Source: Natrinema versiforme
Lineage (GTDB): Archaea > Halobacteriota > Halobacteria > Halobacteriales > Natrialbaceae
Assembly: GCF_005576615.1 (NCBI RefSeq)
Contig: NZ_CP040330.1
Coordinates: 1,550,001-1,614,000 of the forward strand
Direction: 5' to 3'
Length of the DNA: 64,000 bases
Under the pieces are notes generated by a model. It saw nothing but the letters and a program-made list of their open reading frames with translations. It was not told where the DNA came from and ran no database searches. The position numbers and the translations under genes were made by a program. Shown here piece after piece: positions 1 to 64,000 of the stretch (its first letter is position 1; the number at the start of each line of letters is the position of its first letter).

Positions 1-489
1 CGGATGGACGACTACGATCTGACCGTGGCCCTTCGCTCGTGCGACGAGACGGCGGCGTTCTGCCGACGACTGGACCAGCGCGATCTGTTCAAGCGGGCCG
101 TGTGGGCCGAAATCGACGACGTGCCGGGCGGGATCATCGAGGCCGACCACGAGACGATCCGCGAGTTCGAACGGGAGATCAGCGACCGGGCCGGCGTCGA
201 TCCGGACCACGTCATCCTCGACGTGCCGAGTCGCCCCTCGATGACGGAGTCCACGACGCGCGTGATGGTCAACGGCGAGATCCGCCAGTTGGGCCAGCAG
301 TCGCCGCTGGTCGAGGCGCTGCGCGCGGCCCAGTACTCGCAGTGGCGGCTCGGGGTGTACTCGCCGCCGGACCTGCGCGACCGTGTCGGCCGGGCCGCGG
401 TCGAGGTGCTCGGGCTCGATATCGACGGCGCGCTGGTCAGCGAGGTCCGGGACGGGCTGGATACGACGCTGGACCAGTTCGTCGACTAA
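1..489 (+). CDS. C-terminal part of HD-superfamily phosphohydrolase (5' end outside window)
   Basis: The reading frame is open to the first base and ends at TAA (487-489), so only about the last 162 residues are present. The segment RDLFKRAVW followed by a long acidic helical region resembles the C-terminal part of archaeal HD phosphohydrolases (COG1078, dGTPase/SAMHD1-like), which act on nucleotides or phosphoesters in the cytoplasm. The HD metal-binding motif itself would lie upstream and cannot be seen, so the family call rests on this tail only. The next gene downstream is an unrelated small membrane protein. Confidence 0.6.
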   Translation, partial: RMDDYDLTVALRSCDETAAFCRRLDQRDLFKRAVWAEIDDVPGGIIEADHETIREFEREISDRAGVDPDHVILDVPSRPSMTESTTRVMVNGEIRQLGQQSPLVEALRAAQYSQWRLGVYSPPDLRDRVGRAAVEVLGLDIDGALVSEVRDGLDTTLDQFVD

Positions 490-620
490 CGGTATCGACG
501 GACGACGCCGGGCATATCGGCTTCGTCGGCCACATCGACCACATCGGCTCCGCTGGGCGCGGACGATCGGGGTAGCCACTTCAGGCTCGCGGCTTATCCC
601 CCGTCGGCGGAGAGGACTCG

Positions 621-833
621 GTGATGAGTACATTCGTTAGTCGCCTCTCGATACTCCTCGTCGTCGCAACCGCTATCGCCGTCGTACTGGTCGGTTGGGC
701 CGGCGGATTCATCACGATCGAATCGCTCGAGCGGTCGGAGTCCGCCGTCGTCGTCGGCCTCTCCCTGCTCGTCCTCTCCGGACTGGTCGCCGTGTTGTAC
801 GAACCGCTCGAGGTCGACGACGAGTCGAACTGA
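621..833 (+). CDS. small two-helix membrane protein, unknown function
   Basis: A 69-70 residue protein. Two hydrophobic stretches (about residues 8-30 and 42-60) predict two membrane helices, and the C-terminus is short and acidic, typical of haloarchaeal soluble ends. Translation could start at GTG 621 or ATG 624; ATG 624 is the simpler choice. A TATA-like CTTATC lies about 28 nt upstream (near 592-597), consistent with a leaderless transcript. It has no operon partner. I do not recognise a family and infer no function. Confidence 0.6.
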   Translation: MMSTFVSRLSILLVVATAIAVVLVGWAGGFITIESLERSESAVVVGLSLLVLSGLVAVLYEPLEVDDESN

Positions 834-983
834 GCTCGCCGCTTACTGTCTGCCGTCCACCGTCCGTCGCCTGCTTCCCGTCGCTCACTCGGTTATCGTC
901 CATCGCCAATCGACCGGCAACCTCCCGATCCGACGCTGATCCTGCCCCGAACCGTTGAAGGCGGTGACCACAAACTACCCCGT

Positions 984-2003
984 ATGGAACGAACGGGAAC
1001 GATCCTCCGCGGTCGCGAGTTCGAACCCGTCGAGGGACGGGTCGTCATCGGCGACGACGGCCGCATCGAGGCCATCGAGGAAACGGCGGTCGAGAGCGAC
1101 GACATCATCCTCCCGGCCTTCGTAAACGCCCACACCCACATCGGCGACTCGATCGCCAAGGAGGCCGGCGGCGGCCTCTCGCTCGAGGAGCTGGTCGCCC
1201 CGCCGGACGGGCTGAAACACCGGCTTCTCAGGGACGCCTCCCGCGAGGAACTGGTGACCGCGACGGAGCAGTCGCTACGATTCATGCAGCGGGCCGGCAC
1301 GGCCGCCTGTCTGGACTTCCGCGAGGGCGACGTGGCGGGCGTTCGGATGCTCGAGGACGCCGCAGCGGGTCTCGACATCGACGCGCTGTCGTTCGCTCGG
1401 GGCTCCATCGACGCGATGCGCGCCGGCGACGGCTACGGCGCGAGCGGCGCGAACGACGACAGCTTCGACCGGGAGCGAGCGGCGACCCGCGAGGCGGGCA
1501 AACCCTTCGGCATCCACGCGGGCGAGGTCGACGCGAGCGACATCGATCCAGCCCTGGACCTCGAGCCGGACTTTCTGGTCCACATGGTCCACCCCGAGCC
1601 CCGTCACCTCGAGCGGGTGGCAGCACAGGAGGTACCGATCGTCGTCTGCCCGCGCTCGAACCTCGTCACCGACGTGGGGCTCTCGCCCTACGCGGACCTC
1701 CACGAACGGACGACGCTCGCGCTGGGAACTGACAACGTGATGCTCAACTCGCCGTCGATGTTCCGCGAGATGGAGTTCCTCGCGAAGCTCTCCGACCTTT
1801 CCGCGGCCGACATCCTCCGCATGGCGACGATCAACGGGGCCGAGATCGCCGACCTCGAGTACGGCCTGATCGAACCCGGCCGGGAGGCCCGACTGCTGGT
1901 GCTCGATGGCGATTCGGACAACCTCGTGGGCGCGCGGGACCCGGTTCGGGCCGTGGTCCGGCGGGCGGGCGTCGACGACGTTCAGGAAGTCGTTTACGGG
2001 TGA
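984..2003 (+). CDS. metal-dependent amidohydrolase (cytosine deaminase / chlorohydrolase-like)
   Basis: A 339-residue cytoplasmic protein. It has the amidohydrolase metal motif HTH (residues 50-52, in NAHTHIGDS), an N-terminal beta-sandwich segment before it, and a late TDN motif (in LGTDNVMLN) supplying the catalytic Asp. Family members hydrolyse C-N or C-Cl bonds of heterocyclic or amide substrates. The closest general type is COG0402 (cytosine deaminase, guanine deaminase, TRZ/ATZ-like); the substrate cannot be told from sequence. It is shorter than most COG0402 proteins (about 400-450 residues). It converges with the gamma-carbonic-anhydrase-like gene and is probably monocistronic. Confidence 0.85.
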   Translation: MERTGTILRGREFEPVEGRVVIGDDGRIEAIEETAVESDDIILPAFVNAHTHIGDSIAKEAGGGLSLEELVAPPDGLKHRLLRDASREELVTATEQSLRFMQRAGTAACLDFREGDVAGVRMLEDAAAGLDIDALSFARGSIDAMRAGDGYGASGANDDSFDRERAATREAGKPFGIHAGEVDASDIDPALDLEPDFLVHMVHPEPRHLERVAAQEVPIVVCPRSNLVTDVGLSPYADLHERTTLALGTDNVMLNSPSMFREMEFLAKLSDLSAADILRMATINGAEIADLEYGLIEPGREARLLVLDGDSDNLVGARDPVRAVVRRAGVDDVQEVVYG

Positions 2004-2039
2004 CGCGACGCCGGCAAAACGAGCGAACTGCAGGTCGCG

Positions 2040-2540
2040 TCAGTCGAGTCGCTCCGACGTTTCCGCGTGTTCTCTCGCGAGTTCGACGTACCGGTCGGCC
2101 GCCGCCTCGAGCGCCGGGTCGTCGATCTCCGTTTTCGGCTCGGCGGGCGCGCCGGCGACGAGCGTCGATTCGGGAATCTTGGTGTCTTCGGTGACGACGC
2201 TGCCGGCGGCGACGACCGCGCCCTCGCCGACATGAGCCCCGTCGAGGACGACCGCGTTCATCCCGACCAGCGCACGCTCGGCGACGGTCGCGTCGTGGAC
2301 GATGGCGCTGTGGCCCACCGTCGCGTAGGGCTCGAGTTCGGCCGTCTCGTGGAGGACGGCGTTGTCCTGGACGTTCGCTCCCTCGCCGACGACGATCGTG
2401 CCGTGATCGCCCCGGAGCGTGGTGTTGGGCCAGACGCTGGCCTCGTCCTCGATGACGACATCGCCAATGACGACTGCAGCGTCGTCGACGTACGCGGAGT
2501 CGGCGACCCGCGGTTCCGTCCCGTCGAACGATCGTAGCAT
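2040..2540 (-). CDS. gamma-carbonic-anhydrase-like left-handed beta-helix protein
   Basis: A 166-residue hexapeptide-repeat protein. The start at 2540 (MLRSFDGTEPRV) matches the usual N-terminus of this family; a start at 2579 would only add an unrelated 13 residues. Repeated [IV]G-x4 turns form the left-handed beta-helix. Candidate zinc ligands are His64 (NAVLHET), His77 and His82 (VGHSAIVHDATV), in the spacing seen in Cam/YrdA proteins, and Arg43 and Asp45 occur in LRGD. The family includes real carbonic anhydrases and many proteins of unproven activity, so CO2 hydration is only inferred. Convergent with the amidohydrolase gene. Confidence 0.85.
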   Translation of the reverse strand: MLRSFDGTEPRVADSAYVDDAAVVIGDVVIEDEASVWPNTTLRGDHGTIVVGEGANVQDNAVLHETAELEPYATVGHSAIVHDATVAERALVGMNAVVLDGAHVGEGAVVAAGSVVTEDTKIPESTLVAGAPAEPKTEIDDPALEAAADRYVELAREHAETSERLD

Positions 2541-2820
2541 GGCCGTTCCTGTCTCGAGAACCGTCTTGAAGGTGGCCATCGCGATCGCCGGTCGTCGCGC
2601 AAGACTCGATGACCGCTGTCGGCCAACCTGTTACGTTACAAGACAGACACGGATTCGTCTATTTCCAAAACCAATACATTTTGGCACCACGGCTAATGCG
2701 CGGACGGTAATACACGAGACGTGGCGGCACGCTATCGTCCACACGGACAGCGCCTGCCGCCGTGTCATCCCCCCGAACCACCCACGGTTCGGAATCCCCC
2801 TTTCGTTTCTCTCCCCACCC

Positions 2821-3105
2821 CTACTCGTCCCGGTCGACGTCGGACAACCGCTCCGAGAGCCGATCGAACCGCTCTCGCGTCGACTCCCGGCGCTCCCGTT
2901 CGGCGTCCTCGCGGTACGATGCCTCGAGCACGGTTTCCTCGTCGACGGTCACCTCGAAGACGGCCCCCTCGTGTCGGCCGTCCGCCGGCAGGCGCTCGAC
3001 GTCGACGGTGCGCTCGTCGACCGCGTCGCCGTCGTCCTCGAGCAGGAGGACCGCCGTCTCCCCGTCGACGATCCGGTCGAGGACTGCAGTGTAGGTCTCA
3101 CTCAT
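2821..3105 (-). CDS. DUF3006 family protein
   Basis: A 94-residue acidic protein. The N-terminal half (about residues 5-60: TAVLDRIVDGETAVLLLEDD, then LPADGRHEGAVFEV) is the small beta-barrel typical of DUF3006. The last 35 residues are a charged helix. Its start lies only 6 nt after the end of the MBL lipoprotein gene on the same strand, so the two are almost certainly one transcript. DUF3006 genes are often found next to ComEC/Rec2-type metallo-beta-lactamase genes. The molecular function is unknown; I infer a partner role because of the pairing. Confidence 0.8.
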   Translation of the reverse strand: MSETYTAVLDRIVDGETAVLLLEDDGDAVDERTVDVERLPADGRHEGAVFEVTVDEETVLEASYREDAERERRESTRERFDRLSERLSDVDRDE

Positions 3106-3111
3106 CGGTCA

Positions 3112-4176
3112 TCACCCCGCGGTACGCGCGCCAGCGTCATCAATCGGTGGTCGATCGCCGTCGATCGACGGCCGTTCCCCGTCACTCGCCGTTCGAACGT
3201 CGGCCGTCGGCGGTCGGTCGAGCGACGACTGCGCGTCTTGCTTCCGCTCGAGCAACGCCGCCGGATCGGTCGGCGCGTCGCGCTCCGTCTCGACCGACGT
3301 GTCGGTTCCGTCGCTCGTCACGACGATATCGCCGTGGACGCCGGTCCAGTAGGTCTCGATCCCGCGGTCGGCGAACGCCTGCAGGACTTCGTCGTGGGGA
3401 TGGCCGTACTGGGAGTCGAGCGCGCTCGAGACGATCGCCGTCTCCGGATTGACCGCCTCGAGGAACGAGTCGCTCGAGGAGGTCGACGAGCCGTGGTGGC
3501 CCGCCTGATAGGCGTCGGCCGCGAGGGTCTCGCCGTGTTCCTCGACCAACCGGCGTTCGGTGCTCGTCTCGATATCGCCGGTCGTCAGGTACGAGAACTC
3601 GCCGAACGCCAGCGAGAGGACGACGCCGTTGGCGTCGACGCTATCGCCCTCCCCGCCCTCGGACGGGTTCAGGACGGTCGCCTCGAGGTCGCCGTCCTCG
3701 ATCGGCAGACTGTCGCCCGTCGCGACTTCGAAGAGTCGCACGTCGTAGGCCTCGATCGCGTCGAGGTAGTTGTCGTAGGTCGCGGTCGTGTGGGGCACGC
3801 CGGAGTCGTAGGCCGCACCGACGCCCTCGCCCTCCTCCTCGAGGTACTCGATGATCTCGGGATGGCCGCCGATATGGTCGGCGTGGCCGTGGGTCGCCAC
3901 GAGATGATCGATGCGGTCGATGTCGCGGGCCTCGAGGTAGTCGATAATCTCCTCCCCGTCGTCGCGGTAATCGCCCGTATCGATCAGGATCGTCTCGCCG
4001 GCGGGGGTGACGACGAGCGTCGAATCGGCCTGTCCGGCATCGATGTGGTGGATCTCGAGTTCCCCGCTCACGTCGCTCGTCGGCCCGTCGTTGCCGTCGA
4101 TACTGTCGATTCCGCTGCTACAACCCGCGAGGACCAGCAGTCCCGCGACCGCCACGACCAGAGCCCCTCGTCGCAT
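3112..4176 (-). CDS. secreted MBL-fold hydrolase lipoprotein (ComEC/Rec2 hydrolase-domain type)
   Basis: A 354-residue protein. Residues 1-19 form a lipoprotein signal with lipobox LAGC, so the mature protein is probably anchored outside the membrane by Cys19. The metallo-beta-lactamase motif THGHADH follows ILIDTG, and the later GHHGS and SQYGHPH segments complete the metal site as in the soluble nuclease-like domain of ComEC. The roughly 80-residue Asp/Arg-rich tail is probably disordered. In bacteria the ComEC domain is proposed to degrade one DNA strand during uptake; a role in extracellular DNA handling here is inferred. First gene of a two-gene unit with the DUF3006 gene. Confidence 0.85.
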   Translation of the reverse strand: MRRGALVVAVAGLLVLAGCSSGIDSIDGNDGPTSDVSGELEIHHIDAGQADSTLVVTPAGETILIDTGDYRDDGEEIIDYLEARDIDRIDHLVATHGHADHIGGHPEIIEYLEEEGEGVGAAYDSGVPHTTATYDNYLDAIEAYDVRLFEVATGDSLPIEDGDLEATVLNPSEGGEGDSVDANGVVLSLAFGEFSYLTTGDIETSTERRLVEEHGETLAADAYQAGHHGSSTSSSDSFLEAVNPETAIVSSALDSQYGHPHDEVLQAFADRGIETYWTGVHGDIVVTSDGTDTSVETERDAPTDPAALLERKQDAQSSLDRPPTADVRTASDGERPSIDGDRPPIDDAGARTAG

Positions 4177-4410
4177 TCGTGTTCCGGTCCGACGGGCGCT
4201 GCGGATATGTGCGTTCGGACCCGCCTGACGGGGTGACTGTCGGAATTTCTAACCAATCGGATCGTCAGTACCGTCGGTACCGATAGCTGGGACCCCATCG
4301 TCCCCGTTCGTCGGCACCCGTCAAATCCATCGAAAACGGGCGCGAAAACTGCGAACCGCGAACGACTCGAGAATCACGACTCACGAACCGACACGGCGGC
4401 CGGATCGATC

Positions 4411-4806
4411 TCAGAACGCGTCGCCCTCGAAACTCGTCTCCGCGTGCAGACTGTCTTTCAGCGCGTCGTGGACCTTGCAGAGCTCGAAGGCGCGCTCGAT
4501 GATCTCCTCGCCGGTGTCGTCGTCGACATCGGCTTCGACGCGGATATCGAACGCGACCGACTCGAGTTTGTCGTCGTCGTTGAGGTCGCCGTTCGTCTCG
4601 ATTTCGATCCGCCCGAGGTCGTCGGCCCCGCGCTGCTGGCCGCCGACGCGCAGCGCCGGCACGTAACAGGAGCCGTAGGCCGCGAGCAGGGTCTCGAGCG
4701 TGTCCGGAGCCTCCTCGCCGTTGGCGTCGATCGTCGTCTCGAAGTCCCGGATCTCGTTCGTCGCGCTGTACCCCTCCTCGGAGACGGTGGTGACTGCTTT
4801 CGCCAT
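4411..4806 (-). CDS. OsmC family peroxide-reducing protein
   Basis: A 131-residue OsmC/Ohr-fold protein. The two family cysteines are visible: Cys47 in AAYGSCYVPAL and Cys110 in AFELCKVHDAL. In OsmC proteins this pair reduces organic hydroperoxides through a thiol cycle, in dimers in the cytoplasm. Length and spacing are normal. The neighbours (MBL lipoprotein downstream, small unknown gene divergent upstream) do not add to the function. It could equally be an OsmC paralogue without peroxidase activity, since several such haloarchaeal copies are uncharacterised. Confidence 0.9.
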   Translation of the reverse strand: MAKAVTTVSEEGYSATNEIRDFETTIDANGEEAPDTLETLLAAYGSCYVPALRVGGQQRGADDLGRIEIETNGDLNDDDKLESVAFDIRVEADVDDDTGEEIIERAFELCKVHDALKDSLHAETSFEGDAF

Positions 4807-4999
4807 GCGGTCGTGACGTCCACGGGCGGTGCTGTAAACGTTTGGTGCCGATCGCTACTCGCGTGTCTCCGGCTCGGAACTCCTCTCGAGGCCGTCTCTC
4901 CCGGCCGGATACGGCCCCAACTGCGACGACTGCGTCGACACCCTGCGTCTGCAGCGTGACCCGACTTGCCGGTCGCGACGCAATGGTCGCGAACGGACG

Positions 5000-5194
5000 A
5001 TGGCAACTCTCAACAAGGACTCGGCGAAGAAGCTCAGCATCGTTTCGACGGTACTCGACGCCGTGATGGCGTTCCGGCGCGGGCGTCGAAAGAGCGGGCT
5101 CCTCCTCCTCGCCGCGGCCGCGCTCTCGTCTCGCGTCCCCGGTATCGGGACGGCCGTGTCGCTGTTCCTCAGACTCGTTCGACGGTTCCGATAG
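5000..5194 (+). CDS. small basic hydrophobic protein, unknown
   Basis: A 64-residue protein starting at ATG 5000. It is unusually basic for a haloarchaeal protein (RRGRRK in the middle and RLVRRFR at the end). It has one weak hydrophobic segment (about residues 33-45, LLLLAAAAL) and an amphipathic C-terminus, so it may sit on the membrane. It ends 11 nt before the broken membrane-hydrolase gene and could be co-transcribed with it. I do not recognise the family. Its codon third positions are GC-rich as in real genes of this window. Confidence 0.55.
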   Translation: MATLNKDSAKKLSIVSTVLDAVMAFRRGRRKSGLLLLAAAALSSRVPGIGTAVSLFLRLVRRFR

Positions 5195-5205
5195 CTCGAG
5201 CGGCC

Positions 5206-5797
5206 ATGGTCGACGTTACCGGTCATCTCGGGATGGCGCTGTTGTTCGCCGCGCCGGCGTGGACGGTCTGGGGCCGACGCGGTGCGCTCGGGTTCGCGGC
5301 CTTCGCGTTGGTGACGGCGATGCTCCCCGATACCGATCTGGCGCTTCGACACGTGCTCCCGGTGACCCACCACGGGGTGACCCATACCGTCCTGTTCGTC
5401 GTTCTGCTGAGCGTTCTCGCCGGAGCCGTCGCGGCCCGGTACCTCACCGACTGGTTCAAGCCAATCGCAGGATCCGGAGCACCGAAATCGCGACCGAGAC
5501 CGTCTTCGTCTTCGCGACGGCGGGGCTGATCGTCGGCGGTATCAGCCACTCTTCGCCGATCTGCTCTCCGCGCCCGACATCGCACCGCCGCTCTCCCCGT
5601 TCTGGCCCGTCTACTCGGAGCCGGTCATCATCGACGTGATCTACTACGGGTCGCCGTTCTGGAACTTCGGACTGCTCGCCGCCGGCGTGGCGCTCCACCT
5701 GCTGTTCGCTCGAAACGACCGCTATCCGCTCGAGACCCGCTACCGAATCGGTGCCGCCGAGAACACCGACACCCAGCACCACGCGAGCGACGACTGA
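5206..5797 (+). pseudogene. metal-dependent membrane hydrolase (YdjM/DUF457-like), broken by two frameshifts
   Basis: Translation from ATG 5206 gives a typical YdjM-type start (GHLGMALLFAAPAW, then DTDLALRH and HHGVTHTVLF with membrane helices), but stops at 5529. The homologous continuation lies in two other frames: TEIATETVFVFATAGLIVGG in the frame of position 5259, then LLSAPDIAPPLSPFWPVY and YYGSPFWNFGLLAAGVALHL in a third frame ending at TGA 5795-5797. One missing base near 5461-5470 and another near 5554 explain everything; restoring both gives one 197-residue protein of normal length. Either the gene is newly dead or the assembly has two errors. Confidence 0.8.
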
Positions 5798-5886
5798 GAC
5801 CGAGCGCCCGAGTCGCTCGCGGCGGCGAGACGGCGAGAAAATAGTACCGGCAATTGATCGCTCGTCGGCGTTCGATACTCGTCCGC

Positions 5887-6615
5887 TCAGGCCTCGAGTT
5901 CGAACGGCTCGTCGGCCTCGAGGACGTGGACTTCGGCGTCGCTACCCGTGCCTCGCACTTCGCTGGCGAAGTCCTCGGGGTCCTGCTCGATCGGCGGGAA
6001 CGTGTCGTAGTGCTGGGGGAACGCGTGGTCGACATCGAGCCAGTCGACGGCGATGGCGGCCTGCTGGGGGCCCATCGTGAAGTGGTCGCCGATCGGGACG
6101 ATCGCCGCGTCGGGCTCGAGATAGGGGCCGATGACGTCTCTCATCTCACTCATCAGGCTGGTGTCGCCGGCGTTGTAGATCGTTGTCGACTCCTCGTCGC
6201 TGACCTGGGTCGGCTTCGTATCGGAGATGACGAAGCCGGCCGGCATGCCGCCGCTCGAGTCGTTTTCGGTCATGATGCCGTTCGTGTGATCGGCGCGGTG
6301 CATGGTGACATACGCGTCGCCGCACTCGACGGTGCCGCCGAGGTTCATCCCCATGCCGCCGACGGCGTCCTCGAAGCCGAACTCGTCCTCACAGTAGGAG
6401 ACGAGTTCCGGCGTCGCGACCAGCGTCGCGTCCGAGAACTCGCCCGCGTGGGCGATATGGTCTGCGTGACCGTGGGTCAACAGGACGTAGTCGGGCGTGT
6501 CGACGTCCGCTGGCTCGAGGTCGGTCTGTGGATTGTCGAAGAACGGGTCGATCAGTAACTCCGTCTCCCCGACGGTGACGTGCCACGTCGAGTGGCCGTA
6601 CCAAGTGAGTTCCAT
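5887..6615 (-). CDS. UPF0173 family MBL-fold metal-dependent hydrolase
   Basis: A 242-residue protein. ATG 6615 ([13 protein letters not shown]) is the family start; the frame stays open further upstream but that part is unrelated. The metal motif is THGHADH, with further ligands in [14 protein letters not shown] and [10 protein letters not shown], and a final FPQHYDTF. This is the UPF0173/UlaG-like MBL group of cytoplasmic hydrolases with unknown substrates. A TATA-like TTTTATG (on the minus strand near 6641-6648) sits about 30 nt upstream of the start, so the transcript has a short leader or none. Confidence 0.9.
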
Positions 6616-6835
6616 AGCACCTGCTGGGTTCGGGTGAAGCAACCATAAAAGTGGGCGAGGTTCCGAGACGGATCGATGGCGGATGGCGGTTTCTCGCCGT
6701 CGTCCAGTGCTCAATGACTGCTTTACGGCCGGCGAGGAATATGTACTATCACCAACTCTTATACGTTCGGTCCGGGATGGGGCAAACGCCGCAAGCGAAC
6801 TGACACACCACGCATGCGGTCTGGGAGCGTCCCGT

Positions 6836-6860
6836 CCGACCGCGATGGCATCGCGGTCGG
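6836..6860. repeat. 25-bp perfect palindrome in the spacer between divergent genes
   Basis: Arms CCGACCGCGATG (6836-6847) and CATCGCGGTCGG (6849-6860) are perfect inverse complements around a single G, and flanking GTCCCG/CGGGAC partly extends the symmetry. It lies in the 380-nt spacer (6616-6995) between two divergent genes; the rest of that spacer shows no gene. The symmetry suits a regulator-binding site or a cruciform. With a one-base centre it is less suited to an RNA hairpin. Confidence 0.55.
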
Positions 6861-6995
6861 GACGATTGTGATTTCCAGAACCACCGTGACCACCACTTGG
6901 CAACCCACACGGCGGGATCCATGGCGTTCCGCTGCCGATCGCCGCTCTGGACGGCGATGCCGTGGCGTTTTTTACCCGGGGGCCGTACGCCGACT

Positions 6996-7259
6996 ATGCT
7001 CGCACTCACGCTCGAGGAGTTCATGGTAGAGCTAAACGACGGCGCGATCAAGAACGTCGGCCCGAACAACAAGGCGGCGACGGTCAAACTGTTCGACGTC
7101 GACAGCGCCGAGGCGAGGGAGTTCGGCGACAAGCGCGTCAAACTCGTCTTCGAGGACGAGGACGACAACGAGATCCAGGTCTCGCTGTTCCCGGAGGACG
7201 TTCGGTCGCTCGTGGACGATATCGAGTCGCTCGAGGAAGATTCGCCCGTTTTCGACTGA
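6996..7259 (+). CDS. conserved-looking small acidic protein, unknown
   Basis: An 87-residue acidic protein (MLALTLEEF start). ATG 6996 is preferred because a TATA-like TTTTTTA (6968-6974) lies about 24 nt upstream, the usual distance for leaderless haloarchaeal genes. ATG 7023 (MVELNDGAIKNVGP) is the alternative. Predicted mostly beta with KVKLVFEDEDDNEIQVSLF, ending in an acidic helix. No cysteines, signal or membrane segment. It may form a unit with the RecJ-like gene 90 nt downstream, but that gene has its own promoter-like box. Family not recognised. Confidence 0.65.
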   Translation: MLALTLEEFMVELNDGAIKNVGPNNKAATVKLFDVDSAEAREFGDKRVKLVFEDEDDNEIQVSLFPEDVRSLVDDIESLEEDSPVFD

Positions 7260-7349
7260 CGGCGGCCCGATATCGCGGGTACGACCGCGATTCGTCTCGC
7301 GGACGCATTTCGACAACCGTTTTAGGGCGAAACCGCTTGGTTCGAGTAG

Positions 7350-9530
7350 ATGGGTAACTGTATCATCTGCGGCACACCCGTTGACGGCGAGATCTGTCAG
7401 AGCCACGAGGAGGATGCCCTTTTCGAATTTCGCGGCACTGCCGCCTCGCAGCTCACGCCCGGTCGCTACTACCGGGGAACCGTCGACGGTTACGCCGACT
7501 TCGGTGTCTTCGTCGACATCGGAGACCACGTCACCGGTCTGTTGCATCGAAGCGAACTCGACCAACGACTCGAGAGTCTCGACTGGGAGCCGGGGGACGA
7601 TGTCTACGTCCAAGTGCTCGACGTTCGAGACAACGGCAACGTCGACCTCGGCTGGTCGATCCGCCAGCGCGAACGCGAGTTCCGCGGCAAACTGATCGAG
7701 ACGGCCGACGACGAGTTCCGTCCCGAGGAGTTCGAGGACGATGCCGATGACTCCTCCGACGAGTCGACAGCCGAGACGACCGACGAGAGCGAGCAGGAAC
7801 TGACCGACGACCGAGCGACGAAAGCCGGCGAACTGCAGGCGGCCGCCGAGGAGACCGAGCCCGACTCGGAGACGGACACCGTCGACGAGCAGCCCGCGGC
7901 CGCGGAAACCGCTGGCACCGTCACGAGTAGCGGCTCCGTCGCGACCGAGTCCGCCGCCGCCTCGGCGCCCGCAACCGACGACGCGGCCGACGCCGAGCCC
8001 GAGTCCGAACCGGAACCCGCGCTCAAACGAACGACCATCGAGGCCATCGAGAATCAGGTCGGCAGCGTCGTCCGCCTCGAGGGCGAGATCACCGGCGTCC
8101 GCCAGACCAGCGGCCCGACGGTCTTCGAACTGCGCGACGAGACCGGCACCGTCGAGTGTGCGGCGTTCGAGGAAGCCGGCGTTCGCGCCTACCCCGATGT
8201 CGAACTCGACGACATCGTCGCCCTCGAGGGCGAGGTCGAACACCACCACGGCGACCTGCAGGTCGAGACCGAATCCCTCGAGATCCTCGAGGGTGAGGAC
8301 CGCGAAACCGTCGTCGACCGCCTCGAGACGGCGATCGAACGCGAGGCCCGACCGGCCGACGTCGCGCCGCTGGCCGACCACGAGGCAGTGGCGGCCGTCG
8401 AGGACGGCATCGCCGACGCGGCGACTGCGATCCGCCGTGCCGTCATGGAGGCACGCCCGGTCGTCGTCCGCCACGGCGCGACCGCCGACGGCTACGTCGC
8501 CGGCGCCGCCATCGAGCGCGCCGTCCTCCCGCTGATCCGCGAGAAACACACCCGCGAGGACGCGGAGTACCACTACTTCGAACGGCGCCCGCTCGACGGC
8601 CGCGTCTACGACATGGACGCCGCCACCAGCGACGTCACCTCGATGCTCGAGGCCCGCGACCGACACGGCGAGCAACTGCCGCTCGTCGTCCTCGTCGACG
8701 CCGGGTCGACCATCGAGTCCACCGACGGCTACGAGCTGCTCTCGCTGTACGACGCCGACGCGCTCGTCATCGACGATAGCCGAGCGGACGACGAGATCGC
8801 CGACGCGGTCGACGTCGCTGTCGCCCCGTCGATCGCCGGTGCCGACGTCGCAGACGTCACGTCGACCGCGCTGGCGACCAACGTCGCCGCCCACGTCAAC
8901 GACGACGTTCGCGACGACTTAGAGCACCTCCCCGCGGTCAGCTACTGGGAGAACACGCCCGCGGACTACCTCGAGCTCGCCACCGAGGCGGGCTACGACG
9001 AGACCGGCGTCTCCGAACGGCGCGAAGCCGTCGCGCTCGAGGCCTACTACCAGTCTTACAAGGACAAGCGCGAATTGGTCATCGACCTGCTGTTCGACGA
9101 CGACGGCGATCTCGCCGCCCACGTCTCCGAACAGTTCCGCGACAAGCTCGAGACCGAACTCGAGACGGCTCGGGAGAACCTCTCCGTTCGCGGCGTCAAC
9201 GGCGTCACCGTCTCCGTGCTCGACACCGACGCCTTCACCCACCGGTACAACTTCCCGACGACGATCCTGCTGCTGGACGCGCTCCACCGCAGCGAGCGCG
9301 ATCGAGCGGACCCGCCGTTCGTCACGCTCGGCGTCGGCGACGACGAACTCCACGTCCGCGCGACCGACCCCGTGAACGTGCGCGACATCGGCGATGCCAT
9401 CGCCGAAGCGGTGCCCAACGGCGGCGTCAGCGTCGTCGGCGGCCGCGACGGTCACGTCGAGTTCCTGCCCGGCGAACGCGACGCAGTTCGTGAAGCCGCA
9501 CTCGAGGCGCTCGGCGAGACGCTCGCGTAA
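7350..9530 (+). CDS. RecJ-like DHH-family protein with S1 and OB domains, degenerate active site
   Basis: A 726-residue protein. Residues 1-20 form a small zinc-finger-like segment (CIICG, then C and H). Residues 35-110 are an S1 RNA/DNA-binding domain (YYRGTVDGYADFGVFVDIGD), 125-225 an acidic Ser/Thr-rich linker, 230-310 an OB-fold nucleic-acid domain, and 350-560 a DHH phosphoesterase core with a DHHA1-like end. In the core, motif I reads GATADG where active RecJ proteins have HxDxDG, and motif III reads VIDDS where they have DHH. The VDAG Asp is kept. Catalysis is therefore doubtful and a structural replication/repair role, as in Cdc45, is possible. TATA-like GTTTTAGG about 28 nt upstream. 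Confidence 0.8.
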   Translation: MGNCIICGTPVDGEICQSHEEDALFEFRGTAASQLTPGRYYRGTVDGYADFGVFVDIGDHVTGLLHRSELDQRLESLDWEPGDDVYVQVLDVRDNGNVDLGWSIRQREREFRGKLIETADDEFRPEEFEDDADDSSDESTAETTDESEQELTDDRATKAGELQAAAEETEPDSETDTVDEQPAAAETAGTVTSSGSVATESAAASAPATDDAADAEPESEPEPALKRTTIEAIENQVGSVVRLEGEITGVRQTSGPTVFELRDETGTVECAAFEEAGVRAYPDVELDDIVALEGEVEHHHGDLQVETESLEILEGEDRETVVDRLETAIEREARPADVAPLADHEAVAAVEDGIADAATAIRRAVMEARPVVVRHGATADGYVAGAAIERAVLPLIREKHTREDAEYHYFERRPLDGRVYDMDAATSDVTSMLEARDRHGEQLPLVVLVDAGSTIESTDGYELLSLYDADALVIDDSRADDEIADAVDVAVAPSIAGADVADVTSTALATNVAAHVNDDVRDDLEHLPAVSYWENTPADYLELATEAGYDETGVSERREAVALEAYYQSYKDKRELVIDLLFDDDGDLAAHVSEQFRDKLETELETARENLSVRGVNGVTVSVLDTDAFTHRYNFPTTILLLDALHRSERDRADPPFVTLGVGDDELHVRATDPVNVRDIGDAIAEAVPNGGVSVVGGRDGHVEFLPGERDAVREAALEALGETLA

Positions 9531-9662
9531 CGCTTCGCTCTCCTCTGTCGTCCACAGTCCGCTAGCGACGGCGTTCGGTGTCCCGGTAATCGAGCGGTGG
9601 CGACTTCCCTGATAACACCTCGAGCCGATAACGTATTTCCGATAGCCAAACGATGAGTCTCT

Positions 9663-10181
9663 ATGGATGCGATCGAGAAGTCCGATCGCGAGCGCGACGC
9701 GGATACCCCGGTAACCCGCCTTCGTGAGAACGCGACCGGAATCGCGTCGCTGCTCGTGACGGCGTTTTGGCTCGGTGCGATGTTCACGGGCCAGTCGTGG
9801 TGGCTCGCGGCGTTGCTCGTCGGCTACGTCGCCGTCGTGCCGTTAGTTGCGATCCTGTTCGGCGACGAGGAGGATCAGCGAGAATGGGCCGACGACTACG
9901 TGGGCACGGACGAATCGGAGACGGTTTCGGAACCAGAGACGACGGCGACCGACTCCGGGACTACTGCGCGTGACGCCCTCGAGACCCTTCGCGAACGCTA
10001 CGCCGCCGGCGAGTTGACCGACGAACAGTTCGAGCGTAAACTCGAGCGACTACTGGATACGGAGACGCTCGAGGGGGCACAGGAGTGGGCTCGAGGGCGG
10101 GAGCGTGATCGGGATCGAGATCGGGACCGGGACGATGACCGAGAGCGGGACGAAGATCGAGACCTCGAGTACGAACGCTGA
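9663..10181 (+). CDS. membrane protein with SHOCT domain and Arg-Asp repeat tail
   Basis: A 172-residue protein. Two membrane helices (about residues 29-46 and 49-68) follow a charged N-terminus. A SHOCT-type segment (DALETLRERYAAGELTDEQFERKLERLL) lies at about residues 104-132. SHOCT domains are short alpha-helical modules found at the ends of many membrane proteins and are thought to mediate oligomerisation. The last 30 residues are a low-complexity RD/RE repeat encoded by near-identical gatcgg/gaccgg units. The gene ends 8 nt from the end of mrpG on the other strand. Function unknown. Confidence 0.75.
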   Translation: MDAIEKSDRERDADTPVTRLRENATGIASLLVTAFWLGAMFTGQSWWLAALLVGYVAVVPLVAILFGDEEDQREWADDYVGTDESETVSEPETTATDSGTTARDALETLRERYAAGELTDEQFERKLERLLDTETLEGAQEWARGRERDRDRDRDRDDDRERDEDRDLEYER

Positions 10182-10189
10182 CGGAGATT

Positions 10190-10564
10190 TCAGTCGTCGG
10201 TCGGTTCGGCCTCGTCCGATCGCTCGGCGCGGTCGGGGCGCTCGACCGCCGACGGGTCGGGCCACGTGACGCTCCCGAGGAAGGGGATCCCGATCCGCTC
10301 GGCGGCGCGGGCGATCATGTGCGCGCCGGTTGGCACCGTCAGGAAGAGGAAGACGATCCCGATGAGCGCGGTCAGGCCCTCGGAACCGGGGCCGAACTCG
10401 ACGAAGCCGGCGAGGAAGATCGCGGCGGTCCCGAGCGTCGTCGGCTTGCTCGTGGCGTGCATCCGGTTGTAGACGTTCGGCAGGCGCAACAGGCCGACCG
10501 TGCCGACGGTCAGGAAGAAGACGCCGACGACGATCAGCGCGATGATGACGGCGGTCTGGATCAT
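10190..10564 (-). CDS. mrpG: Mrp-type Na+/H+ antiporter subunit G
   Basis: A 124-residue protein with three membrane helices in the first 95 residues. The family segment LLRLPNVYNRMHATSKPTTLG (MnhG/PhaG signature) occurs at about residues 25-45. MrpG is a small essential subunit of the multi-subunit antiporter that expels Na+ in exchange for H+. Its start overlaps the end of mrpF by 4 nt (ATGA), and it is the last gene of the operon. The hydrophilic tail of about 30 residues is charged and probably disordered. Confidence 0.93.
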   Translation of the reverse strand: MIQTAVIIALIVVGVFFLTVGTVGLLRLPNVYNRMHATSKPTTLGTAAIFLAGFVEFGPGSEGLTALIGIVFLFLTVPTGAHMIARAAERIGIPFLGSVTWPDPSAVERPDRAERSDEAEPTDD

Positions 10565-10860
10565 TCGATCACCTCGCCCTCGGTGACGAACTTGGCGACG
10601 GCGACGGTCGCGATGAAGCCGATGATCGCGAGCACGAGGCTCACCGTGATGAACAGGCCCCGATCGGTCAGGAGCGCGAACAGGACCGCGATCGCGACGA
10701 CGTTCGTGGCGATGGCGTCCAGCGCGACCACGCGGTCGGGGTTCGTCGGGCCGCGGATCACGCGGTAGCCACAGAGGACACAGAGTCCGCTGACGAGAAC
10801 CAACGCGGCCCGGATCGCCGTCTCGAGGACGGCGGGATCGCTCTCAGTCATCGTCGTCAC
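10561..10860 (-). CDS. mrpF: Mrp-type Na+/H+ antiporter subunit F
   Basis: A 99-residue protein with three membrane helices and the MrpF signature RVIRGPTNPDRVVALDAI at about residues 33-50. It is a small membrane subunit of the Mrp complex; in bacteria MrpF is needed for assembly and transport. The start could be ATG 10860 or the ATG three codons later. Either overlaps the end of mrpE (which ends at 10844), so translation is likely coupled. It overlaps mrpG by 4 nt. Confidence 0.93.
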   Translation of the reverse strand: MTTMTESDPAVLETAIRAALVLVSGLCVLCGYRVIRGPTNPDRVVALDAIATNVVAIAVLFALLTDRGLFITVSLVLAIIGFIATVAVAKFVTEGEVIE

Positions 10861-11449
10861 CTCCGCGTTGGCGGCCCGTGGTACTGTCTCTTTCCCCGCC
10901 GGAGACGACGATTGCCGGCGGCGGGTCCGCGGGCGAGGCGTCCTCGTTGAACAGCTCGAGGGCGTAGTCCTCCCACGTACGGATCGGTTCGGCGATCGCC
11001 TCGGGATCGCGGCCGTTGACGCCGTGGACGTACAGCGCGTTCGTCTCGTCGTCGTAGTCCAGCGTCACCGTCCCGGGCGTGATCGTGATGCTGTTCGCGA
11101 TGACGGTGATCGCGATATCGGACTCGACCCGGAGCGGCACGAGGATCACTTCGGGCTCGATCGGCATGCCCGGCGAGAGCACGCGGTAGGCGACGTCGAG
11201 GTTGGCCCGCAGGAGTTCCCAGACGAACGCGCCGAGGTAGAGCCCGGCGTAGGGAAGCGCCCGGACTCCGCGACCGAGGTCGACGTACTTGCCGTACAGC
11301 CGCCGGAAGACGAACGCGACCGGCAGACCGACGAGCAGCCCCGCGAGCAGGCCCCGGACGAGTGAGATCGGCGTGAGCGGCATGCCGCGGACGAACACCC
11401 ACAGGACGGCGAATATGACGCCGACGACCGGCCACGTGCGCACTCGCAT
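10844..11449 (-). CDS. mrpE: Mrp-type Na+/H+ antiporter subunit E
   Basis: A 201-residue protein. N-terminal helices (about residues 7-45 and 66-82) are followed by the cytoplasmic MnhE domain with NSITITPGTVTLDYDD, the clearest family signature, at about residues 118-133. MrpE supports complex assembly. Its ATG shares one base with the TGA of mrpD. The final 30 residues (GGERDSTTGRQRGGDDDD) are a haloarchaeal charged tail absent from bacterial MrpE. Confidence 0.92.
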   Translation of the reverse strand: MRVRTWPVVGVIFAVLWVFVRGMPLTPISLVRGLLAGLLVGLPVAFVFRRLYGKYVDLGRGVRALPYAGLYLGAFVWELLRANLDVAYRVLSPGMPIEPEVILVPLRVESDIAITVIANSITITPGTVTLDYDDETNALYVHGVNGRDPEAIAEPIRTWEDYALELFNEDASPADPPPAIVVSGGERDSTTGRQRGGDDDD

Positions 11450-13098
11450 CAGTGCTCACCCCCGCTCGAGCCGAGCAGATCGTCGGCGGCCTGCGGATCG
11501 ACGGCGTCGACGTAGCTCTCGGTGTCGAGTGCCGCCTCCGCGGCCGTTCGCGCGAACTCGTAGACGGGCTCGAAGCCGACGCCGACCGCGACGATCGCCG
11601 TCGCGAGGACGACGAGGACGGTCACCTGCACGGAATCGACCGTCGCCACCTCCACGGCGGGGGTCCGAGCACCCCAGAAGCTCCGATTCCACATGCGGGT
11701 CGCGTAGGCGATGGTCAGCAGCGACCCGGCGAGCAGGAGGACGATCGCGGGGCCGTTCTCCGCTCGAGCGGCGGCGTCGAAGACGAGGAACTTGCCGAAA
11801 AAGCCCGAGAGCGGCGGGATGCCGACGAGCGCGAGCGAGGCGACGAATACGGCGATCGCCAACGGCGGCGACCGGCGTGCGAGCCCGCCGAGATCGTCGA
11901 GGCGGGTCGTCCCCGTCGCGGCTCTGACCGTGCCGACCGCGAGGAAGAGCAGTCCCTTCGCCAGCGTGTGGTTGAGCGCGAACACCAACGCGGCGATGAT
12001 GGCGAACCGGCGCAGGTCCGGGCTGGCCGTCGTCGCCGCGATCGCGACCGGGATCGCGATGAACCCGACCTGTCCGATGCTCGAGTAGGCGAAGACGCCC
12101 TCCATGGAGTCGCGGCCGACGGCACCGATGCCGCCGAGGAGGATGCTGGCGGTGGCCATGACGAACAGCGCCGCGCCGACGAACGGTAGCGGCGAGTCAC
12201 CCGCGATCGTCACGCCCAGAAGCGGAACCGAGAGATCGACGGCGACCTCCGCGCCGGCGAAGACGGTAAAGGAGAGCCGGATGATGGCGTAGATCCCGAC
12301 CTTTTTGGTCGCGCCGGCCAGCAGGGCGGTGATCTGTGGCGGCGCGGCCCGGTAGGCGGTCGGGATCCAGAACTGGAAGGGGACCAGCCCGGCCTTGATC
12401 GCGAACACCGACAGGAGCAGGCCGAGCAGGCCGACGACAGGCACGGGATCGAGGCCGTAGGCCGCCGGGTCGGCGAGGCGCTGGGCCAGATCGGCCATGT
12501 TGAGCGTGCCGGTCGTCGCGTAGATGCCACCGACGCCGAGCAGGAAGACGGCGCTGGCGAGCAGGTTGAGCGAGACGTACCAGAACGCGGCGCGGGTGTG
12601 CTGGGGGCCGCCGCTGTAGGCGACGAAGACGTAACTGGCCATCAGCATCACCTCGAACCAGACGAAGAGGTTGAAGAGGTCGCCGGTGAGGAACGCGCCG
12701 GTGACCCCCAGCGCGAGGAAGTGAAAGAGCGGGAAGTAGTAGCTGCGCCCCTCACCGCCGGGGAGGTGTCTGGTCGAGAAGACCAGCGAGCAGACGCCGA
12801 GAATCGCGACCATGGTCAGCATGAACGCCGACAGTCCGTCGGCCACGAGCGTGATACCGAAGGGGGCCGCCCAGTCGCCGACCTGATAGGTCGCGATCCC
12901 CGGCGCGTCCGGCGCGAGGACGATGTACCAGTCGATCGCGGCCACCGCCACCGCGTAGGCCGCGCCGCCGGCGAGGCTCACCGCCGCTCGAGCCCGGGGT
13001 CGACGGCCGAGCAGGAGCGAGCCGACGGCCGCGACCAGCACGACCAGCATCGGCGCGATCACGAGCTGTGATTCCGTGCCGACGGGCGGTGCGGTCAT
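11449..13098 (-). CDS. mrpD: Mrp-type Na+/H+ antiporter subunit D (NuoN/NuoM-like)
   Basis: A 549-residue polytopic membrane protein with about 14 helices, homologous to the proton-channelling subunits of complex I. The antiporter core is seen in FNLFVWFEVMLMASYVFVAY (with the conserved TM5 Glu) and GLVPFQFWIPTAYRAAP (with the Lys just before it in AIKAGLVPF). It forms one of the two main ion channels of the Mrp complex. There is a 49-nt gap to mrpC, the only real gap in the operon. It touches mrpE by one base. Length is normal for archaeal copies. Confidence 0.93.
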   Translation of the reverse strand: MTAPPVGTESQLVIAPMLVVLVAAVGSLLLGRRPRARAAVSLAGGAAYAVAVAAIDWYIVLAPDAPGIATYQVGDWAAPFGITLVADGLSAFMLTMVAILGVCSLVFSTRHLPGGEGRSYYFPLFHFLALGVTGAFLTGDLFNLFVWFEVMLMASYVFVAYSGGPQHTRAAFWYVSLNLLASAVFLLGVGGIYATTGTLNMADLAQRLADPAAYGLDPVPVVGLLGLLLSVFAIKAGLVPFQFWIPTAYRAAPPQITALLAGATKKVGIYAIIRLSFTVFAGAEVAVDLSVPLLGVTIAGDSPLPFVGAALFVMATASILLGGIGAVGRDSMEGVFAYSSIGQVGFIAIPVAIAATTASPDLRRFAIIAALVFALNHTLAKGLLFLAVGTVRAATGTTRLDDLGGLARRSPPLAIAVFVASLALVGIPPLSGFFGKFLVFDAAARAENGPAIVLLLAGSLLTIAYATRMWNRSFWGARTPAVEVATVDSVQVTVLVVLATAIVAVGVGFEPVYEFARTAAEAALDTESYVDAVDPQAADDLLGSSGGEH

Positions 13099-13147
13099 CG
13101 TCGATCACCCGATGCTACTCTCGTCGTCGCCGTCGTTGGCTGCGGGT

Positions 13148-13504
13148 TCATCGTTCGCGATCACCGAGTTCCGAAACGTCGAGCGTGTCGTGTTCCTCGT
13201 AGACCCGATACGACAGGACGAGCGCGAACGCGGTCATCCCGAAGCCGATGACGATGGCGGTCAACACGAGCGCCTGCACCAGCGGATCGGCGGTCTGCGG
13301 AACGTGGTCGCCATGGCCCGCGAGGACCGGCACCGAATCGGTGGTCGCCGGCGCGATGCCGCCCATCGCCAGCAGGTAGACGTTCGCGGCCTGACTGATG
13401 ATCGCCAGCCCCCAGACGACCCGGACCAGATCCCGCCGCAGGAGCAGGAAGGTGCCGAGGGCGAAGAGCGCGCCGACCGCGGCCGCGAGGACGACCGCAG
13501 TCAT
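13148..13504 (-). CDS. mrpC: Mrp-type Na+/H+ antiporter subunit C (NuoK-like)
   Basis: A 118-residue protein with three membrane helices, homologous to NuoK. Signature segments are VWGLAIISQAANVYLLAMGG and DPLVQALVLTAIVIGFGMTAF. The Asp-Pro-Leu-x-Gln-Ala-Leu motif is the best mark of MrpC/NuoK. ATG 13504 was chosen because it overlaps the TGA of mrpB by 4 nt. The tail is charged. Confidence 0.92.
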   Translation of the reverse strand: MTAVVLAAAVGALFALGTFLLLRRDLVRVVWGLAIISQAANVYLLAMGGIAPATTDSVPVLAGHGDHVPQTADPLVQALVLTAIVIGFGMTAFALVLSYRVYEEHDTLDVSELGDRER

Positions 13505-13965
13505 TCGGCTCCCACCACCGAGAGGATCGTGAGCAATCCACCGACGACCACGCAGTAGACGCCGAAATCGAATGCCAGCGCGCTCGCGACCTCGAGGTGG
13601 TCGTAGACCGGCACCCCCTCGAGCATGACGAACGCCTGCGTGAGGAACGGCTCGCCGAACAGGAGCGGTCCGAGCCCGCTGGCGACCGCGATCGCGAAGC
13701 CGTAGGCGAACAGCCGGCGGTAGGCCACGACGACCCGGTCCCGCGAGTGCTCCTTGCCGGGGTCGACGTCGCGACCGAGGACGCCCCGCTCGAGGAAGTC
13801 CAGCCCGAAGGCCATGTAGATGATCGCGAAGGCCGTCACCGTGAGGACCCCGCCGATGAACCCGCCGCCGGGGAGGTTGTGTCCCTCGAAGTACAGCGAA
13901 ATCGAGACGACGAGGATGATCGGGACGATCGCCCGAGCGGTCGTGCGCATGATGACGGTCGTCAT
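13501..13965 (-). CDS. mrpB: Mrp-type Na+/H+ antiporter subunit B
   Basis: A 154-residue protein with four membrane helices carrying the MnhB domain: GHNLPGGGFIGGVLTVTAFAI at about residues 28-48 and FDFGVYCVVVGG near the end. MrpB is a membrane subunit of the Mrp antiporter. It overlaps mrpA by 4 nt upstream and mrpC by 4 nt downstream, which indicates strict translational coupling. A second MrpB-like portion is also present in the end of MrpA, as in other Mrp complexes. Confidence 0.92.
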   Translation of the reverse strand: MTTVIMRTTARAIVPIILVVSISLYFEGHNLPGGGFIGGVLTVTAFAIIYMAFGLDFLERGVLGRDVDPGKEHSRDRVVVAYRRLFAYGFAIAVASGLGPLLFGEPFLTQAFVMLEGVPVYDHLEVASALAFDFGVYCVVVGGLLTILSVVGAE

Positions 13966-16439
13966 TCGTCTCCACCTCCGGAGGCTGGGCTATCGCTCCG
14001 TGTTCCGGTCGGTTCGTCGCTTCTCGAGTCGTCCGCAGGGGACTCCTCGCCGGGGGTGGCGTCGTCGCCTCGAGCGTCGGTCTCGTAGCCGTCGCCGCGG
14101 CCGCGCATAACGATCAGCGTGAGGATCGAAATCGAGGCGAGCGCGACCACGGCGAGTTCGCCGAGCGTATCGAAGCCGCGGAAGTCGACGAGGGTCACGT
14201 TGACGATGTTGGTCCCGCCGCCCTCCGGCACCGCCTGCTCGGCGTAGTAGCGGGCGATGTCGGTCGGTCCGTCGGGGCGCGCACTCGTCGTGACCAGTAC
14301 CGTGACGAACGCGGTCGCGCCGACGGCGACGGAGAGGACGGCGTCGCGGACGCTCCGACCGACCTCGACCTCGTAGGACTCGGGGATCTCTTCGATGACG
14401 AGCAGGAAGATCACGAGCACGAGCGTTTCGACCACGAGCTGGGTCAACGCGAGGTCAGGCGCGCTCGCGAGGATGTAGAAGATGGCGACCATGAAGCCCA
14501 GGATCGAAAGGGTGAGGACGCCCGCGATGTGGGATTCGGAGACCACGACGGCCAAGCCACCGATCACCGCGACGAGCAACACGAGCCCGATCGCGAGCGT
14601 GACCTCGAGGCCGAACTCGGTCGGCGCGATGGCCCCCGCCGCGACGAAGCCGGCGAGCGCGAGCGTACAGGTCGCCGCGAGGGTCCACGTGGCGTAGGTC
14701 CGCAGGAGGCCGTTGTGAACGTACTCGGCGAACGCTCGTCCCTCGTCGCTGAGGCCGTCGACGATCGTATCGTACCACCAGTTCGCGCCGATCGGCGGCA
14801 CCGCCCGCGGGATCGCGCGGATGCCGTCGTGAAGCCGGCCGTAGGCCGGGAACGCGAGGATCCCGACGCCGATCGTGACCGCGCTCATCCCCACCGCGGG
14901 CGAGTACGATGTCGGGATGTCGACGTGCATCTCGTGGGGGTCGACCGCCGTTGCCTCGAGGCCGGACTGAACGATGGCGTCGACGGCGAGTTCGGGGTCG
15001 ACGCTGACGACGGCGGCGAGCAGCGCCAGCACGGCTGGCGGGATGAGCAGGGTAACGGGCGGCCGGTGGACGTGCCCGAGGTCGTCGGGTCGATCGCCGA
15101 AGAACAGGGAAAGGAACTTCAGCGAGTAGAGGACGGTGAAGATGCTGCCGAAGACGGCGACGGCGGGGTAGAGCCAGCCCAACAGCCCGATGTCGTGGTG
15201 GTGGCTCGCCTCGACGGCGGCCTCGAAGAGCAGTTCCTTCGAGTAGAAGCCGTTGAACGGCGGAATCCCGGCCATGCTGAGTGCGACGACCGCGGTGATC
15301 GCCGCCGTCACCGGCAGGTCGCGCCGGAGTCCGCCGAGCTTGTCGATCTCACGGGTCCCGGCCTCGTGGGCAACGATGCCGGCGACGAGGAACAGCGCGG
15401 CCTTGAACAGGGCGTGATTCAGCAGGTGGAAGACGCCGGTTTCGGCCCCGTAGACGGAGGTGAAGCCGAAGCCGGCGACCATCAGTCCGAGGTGGCTCGC
15501 CGTCGAGTAGGCGAGCAGTTCCTTGATGTCCGTCGACGCGACGGCCATGATCGCACAGACGGTCATCGTCGTCAGGCCGAGCGTCGCGAAGAGGAACAGC
15601 CACTCGGGGCCGACGAGCATCGGGCGGATGCGGCCGATGAAGTAGACGCCGACTTTGACCATCGTGGCCGAATGGAGAAACGCCGAGACGGGCGTCGGGG
15701 CCGCCATCGCGTTCGGCAGCCAGAAATGAAGCGGGACCTGCGCGGACTTCGTCCCCGCGCCGATCGCGAGCAGCCCTAAGACCGGGAGGAACAGCCCCCG
15801 ATCCCGAAGGGCCGCCGCCATCGCGTCGGGCTGTTCCAGCATCGCGGCCAGATCGAACGCCGAGGCGGGGCCGACCACGTCGCCGGCGACGATCGACAGC
15901 AAGAGGAGGCCGACGAGCAGGAAGAGCCCGCCGCCGACGGTGATAAGCATGGCCATGCGGGCGGCGTACTGCGAGGAGTCGTCGGCGGTGTAGTGACCGA
16001 TCAGGACGAACGAACAGAGGCTCGTGAGTTCCCAGAAGAGGAAGATCGCGATCAGGTCGGCGGCGAGCGCGACGCCGACGATCGAGCCCATAAAGGCGAG
16101 CAGGGCAGCGTAGAACCTGACCAGCCCCGATTCGCCGTGCATGTACGCGGGCGAGTAGGTGAAGATGAGCGTCCCGATACCACACGCCAGCAGCGCGAAC
16201 AACAGCGCCCAGCCGTCCACGTGAAATCGGAGCGCGATATCCAGCGAGGGGATCCACTCGAGCGCGACGGTCCCCTCGTCACCGTACTGGCTGGCGAGGA
16301 GCCCGAACGACGACAGCGCGACGAGGCTCCCGGCGAATCCCGTTCCCTCTCCGAGGACGCGAAAGAACAGCGGCGTCAGTGCTGCGGCGATAAACGGCAG
16401 CGCGACCGCGGCGACGACGATCGCCAGGTCGGGAGACAT
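13962..16439 (-). CDS. mrpA: Mrp-type Na+/H+ antiporter subunit A (fused NuoL-like and MbhD/E-like domains)
   Basis: An 825-residue protein. Residues 1-500 form a NuoL-like channel (FLFWELTSLCSFVLIGHY with the key Glu, and AGTKSAQVPLHFWLPNAM with the Lys). Residues about 590-690 carry a DUF4040/MbhD-like segment (LASAPDLALTQLVVETLVLVIF), and a further helical MbhE-like part follows. The last 45 residues are acidic and disordered. It is the first gene of the seven-gene operon. A TATA-like TTTAAGGG about 32 nt upstream drives it, divergent from elp3. The complex exchanges Na+ for H+ and supports growth at high salt and high pH. Confidence 0.93.
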   Translation of the reverse strand: MSPDLAIVVAAVALPFIAAALTPLFFRVLGEGTGFAGSLVALSSFGLLASQYGDEGTVALEWIPSLDIALRFHVDGWALLFALLACGIGTLIFTYSPAYMHGESGLVRFYAALLAFMGSIVGVALAADLIAIFLFWELTSLCSFVLIGHYTADDSSQYAARMAMLITVGGGLFLLVGLLLLSIVAGDVVGPASAFDLAAMLEQPDAMAAALRDRGLFLPVLGLLAIGAGTKSAQVPLHFWLPNAMAAPTPVSAFLHSATMVKVGVYFIGRIRPMLVGPEWLFLFATLGLTTMTVCAIMAVASTDIKELLAYSTASHLGLMVAGFGFTSVYGAETGVFHLLNHALFKAALFLVAGIVAHEAGTREIDKLGGLRRDLPVTAAITAVVALSMAGIPPFNGFYSKELLFEAAVEASHHHDIGLLGWLYPAVAVFGSIFTVLYSLKFLSLFFGDRPDDLGHVHRPPVTLLIPPAVLALLAAVVSVDPELAVDAIVQSGLEATAVDPHEMHVDIPTSYSPAVGMSAVTIGVGILAFPAYGRLHDGIRAIPRAVPPIGANWWYDTIVDGLSDEGRAFAEYVHNGLLRTYATWTLAATCTLALAGFVAAGAIAPTEFGLEVTLAIGLVLLVAVIGGLAVVVSESHIAGVLTLSILGFMVAIFYILASAPDLALTQLVVETLVLVIFLLVIEEIPESYEVEVGRSVRDAVLSVAVGATAFVTVLVTTSARPDGPTDIARYYAEQAVPEGGGTNIVNVTLVDFRGFDTLGELAVVALASISILTLIVMRGRGDGYETDARGDDATPGEESPADDSRSDEPTGTRSDSPASGGGDE

Positions 16440-16467
16440 TCAGTACGCCGAGGGTAGGGCGAGACCG

Positions 16468-16475
16468 CCCTTAAA
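16468..16475 (-). promoter_or_regulatory. probable TATA box of the mrp operon
   Basis: On the minus strand this reads TTTAAGGG, about 32 nt before the mrpA ATG (16439). This is a typical haloarchaeal TATA box position and implies a leader of only a few bases. It lies in the 196-nt region shared with divergent elp3. Confidence 0.5.
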
Positions 16476-16635
16476 CAGTTACCTTTCGGACGGTGCTGCC
16501 GTGTACGGAATCGCGGGCAGCGACCGCTCGGTGGCGGACCCGTTTGATCCGCGGTATCGGTCTCGGATCGGTCGCGGTCCCGTCGAATCGGTGAGTCCGA
16601 CACGCTTATTCGCGAACGGCCACGAATCACGTGTA

Positions 16636-18297
16636 GTGAGTACCGAGACGCCAGAACCGACCGAAACCGAAGCGTTCGAGCGGGTCTGTGAGACGCTCGT
16701 CGAGCGGATTCTCGCCGGCGACGTCGAGCGCGACGAGGTCGAAAAAGCCAAGCTCGAGGCCTGTTCGGAACACTCGGCACCCAAGGTGCCCAAGAACTCC
16801 GAACTGCTGGACTACGCGCCCGAGGAGCACCGCGAGGACCTAGAGACCGTGCTCCAGCGCAAACCGGTCCGGACGGCCTCCGGCGTCTCGCCGGTCGCGA
16901 TCATGACCTCGCCCGAGCGGTGTCCCCACGGCAAGTGTCTCTACTGTCCCGGCGGCCCCGACTCCGAGTTCTCCTCGTCACAAAGCTACACGGGCGAAGA
17001 GCCCGCCGCGGCCCGCGGGGTCCAGAACGACTACGATCCCTACGGGCAGGTCACGCTGCGACTCGAGCAACTGCGCCAGATCGGCCACCCCGTCGACAAG
17101 GTCGAACTGATCCTGATGGGCGGGACGATGACCGCTCGCAGCCACGACTATCAGGAATGGTTCGTCAAGCGCGCCCTCGAGGCGATGAACGACTACGACG
17201 TCGACAAGGAGCCCGAACCGGCACAGGGAGTCAGCTTCGCCGAGGATCCCGAGGAGTACGAGTTCAAATACCTCGAGGATGTCATCGCGGAAAACGAGAC
17301 GGCGGACATCCGCAACATCGGGACGACCTTCGAGACGAAGCCCGACTGGTGTGACCCCGAGCAGATCGACCGGATGCTCGACCTCGGCGGGACGAAAGTC
17401 GAGGTCGGGGTCCAGACGACCTACGAGCGGGTCAACCGCGACATGCACCGCGGTCACGGTGCTCAGGCGTCGATCGAGGCCAACCAGCGGCTGCGGGACT
17501 CGGCCTTTAAGGTCGGCTTCCACATGATGCCCGGCCAGCCCGGCATGAGCAAGGAGATGTGTCTCGAGGACTTCCGCCGGCTCTTCGAACAGGAGCAGTG
17601 GAAGCCCGATTACCTGAAGATCTACCCGACGCTCGTAGTGCGGGGCACCGCGACCTACGACTGGTGGCACAAAGACGAGTACGAACCGCTCTCGAACGAC
17701 GAGGCCGCCGATCTGGTCGCGGAGATCAAGGACATGATCCCCCGGTACACCCGCCTCCAGCGCGTCCAGCGGGACATCCCGGCGGACTTCATCGACGCCG
17801 GCGTCTGGAAGTCGAACCTCCGGCAACTCGCTCGCAAGCGCATGGACGACCACGGCTGGACGTGTGACTGCATCCGCTGTCGCGAGGCCGGGATGCACGA
17901 CGAGGAACCCGACGACATCGAACTCGACGTGATGACCTACGAGGCGTGTGGCGGCACCGAGCACTTCATCTCGTTCGAGGACTTCGAAAAGGACCTGCTG
18001 GTCGGCTTCTGCCGGCTCCGGTTCCCAAACGACCCCGTCCGTCCGGAACTCGAGAACACGGCGCTCGTCCGCGAACTGCACGTCTACGGGTCGGAGGTCA
18101 CAATGGGTGACGAAGGCGAAACGGACCAACACCAGCATCAGGGCTACGGCCGCCGGCTGATGGAACAGGCCGAGGCCCTCGCCGCCGACGCCGGCTACGA
18201 CAAGGTCAGCGTTATCTCCGGTATCGGCGCTCGAGAGTACTACCGGAACAAACTCGGCTACCATCAGGACGGCCCGTACGTCAGCAAGCGCCTATGA
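16636..18297 (+). CDS. elp3: tRNA uridine(34) acetyltransferase Elp3 (radical SAM plus GNAT)
   Basis: A 553-residue protein. GTG 16636 is preferred: a TATA-like CTTATT lies 28 nt upstream (16605-16610) and the sequence before it is not conserved-looking. The radical SAM part (about residues 80-380) carries the cluster cysteines in RCPHGKCLYCPGG. The C-terminal GNAT part contains QGYGRRLMEQAEALA for acetyl-CoA binding and ends in GYHQDGPYVSKRL. Archaeal Elp3 alone makes the carboxymethyl-type modification at the wobble uridine of tRNA. Its TGA abuts a transposon relic, so the terminator region has been altered. Confidence 0.95.
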   Translation: MSTETPEPTETEAFERVCETLVERILAGDVERDEVEKAKLEACSEHSAPKVPKNSELLDYAPEEHREDLETVLQRKPVRTASGVSPVAIMTSPERCPHGKCLYCPGGPDSEFSSSQSYTGEEPAAARGVQNDYDPYGQVTLRLEQLRQIGHPVDKVELILMGGTMTARSHDYQEWFVKRALEAMNDYDVDKEPEPAQGVSFAEDPEEYEFKYLEDVIAENETADIRNIGTTFETKPDWCDPEQIDRMLDLGGTKVEVGVQTTYERVNRDMHRGHGAQASIEANQRLRDSAFKVGFHMMPGQPGMSKEMCLEDFRRLFEQEQWKPDYLKIYPTLVVRGTATYDWWHKDEYEPLSNDEAADLVAEIKDMIPRYTRLQRVQRDIPADFIDAGVWKSNLRQLARKRMDDHGWTCDCIRCREAGMHDEEPDDIELDVMTYEACGGTEHFISFEDFEKDLLVGFCRLRFPNDPVRPELENTALVRELHVYGSEVTMGDEGETDQHQHQGYGRRLMEQAEALAADAGYDKVSVISGIGAREYYRNKLGYHQDGPYVSKRL

Positions 18298-18410
18298 CAT
18301 CCTCCCCGGCGTGAACGCCGGGGTTTCCTCACGCTGGGAGTCTCGGCTATGCCGAGTTGGTTTGAGAGAGCAAGCTCTCTCGTCATCACGAGACGACTTC
18401 GTCGTCTCGA
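18298..18410 (-). other. hairpin-rich right end of an IS200/IS605-family element (possible omega-RNA relic)
   Basis: Directly after the elp3 stop there are four perfect inverted repeats: CCCCGGCGT/ACGCCGGGG (18304-18323), TCGGC/GCCGA (18343-18355), GAGAGAG/CTCTCTC (18364-18381) and CGAGACGAC/GTCGTCTCG (18389-18409). In IS605/IS1341-type elements the right end lies just after tnpB and encodes the structured guide RNA (omega RNA). The tnpB-like remnant ends at 18386 on the same (minus) strand, so position and structure fit. That it is or was an RNA is inferred. Confidence 0.6.
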
Positions 18411-18715
18411 ACGACCACGGAGGCAACTTGCGGGTTCGTGTGCTCCTCGTTGGGACGGGGAGAGTGTGATGACTCTAGCCAATCGTGACTGTCCCACTTG
18501 AGGCACACGGGCCGTGCCATCGGCCGTGCTACCGTTTCGTGCCGTTGACGAGACACCTCGTGTCTCGTTCGCCAATCAGAACTCTCCGAGTTCTGATGAC
18601 GCCTCAGGAACGTCTCGCTCGCGGCGAGGTCCGCGTGGCCTTCGAAGCCGCAGGTACCGAGCCGCCCTCGCGGTGCGGTCGCCGTTTTTCGGCTCGTGCT
18701 GTCGTCCCCCCTCAT
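18386..18715 (-). pseudogene. tnpB: C-terminal remnant of TnpB (IS1341-type) transposon nuclease
   Basis: Only the end of a TnpB protein is recognisable. [18 protein letters not shown] (near 18610-18655) is the C-terminal zinc-finger half with its Cys and the Asp of the third RuvC motif. [15 protein letters not shown] and [15 protein letters not shown] match the usual haloarchaeal TnpB tail. The first 300 or so residues, including the first RuvC motifs, are missing, and upstream of about 18660 the frame no longer resembles TnpB. Two more perfect palindromes (18548-18568 and 18577-18595) lie inside. The fragment cannot encode an active nuclease. Confidence 0.75.
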
Positions 18716-18723
18716 CGACAGTC

Positions 18724-19135
18724 TCGTCGAGTCACTCGCAGCGGACTACTGTGTTATCTCGACAGATCGGCCACAGAAAATTTATAGGGATAGAATCGGT
18801 AATAGCGAATGCCGACGCCCGTCGGCACCGTTGTCAACCTATCCCCCACTCCGACAGCGGCACACCGATTGCCTCTCGCCAGAGCGCGCCGACGCCACCT
18901 ATCGCTCGATCCCCCCGACGCGACACGCTCGGCGCGCTCGACACCCGAACCCTCTTGCCGTCTCTCACCGCGTCGAAGCGGTCGCTCCGTTGCTCGTGAC
19001 CGACCGTTCCGTCACCTCGAGTCGGTCGTGTCGCCCGAATGGCTTGATGATTCCCTCTAGCGCTGGGAGAGAGCACAGCAAGAACGGGTAGTGCCGACTC
19101 CGGCCGCGGAGCGAGTTCGACCCGACGGTTCACGT
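18724..19135. other. gene-free stretch between TnpB relic and ZIP gene
   Basis: About 410 nt with no convincing gene on either strand; short open frames here lack recognisable domains. A TATA-like TTTATAGGG occurs near 18780, but nothing credible follows it. It may be decayed remains of the lost 5' part of the transposon; I cannot show that from the sequence. Confidence 0.4.
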
Positions 19136-19963
19136 TCAGACTGCGAGGACAGTGTCGACGAGTAGCATGGTCGCGAACCCGAGGACGAAGGTCGCCGTCG
19201 CGGTGTCGGCGTAGCCGTGACCGTGGCTCGAGGGGATGAGTTCGCGGAAGACGACGGCGATCATCGCGCCAGCGGCGAAGCCGGCGGCGACGGGGAACAG
19301 CCCGGAGACGAACGCGACCAGCGAGAAGCCGACGGCCGCGGCGATCGGTTCCGGAACGCCGCCCGAGAGGGTGGTGTAGAGGAGGGTCTTGGGGCCGGAG
19401 ACGCCCGCCCGGACCGCAGGGACCGCCATCGCGAACCCGTCGGGGACGTTCTGGACGGCGATCGCCGTCGCGATGGCGACTCCCAGCGCCGTCTCGCCGC
19501 TGGCGAACGCGATGCCGACCGCCAGCCCTTCGGGGACGTTGTGGATGGTGACGGCGCCGCCGACCAGTGCGGCTCGGCGCAGGTCGTCGTCGCGGACGGA
19601 ATCAGTGTCGGACTCCTCCGCGGCCGACGGCAAGTCGCCGGCGGGACCGGATCCCGTTCTCGGGCCTTCGGCGCGTTCCTCGCTGAACAGGAGGTGCAGA
19701 TGCGGAAACGCGGCGTTGGCCGCGAGCAGGAACCCGCCGCCGGCGACGATTCCGACGACGACCTCGAGCGGGGAGCCGAGCTCGAGGCCGGGGAGAACGA
19801 GCGCGAAGACGGCAGCGCCGACCATGATGCCCGCGGCGAGTCCGAGCGAGCCGTCGTAGACGCGGTGACTCACCCGGTCGGAAAACAGGAGCGGCAGCGC
19901 CCCGATCCCGGTCGTACAGCCCGCGATCGCGGCGACGAAGACGACTTCACCGAAGGGTGACAT
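19136..19963 (-). CDS. ZIP family divalent metal transporter
   Basis: A 275-residue membrane protein with about eight helices. ATG 19963 (MSPFGEVVF) is chosen because the 30 residues before it are not membrane-like. The ZIP metal site is clear: HNVPEGLAVGIAFASGE (TM4, His-Asn-x-Pro-Glu-Gly) and QNVPDGFAMAVP (TM5, with Gln and Asp in place of His and Glu). A cytoplasmic loop (about residues 105-140) is acidic and Ser-rich. ZIP proteins import Zn2+, Mn2+ or Fe2+ into the cytoplasm. The changed TM5 motif suggests altered metal preference, as in GufA-like ZIPs. Confidence 0.9.
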   Translation of the reverse strand: MSPFGEVVFVAAIAGCTTGIGALPLLFSDRVSHRVYDGSLGLAAGIMVGAAVFALVLPGLELGSPLEVVVGIVAGGGFLLAANAAFPHLHLLFSEERAEGPRTGSGPAGDLPSAAEESDTDSVRDDDLRRAALVGGAVTIHNVPEGLAVGIAFASGETALGVAIATAIAVQNVPDGFAMAVPAVRAGVSGPKTLLYTTLSGGVPEPIAAAVGFSLVAFVSGLFPVAAGFAAGAMIAVVFRELIPSSHGHGYADTATATFVLGFATMLLVDTVLAV

Positions 19964-20083
19964 ATCGGTTCGGTTCGCCGCCGTCTCGAAAACGTTTGCG
20001 ATCGGGAGACACACTGCCGGCCACAGCGACCGCGAGGCGAGTCGCTCGATCACGACTCGTCTCAGTTCGGGGCCCGCGGCTCG

Positions 20084-20728
20084 TCAGTCGATCGTGACCT
20101 CGAGTTCGAGCAGGCCGAGGTGGGGCGGTGCGCCGCCGCCGTTCGTGCGGAAGTCCTCGGGTGTGGCGTTAACGACGTTGTAGAAATCCGACTGATCGGT
20201 CGGCACCAGCGTACTGCCGTCGTCGCGCTGGAGGAACGCCGGCGTGTCGGTTCCCTCGATGAGGTCGCGTTGCTCCTGCCAGTCCTCGCCGGCGTAGATG
20301 AAGGTGCCGAAGGAGAACCGCCCCGCGGCGAGCGCGTCGTGTTTCGACATGAACATGCCTGCCTCTTCGGCGTTGTACTCCTCGTCGCTCACCCACGCGA
20401 TCGCCGCGACGCCCTCGGACTCGAGGAGGTAGAAGTCCCACGAGAGCGTCGCGTCGAACACCGCCCAGACGCTGCGCGGGCCGACGGTGTGGAGTTCGAC
20501 GCTGAACGCGGGCCGCAGCCGCGAGCCATCCTGTTCCGGGACGAACGTCGCGTCGTAGCCCGGCGATCGGATCCCGCGGTCGTGGTAGACGACGCCGTCC
20601 ATGTCGACGTCCGCCTCGATTCGATCGATGATCCCGCTGACGGTGGCTCCGCCCTGATTCTCGAGGTGCTCGAGGAAGTCGGGGAACTGGGAGACGGTCT
20701 CCCACGGTTGTTCGTCGCCCGCGCTCAT
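20084..20728 (-). CDS. hypothetical haloarchaeal protein
   Basis: A 214-residue acidic soluble protein without signal or membrane segment. It begins MSAGDEQPWETVSQFPDFLEHL and has an aromatic-rich middle (WAVFDATLSWDFYLLES, AGMFMSKHDALAAGRFSFG) that predicts a mixed alpha/beta fold. No catalytic motif or cysteine cluster stands out. It is followed by the ZIP gene on the same strand after 120 nt, so a shared transcript is possible but not supported by overlap. I do not recognise the family. Confidence 0.7.
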   Translation of the reverse strand: MSAGDEQPWETVSQFPDFLEHLENQGGATVSGIIDRIEADVDMDGVVYHDRGIRSPGYDATFVPEQDGSRLRPAFSVELHTVGPRSVWAVFDATLSWDFYLLESEGVAAIAWVSDEEYNAEEAGMFMSKHDALAAGRFSFGTFIYAGEDWQEQRDLIEGTDTPAFLQRDDGSTLVPTDQSDFYNVVNATPEDFRTNGGGAPPHLGLLELEVTID

Positions 20729-21293
20729 ACGGCTCGCCCTCCGCGGGGATCTGGTACTCGGTCTCGGCGTCCGCGACGCGGAGCCGTCCCGGCCGGATCG
20801 TACGTGGTGCCATCGACAGCGTCGTGCATATCCGGTGGTGGGGGACGGCGAGGATTAGGCTTTCCGACCTCCGACAGTGGTCGCTTCTCGAGTCGCCACT
20901 GACGGAATCAATCGATCTTGTGTAGCTATCTGCTTCGGACGACTAATCGCAGTGGAATCGGTGGACACTATGCGTGCATACTGAACGGCACATCTTTTGC
21001 CACGGTTCTTAAAAGACAAACGCAGTAGGGGTGACGCTGCATTGCCCTCACCAGGGACGCAGTGAACGGAACGGGATGATTGTTCGGTGATTCAGTGCAG
21101 GAGCGTTCACGAGATGCTTGGCCGTTCCGATCCACTGCGTGACCTGCCCCGCTCACGTGTGTATCCACTGGGGCAGATCATGATACTGTTAGGGAGTTAC
21201 GTCGATAGCCATTGGGCCGTCCGTTGCAGGCTTGTGTTGATTATCTGGATGGCAATCTGTGGACAAACAGTAGTGCTTGATTCAGCCGTTTAT
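20729..21293. other. 565-nt spacer without a credible gene, start of low-GC island
   Basis: No open frame here looks coding. Base composition falls from this point: runs such as GGTTCTTAAAAG near 21005 and GTTTATTTAAGCG near 21287 are unlike the GC-rich spacers elsewhere. It could hold decayed mobile DNA, since a TnpB relic lies 2 kb upstream and an atypical gene group follows. I see no terminal inverted repeats. Confidence 0.4.
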
Positions 21294-21737
21294 TTAAGCG
21301 CGAGTGGGAGCGTGTTCGGGGGTATCGGCCCTGTTATTGGCGTAGGCATTGTAGAATGAGAGGGCAGCCGTAATCAGTCCGCCGGCGCCGGTGGTTGCCG
21401 CGAGTTCAGCACTCCCCATCTCGATGACCGCTGGCGAGACAAGCGCCCAGAGTCCGAGTAGTGTGGTCAACGAGGCGATGCCGACGCTCGCCACCCGGTC
21501 CCGTGATAGACGGACGAAATTGTAGCCTGCGAGCAGGAAGATTGCCGTGCCGGTGAGGGTATCGTTCCAGATCGCCGCCTCTGTGGCCTCAAACATGAAC
21601 GGATAGGCGACGAGCCCCAGTCCGGCTATGGCGACAATCGCGCTCACCCACTGCATCCTGTCCGTATTGAGGGTGTTGTGGCGACGGTTGGTCTCAGTGG
21701 TGCGATTCGCTTCTGGATCGGTCGGTGTGTCACTCAT
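21294..21737 (-). CDS. SPW-repeat membrane protein
   Basis: A 147-residue protein with four membrane helices. ATG 21737 (MSDTPTDPEANR) is chosen; the frame upstream is not membrane-like. Two related helix pairs are visible: VSAIVAIAGLGLVAYPF followed by IWNDTLTGTAIFLLAGYN, then SLTTLLGLWALVSPAV. This is the SPW repeat (PF03779), in which a Trp-x-x-x-SerPro/TyrPro unit recurs. Function unknown. A second family member occurs at 51697-52224. Codon use is more AT-rich than in that paralogue, suggesting separate acquisition. Confidence 0.8.
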   Translation of the reverse strand: MSDTPTDPEANRTTETNRRHNTLNTDRMQWVSAIVAIAGLGLVAYPFMFEATEAAIWNDTLTGTAIFLLAGYNFVRLSRDRVASVGIASLTTLLGLWALVSPAVIEMGSAELAATTGAGGLITAALSFYNAYANNRADTPEHAPTRA

Positions 21738-21866
21738 AGTGGCCTCTACAACTCGTGAATCGGCTGGCAAGCAAAGGGGGCAGTGGCTGCGCTCGCCGGG
21801 ACCGTCCGCTAGTCGGTCGTGCCTGCTGATCAGTTCTTGCACTAGACGTGTGTATATACTGCGAGA

Positions 21867-22484
21867 CTACTCAGATTTTGTTGACATCCAGGGTTTATTT
21901 CCGTACTCTCTGGCTGTGATGGTTCCCTCATTGTACGCTTCCGCCCACTCTATGAGGACGTGAAAGGTGGCAAACGACTGCTGAGATTCGTCGAGAACTG
22001 TCGCCTCAAGAAGTTCTGTATCGTACCCCGTGTTAGTGAGCGACGCGTAGCCGCCGGCGATTACTCCGACCGCGTCAAGTGACCCAGTTTCGGTGCGAGC
22101 CGGTTGCACAAACTCTAGTTCGAGTACTTTCCCCTCGCCGTGTGGTTCGTTTTCGATCACCTCAACATCCTCGCGCTCGATCTCTAACTTCTCCTCGATG
22201 ATTTTCTCTGTCTCGGAGAGGTCCTCGACAAGAATCTCCTGTTCATCAAGGAATGTCTCCAATCCGCTGACGTTCTCAATTTCGGCATTTTCGGCCCGTA
22301 ACACACCCTCCTCGACAACATCCAACTGCTGGTGGACCGGCAGTTCGAGTTCCTCAACGTTCACGTCGTCAAGAAACGGGGGTCTTGTTTCCGCTTCCTC
22401 GAGCGTCTCTTCAGTACAACCACTCACTGCGACGACTGCCGTGATACCGATCCCGCCACGTTTCAGCAATGTGCGTCGGTTCAT
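21867..22484 (-). CDS. Tat-exported lipoprotein, unknown function
   Basis: A 205-residue protein. The N-terminus has a twin-arginine motif (NRRTLLKR), a hydrophobic core and lipobox VSGC, so it should be exported folded and lipid-anchored outside the membrane. This Tat-lipobox combination is common in haloarchaea. The mature part is very acidic (residues 50-130, rich in Glu, with coiled-coil-like LSETEKIIEEKLEIERE). No known domain is recognised. It is divergent from the Na+/H+ exchanger gene and lies in the same low-GC island. Confidence 0.8.
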   Translation of the reverse strand: MNRRTLLKRGGIGITAVVAVSGCTEETLEEAETRPPFLDDVNVEELELPVHQQLDVVEEGVLRAENAEIENVSGLETFLDEQEILVEDLSETEKIIEEKLEIEREDVEVIENEPHGEGKVLELEFVQPARTETGSLDAVGVIAGGYASLTNTGYDTELLEATVLDESQQSFATFHVLIEWAEAYNEGTITAREYGNKPWMSTKSE

Positions 22485-22642
22485 AAATAGAGAATTAGGG
22501 CATATAGTTCACTGGTAGAACGTATCTATACGAACAGGGCTGAAAACGGTTCTCCCCGCAGGTGCGTGCCTTGTCGGGAACGGTCATGTTACGTAATTTG
22601 CAACGCCAATCCCTTTTGAGACGGCTCAAATACCAATTCTCG

Positions 22643-23953
22643 ATGGCCTTCGAAGTCTTCCAGTTGTACGATCTATTGCTTATACTCATTGGGGTTGCCG
22701 TCCTCGGAATAGCGATTCTACCGCGGTTTATCGCGGAATTGCCAATGACAGATCCGCTCTTCTACATCCTGTTCGGGTTCATACTCTTCTCGTTGCCCCT
22801 CGGCATACCTGCACCCGACCCGCTTGCGCAGGGCCACATGACTGAACGACTGACTGAAATCGGCGTCATCATCGCGCTGATGACTGTCGGCTTGAAAATT
22901 GATCGACCGCCTGGACTACGATCGTGGGAGAGCGCATGGCGACTGCTCGGGATCACGATGCCGCTGACCATCGGTCTGGCGGCGCTCGTCGGCTGGTGGG
23001 TCGGACTTGCGATTCCGACCGCGATGCTTCTCGGCGCCGTGATCGCGCCGACTGATCCCGTGCTCGCCTCGGAAGTACAGGTCGAAGGGCCAGGAGGAAG
23101 CACCGAAGAGGAACCGAAAGAAGGTGCGGCTGGCAGAGAGGACGAAGTTCGCTACGCGCTCTCAGCCGAGTCGGGGCTCAATGACGGGTTTGCATTCCCG
23201 TTCACGAACCTGGCGATCGCAATGGCACTCGTCGGCGTTGCCCCCGCCAACTGGATCGGCGAGTGGATACTCGTTGACGTACTATTCAGAATCGTCGTTG
23301 GAGTCGGCGGCGGACTGGTCTTCGGCTACCTGCTGGCGAGATTGGTGTTCATCAAGCCGGTCGAGGACCCCCTCCCGAAGGCAATGCTTGGGCTCGAGGC
23401 GCTGGGCGGGACCTTCGCCGTCTACGGACTGATTGAGTTCCTCGGCGGATACGGCTTCATCGGCGTCTTCATCGCCGCGACGGTACTTCGGGACTATGAA
23501 CGTCGCCACGCGTTCTACGAACCGATGCATGACCTCTCCGAGAAGTCCGAACAGTTGCTCCAGATCACGATCATGACGCTCTTCGGCGGCGCGATCGCTG
23601 GCGGGTTGCTGGCACCGCTGACACTCGAGCTGTTCCTCGCCGCAGTGGCGATCGTGTTCATCGTTCGGCCTGTCTCGGGGATCGTGGGCTTGCTCGGCTT
23701 CGACCGAAGCTGGAGTGAACGATTGGCGATTTCGTTCTTCGGATTGCGCGGAATCGGGACGTTTTACTACCTCGCATACGGCCTCAATCAGGCACCCTTC
23801 GCAGATCCAGACGTTATCTGGGCACTCGCTGGAACCACAATTCTGATCTCAGGCATTGTGCTTGGAATCTCAGCAACACCGATCATTGAAAAGACCCTTG
23901 GAGAAGAAAGTCCAGAACTTGGAGAAACGATTGGAGAAGAAGGTTCGAGTTGA
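22643..23953 (+). CDS. Na+/H+ exchanger (CPA1/NhaP-like)
   Basis: A 436-residue membrane protein with about 12 helices. ATG 22643 (MAFEVFQLYDLLLIL) places the first helix at the start; the upstream 27 residues of open frame are unrelated. Family motifs: GAVIAPTDPVLASEV (helix 5-like), the ND pair in SAESGLNDGFAFPF that binds Na+/H+ in CPA1 antiporters, and FFGLRGIGTFYYL near the end. A charged cytoplasmic loop (about residues 150-170, EEEPKEGAAGRED) precedes the ND helix. It exports Na+ in exchange for H+. GC content is lower than in the mrp genes, suggesting transfer. Confidence 0.92.
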   Translation: MAFEVFQLYDLLLILIGVAVLGIAILPRFIAELPMTDPLFYILFGFILFSLPLGIPAPDPLAQGHMTERLTEIGVIIALMTVGLKIDRPPGLRSWESAWRLLGITMPLTIGLAALVGWWVGLAIPTAMLLGAVIAPTDPVLASEVQVEGPGGSTEEEPKEGAAGREDEVRYALSAESGLNDGFAFPFTNLAIAMALVGVAPANWIGEWILVDVLFRIVVGVGGGLVFGYLLARLVFIKPVEDPLPKAMLGLEALGGTFAVYGLIEFLGGYGFIGVFIAATVLRDYERRHAFYEPMHDLSEKSEQLLQITIMTLFGGAIAGGLLAPLTLELFLAAVAIVFIVRPVSGIVGLLGFDRSWSERLAISFFGLRGIGTFYYLAYGLNQAPFADPDVIWALAGTTILISGIVLGISATPIIEKTLGEESPELGETIGEEGSS

Positions 23954-24285
23954 AAGAGTGCAGCAGAAATTCGCCTTCGAAATAGGATTTGGAAATACAT
24001 TCCTCTCCTGTATTGAATGGCAACTACGTGTGCGCAAGTACCTTTTTCCGCCTCGGGTTCGTTCGCTGTGCTCACTCACCTCTCGGCGCAAAAATCTACG
24101 CTAAAAAGGCCGCTCACTCCCTTCGGTCGCTCGCGGGTGCAGCGCTTGCGTTTCGACCGCAGCGGTAACGCCTCCGCCTGTACTTACCGCTGGGTACGTT
24201 CCTCCCTCAGCACACGGTCAGATTGGAATCTGGGCGCTGGCGTCGGAGCGACACGTCTTTTTGACCGGGACGGGCAATTTCGGGT
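23954..24285. other. 332-nt spacer before rqcH
   Basis: No gene recognised. The first part is AT-rich with Glu/Lys-coding-like repeats left from the exchanger end. Around 24100-24150 there is a GC-rich imperfectly symmetric motif (CGCTCACTCCCTTCGGTCGCT), a type common between haloarchaeal genes. A TATA-like CTTTTTGA near 24257 lies about 27 nt before the rqcH ATG and is its probable promoter. Confidence 0.45.
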
Positions 24286-26448
24286 ATGGATCCAAAGCGG
24301 GAACTCACCAGCGTCGACCTCGCCGCTCTCGTCGGGGAACTCGGGGCCTACGAGGGCGCGAAGGTCGACAAAGCGTACCTCTACGGCGACGACCTCGTCC
24401 GGCTCAAAATGCGGGACTTCGACCGCGGTCGCATGGAACTAATTCTCGAGGTCGGCGAGGTCAAGCGCGCCCACACGGTCGCCCCCGAACGGGTGCCCGA
24501 CGCCCCCGGCCGACCGCCGCAGTTCGCGATGATGCTGCGCAACCGCCTCTCCGGGGCCGACTTCGCCGGCGTCGAGCAGTACGAGTTCGACCGCATCCTC
24601 GAGTTCGTCTTTGAGCGCGACGACGGCACCACCCGGATCATCGTCGAACTGTTCGGGCAGGGCAACGTCGCGGTCACCGACGGCGAGTACGAGGTGATCG
24701 ACTGCCTCGAGACCGTCCGACTGAAGTCCCGGACCGTCGTGCCGGGCTCGCGCTACGAGTTCCCCGACACCCGGACGAACCCGCTGACGGTCTCCCGGGA
24801 GGCCTTCGACCACGAGATGGACGACTCCGATACGGACGTGGTCCGCACGCTCGCGACCCAACTCAACTTCGGCGGCCTCTACGCCGAGGAGCTGTGTGTC
24901 CGTGCCGGCGTCGAGAAGGGGATGGACATCGACGACGCCGACGAGGACGTCTACGAGCGGCTCTACGAGACGATCGAGCGGCTCGCGCTCGACATCCGGA
25001 ACGGGAACTTCGATCCGCGGCTCTACCTCGAGCGCGACGACGAGGAAGATGACGACGGAGAGGGCGACAGTGATGATGCCAACGCCAGCGTCGTCGACGT
25101 GACGCCGTTCCCGCTCGAGGAGCACGACGACCTCGATGGCGAGGCCTACGACTCGTTCCTCTCGGCGCTGGACGACTACTTCTTCCGGCTCGAACTCGCC
25201 GAGGAGGAAGAACCGGACCCGACGGACCAGCGGCCGGACTTCGAGTCGGAGATCGCCAAACAGGAGCGCATCATCGAGCAACAGCAGGGGGCGATCGAGG
25301 GCTTCGAGCAGGAGGCCGAAGCGCTGCGCGAGCAGGCCGAACTGCTCTACGCCGAGTACGGGCTGGTCGACGACATCCTCTCGACGATTCAGGGGGCCCG
25401 CGAGCAGGACCGCTCGTGGGACGACATTCGAGAGCGCTTCGAGGAGGGAGCCGAGCAGGGTATCAGCGCCGCCGAGGCCGTCGTCGACGTCGACGGTAGC
25501 GAGGGGACCGTCACCGTCGATATCGACGGCGAACGGATCAGCCTTGTCGCCGGGCAGGGCGTCGAGCAGAACGCCGACCGGCTCTACACCGAGGCCAAGC
25601 GCGTCGAGGAGAAAAAGGAGGGCGCGCTGGCCGCGATCGAGAACACCCGCGAGGATCTCGAGGACGCCAAACGCCGCCGTGACGAGTGGGAGGCCGACGA
25701 GAGCGGGCCCGCAGCGGACACCGAGCCCGACGAGGACGAGGAAGAGACCCAACGCGACTGGCTCTCGGAGCCGTCCATTCCGATCCGCGAGAACGAGCCG
25801 TGGTTCGACCGCTTTCGCTGGTTCCACACCAGCGACGACTACCTCGTGATCGGCGGCCGCAACGCCGACCAGAACGAGGAACTCGTCAAGAAGTATCTCG
25901 AGCCCGGCGATACGGTCCTCCACACGCAGGCCCACGGCGGTCCCGTCACCGTGCTCAAGGCGACCGATCCGAGCGAGGCCTCCTCGAGCGACATCGAACT
26001 GCCCGACTCGAGCATCGAGGAGGCCGCCCAGTTCGCCGTCTCCTACTCGTCGGTCTGGAAGGACGGCCGCTACGCGGGCGACGTCTACGCCGTCGACTCC
26101 GATCAGGTCTCGAAGACCCCCGAGAGCGGCGAGTACTTGGAGAAGGGCGGGTTCGCGATCCGTGGCGACCGAACGTACTATCGGGATACGCCGGTCGGCG
26201 CGGCGGTCGGCATTCAGTGTGAGCCCTACACCCGCGTCATCGGCGGCCCGCCGTCGGCGATCGAAGAGCGCGCGGTAACGACGATCGAACTCGAGCCCGG
26301 GCGGTACGCGCAGGCGGACGCGGCAAAGCGGCTGTACCGCCAGTTCCGCGAGCGGTTCGAGGACGAGACGTTCGTCCGCAAGATCGCCAGTCCCGACCGG
26401 ATTCAACACTTCATGCCGCCGGGTGGCAGCCGGGTCGCGGACGACTGA
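24286..26448 (+). CDS. rqcH: ribosome quality control factor RqcH/NEMF (NFACT family)
   Basis: A 720-residue protein. NFACT-N spans residues 1-180 with Asp11 (TSVDLAAL) and Asp102-Arg103 (QYEFDRILEF), matching the positions needed for C-terminal tailing by yeast Rqc2 and bacterial RqcH. An acidic insertion lies near 250-275, coiled coils at 310-365 and 430-470, and NFACT-R (DUF814) at about 505-600 (WFDRFRWFHTSDDYLVIGG). It binds stalled large subunits carrying peptidyl-tRNA and directs tail addition. pelA lies 2.3 kb downstream on the same strand. Confidence 0.93.
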   Translation: MDPKRELTSVDLAALVGELGAYEGAKVDKAYLYGDDLVRLKMRDFDRGRMELILEVGEVKRAHTVAPERVPDAPGRPPQFAMMLRNRLSGADFAGVEQYEFDRILEFVFERDDGTTRIIVELFGQGNVAVTDGEYEVIDCLETVRLKSRTVVPGSRYEFPDTRTNPLTVSREAFDHEMDDSDTDVVRTLATQLNFGGLYAEELCVRAGVEKGMDIDDADEDVYERLYETIERLALDIRNGNFDPRLYLERDDEEDDDGEGDSDDANASVVDVTPFPLEEHDDLDGEAYDSFLSALDDYFFRLELAEEEEPDPTDQRPDFESEIAKQERIIEQQQGAIEGFEQEAEALREQAELLYAEYGLVDDILSTIQGAREQDRSWDDIRERFEEGAEQGISAAEAVVDVDGSEGTVTVDIDGERISLVAGQGVEQNADRLYTEAKRVEEKKEGALAAIENTREDLEDAKRRRDEWEADESGPAADTEPDEDEEETQRDWLSEPSIPIRENEPWFDRFRWFHTSDDYLVIGGRNADQNEELVKKYLEPGDTVLHTQAHGGPVTVLKATDPSEASSSDIELPDSSIEEAAQFAVSYSSVWKDGRYAGDVYAVDSDQVSKTPESGEYLEKGGFAIRGDRTYYRDTPVGAAVGIQCEPYTRVIGGPPSAIEERAVTTIELEPGRYAQADAAKRLYRQFRERFEDETFVRKIASPDRIQHFMPPGGSRVADD

Positions 26449-26663
26449 TACGGGTTGCTGTACCGATTTGTCGGCGCAATCCCAGAGCGGTCGGGAGTTG
26501 CGCCAGCAGTGACATACAGCAGACCGTATGAACGCGGACCGGCGGCGACTGTCCCGGAGCGAGAGACAGCGCGAGCCACCGCGTTTCTCCCGTCGCTTCG
26601 GTCGACCGCGACCCCGATATGTACGGCTCAACACTGATTGGTGTCCCCGGCCTAAGGCGGTCG

Positions 26664-26918
26664 ATGATGCACCCACTCGAGGCGGTCGTCCCCGCGCAAG
26701 TCGGTGGTGGGATCGACGGGCCGATCATCGTCACCGCGGTCATCCTCGTCGCGATGGTGGTCATGATCGGCTTCGTGGTGTTCCTCGCGCTCGGTCCCGG
26801 CACCCAGCCGTATCAGGCGGAGCACGCGGAACCGACCCCGACCGACGACAGCGGCGTCCGCGACGCCGATGGGGAGGAGCCGGACTCCCCGACGGAATCC
26901 GGGTCGGGCTCCGACTGA
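26664..26918 (+). CDS. small single-helix membrane protein, unknown
   Basis: An 84-residue protein (start MMHPLEAVVPAQ). One strong membrane helix (about residues 20-42, IIVTAVILVAMVVMIGFVVF) is followed by a 40-residue acidic, Pro/Ser/Thr-rich tail that is probably disordered and cytoplasmic. A start at 26619 is possible but adds a basic stretch unlike the rest. It lies in the group of small genes between rqcH and pelA. Family not recognised. Confidence 0.6.
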   Translation: MMHPLEAVVPAQVGGGIDGPIIVTAVILVAMVVMIGFVVFLALGPGTQPYQAEHAEPTPTDDSGVRDADGEEPDSPTESGSGSD

Positions 26919-27031
26919 CGCGTGCCGACCGACGTTCGCTTTCTCGACTGCGCGGTTCTCGGGTCGCCGTTCGAGCGGAGGCTGCACGTGCCGGGTCCAC
27001 GACTACACGGCAGACCGTGGACGCGATTCGC

Positions 27032-27325
27032 ATGGCGGACATCGATACCGACACCGACACGGAACCGGATCTCGGCACCGCGACCATCGTCTACGAGACG
27101 CCCGGTGAGACCGACGAGCGAGCGACCGTCGATAACGACCGAATCGCCTACTTTCAGGACCACTGGCTGTTCGCGTACGGCACCGACGAGAACGGCAACG
27201 ACGTCGTTCGCCGGGTCCCCAAAGAGCGCGTCCACTACGTCGAACGCTCGGTCGACGAGATCGAGGAAACGTTCGAGTCCGGCCTCGAGAAGGCGAAGGG
27301 GAAACTCGAGGAGCTTCGGGACTGA
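27032..27325 (+). CDS. small acidic cytoplasmic protein, unknown
   Basis: A 97-residue protein starting MADIDTDTDTEPDL. The middle (TATIVYETPGETDERATVDNDRIAYFQDHWLFAYG) predicts a beta-rich fold, then VRRVPKERVHYVERSVDEIEETFESGLEKAKGKLEELRD gives a long charged helix. No cysteines or metal motifs. The fold resembles many short haloarchaeal adaptor-like proteins only in composition. It is 113 nt after the small membrane gene and on the same strand as rqcH and pelA. Function not known. Confidence 0.65.
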   Translation: MADIDTDTDTEPDLGTATIVYETPGETDERATVDNDRIAYFQDHWLFAYGTDENGNDVVRRVPKERVHYVERSVDEIEETFESGLEKAKGKLEELRD

Positions 27326-27339
27326 ACGCGGTCACCCCT

Positions 27340-27879
27340 TCACTCCTCTTCCTCGAGGTGCGCGTGATTCTCGACGTGGCCGTCGGCTCGGGGTTCCGTC
27401 CGTTCGTCCCGATCGGCGAACGGCTCGGTCCGCCCGGCCTCGAGCGCGGTGAGACAGTCCTCGACGGTGTACGTGCGATCCCCATCCGAGCAGGGCGCGA
27501 CACACTGGAGATCATCGTCTTCGTACACGGCGACGCAGGCGGTCGGCACCCGAATGTGGACGGCGCGTCGCCGATCGAGCATCGAGGGGGTTTCGCGCCG
27601 GTCGAACGCACACAGCGCGTACCCCTCGCGGTCGGCCCACGACCGGAACGCGTCGACGGTGAGCGAGACCGACGGGCCGGCATCGTCGAGTTCCTCGAGC
27701 GCGGGACACACCGGCGACCACGTCTCGACGCGCACGTCCGCGGGGCCGACCCGCTCCTCGAGTCGGCGGGATCGGGCGGCGGTCTCTTTGAGGTGCTCGA
27801 CGATGTCCGCGTCCGCGCAGTGCCGGAGAAAGACCTCGACGCGGATCTCTCGGTCCGGATCGGTGGCTGAGTCCGTCAT
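27340..27879 (-). CDS. hypothetical protein with two-part alpha/beta sequence, unknown
   Basis: A 179-residue protein. The first 60 residues (IRVEVFLRHCADADIVEHLKETAARSRRLEERV) predict a beta strand plus helix pair. The second half has four Cys (YALCAFDRR, TACVAVYEDDDLQCVAPCSDG), two of them close together near residues 126-130. The last 30 residues are charged with His. Similar-length haloarchaeal proteins are often annotated as helix-turn-helix-associated, but I see no HTH. It converges with the 97-residue gene. Confidence 0.65.
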   Translation of the reverse strand: MTDSATDPDREIRVEVFLRHCADADIVEHLKETAARSRRLEERVGPADVRVETWSPVCPALEELDDAGPSVSLTVDAFRSWADREGYALCAFDRRETPSMLDRRRAVHIRVPTACVAVYEDDDLQCVAPCSDGDRTYTVEDCLTALEAGRTEPFADRDERTEPRADGHVENHAHLEEEE

Positions 27880-27963
27880 TTGCTGAGTCGTCCGTGGCCG
27901 CTTGCAACCGCACTCGTCGCGGCTACCGGGACGGCAATAAAACTTGCACCGCGTCGGACGCCC

Positions 27964-28551
27964 TTACCGTCCGTCGGTCGACTCGGCGCCGTCGGTCGGG
28001 CCGCCCGTCGGGTGAGACTCGCCTCGAGTGTGGGTCGTCGGTCCGGGTTCGGCGCGATCGGTCTCGTCGAGAGCCACGTGCCGCTCCGATGCGTCGTAGG
28101 ACGAGCCCAGCGCGATCAGGAAGCCGACCATCGCGGTCACGAGGGCGACGACCCCGATCGCGACGGCCCCGATGGACGCCGCCGGGCCCGAGAGGACCTC
28201 GGCGGCGGTCAGCAGCGAGACCGCCGTCACGGCCGCGATCAGGGCCAGCAGTCGGCCCAACCGCCCGGCGTCGAACCCGTGAAACGTCTTCTCGCCCGTC
28301 GTATCGAACAACACCGTCACGATCCCGTTGTACGGGTCGTCGGTCCGGGCGTTTCCCAGCGAGTGAATCGACTGTGCCAGCCACGTGCCGGCGGTGAAGT
28401 TGAGCAGCGCGACGAACGAGACGAGGCCGATTTGGCCGCCGACGAACAGGCCCGCCCCGATCGCCCCCGCGAACGTCAGCGCCATGATTGCGTGGGTCAC
28501 GAGCGATCGGACGCCGAAGTCCGCTAACTGATCGATGGATGCGTGTGCCAT
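27964..28551 (-). CDS. four-helix membrane protein, unknown
   Basis: A 195-residue protein from ATG 28551 (MAHASIDQLADFG). Four membrane helices are visible (about residues 17-33, 40-56, 97-112 and 126-148), with a soluble segment NARTDDPYNGIVTVLFDTTGEKTFHGFDAG between the pairs. The last 45 residues are acidic and disordered. It is divergent from pelA across a 200-nt spacer that must hold both promoters. The helix-pair pattern suggests a small channel or scaffold, but no family is recognised. Confidence 0.65.
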   Translation of the reverse strand: MAHASIDQLADFGVRSLVTHAIMALTFAGAIGAGLFVGGQIGLVSFVALLNFTAGTWLAQSIHSLGNARTDDPYNGIVTVLFDTTGEKTFHGFDAGRLGRLLALIAAVTAVSLLTAAEVLSGPAASIGAVAIGVVALVTAMVGFLIALGSSYDASERHVALDETDRAEPGPTTHTRGESHPTGGPTDGAESTDGR

Positions 28552-28751
28552 ACCCAAACTGGGCCGACGGCGGCAATCCCGCTGCTCCATAACAGTGTCG
28601 AACGCGAGCATATACCAGACTTTCTCCGGCGTCCCGACGGTCGCCTCGAGTCGCTGCGCGATCGCGGGTTCGAACGGCAGGCCGAATCGGTCGCCGTTGC
28701 CCGGCAGCACCGATCGCAGCCCACTTACCGCCACCCCGCGAACGACTGCCC

Positions 28752-29819
28752 ATGCAGATCAAAGACCGGGAGCAGGTCGAGGGCGGCCGCGAGCGGATTA
28801 CGGTCGTCCCCGAGAGCGTCGACGACCTCTGGCACCTGCAGTACGTCCTCGAGCCCGGCGACCGCGTCGCGGGCGATACGACCCGGCGGATCCAGCGCAA
28901 CGACGACCAGATGCGGGATACGGGCGGCGAGCGCGAACACATGTGGGTCGCCATCGCCGTCGAGGACATCGAGTTCCACAAGTTCGCCAACCGGTTGCGG
29001 ATCGGCGGCGAGATCGTCGCCTGTTCGCGCGAGGATCAGCTGAACTTCCACCACACGCTCAACGTCGAGGCCCGCGACGAGATCTCGATCGAGAAGCGGT
29101 TCAAGCCCGATCAGGAGGCCCGCCTCGAGGAGGCCGAAGAAGCCACGGAGAACCCGGACGTGGCGATCGCGACCGTCGAGGAGGGAGAGGCCCACGTGCA
29201 CACGGTCGCCCAGTACGGCACCGAAGAGCGGGCGACGATCACCGGGACGACCGGGAAGGGCGAGTACGCCCGCGGGCGCTCGGAGCTGTTCGAGGAACTC
29301 GCGACGGTCCTCAAACGACTCGAGGTCGACGCCATCATCCTCGCCGGGCCCGGCTTTACGAAACAGGACGCCTACAAGTACATCGAGCAGAACGAATCGG
29401 AACTCACCGAGTTGATCACGATGGTCGACACGGCGGCCGTCGGCGACCGGGGGGTCCACGAGGTACTCAAGCGCGGTGCCGTCGCGGACGTCCAAGAGGA
29501 GACCCGCATCGAGAGCGAGGCCGAATACATCGACGAACTCACCCGCCGCATCGCCGACGGTGCTAAGGCGGCCTACGGCCCCGAACAGGTCAAAAAGGCC
29601 GCCGAGTTCGGCGCAATCGAACGCCTGCTCGTCCTCGACGATCGACTGCAGAAAGAGCGCGGTCCCGACGGCGAGTGGGCGATCAGCGTCGACGACATCG
29701 TCCGCACGACCGAACAGAAAGGCGGCGACGTGACCGTCTTCTCGAGCGAGTTCCCGCCCGGCCAGCAGCTGTCGAACCTCGGCGGGATCGCGGCCCTGCT
29801 TCGGTACCGACTCGAGTGA
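28752..29819 (+). CDS. pelA: pelota (Dom34), mRNA surveillance / ribosome rescue factor
   Basis: A 355-residue protein with the three pelota domains. N-terminal Sm-like domain: residues 1-130 (VTVVPES-like [37 protein letters not shown]). Central domain: 135-265 ([18 protein letters not shown]). C-terminal domain: 270-355 ([14 protein letters not shown], then [12 protein letters not shown]). Unlike aRF1 it lacks the GGQ motif. With a GTPase and ABCE1, archaeal pelota splits ribosomes stalled at mRNA ends. RqcH, encoded just upstream, acts on the resulting large subunit, so the neighbourhood is functionally coherent. Confidence 0.96.
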
Positions 29820-29852
29820 GCGAGTGCGGGAGACGGCCGCGAGCCGAATCGC

Positions 29853-30608
29853 CTACTCGACCTGCATTTCGTCGCTGGCCTCGATCAGTTGGATCAACAC
29901 GGTGGCAAACAGCGAGCCCGAACTCCAGATCGCGGTCTCGCCGCCCTCGCCGCCGAGGACGCTCAACAGGATGCCGTCGTCGTCGGCGATGACGATCCGG
30001 CCCGATCGCTGGTCGTCCGTTCGGTGGGCCGGCGGGTCCTCGACGGTGACGCCCTCGACGCCGGCGAACCGGCGCTCGATCTCGTCGTGCCGGCTGACGA
30101 TGCTCACCGCGACGCCTGCTGCCGCGCGCTCCGCGAGCGCCCGTTCGATCGGGTCCGTGACGAGTTCCGGGAGCCGGGTCCCGAAGACGATCCGCTCCTC
30201 GGCCTGCGAGAGGATGTCGGCGGTTCGGTCGTCGACGCGGTCCCGGCCGCGAACCGTCCAGATATCCTCTTGGGTCTCCTCGCCGGCCGGCTCGTTTTTG
30301 ATCGTTTCGACGTACTCGAACGCCCGATCCTGCTCGCGCTCGAACTGGTCTCGGAGGGTATCCCGCGCCTCCTCGACGCTGACCGGCCGGTACCGAATCG
30401 GGTTCGACTGCTGGACCGCGAGCAGGCCCCGCTCCTCCAAGCTCTCGGCGACGCTGTATACCTGCGACCGCGGGACGTCCGTGATTTCGGCGATGTCTCG
30501 TGCCGTGCCCGCGCCCAGTTGGTGGAGCGCGATGAACACTTTGGCCTCGTAGCTGGTGAGTCCGAGTTGTTCGAAGGCCTCGACGGCCTCGAGTTCGCCG
30601 GTGCTCAC
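29853..30608 (-). CDS. TrmB-type transcriptional regulator
   Basis: A 251-residue protein. The winged-helix domain is at residues 10-75 (LGLTSYEAKVFIALHQLGAGTARDIAEITDVPRSQVYSVAESLEERGLL), the TrmB N-terminal signature. The C-terminal part (about 110-250) resembles the PLD-like sensor region. Its start overlaps the end of the RND transporter gene by 4 nt, so it is made from the same transcript and probably controls that transporter operon. The ligand is unknown. Confidence 0.88.
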   Translation of the reverse strand: MSTGELEAVEAFEQLGLTSYEAKVFIALHQLGAGTARDIAEITDVPRSQVYSVAESLEERGLLAVQQSNPIRYRPVSVEEARDTLRDQFEREQDRAFEYVETIKNEPAGEETQEDIWTVRGRDRVDDRTADILSQAEERIVFGTRLPELVTDPIERALAERAAAGVAVSIVSRHDEIERRFAGVEGVTVEDPPAHRTDDQRSGRIVIADDDGILLSVLGGEGGETAIWSSGSLFATVLIQLIEASDEMQVE

Positions 30609-33526
30609 TCGCCGTCACCTCCGTTGGGCTCGGTTCCGCCGTCGCTCGCGGTCGGCGCTCCCGTCCGGGCACCCGACGCGTCGAACGACACGTCGGGGCC
30701 GAAGTACCGGGTCCACAGGACCAACAGCGTCGGGAGGACGACGACGCTGGCGAGGAACGCGTAGGTAATCGTCAGTCCGGTGATGATCCCGAACTGGCGG
30801 AGCGCGGGGAGGATCGCAAAGGCGAGCGTCCCGAAGCCGCCGACGGTGGTCGCGGCGCTGCCGAGCAACGCGCCACCGGTGCCGGTGACGGTCGTCCGCA
30901 GCGCCGACCAGACGTTGCCCTGGCGCTCGAGTTCGAGCCGGTACCGTTCGCTGACGTGGATGCTGTAGGCGACCCCGAGCCCGACGGTCAGACTCGTGAT
31001 CATCCCCGTCAACACGTTAAAGGGCATCCCGATGAGGTACATCGTTCCCAGAATCCAGCTGACGGAGAACGCGACCGGGAGCAGGGTCACGGCCCCGAGC
31101 GTCGCGCTGCCGCCGGTCAGCCAGTAGGCCGCCGAGAGGAACAGGAACACCGCCACGAGCGTAATCACTAGGCTCTCGAGGACGGTATCGAGCAGGTCCT
31201 GTTCGACAATGTAGCTGACGATCGGGTCGCCGGTCGCGATGGCGGTCCATCGGCCGTCGTCCCCGTCTTCGAAGTCGTTCGCGATCGGGCGCATCTCCGC
31301 GGTCGTCTCCGCGTTCGTGGCATCGCCCTGAACGGCGATCACCAGCCGAGCCGATCGGTACTCGCCGTCGTCGGTCCGGGAGAGGACCTGACTGGCGGCT
31401 TCCTCGTCGGTCTCGAAGAGTTGGTCGTACAGCCCCGAGACGTTCTCGTCGGGGACGCCGTCGTCGTCGGTGTCGGCCGCGGTGAACGATTTGTTGAACG
31501 ACTCGTTCTGTCCGGCGACTCCTTCCATCGTCGAAAGCGGGTCTTGGATATCGGGTTCGCCCGTCGCTAACGTGTACGCGATGTCGCTCTCGGCGGTGTC
31601 GTTTCGAGTGGCGTTGATCCGCTCGAGGAAGTCGTCATCGTCGACATCACCCTCGACGAGGAGTTGGGCCTGCCGATCCTGGCGCTGGAAGTGCTCGTTG
31701 ACGTACTCGAGGTCGTCTTTCGCGTGGTACTCGCCGGGGGCCATCCCGCCGGGCAGCTTCTGCGTCCACTCTGGGGGGCTATCCGCGAGGAAGTCCTCCT
31801 CTTGGAAGCTGGTGTCGACCTGCGTCGCACCGTAGGCCCCGCCCGCGGTGAGCAGGGCGACGATCAGGAGGACGACGAGGGGGATCCGGCGGGCCGCGCT
31901 CGAGCCGATCGTCAGCACGTCGCTGAAGCGGCCGCCGCTGGTCCCGAACGCCCGTTTGTGTCGGTCGACGCCGCGGGCCTCGAGGAGTTCGTCGATCTCT
32001 ATCTTGGCGGCGGGGATCAGCGCGCCGAAGACGATCAGCGCGGCGACGATGCCGACGGAACTGACGATGCCGAACTCCCGGATGGGCCCGATCGGACTGA
32101 CCAGATTCGAGAGGAAGCCGATGACGGTCGTGGCCGTCACCCAGACGAGGGCGGCACCGACGCCGGCCAGCGCGGTCGTCATCGAGCCGCGGACGGTCCC
32201 GCCGGTGCCGTCGGCTTCCCGCTGTTCCCGGTGGCGCATAAAGACGTGAATCGCGTAGTCGATCGACAGCCCGATCAACAGGACCGGGACCGCGACGAAC
32301 ATCTGGTTGAACGCGATGTCGGCCCAGCCCATGAACCCGAACGTCCAGACGAGGACGGCGATGATGCCGACGACCCCGAGCACGATATCGAGCGGGTCGC
32401 GGTAGGCGATCAGCAGTGCGACGACGACGAACAGCAACGCGAGCGGGCCGACGATCGCGAGGCTGTCGTTCATCGAACGGTCGATCTCGTCGGTGATCAG
32501 CCCGCCGCCGAAGACGAGGTAATCCTGGTCCTGCGTCTCGGCTAACTCGCGGATCTCGAGTTGGCTCTCGACGACGCGGTCGCTAACCCCGCCCATCTCC
32601 TCCATGCCCTCGCCACCGGACGACTGGCTCACCGACGTCATCCGCGCCTCGGCCTCGGTGCTGCCCGGCTCGTAGGCGGTCGGCATCAACGCGATCGCGG
32701 CGCTGTCGTCCGACTCGTTCGACGAGAGCGTGTTCTCGAGGGTCCGTTCGTACTCCTCGTCGCTCAGGTTCTCGAGGGCCGCGATCTGGTCGTCGATCGG
32801 CGGACTACTCTCGCCGCTCTGCAGGACGCCCGCCGTGGCGGCGCCGCGAGCTTGCTCGAGTTCCGCAGTGAGGTTCTGATACTCGGGATCGCTCTCGTCG
32901 AGTCCGTATCGCTGGGATTCGATCGCGCGAATCCGCTCGATCGAGTCGGCGTACTGGGCGGTCTGATTCTCACTGAGACCCTCGGTCGACTCCTCGACGA
33001 TGGTGTCGAACTGCGCCTCGAGTTCGTCCGCTTGCGCCTGATACTCGGGATCGCTCTCGTTGGAGGACTCGTTTAGCTGCTCGTACTCCCGCTGGAGCGC
33101 GATCGCTTCTTCGACGCCGGCACCGAGTTGTGCGCCCCGTTCTTCGTTGATCGCCGTGATCGCGACGAGGTTTTCGACGCCGGTTATCGGCTGGTCCTCG
33201 ACGAGCGTTTCGTTGATCGACTCGTTCGCTCGGAGTTCCTGCTGGAACTCGAGCGAGGAGACCAGCGACTCCTTCGTGAGGACGTTATCGCCGCGTGCGA
33301 TCACCTGCACGCGGGTCGTGTTCTCCGCTTGTTCGCTCGTGAAGTTGCCGTTGATCCGCTCGAGGCCCTTCGCTTCGCCGGATTCGCCCTCGAACTGGTC
33401 GAGCGACGAGTCGTCGTCGACCATCGGCATCCCCGCTCCCACGGCCGCCGTCAGGAGCAGGAGAACCACGAGTACGATCCGCGTGTGGGCGGTGATGGCG
33501 TTCGCGAGCCGTTCGGGCACGCTCAT
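30605..33526 (-). CDS. RND superfamily / MMPL-type exporter
   Basis: A 973-residue membrane protein with 12 helices in two repeats. TM1 (about residues 15-33) is followed by a large extracytoplasmic domain with coiled-coil-like segments (AYS-type EYEQLNESSNESDPEY repeats), and TM2-6 form a sterol-sensing-domain-like block (VPVLLIGLSIDYAIHVFMRHREQRE). The second half repeats this (LTVGLGVAYSIHVSERYRLELE). The charged residues in TM4 and TM10 (Asp in SIDYAIH) power proton-driven transport. HAE3-type archaeal RND proteins may move lipids or hydrophobic compounds. Operon with the TrmB gene. Confidence 0.88.
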   Translation of the reverse strand: MSVPERLANAITAHTRIVLVVLLLLTAAVGAGMPMVDDDSSLDQFEGESGEAKGLERINGNFTSEQAENTTRVQVIARGDNVLTKESLVSSLEFQQELRANESINETLVEDQPITGVENLVAITAINEERGAQLGAGVEEAIALQREYEQLNESSNESDPEYQAQADELEAQFDTIVEESTEGLSENQTAQYADSIERIRAIESQRYGLDESDPEYQNLTAELEQARGAATAGVLQSGESSPPIDDQIAALENLSDEEYERTLENTLSSNESDDSAAIALMPTAYEPGSTEAEARMTSVSQSSGGEGMEEMGGVSDRVVESQLEIRELAETQDQDYLVFGGGLITDEIDRSMNDSLAIVGPLALLFVVVALLIAYRDPLDIVLGVVGIIAVLVWTFGFMGWADIAFNQMFVAVPVLLIGLSIDYAIHVFMRHREQREADGTGGTVRGSMTTALAGVGAALVWVTATTVIGFLSNLVSPIGPIREFGIVSSVGIVAALIVFGALIPAAKIEIDELLEARGVDRHKRAFGTSGGRFSDVLTIGSSAARRIPLVVLLIVALLTAGGAYGATQVDTSFQEEDFLADSPPEWTQKLPGGMAPGEYHAKDDLEYVNEHFQRQDRQAQLLVEGDVDDDDFLERINATRNDTAESDIAYTLATGEPDIQDPLSTMEGVAGQNESFNKSFTAADTDDDGVPDENVSGLYDQLFETDEEAASQVLSRTDDGEYRSARLVIAVQGDATNAETTAEMRPIANDFEDGDDGRWTAIATGDPIVSYIVEQDLLDTVLESLVITLVAVFLFLSAAYWLTGGSATLGAVTLLPVAFSVSWILGTMYLIGMPFNVLTGMITSLTVGLGVAYSIHVSERYRLELERQGNVWSALRTTVTGTGGALLGSAATTVGGFGTLAFAILPALRQFGIITGLTITYAFLASVVVLPTLLVLWTRYFGPDVSFDASGARTGAPTASDGGTEPNGGDGE

Positions 33527-33718
33527 TCGACCACCTCACTGTCGGTCCGGGAGAATTCGGCAGGGTCCATCTGTTGTTACGATCCTACAAACGTTGTCGC
33601 ACATACCTGTTCGGCCTTCGTATCACTATCCGAACAGCCGGTCGGCAGCGTCGATTCCAGGCTCGCTATCGGGAAGAACGACGAAAACGGGGCGACGATC
33701 TGGCCTGCGTCGGCGCGG

Positions 33719-34453
33719 TCACTCGATGGAAACGGTCGTGAGATCCTCGGCGAACCGCACGTCGCCGTCGTAGTGGGCACCGATCGACTCGAGCATCTCC
33801 TCGTGTCGCCCTTCGGTGTGGGGATAGAGGTGAGTCAGGTAGACGCGGCCGATTTCCCGGCCGGCCAGTTCCCGGCCGAGGGCGTCGGGCGTCGGGTGGT
33901 TCGAGACGTCGACGTCGTCGGGGAACGAACAGTCGTGGGCGAGGATCGCCGATCCCTCGGCGAAGTTCGCCAGCCCCGCGAAGGCCTCGCTGTCGCCGCT
34001 GAAGGTGAAGCGATCGCCGAAGCGGTAGGCCAGACACGGCAGCGAGTGGCGGGTCTCGTAGGCCGATACATCGAATCCCGCCACGGAGAACTCGCCAGGA
34101 ACGACCTCACGGACCTGTACCTCGAGTTTGTCCTGCATGTACTCGTAGACCTCGAGCAGGTCGTCGACCAGTTTCTTGGTGCCCTGCGGGCCGACGATCT
34201 CGAGGTGGTCCTCGCCGGCGAGCCACCGGGCTTTCATCAGCGGCAGCAGGTCGGCGACGTGGTCGAGGTGGTGGTGTGTCAGGAGAACCGTCGAAACGGC
34301 CTCGTAGCCGACGCCGGACTGCTGGAGCCGCTGGAGCGCGCCGGCGCCGCAGTCGACCAGCAGCGTCCGACCGTCGTCCTGGACGAGAACCCCCGCCTGA
34401 AAGCGTTCGCCGGTGGGCAACGCGCTGCCCGTGCCGAGAAAGGTGACACGCAT
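33719..34453 (-). CDS. RNase Z-like MBL-fold hydrolase
   Basis: A 244-residue protein. The N-terminal GTGSALPTGERFQAG and THHHLDHVADL motifs are those of the RNase Z/arylsulfatase branch of MBL proteins, with further metal ligands in FSGDSEAF, LAHDCSF and VYLTHLYPH. True archaeal tRNase Z is about 300 residues and has an exosite loop; here the region is short, so tRNA 3'-end processing is not assured and a phosphodiesterase role is possible. Monocistronic; divergent from the alcohol dehydrogenase gene. Confidence 0.85.
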   Translation of the reverse strand: MRVTFLGTGSALPTGERFQAGVLVQDDGRTLLVDCGAGALQRLQQSGVGYEAVSTVLLTHHHLDHVADLLPLMKARWLAGEDHLEIVGPQGTKKLVDDLLEVYEYMQDKLEVQVREVVPGEFSVAGFDVSAYETRHSLPCLAYRFGDRFTFSGDSEAFAGLANFAEGSAILAHDCSFPDDVDVSNHPTPDALGRELAGREIGRVYLTHLYPHTEGRHEEMLESIGAHYDGDVRFAEDLTTVSIE

Positions 34454-34562
34454 ACGCGGGCTTGGGACGCCCGCCCCGATAAGGATACCTCTCGCCGCCG
34501 TCGCGTCGCTGCCGGCCGTCGCGGGACGAACGGTATAACTCGCCGGCCTCCGTCGTGCCGGT

Positions 34563-35621
34563 ATGCGCGCTGCAGTACTCGAGGCCTACGGCGAACCGCT
34601 CGCGATCGAAACGGTCGATCCACCGACGCTCGAGCCCCACGGCGTCGTGGTCGACGTCGAGGCCTGCGGGATCTGCCGGAGCGACTGGCACGCGTGGCAG
34701 GGCCACGGTGAGTGGGCCGACGATCAGGTCCCGCTCGGACAGATCCTCGGTCACGAACCCGCGGGCCGGATCGCTCGAGTCGGCGATAGGGTCGACACGC
34801 TCGAGGCGGGCGATCGGGTCGCGATTCCGTTCAACCTCGGCGAGGGATCGTGCTACCAGTGTCGCAACGGCCACGGAAACGTGTGCGAGGACGGGTACGC
34901 GCTGGGGTTCGAGTCGACCGTTCCCGGTGCGTTCGCGGAACGGATCCACGTGCCCCACGCGGAGTTCAACGTCGCGCCCCTCCCCGACTCCGTCTCCGCG
35001 ACCGAGGCGGCGGCGCTGGGCTGTCGGTACGTCACGGCGTTTCACGCACTTTCCCACCGGGCCGAGGTCGGCGGCGGCGACTGGGTCGCCGTCCACGGCT
35101 GCGGCGGGCTCGGGCTGGCGGCCGTCCAGATCGCGGCGGCGCTCGGGGCGCGGGTGATCGCGGTCGACATCCGCGACGAACCGCTCTCGATGGCGACGAC
35201 GCTCGGTGCCGACGCGACGGTGAACGCGACCGAGGCGTCGGTCCCCGAGGCCATCGAGGAAATCACCGACCGAGGCGCACACGTCTCCGTCGATGCGCTC
35301 GGCCGCGCGGAGACCTGCCGGAACAGCCTCGACTGTCTCCGCATCCGGGGGACTCACGTCCAGATCGGGCTCACGACCGACGCCGAACGCGGCGAGGTCG
35401 CCCTGCCGATCGACGAGGTGACCCGCTGGGATGTCACCGTCGTCGGCTCCCGCGGGATGCCGCCCTCGCGCTACGACGAACTCCTGCGGATGATCGAGGC
35501 CGGCCGGCTCGAGCCCGAGCGCTTAGTGACGCGTCGCGTCGCCCTCGAGGACGTCTCCGATCGGCTCGCCGCGATGACCGAGTACGAGACCAGCGGCGTC
35601 GAAGTCGTGACGGAGTTCTGA
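34563..35621 (+). CDS. zinc-dependent medium-chain alcohol dehydrogenase
   Basis: A 352-residue MDR-family protein. Catalytic zinc ligands: CGICRSDWHAW (with Cys and the Asp/Trp/His group), GHEPAGRI, and the structural-zinc region is reduced (GSCYQCRNGHGNVCEDG). The nucleotide fold has GCGGLGLAAVQIAAALGARVIAVD at about residues 180-205, with a final Asp that favours NAD+. Substrate unknown: secondary alcohols, polyols or sugar alcohols are possible. The gene starts about 110 nt from the divergent MBL gene. Confidence 0.9.
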   Translation: MRAAVLEAYGEPLAIETVDPPTLEPHGVVVDVEACGICRSDWHAWQGHGEWADDQVPLGQILGHEPAGRIARVGDRVDTLEAGDRVAIPFNLGEGSCYQCRNGHGNVCEDGYALGFESTVPGAFAERIHVPHAEFNVAPLPDSVSATEAAALGCRYVTAFHALSHRAEVGGGDWVAVHGCGGLGLAAVQIAAALGARVIAVDIRDEPLSMATTLGADATVNATEASVPEAIEEITDRGAHVSVDALGRAETCRNSLDCLRIRGTHVQIGLTTDAERGEVALPIDEVTRWDVTVVGSRGMPPSRYDELLRMIEAGRLEPERLVTRRVALEDVSDRLAAMTEYETSGVEVVTEF

Positions 35622-35708
35622 GCGATGGGTCCTCTCGAGTCTCTGCTCTCGTCCCTGACGGACGACGGGGAGTCGCGATGTCGACTACTCGGTTGACCGA
35701 TTTGAGGA

Positions 35709-35894
35709 TCAGTGGCCGGCGTCCTCGTCGACCGCCTCCGTGCCGGTGCCGAGAACTCGGTACGTCTCGTTTCCGCAGGCACATTGTCCGTCGATGCCGA
35801 TCGGCTGCACCGTTTCGTCTCGCAGTATCCGGACCGCGATCACGTTGTCACACTCGGTGCAAACCGCTGCCGCCCGCCGAGCCTCGGTGTCCAT
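35709..35894 (-). CDS. small zinc-ribbon-like protein
   Basis: A 61-residue protein from ATG 35894 (MDTEARRAAAVCTECDNV); GTG 35900 would add two residues. Cys pairs CxxC (CTEC) and CxC (QCACGN) about 25 residues apart predict a zinc ribbon. The acidic tail is typical of haloarchaeal small proteins. Many such zinc-finger proteins occur in haloarchaea and some affect motility or biofilm; function here is unknown. Confidence 0.65.
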   Translation of the reverse strand: MDTEARRAAAVCTECDNVIAVRILRDETVQPIGIDGQCACGNETYRVLGTGTEAVDEDAGH

Positions 35895-36078
35895 TGGCAC
35901 TCGTACCGCGCCGCCATACTTCAGGCTAATTCAGGTAGGCCGGCAAGTCACTGTCGTTGACGCCACGGGTCGGGCCGTGACGGTGTCGACGCCGTCCCGA
36001 CGGATCGGTCCCGATAGGAACAGCGCACACGATCGGCGGTTTTATCGCTGCATCCGCCCGACCGAGACGTACGAACCA

Positions 36079-36888
36079 ATGACTGTCGTTCTCGCCGGCG
36101 TCGGGGCCGATAGCACGAACGTCGGCGCGCTGGCTCCTCTGTACGACGACGGGCGCTTCGAGTACGTCCCGATCCTCGAGAAAACGCGGGTCACGTCCGA
36201 AACCGAGACGCTCGGGTCGTGGGAGTTACGGGCCGGCGACGGCGTCGCGGCGGACCTGACGACCCGGATCTCCCCGCAGCCGGTCCGCGGCGGCGCGGAG
36301 ACCGTCGCCGGCGACGATCTCGAGTCGTGGCCCCTCCACCGCGATCCGAACTTCGAGGCGCTCACCTACGGCGAGCACCGGACCAGCGGCTACGTCTCGC
36401 GGCTGCGGGCGCTCGAGCCCGGCGACGTCGTCGGCTTCTACGCCGGACTGCGCCGGCCCGACGGGGACCGGGCACACCGCTACCTGATCGGCTACTTCAC
36501 CGTCGACGGCGTGGCCGTCGTCGGCCCCGACACGCCACCGGCCGAGCGCGAGGCGATCCTCGCAGCCCACCCGGAAAACGCCCACGCGAAGCGGGCTCGG
36601 GACGGCGACCTCTACCTCGAGAAGCCGGTCGTGATCGTCGACGGCCGCGAGCCCGGCGGGCTCTTCGAGCGGGACCCGATCCGGCTCAGCGACTACTACG
36701 TCAAGGAGGGTAACGAGCGGGCGCAGTACTACCTGCGCGACGAAATCGAGTCGGAGTGGGACGTTCGGGCCGGCGGCGCGAACATGATGTACAAGCCGGC
36801 CTACCGCTGCGGACTGTCGGGTGCTGCGTTCCGGGAACTGGTCGGCCGCCCCGGGTCGCGCTCGGCCGAGCAGCCCGAACGCGTCTGA
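36079..36888 (+). CDS. Nmad3-like (nucleotide-modification-associated domain 3) protein
   Basis: A 269-residue soluble protein. The start MTVVLAGVGADSTNVGALAPLYDDGRFEYVPILEK has the GxDS, DGRFEYxPI pattern I associate with Nmad3 domains, which are found near base-modification and phage DNA-hypermodification genes. Later segments: TYGEHR, GDVVGFYAGLRR, RYLIGYFTVDG and YYVKEGNERAQYYL. ATG 36079 is chosen; the open frame upstream is not conserved-looking, and a TATA-like TTTTATC (36040-36046) fits. No DNA-modification gene lies nearby. I am only moderately sure of the family. Confidence 0.5.
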   Translation: MTVVLAGVGADSTNVGALAPLYDDGRFEYVPILEKTRVTSETETLGSWELRAGDGVAADLTTRISPQPVRGGAETVAGDDLESWPLHRDPNFEALTYGEHRTSGYVSRLRALEPGDVVGFYAGLRRPDGDRAHRYLIGYFTVDGVAVVGPDTPPAEREAILAAHPENAHAKRARDGDLYLEKPVVIVDGREPGGLFERDPIRLSDYYVKEGNERAQYYLRDEIESEWDVRAGGANMMYKPAYRCGLSGAAFRELVGRPGSRSAEQPERV

Positions 36889-36931
36889 GACTGCGCTCGC
36901 CAACCCGGCGACCGCTTCGAGCCCGTTCAGT

Positions 36932-37294
36932 TCACGATTCTCGGTCGGCCGATTCGTCGTCGGAACGCTCGAGATGGTCGACGAACGGTTCGATCGCATC
37001 GAAGTTCGACCCGAGCGTCACCTCGTCAGGGGGACCGTCGTACGCTACGATATCGTGTTCGGCCAGCCGCGGGAGGTGTTTGTGGACCAGTGCAGTGACG
37101 ACGGCCTGCCGGGATTCGGCGATGGAATCGAGGCCGTCGGCGTCACGCGTTCCCGACGTGAGGTGACGGGCCAGTTCTCGAGCCGTCGCCCCCTCCACGT
37201 CGCTGAGATAGCGGAGGGCGGCTCGACGCGTCGCGTTCGAGAGGAGTGCGAAGGCGGCGTCGATCTCGCGCGTTTTCGAGCGATGTTGTGACAC
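36932..37294 (-). CDS. winged-helix regulator (haloarchaeal DUF7344-like)
   Basis: A 120-residue protein. Residues 10-60 ([34 protein letters not shown]) form an ArsR-like winged helix; the rest ([20 protein letters not shown]) is the wing and dimer helix. This pattern, with a basic start and acidic end, is common among short haloarchaeal transcription regulators. No metal-binding cysteines. Its 5' end overlaps upstream sequence of the acyltransferase on the other strand, so the two are divergent with about 150 nt between starts. Confidence 0.8.
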
Positions 37295-37443
37295 AGGATT
37301 CTGTTATCGCCGAACGGAACGACGGTGACCCCTCACTGGTTAGGCCTTGCGGGTCCGCGGCCGGTATCGAACGCCGCCCGCGGCTCGAGGGCCGGTTCCG
37401 GATCGATCGGTTTGATGTAGCGACGCGGCAAACAGTACGCGCA

Positions 37444-37989
37444 GTGACGGATTCCGACGAGACGACGCCGCGACACGACCGCGTCGAGCGTCACGCGACG
37501 CCCGGGCCGCGCAACTCGCTCGCCCACTGGACCACCGCTCGCAACCCGCTCCGGATTGCGATCAACTACGTCGTCGTCTGGCTCGTCCGGATCTCGCCCA
37601 GCCTCCGGCTCAAACGTTGGCTCTTGGGTCGCCTCGGCGTTACGGTCGGAGAGGGCGTCTCGTGGGGGCTCGAGGCCACGCCCGATGTCTTCTGGCCCGA
37701 ACTGATCACCGTGAAGGCGGACGCGATCGTCGGCTACGACGCGACCTTGCTCTGTCACGAGTTCCTCCAAGACGAGTACCGGACCGGCGAGGTCGTCGTC
37801 GGCGAGCGGGCGATGATCGGGGCCGGCGCGATCGTGCTGCCCGGCGTCGAGATCGGCGAGGGGGCAAGCGTCGCGGCGAACTCGCTGGTGACTCGCGACG
37901 TGCCGGCCGGGGCGACGGTCGCGGGCGTCCCGGCCCGACGGATGGGGGGCGACAGCGGTGACGAGGAGCCGGCCGACGCCGCCGCGTGA
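37444..37989 (+). CDS. acyltransferase with left-handed beta-helix (hexapeptide repeats)
   Basis: A 181-residue protein. GTG 37444 is the chosen start; the frame is open upstream without similarity. An N-terminal membrane-associated helix ([26 protein letters not shown]) precedes hexapeptide repeats ([47 protein letters not shown]). The order resembles maltose/galactoside O-acetyltransferases and sialic-acid acetyltransferases that act on cell-envelope sugars. The substrate is unknown. Confidence 0.82.
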
Positions 37990-38136
37990 TCGGCGGGCTG
38001 TTTGCTGTTCGCTGTTTGGAGTTCGAGACTAGCAGGGTGATCGCCGTTTGTGTCGTCGGAACGATAGCGACTGCCGTCGAAACGTCGCTGCGAGGAAGCG
38101 CGGAAAAACGGGAGAGTCAGGGACGAACGGCGCGAT

Positions 38137-39306
38137 TTATAGCGACGACCAGGACCTGCGCGCTGCGTTCCACGAGGTGATGTCGGCGATCCAGCGGGCG
38201 GCGATCATCTTCTTCAGGTTCTGGGCCGGGAAGCCGCCGAAGGTGTCGACCGGCAGGGAGATGCCGAAGGCCGGCTTGACGCCGTGGGCGACGGCCTTCT
38301 CGCCGACGGAGATGACGGTCCCCTTGTCCTCGTGCTCCCAGGTCATCAGTGGGCGGTTCTCGATCGCGCGGGCGATGTTCTCGCCGGCGACGTCCGCGGC
38401 CTGCCACGCGGCCTGTGCCGTCGGCGGCGCGGGCTGGTCGCCCTGATCGATGATCGCCGAGTCGCCGATCGCGAAGACGCGCTCGTCGGAGGTCTGGAAG
38501 TTCGCGCCGGTGTTGACGCGGTTGTGCTCCTTCTCGAGGTCGGCGTCGTCCAGGGCGTCCCGGCCGGTGATGCCGCCGGTCCAGACGAGGACGTCGTGAT
38601 CGAGGGGCTCGCCCTCGTCGAACTCGATGTGATCCTCGGTGGCCTCGGTGATCGGGTCGTCCGTATGGATCTGGACGCCGGCCTCCTCGAGCAGGTCTCG
38701 CAGGGCCTGCTGGACCTCCGGATCGTTACCGGGGAAGATTTCTTCTAAGGCCTCGACGAGGTGGATCTCGATGGGCGCGCGGTGCTCGTCGCGGAATTCG
38801 GCGATTTCGCCGGCGGTCTGGATACCCGAGAGCCCGGCGCCGCCGATGACGACCTGTGCGGGCTCGCCGCGGGTCGCGTCCCGACCGGCTTCTGTGACCG
38901 CCTCGTGGATCTCCATGGCGTCGTCGAGGCTCTTCAGGGTCAGCGAGTGGTCCTCGAGACCGGGGATGCCGTAGTAGGCGGTCTGACTGCCGAGGCCGAC
39001 GAGGACGTAGTCGTACTCGACGTCGTCACCCTCCGCGAGTTCGACGGCCTGTTCGTCGACGTCGAGGCCGGTGACCTCGTCCTGAATGAACCGGGTCGAT
39101 GAGTCCGCGATCTGCTCGACCGGGAACGTGATGTCCGAGCGGACGTCGGGGTCCCGAATCACGCGGTGGGACTCGTGCAACACGAGATGGTAGTCGACAT
39201 CAGCGATCCAGGTTAGCCGCGCGTTGTCCCCGAGCTCCGATTGGAGCTTATTGATTGCACCGGTTCCGGCGTATCCGGCACCAAGCACGACGACGTTCTC
39301 TGTCAT
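38137..39306 (-). CDS. FAD-dependent NADH dehydrogenase-like protein (NDH-2 type)
   Basis: A 389-residue flavoprotein. FAD-binding GAGYAGTGAINKL (residues 9-21), a second nucleotide-binding GGAGLSGIQTAGEIAEF near 170, and a C-terminal VFAIGDSAIIDQGDQPAPPTAQAAWQ that contacts the flavin. The pattern matches type II NADH:quinone oxidoreductase and sulfide:quinone oxidoreductase. The CxxC of SQR is not visible, which favours NDH-2. It would pass electrons from NADH to menaquinone at the membrane without pumping protons. Divergent promoters are not shared with arginase. Confidence 0.85.
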   Translation of the reverse strand: MTENVVVLGAGYAGTGAINKLQSELGDNARLTWIADVDYHLVLHESHRVIRDPDVRSDITFPVEQIADSSTRFIQDEVTGLDVDEQAVELAEGDDVEYDYVLVGLGSQTAYYGIPGLEDHSLTLKSLDDAMEIHEAVTEAGRDATRGEPAQVVIGGAGLSGIQTAGEIAEFRDEHRAPIEIHLVEALEEIFPGNDPEVQQALRDLLEEAGVQIHTDDPITEATEDHIEFDEGEPLDHDVLVWTGGITGRDALDDADLEKEHNRVNTGANFQTSDERVFAIGDSAIIDQGDQPAPPTAQAAWQAADVAGENIARAIENRPLMTWEHEDKGTVISVGEKAVAHGVKPAFGISLPVDTFGGFPAQNLKKMIAARWIADITSWNAARRSWSSL

Positions 39307-39421
39307 ATCCCACAGTGCGAAACACTATGATACAAAGCTGTTGAAACCGGAACCAGTATGTTCACTGTTCTCATACCGTCGATTCGGTCGGTATCCGGCG
39401 CGGCTCGCGTCGGCGGCCCGT

Positions 39422-40342
39422 TCAGAGAATCCGCTTTCCGAACGCGCTCGCGGTTAGTTCCGCAGCCAACGTTGCCGTTTCGTTGGCCTCGTCCAAGATC
39501 GGATTCACCTCGACGACGTCCATCGATCGGAGTATCCCGTCGGCCTCGTCGCGCCGGGAGAGGGCCTCGAGGGCGGCGTGGGCCTCCCGATAGGTGACGC
39601 CGCCGCGGACGGGAGTGCCGACGCCGGGTGCCGTCTTCGGGTCGAGCCAGTCGAGGTCGAGGCTGACGTGGACGCCGTCGGTCCCGTCGGCCGCGATCTC
39701 GAGGGCCTCCTCGACGACCGTCGAGACGCCCCGCTGGTCGATGTCGGACATCGTGAAGGCCGTCATCTCGCTCTCGCGGATCAGTTTGCGTTCGCGCTCG
39801 TCGATGCTGCGGAGCCCGACGTAGGCGATCGACGATTCCCGCAGTCGAGGTGCGGGTGCCCACTCCGTCTCGCCGAACGCACCGCGACCGAGGGCCGCGG
39901 CCAGCGGCATGCCGTGGACGTTTCCGCTCGGCGTCGTCTCGGGCGTGTTCAGATCCGCGTGGGCGTCGAACCAGACGGCACCGAGGTCGGCATCTCGCGC
40001 CGAGCCGCCGAGCGAGCCGATCGCGACCGAGTGGTCGCCGCCCAGCACGAGCGGAAACTCGCCGTCCGCGAGCGTCGCCGCGACCCGATCGCCGACTCGC
40101 GTACAGACGTCCTCGACCTCCCGGAGGAACTTCGCGTTGCCGCGACTGGGCTGGTCGGCGTCGGGATCCCGCTCCTCCGCTCGCGGCATCGACAGGTCGC
40201 CGTCGTCGACCGGCTCGACGGCCGCTCGCTCGAGGCCGTCGGCTAGGCCGGCGTACCGGATCGCGGACGGTCCCATGTCGACGCCGCGGCGGTTCGCTCC
40301 GTAGTCCATCGGCGCGCCGATGATTCTGACGGTCCGTTCCAT
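39422..40342 (-). CDS. rocF: arginase / agmatinase (ureohydrolase)
   Basis: A 306-residue protein from ATG 40342 (MERTVRIIGAPMDYGANRRG). The Mn2+ ligands are all present: GGDHSVAIGS, WFDAHADLNTPET, and SLDLDWLDP, with VDVVEVNPILDE-like MDVVEVNPILDE near the end. The bacterial/archaeal arginase start (GAPMDYGANRRGVDMGPSAIR) favours arginine over agmatine. It makes ornithine and urea. It needs Mn2+ and is divergent across 96 nt from a DtxR-type metal regulator gene. The palindromic operator between them may also act on it. Confidence 0.9.
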   Translation of the reverse strand: MERTVRIIGAPMDYGANRRGVDMGPSAIRYAGLADGLERAAVEPVDDGDLSMPRAEERDPDADQPSRGNAKFLREVEDVCTRVGDRVAATLADGEFPLVLGGDHSVAIGSLGGSARDADLGAVWFDAHADLNTPETTPSGNVHGMPLAAALGRGAFGETEWAPAPRLRESSIAYVGLRSIDERERKLIRESEMTAFTMSDIDQRGVSTVVEEALEIAADGTDGVHVSLDLDWLDPKTAPGVGTPVRGGVTYREAHAALEALSRRDEADGILRSMDVVEVNPILDEANETATLAAELTASAFGKRIL

Positions 40343-40405
40343 ACGCCCGGTACACCGTCTGCCGGTTTGGTCGTGGCGGTCCCCGACTCCCTCGCTGGCG
40401 ATAGC

Positions 40406-40427
40406 TTTAGGGTTAGACGACTCTAAA
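40406..40427. promoter_or_regulatory. palindromic operator, probable DtxR-family (SirR/MntR/IdeR-like) binding site
   Basis: Arms TTTAGGGT (40406-40413) and ACTCTAAA (40420-40427) are inverse complements with one mismatch, around a 6-nt centre. The left arm overlaps the TATA-like CTTTAGG placed 30 nt before the regulator ATG (40439). TTTAG/CTAAA half-sites of this type are known for haloarchaeal metal regulators of the DtxR family. Binding here would block transcription of the regulator gene and possibly of arginase. Confidence 0.6.
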
Positions 40428-40438
40428 TCCGGATCAGC

Positions 40439-41119
40439 ATGATGCTGAGCGACGTGATGGAGGACTACCTCAAAGCGATCTACCGGCTCCAGCGGGAGAC
40501 CGACGACCGGATCAAGACCTCGGAGATCGCCGCGGAGCTGGATGTCACGTCGCCGACAGTCACGAGCATGCTCGACAAACTCGAGGAACGCGAACTCGTC
40601 GACCGCGAGAAGTATCGCGGGGTGACCCTGACCGACGAGGGCGAGACCGTCGCCCTCGAGATCGTCCGCCATCACCGGCTGCTCGAGGCCTACCTCACCG
40701 AACACCTCGACTACGACTGGTCGGAAGTCCACGCGGAGGCTGACCGACTCGAGCACCACATCAGCGAGGACTTCGAGGCCCGTGTCGCCGACGCCCTCGG
40801 CGAGCCGACGGTCGACCCCCACGGGTCACCGATTCCCAGCGCCGACCTCGAGCGCCCCGAGCGGCCCGACGGGGAGTCCATCGCCGCCTTCGAGGCGGGG
40901 GATATCGTGACCGTCGCCGAAGTCGCCGACCGCGACCCGGACGTCCTCTCCTATCTTGCCGAGCACGGTGTCGAGCCCGGCGTCGAACTCGAAATCCTCG
41001 AGATCGCCCCGTTCGGAATGGTGACGGCCCGCTCGAGCGAGGCCGACGAGCCCGTGTCGCTGCCGGAATCTGTCGCGACCCACGTCTGGGTCGCGGAACC
41101 CGCGGAACCGGAACTGTAG
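40439..41119 (+). CDS. metal-dependent DtxR-family regulator
   Basis: A 226-residue protein. An N-terminal winged helix (residues 1-65: MLSDVMEDYLKAIYRL, ASE-type ITTSEIAAELDVTSPTVTSMLDKLEERELV) is followed by the metal-binding and dimer region (RHHRLLEAYLTEHLDYDWSEVHAEADRLEHHIS with the His/Glu ligands), and an SH3-like FeoA domain (residues 150-220). It represses metal-uptake genes when Fe2+ or Mn2+ is bound. Translation starts at ATG 40439 or 40442. It lies opposite the Mn-dependent arginase and probably autoregulates through the palindrome at 40406-40427. Confidence 0.9.
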   Translation: MMLSDVMEDYLKAIYRLQRETDDRIKTSEIAAELDVTSPTVTSMLDKLEERELVDREKYRGVTLTDEGETVALEIVRHHRLLEAYLTEHLDYDWSEVHAEADRLEHHISEDFEARVADALGEPTVDPHGSPIPSADLERPERPDGESIAAFEAGDIVTVAEVADRDPDVLSYLAEHGVEPGVELEILEIAPFGMVTARSSEADEPVSLPESVATHVWVAEPAEPEL

Positions 41120-41337
41120 CCAGCGATCGACACACATTCGAGAACTGACCTCCTCGACGGCGTTCCGCTCGAGGCCATTCTCATTCCATGGGTGAAGAGT
41201 GTAATAAAACGGATACCGATCTCCCGCGGCGGACCGAAAAGAAACATCTTCCCGTCCCCGATTCAAACAGCACAATACCGCCGAAACACTCCGGCTCACC
41301 CGCCGGGTTTAAGGAAACCAAATACGAATCATCATCT

Positions 41338-41871
41338 ATGTCATCCATCGAACTCACACCCAGTCAGAAGAAAATCCTCCGCGCGCTCACGAACCTCCAC
41401 AAGGAGACCGAAGACGCCATCAAGGGCGAGGATATCGCCGAACAGGTCGACCGGAACCCGGGGACGATCCGCAACCAGATGCAGAGTCTCAAAGCCCTCC
41501 AACTCGTCGAGGGCGTACCGGGGCCGAAAGGCGGCTACAAACCGACCGCCGCCGCCTACGAAGCACTCGAGATCCAGCAGATGGACGAGCCCGCAGCCGT
41601 CCCGATGCAACACGAGGGCGAACCCGTCGACGACACCATCATCGAAGAGATCGACCTCTCGAGCGTTCACCATCCGGAACTCTGTCGTGCGGAGATCCAC
41701 ATTCAGGGCACGCTGAGCGACATTCACGAGGACGACTCCGTCACCGTCGGTCCGACGCCGCTCTCGAAACTGCTCATCGAGGGGACCGTCGACGGCAAAG
41801 ACGACACGAACAACATCCTCATCCTGCGGATCGACGACATGGTCGCCCCCTCCGAAGAACCGACACACTGA
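41338..41871 (+). CDS. winged-helix transcriptional regulator with C-terminal beta domain
   Basis: A 177-residue protein from ATG 41338. Residues 5-75 form a winged helix (LTPSQKKILRALTNLHKETEDAIKGEDIAEQVDRNPGTIRNQMQSLKALQLV). The C-terminal part (90-170), with EEIDLSSVHHPELCRAEIHIQGTL, is beta-rich and conserved in a haloarchaeal group; I do not know its ligand. The TATA-like GTTTAAGG (41307-41314) lies about 28 nt upstream. It may act on the gyrase genes downstream on the other strand, but nothing shows this. Confidence 0.75.
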   Translation: MSSIELTPSQKKILRALTNLHKETEDAIKGEDIAEQVDRNPGTIRNQMQSLKALQLVEGVPGPKGGYKPTAAAYEALEIQQMDEPAAVPMQHEGEPVDDTIIEEIDLSSVHHPELCRAEIHIQGTLSDIHEDDSVTVGPTPLSKLLIEGTVDGKDDTNNILILRIDDMVAPSEEPTH

Positions 41872-41991
41872 CTCGGCAGTCGCCCGCGTTCTCTTCTGTT
41901 TCCCTTCCAGCGCTCGCTCTCTTCGGATCTCGGTTCGACGCGTGAAAACGATCCGCGAGACGACCCGAAACGGGCTGGGTGTTCGATATCG

Positions 41992-44478
41992 TCAGTTCGC
42001 GTCGTCGTCCGCATCGGCAGCGTCGGCAGCCGCCGCCGGAATGTCGTCGACCGCGGCGACCGCGTCGCCGTCGTCGACCTCCATGACGATCACGCCCATC
42101 GTGTTCCGCCCGACGGTCGAGATCTCGTCGACGCGGGTGCGGACGATCTGTCCGCGCTCGCTCATCATGACGAGTTGATCGTCGTCGTCGACCGCCTTGA
42201 CGGCCGTCACGGGGCCGTTTCGTTCGCCGGTCTTGATATCGATCAACCCTTTCCCGTACCGGGACTGCGTGCGGTACTCCGAGAGCAGCGTCCGCTTCCC
42301 GTAGCCGTTCTCGGTGACCGTCAACAGCGCCTGCTCGTCGCCCTCGTCGGTCGCGACAAGCCCCGCAACGGCGTCGTCGCCCTGCAGTTTGATCCCGTTG
42401 ACGCCGCGGGCGTTCCGACCCATCGCGCGGACCTCGTCCTCGTCGAAGCGGATCGTCATGCCGCCCTCGGTCGCGATGACCAGATCCTGCGAGCCGTCGG
42501 TGACCTCGACGTCGACGAGTTCGTCGCCCTCCTCGAGGTCGGCGGCGATGATCCCCGTCGAGAGGATGTTATCGAACTCCTCGCCGGCGGTGCGCTTGAC
42601 GTAGCCGTTTCGGGTAACCATCGTCACGAACTCGTCGTCGCCGAAGGCGTCGGTGTCGACGATGGCCGTGATGTCCTCGCCGGGGTCGAGATCGAGGATG
42701 TTGACCGCCGATTTCCCGCGGGCGGTCCGGCCCATTTCGGGGATTTCGTAGGTCTTGAGCCGGTAGACTTCGCCCTGATTCGTAAAGCAGAGCAGGTAGT
42801 CGTGGGTGTTGGCCCGGAAGACCGTCGAGACGCGGTCGTCTTCCTTGACGTCCGCGCCGATGATCCCCTTGCCGCCGCGACCCTGCGGGTCGAACGCGTC
42901 GATCGGCATCCGCTTGACGTAGTCGTCCTCGGTCATGACGACGAAGACCTCCTCCTCGGGGATGAGGTCCTCGTGGGTGACGGTGCCCTGATCCTCGATG
43001 ATCGAGGTCCGGCGGTCGTCGCCGTACTCGTCTTTGATCTCGCGGAGTTCGTCTTTGATGACCGAGAGCAGTTCCGACTCGCTCTCGAGGATCGTCGTCA
43101 GGCGTTCGATTTCGGCTTGGACCTCCTCGTACTCGTCCTCGATCTCGGCGGCCTCCATCGACGTGAGGCTGCCGAGTTGCATGCGGACGATGTGGGTGGC
43201 CTGCTCCTCCGAGAAGTCGTAGCTTTCCTGTAGCGCGGCTTTAGCGGCCGACCGATCCTCGCTGTTGCGGATCAGTTCGACGACATCCTCGGCGTTCTCG
43301 ACGGCCGTCAGCCGGCCCTCGAGGATGTGAGCGCGATCCTCGGCCTCCTCGAGGTCGTACTCGCTGCGCCGGCGGACGACCTCGCGACGGTGGGAGATAT
43401 ACTCCGCTAAGGTCTCCTTGAGCGAGAGCACTCGCGGCTGCCCGTCGACCAGCGCGAGGTTGATGACGCCGAAGGTCCGCTCTAAGTGGTTCTCGAGCAG
43501 TTTGTTCTTGACGACCTCGGCGTTCGCGCCGCGTTTGAGTTCGATGACGACGCGGACGCCGTCGCGGTCGGACTCGTCGCGCAGGTCGGAGATGCCCTCG
43601 ATCTCGCCCTCGTTGACGTCCTCGGCGATGCGCTCGACGAGGCGGGCCTTGTTGGCCTGGAAGGGGAGCTCGGTGATGACGATCCGCTCGCGGTTCGATT
43701 TCCACTCCTCGACCTCGAATTCGGCGCGGACGCGGATGCGCCCGCGGCCGGTCTTGTAGGCCGAGTAGATGGCGTCCCGGCCGACGATGTTCGCGCCGGT
43801 CGGGAAGTCGGGCCCCTTGACGTGTTCCATCAGGTCGTCGACGGTCGCATCGGGGTCGTCGATCAGTTCGATGGTCGCGTCGACGACCTCGCCCAGATTG
43901 TGGGGCGGGATGTTCGTCGACATCCCGACCGCGATCCCCGAGGAGCCGTTGACCAGCAGGTTGGGAAACGCCGCCGGCAGTACGTCGGGTTCCTGCAGGC
44001 GGTCGTCGTAGTTCGCCGAGAAGTCGACCGTGCCCTTGTCGATATCCTCGAGCAGTTCCTCGGAGATGGCCGACATTCGGGCCTCCGTGTACCGCTGTGC
44101 GGCGGCCGGATCGCCGTCCATCGAGCCGAAGTTCCCCTGGCCGTCGACCAGCGGATAGCGCATCGAGAAGTCCTGGGCCATCCGGACCAGAGTGTCGTAG
44201 ATCGCGCTGTCGCCGTGGGGGTGGTAGTCACCCATCGTCTCCCCGACGATCGAGGAGGACTTGCGGTGACTGCTCCCGCTCGAGACGCCCATCTGGTGCA
44301 TCGCGTACAGGATGCGTCGGTGGACGGGCTTGAGGCCGTCCTCGACGCGGGGAAGTGCCCGCCCCGCGATGACGGACATCGCGTAGTCGATATACGACTG
44401 TTCCATCTCGTCCTCGATTCGGACGTTCTCTACCGCTCGCGCCTCTACGTCGGTCGGTTCGGGTACGTCTGAGCTCAT
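41992..44478 (-). CDS. gyrA: DNA gyrase subunit A
   Basis: An 828-residue protein. The catalytic Tyr130 ([10 protein letters not shown]) cuts DNA; the quinolone region has Ser91 and Asp95 ([10 protein letters not shown]), the drug-sensitive state. The GyrA-box QGRGGKG is present near residue 545, so wrapping and true negative supercoiling are expected. The C-terminal beta-pinwheel repeats follow and an acidic tail ends the protein. Haloarchaea acquired gyrase from bacteria. Co-oriented with gyrB after a 181-nt spacer that contains hairpins. Confidence 0.97.
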
Positions 44479-44540
44479 GTCTTCATCTGGTTTCGTGAGG
44501 TGTGTTGGTTTCGGGTGGTGTCAAGCACTGCATCCGTGAG

Positions 44541-44561
44541 CGAGTTCGCTGCGCGAACTCG
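44541..44561. repeat. hairpin in gyrB-gyrA spacer (upstream of gyrA)
   Basis: Perfect 9-bp arms CGAGTTCGC (44541-44549) and GCGAACTCG (44553-44561) around TGC. It lies about 65-80 nt before the gyrA start, so in the gyrB-gyrA mRNA it could form a stem that affects gyrA expression. I know of no named element of this form. Confidence 0.6.
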
Positions 44562-44607
44562 CGAGCGGGCCGACGAGCGACCGTCGGGAGCGAGGAGTGC
44601 TTTTGAT

Positions 44608-44659
44608 CGAAATTTTGCCGAGGGCGCGGCTATGGCCGCGCCCGCAGAGCAAAATTTCG
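44608..44659. repeat. long bipartite stem-loop directly after gyrB stop
   Basis: Outer arms CGAAATTTTGC (44608-44618) and GCAAAATTTCG (44649-44659) are perfect inverse complements. An inner stem GGGCGCGGC (44622-44630) and GCCGCGCCC (44635-44643) sits in between with a 4-nt loop. It begins one base after the gyrB stop (44660). In RNA it would be a very stable stem-loop able to terminate or slow transcription or to cut the operon mRNA. It could also be a dispersed repeat element. Confidence 0.65.
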
Positions 44660-46591
44660 TTAGATATCGATCCACTCCGCCTCCGGAGCGTGATCCTTGA
44701 TGAACTGCTTGCGGGGGTCGACGGCGTCGCCCATCAGGACGGAGAACATCTTGTCCGCCGCCGCCGCGTCCTCGATCGTGATCTGCTTGAGGATGCGGTT
44801 GTCGGGGTTCATCGTCGTCTCCCAGAGCTGTTCTGGATTCATCTCGCCGAGTCCCTTGAACCGCTGGACCTGCGAGGGGTTGCCGTCGCACTTCTCTTCG
44901 ACGATCCGGTCGCGCTCCTCGTCGGTCATCGCGTCGTAGGTCTCGCCGCGGTACCGGATGCGATAGAGCGGCGGTTGGGTCGCGTAGACGTAGCCGCCCT
45001 CGAGCAGCGGGCGCATGTGCCGGTAGAAGAACGTCAACAGCAGGGTACGGATGTGGGCGCCGTCGACGTCGGCGTCGGTCGCCATGATGATCTTCTTGTA
45101 CCGGACGTCCTCGATGTCGAACTCGTCGCCGATCCCCGCGCCGATCGCGGTGATCATGTTCCGGATCTCGTCGTTCTCGAGGATGCGGTCGAGCCGGTGT
45201 TTCTCGACGTTGAGGATCTTCCCTTTGATCGGGAGGATGGCCTGGAACTCCGGATTTCGGGCCTGTTTCGCGCTGCCGCCCGCGGAGTCGCCCTCCGCGA
45301 TGAACAGTTCGGCCTCGTCGGGCTCTTTGGTCTGGCAGTCGGCCAGTTTGCCGGGCAGCGAGGTGGAGTCGAGCGCCGATTTTCGGCGCGTCAGCTCTTC
45401 TGCCTTCTTGGCCGCCATTCGGGCCTTCGCGGCCTCGACGGCCTTCATCACGATCGCTTGGGCGGTGTCGGGGTGTTCCTCGAAGTAGGTGCCCAGTCCC
45501 TCGTGCATGGCGCTCTCGACGATTCCCCGAACTTCGGAGTTGCCGAGTTTCGTCTTCGTCTGGCCTTCGAACTGGGGATCGGGGTGTTTGATCGAGATGA
45601 CCGCGGTGAGTCCCTCGCGGATGTCTTCGCCCGAGAGGTTGTTGTCGAGATCGGAGAGGAGATCGTTCTCGTTGGCGTAGTCGTTGACCGTCCGGGTGAG
45701 CGCGGTCTTGAACCCGGTGAGGTGGGTCCCGCCCTCGCGGGTGTTGATGTTGTTCGCGAAGGCGTGGATCGAGCCCTGCAGTTCCTGCGTGGCCTGCATC
45801 GCGACTTCGATCTGGATGTTCTGTTCCTCGTCCTCGAAGTAGATGATGTCGTCGTGCATCGCCGAGCGCGTCTCGTTCAGATACTCGACGAACTCGCGAA
45901 TGCCGCCGTCGTACTCGTAGGTCTCGGCGACGGACTCGTCGTCGTCGGCGTCGACGCGCTCGTCGCGGAGCGTGATGCGGACGCCGGAGTTGAGGAAGGC
46001 CAGTTCCCGAAGCCGGTTCGACAGCGTCGAGAAGGATATCTCGCCCGTCTCGAAGATGCCCGTGTCGGGCCAGAACCGGATCTGGGTGCCCGTCTCCTCG
46101 TCCGGCTCCATGTCGCGGACCCGCTCCATGTCGCCGACGGGTTCACCTGCCTCGAATGCGTGGCGGAAGACCGATCCGTCGCGTTTGACCTCGGCCTCGA
46201 GACGTTCGGAGAGGGCGTTGACGACGCTGACGCCGACCCCATGGAGGCCGCCGGAGACCTGATAGGACTTGTTGTCGAACTTGCCGCCGGCGTGGAGGAC
46301 GGTCAGAATGACCTCGAGTGCAGGGCGGTCGTACTCCTCGTGGGTATCGACGGGGATGCCGCGGCCGTCGTCGGCGACGCTCACCGAGCCGTCCTCGTGG
46401 ATGGAAACGGTGATGTCGTCGCAGTGGCCGGCCAGTGCCTCGTCGATCGAGTTGTCCACCACTTCGTAGACGAGGTGGTGGAGGCCTCGAGAATCGGTAG
46501 AGCCGATGTACATCGCCGGTCGCTTTCGCACAGCCTCCAGGCCCTCGAGGACCTGAATCTGTCCGGCGCCGTACTCGCTTTCCTGGGACAT
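44660..46591 (-). CDS. gyrB: DNA gyrase subunit B
   Basis: A 643-residue protein from ATG 46591 (MSQESEYGAGQIQVLEGLEAVRKRPAMYIG). GHKL ATPase motifs: VVDNSIDEALAGHCD, DDGRGIPVD and GGLHGVGVSVVNALS. TOPRIM motif: AEGDSAGGSAKQARNPEFQAI with DADVDGAHI giving the Mg2+ ligands. This is the ATPase and DNA-gate subunit of gyrase. It is the upstream gene of the gyrB-gyrA unit. The TATA-like box lies 33-41 nt before the ATG. Confidence 0.97.
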   Translation of the reverse strand: MSQESEYGAGQIQVLEGLEAVRKRPAMYIGSTDSRGLHHLVYEVVDNSIDEALAGHCDDITVSIHEDGSVSVADDGRGIPVDTHEEYDRPALEVILTVLHAGGKFDNKSYQVSGGLHGVGVSVVNALSERLEAEVKRDGSVFRHAFEAGEPVGDMERVRDMEPDEETGTQIRFWPDTGIFETGEISFSTLSNRLRELAFLNSGVRITLRDERVDADDDESVAETYEYDGGIREFVEYLNETRSAMHDDIIYFEDEEQNIQIEVAMQATQELQGSIHAFANNINTREGGTHLTGFKTALTRTVNDYANENDLLSDLDNNLSGEDIREGLTAVISIKHPDPQFEGQTKTKLGNSEVRGIVESAMHEGLGTYFEEHPDTAQAIVMKAVEAAKARMAAKKAEELTRRKSALDSTSLPGKLADCQTKEPDEAELFIAEGDSAGGSAKQARNPEFQAILPIKGKILNVEKHRLDRILENDEIRNMITAIGAGIGDEFDIEDVRYKKIIMATDADVDGAHIRTLLLTFFYRHMRPLLEGGYVYATQPPLYRIRYRGETYDAMTDEERDRIVEEKCDGNPSQVQRFKGLGEMNPEQLWETTMNPDNRILKQITIEDAAAADKMFSVLMGDAVDPRKQFIKDHAPEAEWIDI

Positions 46592-46623
46592 GTAAAACCT
46601 GTTTTCGGATAGCGGTCCGGCCC

Positions 46624-46632
46624 TAATAAAAG
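46624..46632 (-). promoter_or_regulatory. probable TATA box of gyrB
   Basis: On the minus strand this reads TTTTATTAG, 33-41 nt before the gyrB ATG, the only AT-rich run in the 111-nt spacer to psmB. It implies a short leader of about 10 nt. Confidence 0.5.
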
Positions 46633-46702
46633 TCACGTGTACGCGCGCGAGCGCGAGCAGTCAGCCGATTGACGAAGCGGTCGAACGAACGGGAAACGGC
46701 CC

Positions 46703-47419
46703 TTAGATGACCGCGTCGAAGTCGTTGTGGCCCTGAATGTCGACGCCCTCGTCCGTGACCTCGGCGAGGAAGACGCCGTTGCCCGAGCCGGTGTCGCGCT
46801 CGACGGCGCTTTTGATCGCGCGAGCCGCGACCGACTGCGCCTCCTTGAGCGAGAGGCCCTCTTCGTACTCCTGCTCGAGGAGCCCGTAGGCCAGTTGCAT
46901 CCCGCTGCCGGTGACGGTGTAGTCGTCTGCCATCACGCCGCCGGCGGGGTCGATGCTGTAGACGTGGCTGCCCTCGCTATCGACGCCGCCGAGGATGGGG
47001 TTGATCGCTCGGAAGGGACCGCCGCGGGCGAAGTTGCCGGCCAGCGTCGCCAGCGCCTCGATCGGCATCGTCTCGCCGCGTCGGGACTCGTAGAGGTTGA
47101 CCTCGGAGCGCAGCGTTCGGATGAACGACTGCGCGCCGCCGACCGAGCCGACGAGGGTCAGCGCCCCCGTCGGGTGGATCTGCTCGACTTTCTGGACGTC
47201 CTTGTTCGAGACGAACCGCCCGCCGAGGCTGGCGCGCATGTCCGTCGCGATGACGACGCCCTCGTCGGTCGTGATGCCGATGGTCGTCGTCCCGGTCTTG
47301 TTGACGGTGTCCCCGTGTTCGTCGCTCTGTGTCCCGTTGGGGAGCGAGCCGAGTTCGGGGTCGTACGGCGACGGATCGGCGTTGCCCTGCGGGCCCGACC
47401 CACCGGTCCAGTTATTCAT
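46703..47419 (-). CDS. psmB: proteasome beta subunit
   Basis: A 238-residue protein with a 43-residue propeptide that is removed before Thr44 (NKTG then TTTIGITTDEG). The mature catalytic set is Thr1 (Thr44), Asp17 (Asp60, ATDMRAS) and the Lys (Lys77, KDVQKVEQ). The Gly-rich GSVGGAQSF motif follows. It forms the proteolytic inner rings of the 20S core. The gene overlaps psmA by 8 nt, so translation is coupled and the 1:1 ratio of subunits is favoured. Confidence 0.96.
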   Translation of the reverse strand: MNNWTGGSGPQGNADPSPYDPELGSLPNGTQSDEHGDTVNKTGTTTIGITTDEGVVIATDMRASLGGRFVSNKDVQKVEQIHPTGALTLVGSVGGAQSFIRTLRSEVNLYESRRGETMPIEALATLAGNFARGGPFRAINPILGGVDSEGSHVYSIDPAGGVMADDYTVTGSGMQLAYGLLEQEYEEGLSLKEAQSVAARAIKSAVERDTGSGNGVFLAEVTDEGVDIQGHNDFDAVI

Positions 47420-48152
47420 CGCTCTCCTCCGTCTCGATCTCCGCGAGGATCGACTCGAGGCGGTCGTCGTCGACCGACTGGAACGATTCGTCCTCGGTCG
47501 TGATCGTCGCGACGTCGACGTCCTCGGCGGCGACGACCTCGTCTTCAGGTTCGCTGAGTGCGCTCACGGCGAGTTCGAGACCGCCGTCGACGTCGAGATC
47601 GTCGCGGTAGTTCTCCTCGAGGTAGCCCTGAATGACGTCGCGGTCGCCGCCGATGGCGGCCGCCTTCCACTCGTAGTCCGTCCCCGAGGGGTCGGTCTCG
47701 AACAGTTTCGGCTCGCCGTCCTCGATGCCACCGACGAGGAGGGCAACGCCGAACGGGCGGGCACCGCCGGTCTGGGTGTACTCCTGAATGTGGTCGGTGA
47801 CCGCTCGCGTCAGCGTCTCGACGCCGATCTGCTGGCCGTAGCGGAGCTGTTCGCCCTGCGCGCGGCGGCGTGCGAGATCGACGAGTTGGCGGGCGTCGGC
47901 GACGTGGCCGGCGCTCGCGACGCCGATGTGTTCGTCGGCCTTGTGGATCTTCTCGACGCTCGAGCGTTCCATGAGCGTCGAGCTGACCTGCCGGTTGGCG
48001 GCGAGGACGACGCCGTCGGGCGTGCGGAGTCCGACGCTCGCGGTACCGCGTTTGACGGCCTCGCGGGCGTACTCGACCTGATAGAGGCGTCCGTCCGGGG
48101 AGAAAATGGTGATTCCCCGGTCGTAGGCCTGCTGTTGGGATTGTCCTTGCAT
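47412..48152 (-). CDS. psmA: proteasome alpha subunit
   Basis: A 246-residue protein from ATG 48152 (MQGQSQQQAYDRGITIFSPDGRLYQVEYAREAVKRG, the alpha signature). A large acidic C-terminal tail (after residue 205) is typical of haloarchaeal alpha subunits. The outer ring gates substrate entry and binds PAN ATPases through its pockets. It is the upstream gene of the psmA-psmB unit. The Gly-Gly-Thr-Gly stretch is regular for alpha rings; no active-site Thr is present. Confidence 0.96.
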   Translation of the reverse strand: MQGQSQQQAYDRGITIFSPDGRLYQVEYAREAVKRGTASVGLRTPDGVVLAANRQVSSTLMERSSVEKIHKADEHIGVASAGHVADARQLVDLARRRAQGEQLRYGQQIGVETLTRAVTDHIQEYTQTGGARPFGVALLVGGIEDGEPKLFETDPSGTDYEWKAAAIGGDRDVIQGYLEENYRDDLDVDGGLELAVSALSEPEDEVVAAEDVDVATITTEDESFQSVDDDRLESILAEIETEESDE

Positions 48153-48180
48153 TTGGTCTTCACCTGTGGTAAGGGATAGA

Positions 48181-48190
48181 AATATATAGG
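48181..48190 (-). promoter_or_regulatory. TATA box of psmA-psmB
   Basis: On the minus strand this reads CCTATATATT, about 30-38 nt before the psmA ATG. A GGTGA Shine-Dalgarno-like motif (48161-48165) lies about 9 nt before the ATG, so this transcript may carry a short leader with ribosome binding, unlike most genes here. Confidence 0.6.
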
Positions 48191-48910
48191 CCTTCGTCTG
48201 AAGGCAACTTCGTGTGTACTCTCCCCTTCGCCCCGGACTCCCAAGAAGGTGATGCCGGCACTCGTGCGTGAGTGGTGACTCGGCAAGCCGCGGTCGACGG
48301 AACGAGACGCCTCGTCGACAGTCGAAACGGGAGTTTTCGGCCGATTTCGGCGCGAATCGGAGCGTGTAGGCACTCGTTGTCGCTCCGTGGTCGTTCCGTC
48401 GCCCGAGAGTGTCTGCTGAACTCACGTGTCCCACTCGGGTAAATATCGGATTACTCGAGCCAGCTATCCGAGGGGTCGTCTGCTATCTCAAGCTTTCCGC
48501 TCAAACGGATCCCAGTCGTTGCTTCGGGTACAGCATTCCGTCCCACAGTACACAGGTGAAATCCGCCCGATTGCGTCGACTCGAGGCCCGCGATCGTGCG
48601 TGGCCTCGAGGGCCAGACACCTGCGACTTTTCGGACGACTACCACACATGGAAGACCACTGTACCGCGGTCGGTATCCCTGTCGAAACGGCGAACGAAAC
48701 CATTCTCCAACGCGGGCCCGGACTCCCCCTCAGGGCGACGTTCTTCGGGGCCGGGCCCGCTTCCGCGCTGAGAGGACCCGATTGGCAGTCCGTATCTCGC
48801 CAGTCGACGTTCCGCCCGCCATCGGTCGGCGGTCGGCTGACGGCGTCCGAGCCGCCCGTTCGAGGCGCAGTGACCGCCGGAGCCGCGCTCGACCCTCGGG
48901 GTGATCGCGC
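48191..48910. other. 720-nt spacer without a credible gene
   Basis: Open frames here are short, their codon use shifts, and none shows a domain. No inverted repeats or transposase relics recognised. It separates the minus-strand gyrase/proteasome block from the plus-strand transporter block and must hold the promoter of the NRAMP-like gene, for which I see no clear TATA box. Confidence 0.4.
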
Positions 48911-50167
48911 ATGAGCGGCGAGTCGGCCTCGGCGTCGGAATTCGTCAAGGCCATTCCTGGCGGCGAAACGATACACGGGGCGCTCTACAGATACGGTCTG
49001 GGTATCATGTTCGCTGCAAACGTGTTCGGAGCGGGGTCGGTGTACATCCTCGCCGACACGGGCGCGAACTTCGCGTACTCCCTGTTGTGGGTCCTCCCGC
49101 TCGCGTTCTTCATCGATATCGCCCTCCACGACATGAGCGCTCGACTCGCCGTCGCCGACGAACCGCTCGCCGATTACATCGTCGATGCCGTTCCGATCGG
49201 AAGTCGACCGCTCCTCGTCGGCATCTCGCTGATGTCGGCGCTGTGGGCCGTGTCGAACTACGCCGTCGCCGGAGCGGCGCTCGCCTGGCTCGTTCCGTTC
49301 TTCGACAACGTGATCGTCGGCATCGTCCTCGCGGCCGGGTTCGGCGTCGGCATCGTGCAGATGAAGGTCTACGATCGGATCGAAGCGGTGATCGCCGTGA
49401 TGGTGTTCGCCGTCTTCGGTTCGTACGGCCTGCTCCTCGCGGGGCTCGACGTTCCGTGGCAGTCCGTCGCAGCGGGACTCCAGCCGGCGCTCGCGACCGA
49501 TATCGGCTACCTCACTGCGGTCATCGCCCTGCTGGGAACGACGGTCTACTGGCCGAACTTCTTCATCCAGTCGAGCATCCAGCCGACGAAGGAGTGGTCG
49601 GACATCTGGGACTACCGCCGTGACAACGCCGCCGGGATCGCGACGACGCTCACCATCGGCAGCTTCGTGATGATCGTCTCGGCGGTCACCCTCTCCGAGG
49701 GGAGCATGACGCTGACGGGCCCCGGCGTCCCGCTCGCGGAGATCATCGGTCACGGAGCGCTCGTCGTGTTCATGATCGCGGTGCTCTGTGCGACCATCAC
49801 GTCGGCGACCGGGACGCTGTTCGGCGCCGGGTTCATCATCCCGCAATCGCTCGGCCGGCACACGGTCTTCGGCGATACCGCGTTCCGACGAACGGTCATC
49901 GCACTGGTCGTCTTCTCGGCCGCGACAGCCCTGCCGATGCTGCTCTACACGGGATTCGACCCCGTCGAGATGGCGATCATCATGCCGGCCGTCAACGGCG
50001 CGATCGGGCTTCCCCTGACCGTCTTCGCCCTCATCGGTGCCGTCAACAGGTACTACGACATCGCGTGGTACGAGAACGCGGGGTTCCTGGCCGCGGGAAT
50101 CGTGCTGCTGATCGGGAGCCTCATGACGGTCCAGTCGCTCTACGAGACGATCGTGGGCATTCTCTAA
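48911..50167 (+). CDS. NRAMP-related membrane transporter with altered metal site
   Basis: A 418-residue protein with 11 or so helices. TM1 aligns to NRAMP (GLGIMFAANVFGAGSVYILADTGANFAYSLLW), but the metal-binding Asp-Pro-Gly-Asn is Gly-Ala-Gly-Ser here (residues 40-43). TM6 has TVYWPNFFIQSS where NRAMP has MPH near 214-216 (Trp-Pro-Asn). Both ligand sets of Mn/Fe transport are therefore changed, as also happens in Mg2+-transporting NRAMP relatives. The substrate could be Mg2+ or another ion. It begins the plus-strand block with TauE next. Confidence 0.75.
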   Translation: MSGESASASEFVKAIPGGETIHGALYRYGLGIMFAANVFGAGSVYILADTGANFAYSLLWVLPLAFFIDIALHDMSARLAVADEPLADYIVDAVPIGSRPLLVGISLMSALWAVSNYAVAGAALAWLVPFFDNVIVGIVLAAGFGVGIVQMKVYDRIEAVIAVMVFAVFGSYGLLLAGLDVPWQSVAAGLQPALATDIGYLTAVIALLGTTVYWPNFFIQSSIQPTKEWSDIWDYRRDNAAGIATTLTIGSFVMIVSAVTLSEGSMTLTGPGVPLAEIIGHGALVVFMIAVLCATITSATGTLFGAGFIIPQSLGRHTVFGDTAFRRTVIALVVFSAATALPMLLYTGFDPVEMAIIMPAVNGAIGLPLTVFALIGAVNRYYDIAWYENAGFLAAGIVLLIGSLMTVQSLYETIVGIL

Positions 50168-50341
50168 TCGCGGATCGGCGTTCCGTTTTCCGCCGGGTCG
50201 ACTCCGAGCGAGAGCGTACTCGACCGGTCCGTCCGTTCGGTTCGCGAGAGTGTACTCGACTATTTGATCGGTAGCTGACCCGAGGGGGTCGAAATCAGAA
50301 GAGTTAGTTCGAGCGCCACGGACCACTGGATACCCTCCCAG

Positions 50342-51121
50342 ATGCTCGAGTTGCCCTTCGGTCCCTCGCTGGTCCTGTTGCTCGTGTCGATCGCCTTCTT
50401 CTCCGGCATCGGCATCACCACGATCGGTCCCGGCGGCATCTTCGTGACGATCGCGCTGTACTCGCTGACCCCGCTGGCCTCGAGTCAGGTCGCCGGGACC
50501 GCCCACGCGACGTTCGTCGTGACGGGACTCGTCGGCAGCGCCGCCTACCTCCACTCCGGGGAGATGAACACCGGCGAGAGCCGCGCGATCGCGATCGTCC
50601 TCAGCGGCTCGAGCGTCCTCGGCGCGCTCGTCGGCTCGTACGTGAACGCGTTCGTCCCGCGATCGGTGTTCGGCGTCCTGCTCGGCGGTGTCGCGATGGC
50701 CGTCGGCGGGATCATCCTCTATCGCGAGCGGCGGGGCTTTAGCCCGGTCTACGATCTCGAGCCGCTGAGCGGGACCGGCCGGCTCGTCCTCGCGGGGCTC
50801 GGGTTCGTTCTCGGGATCGCCAGCGGGCTGTTGGGGATTGGCGGCCCGGTACTCGCCGTCCCCGCGCTTGTCCTCGTCGGCGTGCCGATGTTGCTCGCGG
50901 TCGCCGTCGCACAGGTCCAGTCGATCTTCATCGCGACGTTCGCGGCGTCGGGCTATTTCCTGCAGGGGAACGTGCTGATGCCGCTCGCGGTCGTCGTCGG
51001 CACGCCGCTGTTGCTCGGCGTCGTCGTCGGCTGGCGGGTCGCCCACGTCATCGATCCCGAGCGGCTGAAGGTCGCGCTGGGCGTCGTCCTGCTGGGCGTC
51101 GGGCCCTACCTCGCGCTCTGA
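50342..51121 (+). CDS. TauE/SafE family sulfite or anion exporter
   Basis: A 259-residue protein with eight membrane helices in two halves. Each half has the TauE signature: GIGITTIGPGGIFVTIALYSL with VAGTAHATFVVTG in the first, GIASGLLGIGGPVLAVPALVL with VAVAQVQSIFIATFAA in the second. The family exports sulfite, sulfoacetate or other organosulfur anions. The spacer to the NRAMP-like gene is 174 nt, so co-transcription is possible only weakly. It is followed by a UspA gene after 52 nt. Confidence 0.88.
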   Translation: MLELPFGPSLVLLLVSIAFFSGIGITTIGPGGIFVTIALYSLTPLASSQVAGTAHATFVVTGLVGSAAYLHSGEMNTGESRAIAIVLSGSSVLGALVGSYVNAFVPRSVFGVLLGGVAMAVGGIILYRERRGFSPVYDLEPLSGTGRLVLAGLGFVLGIASGLLGIGGPVLAVPALVLVGVPMLLAVAVAQVQSIFIATFAASGYFLQGNVLMPLAVVVGTPLLLGVVVGWRVAHVIDPERLKVALGVVLLGVGPYLAL

Positions 51122-51173
51122 GACGGCTCCTGCCGGACCCAGACTGAAGGCGACGGGCGTCGACACCCCGCCC

Positions 51174-51596
51174 GTGGCCCGAATCCTCGTTCCCTTCGAC
51201 GACTCCGAACCCGCCCGCGACGCCCTCGGGTACGCGTTCGACCTGTTCCCCGACGGCGACGTGATCGTGCTGGTCGTCGTCGACACCACGTCGCTGCCCT
51301 TCATCCCGAACACGGCCGACGACGAGTCGAGCGACGAGTCCCAGGAACTGCTCTCGGAGGCCGCCGACCTGCTCGAGACCGCGGAGTCGATCGCCGCGGA
51401 CCGCGGGGTCGACGTCGAGACGCGAACGCGGCTGGGGACACCGGCCCAAGAGATCCTCGAGTTCGCCGAGGGGGAATCCATCGACCACGTCGTCATCGGC
51501 AGCCACGGCCGGTCGGGCGTCGCGCGGATCCTGCTGGGCAGCGTCGCCGAGGTCGTCGTTAGACACTCGCCCGTGCCGGTGACCGTCGTCCGGTGA
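51174..51596 (+). CDS. universal stress protein (UspA family)
   Basis: A 140-residue protein that starts at GTG 51174 (ARILVPFDDSEPARDAL). The ATP-binding motif GSHGRSGVARILLGSVAEVVVRHS is complete (G-x2-G-x9-G-[ST]), and VPVTVVR ends the protein, as in ATP-binding Usp. It probably acts as a small nucleotide-binding stress or ion-regulation protein. It is placed 52 nt after the TauE gene and may be its partner, since Usp proteins often accompany transporters. Confidence 0.92.
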   Translation: MARILVPFDDSEPARDALGYAFDLFPDGDVIVLVVVDTTSLPFIPNTADDESSDESQELLSEAADLLETAESIAADRGVDVETRTRLGTPAQEILEFAEGESIDHVVIGSHGRSGVARILLGSVAEVVVRHSPVPVTVVR

Positions 51597-51696
51597 CGGA
51601 CCGTCGCGGCGAGCCGAGCGCACCGACTCCCCCGGACCCTGCAAACACGGGCAGCGAACTCTTTGCCCCGAGAGGCCGACCCCGACTCGAGAGCCA

Positions 51697-52224
51697 ATGA
51701 GCGAGTACGACGGCACGGAGAATCCCGAAACCCCGTGGCGGGGCGACGAGGACGGCGCGTCCGAAGACGACGCCCGCGGCGGCGAGGGGCTGACCGGTGG
51801 GGACAGAACGCCGTACGGACCGAACCCGGACGAACGGGGAAAAGGACTGTCGGCGGTCGCCGGCCTGCTCGGGCTCGCGCTGATCGTACAGGCCCTCGTC
51901 CTCGAGCTCGCCGCGGGCCAGTTCTGGAACGACGCGCTCGTCGGGGCGACCCTGTTCGTCGCCGGCGCGTACAACTACTACCGCCGGTCGAACGAGGAGT
52001 TCGGGAGCATCGGCGTCGCCTCGCTCGTAGCGCTCCTCGGACTGTGGCTCGTCGCGTCGCCGTTCCTGCTCGGCACCGGATCGGGCCTCGCCGAGACCGC
52101 GAACGATCTCGGTTTCTGGACCGACGTCGTCGTCGGCCTGCTCGCGGTCGGGCTGGGTTCGTACAGCGCTTACGAGATTCGCGAGCGCCGCCGGGACGTC
52201 GACGTGCGGCGGACGGTGACCTGA
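51697..52224 (+). CDS. SPW-repeat membrane protein (second copy)
   Basis: A 175-residue protein with an acidic N-terminal 45 residues and four membrane helices. The two SPW units: LIVQALVLELAAGQFWNDALVGATLFVAGAYNYY, and SLVALLGLWLVASPFLLGTGS. It is the same family as the protein encoded at 21294-21737 but GC-rich as its surroundings. Function unknown. No coupled neighbour; the next gene begins 110 nt downstream. Confidence 0.85.
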   Translation: MSEYDGTENPETPWRGDEDGASEDDARGGEGLTGGDRTPYGPNPDERGKGLSAVAGLLGLALIVQALVLELAAGQFWNDALVGATLFVAGAYNYYRRSNEEFGSIGVASLVALLGLWLVASPFLLGTGSGLAETANDLGFWTDVVVGLLAVGLGSYSAYEIRERRRDVDVRRTVT

Positions 52225-52333
52225 CTCGCCGACGCGTTCCGCGATTCGATATCGCGGCGAATCCGCTCGCGAATCGTGATTGTGGCATACTCCGGCCCAA
52301 TCCACTTATCCCGCGTTCTGGTAGGGTGGTCCG

Positions 52334-53593
52334 ATGGTTCCGCTCGTCGCGATACTGCTCGCACTCGTCGTCGGCGCGGTGATTCTCGAAGTCGTGTCGT
52401 ATCGAGCGCTCGAACGGATTCCCTCGGTCGCCACCGAGGAGTTCCCCGAGATCGACCGGGAGTTACTGGGGAAGTTCAGCAGTTTCGATCCCGAACTGGG
52501 CTGGTGTCCCCAACCCAATCGGGAGAAACAGAAGGACACGGGCGACCACCTCCCCGGTGAGGAGGTCCGCAGCGTCGTCACGTACTCGACCGACGAGTAC
52601 GCGAGTCGGGTCTGCCCCGCGAAGGAGCGCGACCCCGACGCCGATCTCACGGTCTCGACCTACGGCGACTCCTACTGTTTCTGTCGGGAGGTCGACAACG
52701 ACGAGACGTTCCAAAACTACCTCGCGCAGGAACTCGACACCCACGTCGCCAACTACGGCGGCGGCAACTACGGTCTGGATCAGGCGCTGATGCGACTCAA
52801 ACGCCAGTACCCCGAGGACCCGACCGACCACGTGTTCATGGTCGTCACCGCCTCCTCGATCGCCCGCATCCTCTCGGTCTGGAAACACTATCAGGAGTTC
52901 GGGAACATCCTCGCAGTCAAACCCCGGTACGTCCTCGAGGACGGCGACCTCGAGCGCGTCGAGAGCCCCGTCGACGAAAAAGAGGAGTTGCTCGACCTCG
53001 AGTCGAAGGCCGATTTCCTGCGGGAGTACGACTTCCACTACGACCACTGGTTCAAACCGCACTTCGCGACGCGGCCCTACACGGCTGACTTCCTCGAGAA
53101 GAACGAACACGTCCGGTACGCGGCGTATACGGCCGGAAAGGAACTCGAGCGTCGGCTCGAGCGATCGATTCCGGGGATCGACTTCGATCTGGCACAGACC
53201 CAATCGGCGTTGCGGCTGGAGCGGCCCCGCGTGCGGTATCACGAACGGCTGTTCGACACCCACGAGGCCCTCTTCGACGCGCTCATCGAGGAGTTCGTCG
53301 ACTACGCGGACGAGCAGGGGTTCGAGCCGACGTTCGTGATGGTCCAGCAGCTCCGGTACGCGACCTACGAGTCCGAACACGGCCCGATCTACGGCGACCT
53401 GATGGATCGACTCGACGAGCGCTACGACGAGCTGACGACGATCGACATGGCCACGCATCTCTCGCCCGACGACGGTGATGTCGAGTCGCTGTACGTCGAG
53501 CGCGGTGAGGGCGGCCACTACAGCCCCGAGACCAACGCGGAAATCGCGCAGGTGCTGGCCGAGGTCGTCGAGGAGCGGGCAGTCGTGGAATGA
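52334..53593 (+). CDS. membrane-anchored SGNH/GDSL hydrolase-like protein
   Basis: A 419-residue protein. One N-terminal helix (residues 2-22) anchors it, with the rest most likely outside. Block I is GDSYCFCREV with Ser113 as nucleophile, a second block is YGGGNYGLDQAL (Asn145), and the end has GEGGHYSPETNAEIA with Glu392 and His395 in the place of the usual DxxH. This is the SGNH pattern of AlgX-like esterases that act on acyl groups of envelope polysaccharides. Cys-x-Cys in block I is unusual. The TGA of this gene overlaps the ATG of the next by 4 nt, so they are translated together. Confidence 0.75.
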   Translation: MVPLVAILLALVVGAVILEVVSYRALERIPSVATEEFPEIDRELLGKFSSFDPELGWCPQPNREKQKDTGDHLPGEEVRSVVTYSTDEYASRVCPAKERDPDADLTVSTYGDSYCFCREVDNDETFQNYLAQELDTHVANYGGGNYGLDQALMRLKRQYPEDPTDHVFMVVTASSIARILSVWKHYQEFGNILAVKPRYVLEDGDLERVESPVDEKEELLDLESKADFLREYDFHYDHWFKPHFATRPYTADFLEKNEHVRYAAYTAGKELERRLERSIPGIDFDLAQTQSALRLERPRVRYHERLFDTHEALFDALIEEFVDYADEQGFEPTFVMVQQLRYATYESEHGPIYGDLMDRLDERYDELTTIDMATHLSPDDGDVESLYVERGEGGHYSPETNAEIAQVLAEVVEERAVVE

Positions 53594-54588
53594 ACCCGTT
53601 CTATCTCGTCGCCGGGATCGTTATCCTCGTCATCGGGATCGTGGACATCATCTGGACGACGCTCTGGGTCGACGGCGGCTCCGGCCCCCTCTCGGGCCGG
53701 CTCACGACCGGGGTCTGGCACGGGCTCCGAACCACGAGCGGCAATCACGACAAAGCGCTCAGTATCGCGGGCCCGCTCATTCTCGTCCTCACGCTCGTCA
53801 TGTGGATCGGCCTCATCTGGCTCGGGTGGACGCTCGTCTTCGCTAGCTACCCGCATTCGCTCGTCAGTACCCGCTCCGGGGCCGTCGCCGACTGGTCGGG
53901 CCGGTTCTACTACGTCGCCTACACGATGTTCACGGACGGCAACGGCGACTACACGCCGCTGGGCGATGTCTGGGAGATCGCCAGTTCGCTCACGACGGCC
54001 TCGGGGATGGCATTCGTCACGCTCGGCGTCTCCTACATTCTCACCGTTCTCGGAGCCGTCTCGAACAAACGCTCCTTCGCGAGCACCGTCACGGGACTGG
54101 GCGAGCGAAGCGAGGCCTTCGTCCGGACGGGCTGGACCGGCGAGGACTTCCAGGGGCTCGATCTGACCGTCGAGTCCCTCGCCTCGGAGCTGAGCCTGCT
54201 GGCCGAACAGCACAAGTCCTATCCGATCCTCCACTATTACCACAGCGAACAGGCCGATCGAGCGTCGGCCGTGGCGGTCCCCGTCTTCGACGAGGCGCTC
54301 GCACTCTTTCGCTACGGCGTCCCCGACGAGGCCAGTCCCGACCCCGCGATCATCGAGAACGGGCGCTCGAGCGCCGAGAGCTACATCGAAACGCTCGACG
54401 CCGCGTTCATCGAGCCCGCCGACGAGGTACCGCCATGGCCCGAACTCGATCGACTCCGCGAGGACGACATCCCGACCGTCTCGGACGCGGAGTTCGAGGC
54501 CGAATTCGAGGCGATGACCGAGCGCCGCCGGCATCTACTCGGCATCGTCCGCGGCGACGCCTGGGAGTGGCCGCCGGTCGAGGAGTGA
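53590..54588 (+). CDS. ion-channel-like membrane protein with altered selectivity filter
   Basis: A 332-residue protein. Three hydrophobic helices: residues 4-26, 58-86 and 129-155. Between the second and third lies a pore-loop-like stretch (FYYVAYTMFTDGNGDYTPLGDVW, residues 107-128) with TDGNGD (115-120) in the position of the TVGYGD filter of K+ channels. The C-terminal 175 residues are soluble and helical. Changing the second and fourth filter residues to Asp and Asn implies a non-K+ selectivity or loss of conduction. Overlaps the SGNH gene by 4 nt. Channel function is inferred. Confidence 0.7.
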   Translation: MNPFYLVAGIVILVIGIVDIIWTTLWVDGGSGPLSGRLTTGVWHGLRTTSGNHDKALSIAGPLILVLTLVMWIGLIWLGWTLVFASYPHSLVSTRSGAVADWSGRFYYVAYTMFTDGNGDYTPLGDVWEIASSLTTASGMAFVTLGVSYILTVLGAVSNKRSFASTVTGLGERSEAFVRTGWTGEDFQGLDLTVESLASELSLLAEQHKSYPILHYYHSEQADRASAVAVPVFDEALALFRYGVPDEASPDPAIIENGRSSAESYIETLDAAFIEPADEVPPWPELDRLREDDIPTVSDAEFEAEFEAMTERRRHLLGIVRGDAWEWPPVEE

Positions 54589-54698
54589 GCCTGCCCGCGG
54601 TTTCCCGATCAGTTTTCGACCACGTTTCGGGAGTATTCAGCACGCACGTCGCGGAAACGCAGACCGGTGTTCTTTGCGCTCCGGACCGACGCATCCGT

Positions 54699-56207
54699 AT
54701 GGAGGAGTACGACGTTCTGGTCATCGGCTCCGGCTCCGGCCTCGACGTAGCCAACGCGGCGGCGAATCAGGGAGAGTCGGTCGCGGTCGTCGAGAAGGGA
54801 CGACTCGGCGGCACCTGCCTCAACCGCGGCTGTATTCCGTCGAAGAAGCTGCTGTACCACGCCGACGTGATGGAAACGATCGATCGTGCCGACGAGTTTA
54901 AGATCGACGCGTCGGTCGACGGCGTTCAGTTCGCCGAGATCGTCCGCGAGGTCACCGCGGACGTCCACGGCAGTTCGGACTCGATCGAGCGCGGCCTCAG
55001 TTCTTCCGACCGGATCGACCTGTATCGAGCGAAAGCCCGGTTCGTCGACGACCGCACGCTCGAGCTCTCCGGCGGGGACCGGGACGGTGAGCGCCTCGCG
55101 GCGGAGACCGTCCTCGTCGCGGCGGGCACCCGTCCGGCGATTCCGCCGATCGACGGCATCGAGACCGTCGACTACCTCACCAGTAGGGAGGCGCTCCAGT
55201 TAGAGACCCCACCGGACCACCTCGTCATCGTCGGCGGCGGCTACATCGCCGCCGAACTGGCCCAGTTCTTCGGCACCTTCGGTAGCGAGATCTCGATCGT
55301 CGGCCGGCGGCCGACCCTGCTTCCCGACGCCGACGAGGAAGTAGCCGCCGCGTTCACGGAGCGCTACGCCGACCGATTCAACGTCTACACCGGCTACGAG
55401 GCCACCGCGGCTATGCAGTCCGAGGGCTCGATCACCGTCGAGGCGAGCCCCTTCGCCGACGCGGACGGCGCGATGGCGAGCCCGACCGAGCAGATTTCGG
55501 TCACCGGCGACGAACTGCTCGTCGCGGCCGGCCGTACTCCCAACACGGACACGTTGAACGTCGAGGCCGCCGGCATCGAAACCGACAAGTTCGGATTCGT
55601 CGAGACCGACGCGTACCTGCGGACGACCGCCGAGGGCGTCTGGGCGCTCGGCGATATCGTCGGCGAGTACCTGCTGAAACACAACGCGAACCACGAGGCG
55701 CGGGCCGTCGCGCGAAACCTCTTTGGCGATGACCTCGAGGCGGTCGACTACTCGGCGATGCCCTTCGCCGTCTTCGGGTCGCCGGAGGTCGCCGGCGTCG
55801 GGCTGACCGAACAGGAACTTCGGGAGGCGGACCGAGAGTACGCAAAGCGCACCTACCGCTACGAGGAGACCGCCCGCGGGTCGGCGATGAAAGCGGAGGG
55901 GTTCGTCAAGCCGATCATCGACCTCGAGGGCGAAATTCTGGGCTGTCACATCATCGGCCCCGAGGCCTCGGATCTGATTCAGGAGGTCGTCGTGGCGATG
56001 ACGGCGGGCACCGGGACGGTGCGGGACATCCGGGAGTCGATCCACATCCACCCCGCGCTCTCGGAGGTCGTCCAGCGCGCGTTCTCCGGGGAATTCACGC
56101 TCGGTGACACCCACGGCCACGGGCATTCCGACGATCACGGGCACGATACCGGGCACGAACGCGGCCACAGTCACGACCACGGGCACAGCCACGATCACGA
56201 CCACTGA
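54699..56207 (+). CDS. FAD disulfide oxidoreductase (dihydrolipoyl dehydrogenase / mercuric-reductase-like) with His-rich tail
   Basis: A 502-residue protein from ATG 54699 (MEEYDVLVIGSGSGLDVANAAANQG). FAD binding at 8-25; the redox pair Cys40 and Cys45 in GGTCLNRGCIPSKK; NAD binding VGGGYIAAELAQFFG near 180; and the interface HIHPALSEVVQRA with the catalytic His-Glu dyad. The last 32 residues have about 14 His alternating with Asp, Gly and Ser. Mercuric reductases have an N-terminal HMA domain, not seen here. The tail suggests metal binding. It could be a lipoamide dehydrogenase paralogue or a metal-responsive reductase. Confidence 0.85.
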   Translation: MEEYDVLVIGSGSGLDVANAAANQGESVAVVEKGRLGGTCLNRGCIPSKKLLYHADVMETIDRADEFKIDASVDGVQFAEIVREVTADVHGSSDSIERGLSSSDRIDLYRAKARFVDDRTLELSGGDRDGERLAAETVLVAAGTRPAIPPIDGIETVDYLTSREALQLETPPDHLVIVGGGYIAAELAQFFGTFGSEISIVGRRPTLLPDADEEVAAAFTERYADRFNVYTGYEATAAMQSEGSITVEASPFADADGAMASPTEQISVTGDELLVAAGRTPNTDTLNVEAAGIETDKFGFVETDAYLRTTAEGVWALGDIVGEYLLKHNANHEARAVARNLFGDDLEAVDYSAMPFAVFGSPEVAGVGLTEQELREADREYAKRTYRYEETARGSAMKAEGFVKPIIDLEGEILGCHIIGPEASDLIQEVVVAMTAGTGTVRDIRESIHIHPALSEVVQRAFSGEFTLGDTHGHGHSDDHGHDTGHERGHSHDHGHSHDHDH

Positions 56208-56407
56208 GAGCCCCACCGCCGAGTCAGAGCTCGCGTCAGCTCGCGGATTCTCCCTCGAGCACGGACACTCGAGCGGCCGCGCGGTCACCGACCCCGAGAC
56301 GGAAATACCGGTTTCGAGCCGGCGATCGGGCCCGATCGCGGGCCGTCACGGCCATCGAATCGGCGGACTGGTCGGGGACGATTCACTTTCACTGCGGTAG
56401 CACACAG

Positions 56408-56414
56408 CTTTTAG
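56408..56414 (+). promoter_or_regulatory. probable TATA box of top6B-top6A
   Basis: CTTTTAG, 25-31 nt before the top6B ATG (56439), the standard distance for leaderless haloarchaeal transcription. Confidence 0.5.
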
Positions 56415-56438
56415 CCCCACCGTTAGTATGGGACAACG

Positions 56439-58916
56439 ATGACGTCGTTCCAGTCGACACTCGGTGACGAGCCGGGGATCGCCGAGGAGCTGGCGGAGAG
56501 CCAGCAGTCGATCTCCATCGCCGAGTTCTTCGAGAAGAACAAGCACATGCTCGGCTTCGACAGCGGTGCTCGAGGCCTCGTCACGGCCGTCAAGGAGGCC
56601 GTCGACAACGCCTTAGACGCCGCCGAGGAGTCGGGTATTCTCCCGGATATCTACGTCGATATTCAGGAAGCCGGCGACTACTACCGCCTGATCGTCGAGG
56701 ATAACGGCCCGGGACTCACGAAAGAAACGCTCCCGAAGGTCTTCGGGAAACTGCTCTACGGCTCTCGCTTTCACGCACGCGAACAATCCCGCGGCCAGCA
56801 GGGGATCGGTATCTCTGCTGCAGTTCTGTACGCCCAGCTGACCAGCGGGAAACCCGCGAAGATCACCAGTCGGACGCAGGGGTCGGAAGACGCCGAGTAC
56901 TTCGAGCTCATCGTCGATACCGACAGCAACGAGCCCGAAATCAGCGTCGAGGAGACGACCACGTGGGACCGCCCCCACGGCACCCGCATCGAACTCGAGA
57001 TGGAGGCCAACATGCGCGCCCGCCAGCAGCTCCACGACTATATCAAGCACACGGCGGTCGTCAACCCCCACGCCCGCCTCGAGTTGCGCGAACCGCAGGA
57101 ACACTTCAAGTTCGAGCGCGCGACCGACCAACTCCCCGAGGAGACCGAGGAGATTCGGCCCCACCCCCACGGCGTCGAACTCGGCACCGTGATGAAGATG
57201 CTGACGGCGACGGACTCCCAGACGGTCTCGGGGTTCGTCCAAGAGGAGTTCACCCGCGTCGGCAAGAAGACCGCCGACTCGATCATCGACGCGTTCCGCG
57301 ACCGTCACTACGGCCGCGAGATGCGCTGGCGGCCGCCGGCGAGCCACGAGGAGATAGACCTCCACGCCGCAGTCGAGGACGCGACGGCGAACAAAGGTGC
57401 CGACGCGACGAGCGCGTTCGCCGACGCCATCGCCGACGCGGTCGCGGATTCCGACCGCATCGCCCACTTCGAACTGCGCGAGGCCGTCGAATCGGCCGCC
57501 GAGGCGGTCGAGGACGACCACGGAACGACGTTCGGCGACACCGTTCGGGAAAACGCCGTCGAGGCGGTCTGGCTCGAGTTGATCGATGTCGCCGAGGCAG
57601 ACGACGATGCGGCCGAGACGGACGACGAGGGCGAGCCGGCGACCGAGGCCGACGGCGACTCGAGACTCGTCGCCGACCTCTACGACCTCGCGGATGACGC
57701 GACGAGCACCCGCAAGGACGACGAAGTCATCCATGCCTTCGCCGACCGGCTCGCGGGCAAGTTCGAGGATCCCGAGGACGTTCGCCACCGGTTCACCTCC
57801 GAAACGCTGCGCGAGTACGTCGACCGGGCTGCGGACCTCACCGAGGAGTACGACGATGTCTCCTTCGGCGAGACGGCCCGTGAGAACGTCACGGAAGCCA
57901 TCTGGGACGTGATGGCCACCGTCCCGGACGACCCGCCGCTCGTTCGCGAACTCGACGGCGACCGCGACGCCACCAGCAACCTCGTCGACGCGATGCGCGC
58001 GACCGACATCATGGCACCGCCGACGCGGTGTCTCGCGCCCATCTCCGAGGACCTGATCACCGCCGGCCTCGAGAAGGAGTTCGACGCCGACTTCTTCGCC
58101 TCGGCGACCCGCGACGCGGGCGTCTCCGGCGGCGATCCGTTCATCGTCGAGGCCGGGATCGCCTACGGCGGCGACCTGCCGGCCGAGGGAACCGGCGAGG
58201 TCATGCGCTTTGCGAACCGGGTGCCGCTGGTCTACCAGCGCGGGGCCTGTGCGACGACGGACGTAGTGAAGTCGATCGGCTGGCGCAACTACGGCCTCGA
58301 CCAGCCCGGCGGCTCCGGCCTGCCGAACGGGCCGGTCGTGATCATGGTCCACGTCGCCTCGACGAACGTCCCCTTCACCAGCGAATCGAAAGACGCCGTC
58401 GCGAACGTCCCGGAGATCGAAGACGAAATCGAACTCGCGATCCGGGAGGCCGCACGCGATCTGAAGAGCTATCTCAACAAGCGCCGGTCGATGCAACAGC
58501 GCCGGAAGAAACAGAACGTCCTCGGGAAGATCCTCCCGGAGATGGCCGCGAAGGTCGCCGAAGTCACCGGCCGCGACGAGCCCGACATCGACGACGCGAT
58601 CGCACGGATCATGAACAACGTCCTCGTCGAGCGCCACACGGAGGCAAACGGCGACGGAAAAGCGGTCTCCGTCGTCGTCGAGAACAACTCGGGGACGAAC
58701 GAGTCCCTCGAGATCACCGATATCGTCTCGGCCGAACCCACCGATCTCTCCGACGGCGCGACCGTCGTCGAGATGGACGGCGAGTGGTTCGTCAAGTGGG
58801 AACCGGAGGTCTCGAGTGACGACGAGGCGGCCCTCGAGTACGAGGTACCGGACGACGCGACGTTCGATCTGGACGTCAAAGGCGTCGAAACGGAGAAACT
58901 GACGGTGAAACAATGA
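56439..58916 (+). CDS. top6B: DNA topoisomerase VI subunit B
   Basis: An 825-residue protein. GHKL ATPase: [39 protein letters not shown] and [21 protein letters not shown]2TH and transducer parts follow near 270-520, with the switch Lys in [13 protein letters not shown]-region. A long acidic insertion (about residues 300-470, [15 protein letters not shown]) is a haloarchaeal feature and lengthens the protein over the usual 530-700 residues. It overlaps top6A by 4 nt. With Top6A it relaxes and decatenates DNA by double-strand passage. Confidence 0.96.
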
Positions 58917-60004
58917 GCGCAGACGATACCGAACAGGCACGAGAGCAGTTGATCGATCTCGCGGCGCAGTTCTACGACCAGTTCGAACTGGGCGAGATTC
59001 CACACATGTCCGTGCCGACACGGACGAAGAACAACATCGAGTACGACGAGGAGATGGATGTCTGGGTCTACGGCGACCGCGAGTCGACCCGATCGGCCAA
59101 CTCCGTCCGCGGCGCACGGAAGCTCCTGAAGGCGATCTACACCATCGAGTTCCTCGCGGAACAGCTCGAGGAGGACCGCTCGTCGACCCTGCGTGAACTC
59201 TACTACCTCTCGGAGAGCTGGGACAACGACGAGGCCCAGTTCACGAGCCAAGACGAGTCCAACAGCATGGTCGAGGACTTGGAGATCGTTTCGGGGGTCA
59301 CCCGCGAGGACTTCCACATGCGCCCCGAGGAGTCGGGCGCGAAGGTGATGGGGCCAATCCACATCCGCGAGCAGACGAAGCGCGGCGACCGCGACATCCA
59401 CTGCCAGCTCGACGTGGGACAGGGCGGGTACCAGATCCCGAACAACCCGGACATGATCGAGTTTCTCGACAACGACGCCGACTTCGTCCTCTGCGTGGAG
59501 ACCGGCGGCATGCGCGACCGACTCGTTGAGAACGGCTTCGACGAGGAGTACGACGCGATCGTCGTCCACCTCGGCGGACAGCCCGCACGGGCCACGCGCC
59601 GGCTGACGAAGCGTTTCCACGACGAACTCGGGCTTCCCGTGGTGGTCTTCACTGACGGCGACCCGTGGTCGTACCGCATCTACGGTTCCGTCGCCTACGG
59701 CTCGATCAAGTCGGCCCACCTCTCGGAGTACCTCGCGACGCCCGAAGCGAAGTTTATCGGCATCCAGCCCGCCGATATCGTTGAGTACGAACTGCCTACC
59801 GACCCGCTGGCGGACTCCGACATCAACGCCTTGGAGAGCGAACTCGAGGACCCGCGGTTCCAGACCGACTACTGGGAGGAACAGATCGAACTCCAACTCG
59901 AGATCGGGAAGAAGTCCGAACAGCAGTCACTGGCGTCGCACGGTCTCGACTTCGTGACGGATACCTATCTCCCTGAACGGCTCAGTGAGATGGGCATTCT
60001 GTAG
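58913..60004 (+). CDS. top6A: DNA topoisomerase VI subunit A (Spo11-like)
   Basis: A 363-residue protein. The catalytic Tyr is Tyr98 of the Tyr-Tyr pair in [30 protein letters not shown] (Glu) and [14 protein letters not shown] (Asp-x-Asp). The protein ends [12 protein letters not shown]. It forms the A2B2 topoisomerase VI that is related to eukaryotic Spo11. The last 35 bases, including the TAG stop, occur again 66 nt downstream. Overlap with top6B shows translational coupling. Confidence 0.96.
59970..60004 (+). repeat. direct repeat, copy 1 (3' end of top6A)
   Basis: The last 35 nt of top6A, from TCCCTGAACGG through the TAG stop. It matches 60036-60070 at 33 of 35 positions. Confidence 0.85.
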
Positions 60005-60020
60005 ACGGCGCTCGAACCGT

Positions 60021-60045
60021 CGTTCAGGGAGATGATCCCTGAACG
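60021..60045 (+). terminator. hairpin downstream of top6A
   Basis: Perfect 10-bp arms CGTTCAGGGA (60021-60030) and TCCCTGAACG (60036-60045) around GATGA. It lies 17 nt after the stop and may stabilise the mRNA end or terminate. No T-run follows, so it is not a classical archaeal terminator. The right arm is part of the direct-repeat copy 2. Confidence 0.5.
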
Positions 60046-60070
60046 GCTCAGTGAGATGGGCGTCCTGTAG
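60036..60070 (+). repeat. direct repeat, copy 2 (duplicate of top6A 3' end)
   Basis: Second copy of the 35-nt top6A tail, 66 nt after the first. The distance is a multiple of three, so it keeps the top6A frame and codes [10 protein letters not shown] before its own TAG. Two substitutions change one Ile codon to Val. Confidence 0.85.
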
Positions 60071-60308
60071 GCTTCGTTCTCCTCGAGTCGCGGTCTCATC
60101 GCGCACTCCAATCGGATAGCCGAGCGCCGCACGTGCGACTTGCTTCTGTCGATAGTCGAGACCCCTGTCAGGACGGCAAACGTCTGCCGCAGCTGGTGGT
60201 CTCAGTCCCGCTCTGCCTCGGTCGCCGAATCGTCCCGGTTGCATTCCCTGTGTCTGCAGGTACAACCGGTTCCCGTCTGCGGGTACTTTCATCAGCTAGA
60301 CTGGTGAT

Positions 60309-60614
60309 ATGGCCGACGAAAACGACAGCGAACGGCCGTTGCACAGCGACCCCGACGAGGGGGCGATAGACGAGCCGACGACCTCCAACGCCCAAGAAGC
60401 CGACGAGACCGCGTGGATGATGAAAGAGGGGGTCGCGATCGGGCTGATCGCGATCGGTGCCATGGTGGCGCTCGGCATCGGCCTCCTGCAGGGGACCGGC
60501 CTCGTCGACGTGTTCGCGCCGATCGCGGACACCGGGCTCGGCCAGTGGGCCGCGTTCGCGGTGCTGATACTCATCGGTATCGCGGTGTTCGCGTGGACGC
60601 GAATCGGCGTCTGA
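60309..60614 (+). CDS. small two-helix membrane protein, unknown
   Basis: A 101-residue protein. The N-terminal 38 residues are acidic (MADENDSERPLHSDPDEG), and two membrane helices follow (about residues 41-60 and 75-97). Both the amino end and the final loop suit a cytoplasmic N-terminus. The form is like many small haloarchaeal DUF membrane proteins (I recall DUF7550-like), without known function. It is alone, after the top6 repeat region. Confidence 0.7.
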   Translation: MADENDSERPLHSDPDEGAIDEPTTSNAQEADETAWMMKEGVAIGLIAIGAMVALGIGLLQGTGLVDVFAPIADTGLGQWAAFAVLILIGIAVFAWTRIGV

Positions 60615-60729
60615 ACCGCGGTTCGAGGCCTCGCTATCTCCTCTCTCCGCTCGTTGTCTTCGTCCCCGACACTCGAGCGACCCGCTCGAGAGACGTGGCG
60701 CGGTTTCGACGCGTCTCACACGGAGTCGT

Positions 60730-61440
60730 CTACTCGTCGAGGACGACCGGGACGCGGCGTCTCGCGATGTCGACGACGAACGCATCGACGTCGGTTTCGT
60801 CTGCATCGGCGGGATCGTAGCGGACCGGCAACACGAGGTCGGGGTCGATGTCGTCGGCCAGCGACGCGGCGTCGTGGCGATCCATCGTCCCCGTCCCGTC
60901 GATCGGCGGGAGCAAGAGGTCGACGTCCATCTCCCGGTGAAACGGTAGTACGTCCGTGTCGCCGGGCCAGAACGCGGTGATTCCGTCGACGGTGACGCCG
61001 AAGCCACAGCCCCGCCCCTCGGGATGGACCGGCGTTCCGTCCTCGTCCGTATTGGGACCGTCGGGAGCGTTGGCGGCCGGCGTCGTGAACAGATCGAGCG
61101 GCCCGAGGACGAACGACTCATCGGCGCGGACGCGTTCGACCTCGAGCGGCAGTTCGTCCGGCCGTTCGTCGATACCGCCGCTCTCGCTCGCGTCGATCCC
61201 GATCGACTCGTGGACGACGACCAGCGCGTCCTCGCGGGCGACCCGCCTGATCGAGTCGGGATCGTAGTGGTGGTCGTGACTGACGAGAATCAGATCCCCG
61301 TCTCGAGGCTCCGTTCTTTCCAGTCCGCCGTCTCGAGCCAGAACGGGATCGCTGTAGATGACCGCGCCGGTCTGTCCCTCGAGTCGGACGGCCGCGTTGC
61401 CGAACCAGTCGATCGTCACGGCGTCGAAGCTGACGGTCAT
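60730..61440 (-). CDS. MBL-fold metal-dependent hydrolase
   Basis: A 236-residue protein. The motif SHDHHYDPDSIRR replaces the usual THxHxDH, as in UlaG-like and NAPE-PLD-like MBL proteins; FWPGDTDVLPF provides the second Asp and LPVRYDP the end. Substrates in this group include phosphodiesters and lactones. It is separate from the UPF0173 protein at 5887-6615 but of a similar branch. It ends 115 nt from the small membrane protein and is the last of four minus-strand genes of the region. Confidence 0.85.
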   Translation of the reverse strand: MTVSFDAVTIDWFGNAAVRLEGQTGAVIYSDPVLARDGGLERTEPRDGDLILVSHDHHYDPDSIRRVAREDALVVVHESIGIDASESGGIDERPDELPLEVERVRADESFVLGPLDLFTTPAANAPDGPNTDEDGTPVHPEGRGCGFGVTVDGITAFWPGDTDVLPFHREMDVDLLLPPIDGTGTMDRHDAASLADDIDPDLVLPVRYDPADADETDVDAFVVDIARRRVPVVLDE

Positions 61441-61552
61441 GCGTGATCGTTCCGCGAGCGGGCCGAAAAGTGTTCGACTCGCGGTCGGCTGGGGCCCCGA
61501 GCCGCGGTTCGATCCGTAGGTCTGCCCTGCGGAGTCGGCTCGGGAACCGACC

Positions 61553-62290
61553 TCAGGGGATTCGAACCGAGTGCTCGAGCGTGCCGACGCCCTCGATTTC
61601 GATCTCGACGGTGTCGCCGTCCGAGAGCGGGCCGACGCCCTCGGGCGTGCCGGTCGCGATCACGTCGCCGGGCTCTAAGGTGAGGTAGGTCGTGATCTCG
61701 GCGATCAGTTCCGGGATCGAGAAGATGAGTTGCTCGCGGGAGCCGTCCTGTTTGAGGTCGCCGTTGACGCGGGTCCGGACGGACGCGTCCGCGGGAACTT
61801 CGTCCGGGGTCGCGAGGACGGGGCCGAGGGGAGCCGCCCCGTCGAAGGCCTTGCCGCGGATCCAGTTCTGTTCCTGGCGCTGATCGTCGCGGTTCGAGAG
61901 ATCGTCGACGCAGGTAAAGCCCTCCACGACATCCATCGCGTCCGCTTCGGGAACGTGGCGGCACTGCTCGCCGATGACGACGCCGAGTTCGGCCTCGTGG
62001 TCGATCCGGTCTTTGCCCGCGGGGAGGGTGACGGTGTCGCCGTGGGCCGCGAGCGCGTTCGGCGGCTTGAGAAAGAGCAGCGGTCGGTCGGGGACCTCCG
62101 AATCGAGCTCCGCCGCGTGGTCGGCGTAGTTCTTCCCGATACAGACGATTTTCGACGGCTCTGACGGCGGGAGCACGTCGATCTCGTCGTCCTCGAGCGC
62201 GTAGCTCTCGTTCGCGAAGTGAACGGTTCCGTTCTCGTACTCGCCGCGACGGACCGCGCCGGCGGGGTCGCGGAATCGGACGTATTTCAC
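61553..62290 (-). CDS. fumarylacetoacetate hydrolase (FAH) family protein
   Basis: A 245-residue protein. FAH-core motifs: IVCIGKNYADHAAE, RPLLFLKPPNALAAHGD, DHEAELGVVIGE (with the Glu-x-Glu metal ligands), FTCVDDLSNRDDQ, and TLEPGDVIATGTPEGVGP. The family includes hydrolases, decarboxylases and isomerases of the degradation of aromatic compounds and acylpyruvates. The single-domain length of about 245 suits an acylpyruvate hydrolase. Substrate cannot be told. Same strand as the TIM-barrel gene 77 nt upstream. Confidence 0.92.
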   Translation of the reverse strand: MKYVRFRDPAGAVRRGEYENGTVHFANESYALEDDEIDVLPPSEPSKIVCIGKNYADHAAELDSEVPDRPLLFLKPPNALAAHGDTVTLPAGKDRIDHEAELGVVIGEQCRHVPEADAMDVVEGFTCVDDLSNRDDQRQEQNWIRGKAFDGAAPLGPVLATPDEVPADASVRTRVNGDLKQDGSREQLIFSIPELIAEITTYLTLEPGDVIATGTPEGVGPLSDGDTVEIEIEGVGTLEHSVRIP

Positions 62291-62367
62291 GCTCGGTGGA
62301 ATGGGTGCAGGGGATAAAAAGCGTTGAGGAGGCGGTTCGCTCGAGGGTGGGTTCGACCGGCGGCGAG

Positions 62368-63216
62368 CTACAGGTAGCTCTCGAGTTGTGCCATCGCGTC
62401 CCGCGCCGCGCGGTCGGGTTCGTCGGGGTAGGTGTAGAGTTCCAGCGTGGCGAACCCGTCGTACCCGATGTCTGCGAGCGCGTCGAAGATCGCCCGGAAG
62501 TCGATGTCGCCCTCGCCGGGGATCCGGTGGTAGTGTTTCCCCCGGCGGCCGCCGACGATGTCCTCGAGGTGGATGCCCGTGATGGAGCCGGCACTAGCGC
62601 GGATGCTCTCGGGAACGTCCTCGCCGTAGACGGCCGCGTGGCCGATATCGAGGTTGATCCCGAGCGAGTCGCGGCCCATCTCGTCGATCAACTCGAGCGC
62701 CTCGCTGGTGTTCTCGATCAGCAGTTCGGGTTCGAACTCGATGCCGACCTCGATGTCGCGGGGGTCGGCGTAGTCGAGGATCTCGTGCAGCGAGTCGCGG
62801 AGGTACTCGCGGGCCTCCTCGGGCGGCGTCCCCGGAAGCGGCCGGCCGGTCGCCAGACAGACCGCCGGCGAGCCGACGGCCTCGGCGAGGTCGATCGCCC
62901 GCTTCGTGTATTCGACGCGCCACTCGCGGGCCTCGTTGTCCGCCCGAATGACGCTCGGTTCGAAGAAGGCCGACGGCGGCGCGTCGTCGTAGTAGCCCAT
63001 CGCCGTGTTCGCGTTGACGTTCGAGACCGCGAGCCCAGTTTCGGAGATAGCCTCGAGGACGGCCTCGCGGTCGCCGTCGCCGAACTCCGGAAAGTAGGCG
63101 TGGGGGTCGTCGCCGAGCAGTTCGACGCCGGCATAGCCGTGGTCGGCGATCCGGCGAATCGCCGCCGGGAGCGAGTGGCGCGTGTACGCGTTCGTCGAAA
63201 AAGCGAGTTCGACCAT
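62368..63216 (-). CDS. TIM-barrel sugar-phosphate isomerase/epimerase-like protein
   Basis: A 282-residue protein from ATG 63216 (MVELAFSTNAYTRHSL). It has the xylose-isomerase-like barrel: GYAGVELLGDDPHAYFPEF, the Glu ligand in IEVGIEFEPELLIENT, NLDIGHAAVYGE with Asp and His, and the final GFATLELYTYPD with Glu. These four form the metal site. Proteins of this type act on sugar phosphates or inositols. It lies 67 nt after the UbiA gene on the same strand and is likely in one unit with it. Confidence 0.9.
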   Translation of the reverse strand: MVELAFSTNAYTRHSLPAAIRRIADHGYAGVELLGDDPHAYFPEFGDGDREAVLEAISETGLAVSNVNANTAMGYYDDAPPSAFFEPSVIRADNEAREWRVEYTKRAIDLAEAVGSPAVCLATGRPLPGTPPEEAREYLRDSLHEILDYADPRDIEVGIEFEPELLIENTSEALELIDEMGRDSLGINLDIGHAAVYGEDVPESIRASAGSITGIHLEDIVGGRRGKHYHRIPGEGDIDFRAIFDALADIGYDGFATLELYTYPDEPDRAARDAMAQLESYL

Positions 63217-63283
63217 CGATCTGCGTCTCCTACACCGGAGCGCCACTAATTCGTTGGCCCGTCACACTCGAGGGGCGACCGAA

Positions 63284-64000
63284 CTACGTCACGTCGAACA
63301 CCCGCGAGAGGCCCACCGCCGGGACGAGGAAGACGCCAGCGGCGACCGCCCAACGGAGTCCGGCCGCGGCGGCAAAGGCCGCGTCGAGCAACACCAGTCC
63401 GAGGATACAGGCACCGACCGCTGGCCCGACGGTGCTCGGCACCGGATCGGCGTGTGCGGCTCGCAGGGGCCGGCCGACCCACCAGCAGAACGCGGCGGTA
63501 AACGCGAGGGCGACCGCCGTCTCGAGCCGCGACGGGCCGACAGTCACGAGATACCAGCCGACGGCGAGCACCGCTGCAACGGCACCCGCAGCGGCGACGC
63601 TGACAGCGCCCCGGTTGCCGCCCTCGGTCTCTCGAGCGGCCATGAACGTGACCGCGGCGATGTAGCCGGTGACGACCGCGGGGACGGCGAGCAGTCGGTT
63701 CGGGGACTCGAGGAGCGCGCTCCCGGCGGCGGTCGTCCCGAGGACGACGTTCAGCCCGCGCGTCGCACCCATCGCGAGGAAGCCGGCGGCGGTCCCCTTC
63801 AGGAGTCCGTCGTAGGCGACGATCGCGAGGGCGATCAGTCCGGCGGCAACGGCACCGGGGCCGCCCGCGACGACGCCGGCGAGGGCGACGGCGGCGAGCA
63901 ACAATGCGACCCCGAGCGCGAACGCGGCTCGCCGCGAGACGCGACCGGAGGGGATCGGGCGTTCGGGCCGTTCGCGCGCGTCGATCGGCGCGTCGAACGC
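63284..64000 (-). CDS. UbiA-family prenyltransferase (SCO1120/EboC-like), 5' end outside window
   Basis: The frame is open to the last base, giving the last 238 residues. The visible end of the first Asp-rich motif, FDAPIDARERPERPIPSGRVS, and the later YDGLLKGTAAGFLAMGATRGLNVVLG, match the SCO1120/EboC branch of UbiA. Helices are about seven in the visible part. UbiA enzymes join a polyprenyl diphosphate to an aromatic or polar head group in the membrane; the acceptor is unknown. Adjacent TIM-barrel isomerase on the same strand suggests a common pathway. Confidence 0.82.
   Translation of the reverse strand, partial: AFDAPIDARERPERPIPSGRVSRRAAFALGVALLLAAVALAGVVAGGPGAVAAGLIALAIVAYDGLLKGTAAGFLAMGATRGLNVVLGTTAAGSALLESPNRLLAVPAVVTGYIAAVTFMAARETEGGNRGAVSVAAAGAVAAVLAVGWYLVTVGPSRLETAVALAFTAAFCWWVGRPLRAAHADPVPSTVGPAVGACILGLVLLDAAFAAAAGLRWAVAAGVFLVPAVGLSRVFDVT

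Follow-up and report, generated by a model that had tools for sequence, protein, structure and literature searches.

The 64-kb window, by which we mean the whole stretch of DNA that was analysed, is a segment of the chromosome of the haloarchaeon Natrinema versiforme. Its genes run in the order gyrB, proteasome genes, Nramp, TauE, USP, SPW, the gene of an SGNH-fold protein (SGNH), the gene of a pore-loop protein (channel), a dihydrolipoyl-dehydrogenase-like gene, top6B, and top6A (Table 1). The original prediction for this locus was that SGNH and channel, whose reading frames overlap, form a system in which an envelope deacylase is coupled to a channel. The limits that it gave for both genes and for their ATGA overlap are exact. 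A public Natrinema GenBank record lists the SGNH orthologue as 'hypothetical protein' and the channel orthologue as 'two pore domain potassium channel family protein'.

Table 1. Genes and sequence features of the locus, in window coordinates.
Feature	Position	Strand	Remarks
Nramp-like transporter (Nramp)	48911..50167	+	recurrent SGNH neighbour
TauE/SafE-family transporter (TauE)	50342..51121	+	recurrent SGNH neighbour
Universal stress protein (USP)	51174..51596	+	recurrent SGNH neighbour
SPW-repeat membrane protein (SPW)	51697..52224	+	at times between USP and SGNH
SGNH-fold protein gene, predicted membrane-anchored	52334..53593	+	419 aa, N-terminal hydrophobic helix 2-28
Block I, G-D-S-Y-C-F-C, residues 111-117, putative nucleophile Ser113	52664..52684	+	invariant, 42 homologues
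Block II region NYGGGNYG, residues 140-147	52751..52774	+	alignment
Block III region, residues 172-178 (TASSIAR), with Ser174 in place of the canonical Asn	52847..52867	+	alignment
Block V, E392-G-G-H395	53507..53518	+	alignment
ATGA overlap of the SGNH and channel genes, 4 nt	53590..53593	+	seen only in the window's genus
Three-helix pore-loop cation-channel-like protein gene	53590..54588	+	332 aa, C-terminal helical domain ~residues 171-332
Selectivity-filter motif T-D-G-N-G-D, residues 115-120	53932..53949	+	sequence
Topoisomerase VI subunit B (top6B)	56439..58916	+	conserved beside channel in some of the family's genomes, whether SGNH is there or not

Some other features of the window were noted. 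The dihydrolipoyl-dehydrogenase-like protein (54699-56207) has a long His-rich C-terminal tail (GHGHSDDHGHDTGHERGHSHDHGHSHDHDH), which is possibly metal-binding. The Nramp-like gene is atypical, and it adjoins the TauE/SafE gene. An open frame of 1270 aa on the minus strand (48488-52300) lies antisense to several genes and is most likely an artefact of the G+C-rich composition.

The SGNH-fold protein

The AlphaFold model of the SGNH protein (pLDDT 84.1, pTM 0.84) has the flavodoxin-like three-layer SGNH fold, and a fold search with this model gave CgnD (PDB 8a2n) at Z 18.0, with an rmsd of 3.6 over 242 residues, together with many GDSL esterases at Z 11-13. The SGNH hydrolase fold of the original prediction is thus borne out as a fold. 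Neither the protein nor its profile found anything meaningful in Pfam, NCBIfam, or PDB sequences, the best rows being unrelated proteins near E 1, and the GDSL models of Pfam and NCBIfam give no match to it. At a sensitivity suited to close relatives, the family was found in genome contigs of haloarchaea only; plasmid records gave one match, in Natrinema, and a scan of viral contigs found no relatives. A match in genome G062 (79 residues, E 1e-4) was left uncounted, as it overlaps a transporter-like ORF. A literature search on haloarchaeal SGNH hydrolases found nothing relevant.

The residues G111-D112-S113 and H395 are present in 42 of 42 homologues, and E392 in 40, the acid before the His being changed in two homologues, one of which is only 36% identical. 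The alignment shows NYGxGNYG of residues 140-147, the region in which the oxyanion Gly of block II would lie, to be near-invariant, with Asn140 and Asn145 invariant. At the position of the oxyanion Asn of block III (GxND), however, 41 of the 42 aligned homologues have Ser or Ala, and Asn is found only in the 36%-identical homologue. Because this Asn is replaced, the four-block SGNH signature is incomplete, while the assignment of the fold stands. Hence GDS and E-x-x-H are where they had been predicted, but the Asn holds only in part, since the conserved residues are Asn140 and Asn145 of block II and not that of block III. The Cys-x-Cys that had been noticed beside the nucleophile, C115-x-C117, is conserved in all 42. 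The absence of the block III Asn makes the catalytic competence of the protein uncertain. The N-terminal helix resembles a signal anchor, and homologues carry N-terminal basic residues, one of them in a Tat-like sequence (DRRSLLK). Judging from these basic residues, the protein, which its one N-terminal helix would anchor, is most likely exported.

The pore-loop protein

The AlphaFold model of the channel protein (pLDDT 88.9) shows helices at residues 3-25, 60-85, and 126-170, a pore helix at 102-112, and a helical C-terminal domain; the original prediction had given three helices and a large cytoplasmic domain. The outer helix, pore helix, filter, and inner helix are arranged as in 2TM/P-loop K+ channels. 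A fold search, which covered essentially residues 26-154, matched KirBac3.1 (Z 9.8, rmsd 2.0-3.3 for ~100 residues) and also the NaK channel (Z 8.5). A profile search gave Kv channels at E ~1e-4. The Pfam model PF07885 (Ion_trans_2) scores the window's protein at 20.3 bits, against a gathering threshold of 22.5, and matches 31 of 36 family members at E<0.1, with a best E of 1.9e-6.

What ion might such a pore pass? The protein does not have the TxGYG/TxGFG signature of K+ selectivity, as its filter reads TDGNGD in place of the canonical TVGYGD. Most haloarchaeal members have T-[DNMLES]-G-N-G-D, with TLGIGD and TLGNGG also seen, while the filters of bacterial relatives (22-46% identity) contain GNG, GLG, GTG, GVG, GGG, or GFG. 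In almost every member observed, one of N, I, L, T, V, and G stands in place of the aromatic filter residue. The K+-channel-like pore loop of the original prediction is supported as a pore fold by the KirBac3.1 match, but its filter, though K+-channel-like, is non-canonical. Since T-x-G-N-G-D is non-aromatic, K+ selectivity is uncertain and a NaK-like non-selectivity is possible. We suggest that the protein may act as a cation channel, for which K+ selectivity is not to be assumed. It was also observed that polar residues (D/N/E) often occupy the usual Val position of the filter in this family (L161-L180), and that paralogues have GIG, GTG, and GNGG.

Distribution and gene neighbourhoods

Channel is present in 108 and SGNH in 57 of the 125 genomes of the window's family. 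Channel occurs without SGNH in 51 of the 108, and none of the 57 genomes with SGNH is without a channel homologue. The naive chance of the latter result, 1e-5, is confounded by descent, as both genes lie mostly in one inherited locus, and for this reason the result is not independent evidence of an association; it is compatible with some dependence of SGNH on channel. Outside the family, SGNH was found in at least 20 genomes, and a channel homologue is present in 9 of these and missing from 11 (3 of the 11 are <85% complete). G050 is the only one of them with SGNH near a channel paralogue (L135:7142-10338), and there the two are divergent, ~0.9 kb apart, with one gene between. The two genes thus do not co-occur across lineages. 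Searched for as a pair across archaea, they are for the most part found apart, the outcome that the original prediction had named as counting against it, while the structure predictions that it had proposed as a check do show an SGNH fold and a pore.

The spacing of the genes also varies. They abut or overlap in 27 of 27 genomes of the window's genus, with the exact spacing of the window in 25. Elsewhere in the family the gap is 81-446 nt in 10 genomes and 1.4-3.7 kb in 13, and in 7 genomes the genes are distant or on separate contigs; overall, they lie on the same strand within 3.7 kb in 50 of the 57. In G238, a congener, SGNH residues ~79-371, including Ser113, have been deleted in frame (L226:1282-1659), with the channel gene intact and the 4-nt overlap kept. 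SGNH is decayed in G237, and in G164 it is absent, with channel and the dehydrogenase gene kept. Because the spacing varies and SGNH is deleted, decayed, or absent where channel persists, the ATGA overlap is positional, not functional. SGNH and channel have been inherited, moved, and lost independently across related genomes, so that we see in them adjacent genes and not one machine for sensing the envelope. The coupling proposed for them is not supported, given an overlap confined to one genus, a channel often found without SGNH in the family, an SGNH mostly found without channel outside it, and the decay of SGNH where the channel stays. Since an ATGA overlap normally implies co-translation, the two genes are likely to be co-expressed in the window's genus.

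Each gene has neighbours of its own. The order in the family is gyrB / TauE-USP-SGNH / channel / top6BA, in which channel tracks gyrBA/top6BA, and genomes without SGNH (G164, G036, G189) keep it next to gyrB or top6B. Outside this gyrB-top6BA site channel is found in other contexts, and its bacterial and plasmid relatives are often amid copper and stress genes. Haloarchaeal plasmid paralogues were seen beside copper/heavy-metal P-type ATPases, multicopper oxidases, or SHOCT-domain genes (L181, L182, L183, L184), and bacterial relatives near four-helix-bundle copper-binding proteins (L109, L111-L113).

The arrangement of SGNH in the window's family is (Nramp)-TauE-USP-SGNH. In other families it is TauE< Nramp< USP< SGNH> (f4), TauE-SGNH-TauE (f7), SGNH-TauE, with the sole TauE of that genome (f5), and Nramp-PiT-SGNH, with the only Nramp of that genome (f12); one f4 genome also has Nramp and a PiT transporter. 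TauE lies within 6 kb of SGNH in 3 of the 6 families outside the window's own, with a chance of ~4e-5, for which the number of genes in each genome served as the basis; this figure excludes the window's family because TauE was picked after inspection of the window. In f7 and f5, TauE and SGNH are accompanied by a gene pair that we take to resemble short-chain fatty acid transporters (AtoE-like). The genomes of f6 (Halococcus-like) and f14 (Halalkalicoccus-like) have no TauE, Nramp, or USP neighbours of SGNH. The literature was also searched for haloarchaeal TauE together with USP, and no relevant paper came up.

The two most divergent SGNH homologues, in G188 (L142:3659-11236) and G226 (L128:4487-15563), are found in surface-polysaccharide loci with teichoic-acid-like CDP-glycerol glycerophosphotransferases, sulfatases, and glycosyltransferases; the locus in G226 additionally has a flippase and sugar-nucleotide enzymes. 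Their location in such loci suggests a surface-glycan role for SGNH, a link that comes from these two divergent homologues and not from the window locus. Our best guess is that the SGNH protein is exported and acts on surface glycans as an esterase or acyltransferase; the gene in the window may have come to serve in a transport/stress context by recruitment. A literature search on SGNH with CDP-glycerol glycerophosphotransferase found nothing relevant.

Interpretation and comparison with known systems

We favour, with somewhat better than even confidence, the explanation that SGNH and channel are genes with separate functions, in contact by chance, one for an exported acyl enzyme of a glycan or other polymer and the other for a cation channel. 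The SGNH protein would be anchored by its N-terminal helix and most likely exported, with Ser113, His395, and Glu392 in its SGNH-fold catalytic domain. Most likely it would remove or transfer acyl groups of a surface polymer, either a glycan or a polyol-phosphate one, in the context of the TauE/SafE, Nramp-like, and USP genes that recur beside its own and not with the channel. The channel protein would be a single subunit, four of which presumably make up a cation channel whose pore is KirBac-like and which the cytoplasmic helical domain probably gates. The adjacency would stem from the position of both the TauE-USP-SGNH block and channel between gyrBA and top6BA in the family, and loss of spacer DNA would then have given the overlap in one genus.

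An appreciable chance, if short of even, must be given to a haloarchaeal envelope/transport stress module of SGNH, TauE/SafE, Nramp-like, and USP proteins, in which SGNH (de)acylates a surface molecule, the transporters carry the small anions that arise, or counter-ions, and channel is a passenger. Such a module is supported by the repeated clustering of these genes, which is seen in several families and in differing orientations, and by the presumed AtoE-like pair in f7 and f5. However, f14 and f6 genomes have no such neighbours, and Nramp, TauE, and USP are common genes. More tentatively, this could be an undescribed haloarchaeal envelope module in which an exported enzyme of a new SGNH subfamily (GDSYCFC, no block III Asn) works together with USP, an Nramp-like transporter, and a TauE/SafE exporter. 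This enzyme would descend from enzymes for glycerol-phosphate surface polymers of the teichoic-acid-like kind, and its Cys pair could be a redox or metal switch. We think it unlikely that the SGNH fold of this protein has little or no catalytic activity and serves a binding or structural role in the envelope: the replaced block III Asn, and the replaced acid in two homologues, the 36% one included, would fit such a role, but Ser113, His395, and their flanks are more strongly conserved than a dead site would predict. Least probable, and in our opinion very improbable, is the envelope-sensing unit of the original prediction, with SGNH modifying or sensing an envelope glycolipid and the channel answering with ion flux, because the close spacing in the genus, the same-strand proximity in most of the family, and the lack of any family SGNH without channel are outweighed by the many channels without SGNH, the SGNH genomes outside the family without any channel, the core deletion in G238, and the ties of each gene to other neighbours.

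Two independent genes thus remain our preferred explanation, which removes the claimed enzyme-channel system and leaves two testable leads instead. The first is an SGNH-fold subfamily missed by Pfam and NCBIfam, with an invariant Cys-x-Cys by the nucleophile and with divergent members tied to archaeal polyol-phosphate surface glycans. The second is a widespread channel family whose filter is without the aromatic residue of K+ channels. As read from the alignments, the new details are the invariance of GDSYCFC, the replacement of the block III Asn in 41 of 42 homologues, and T-x-G-N-G-D in place of TVGYGD. The locus further provides a clear example of an ATGA overlap that comes from position and not from function.

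The nearest solved fold to the SGNH protein is CgnD, an SGNH-type hydrolase that frees crocagin from its leader peptide and has been shown by experiment to be a hydrolase, with a Ser79/His328/Asp325 triad in Ser/Asp-x-x-His form (PMC10070186). The two have in common the Ser nucleophile and the acid-x-x-His spacing, but they are only 16% identical, and CgnD works in a peptide-biosynthesis cluster, whereas there is no peptide cluster here. The SGNH protein also differs from CgnD in its N-terminal anchor, in Glu as the acid, and in the Cys-x-Cys after the nucleophile. With GDSL esterases/TesA, carbohydrate acetylesterases, and PatB it shares the SGNH core fold (Z 11-13), but unlike these it has the block III Asn replaced and is without a Pfam/NCBIfam GDSL match.

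The window's channel belongs to the family that NCBI names 'two pore domain potassium channel family protein' or 'potassium channel family protein' in haloarchaea and bacteria, although it has a single pore domain per chain. It shares the slide-helix, pore-helix, and inner-helix arrangement of KirBac3.1 and the 2TM K+-channel pore, but it differs from KirBac3.1 in its extra N-terminal helix, in the T-x-G-N-G-D filter, and in a C-terminal domain that does not align to the Kir domain. The NaK channel has a TVGDGN filter and is non-selective (PMC9822992). Both NaK and the window's channel have a polar residue at the Tyr position of the filter; in the latter, unlike NaK, this is Asn followed by Gly-Asp, often with a polar residue (D/N/E) at the Val position.
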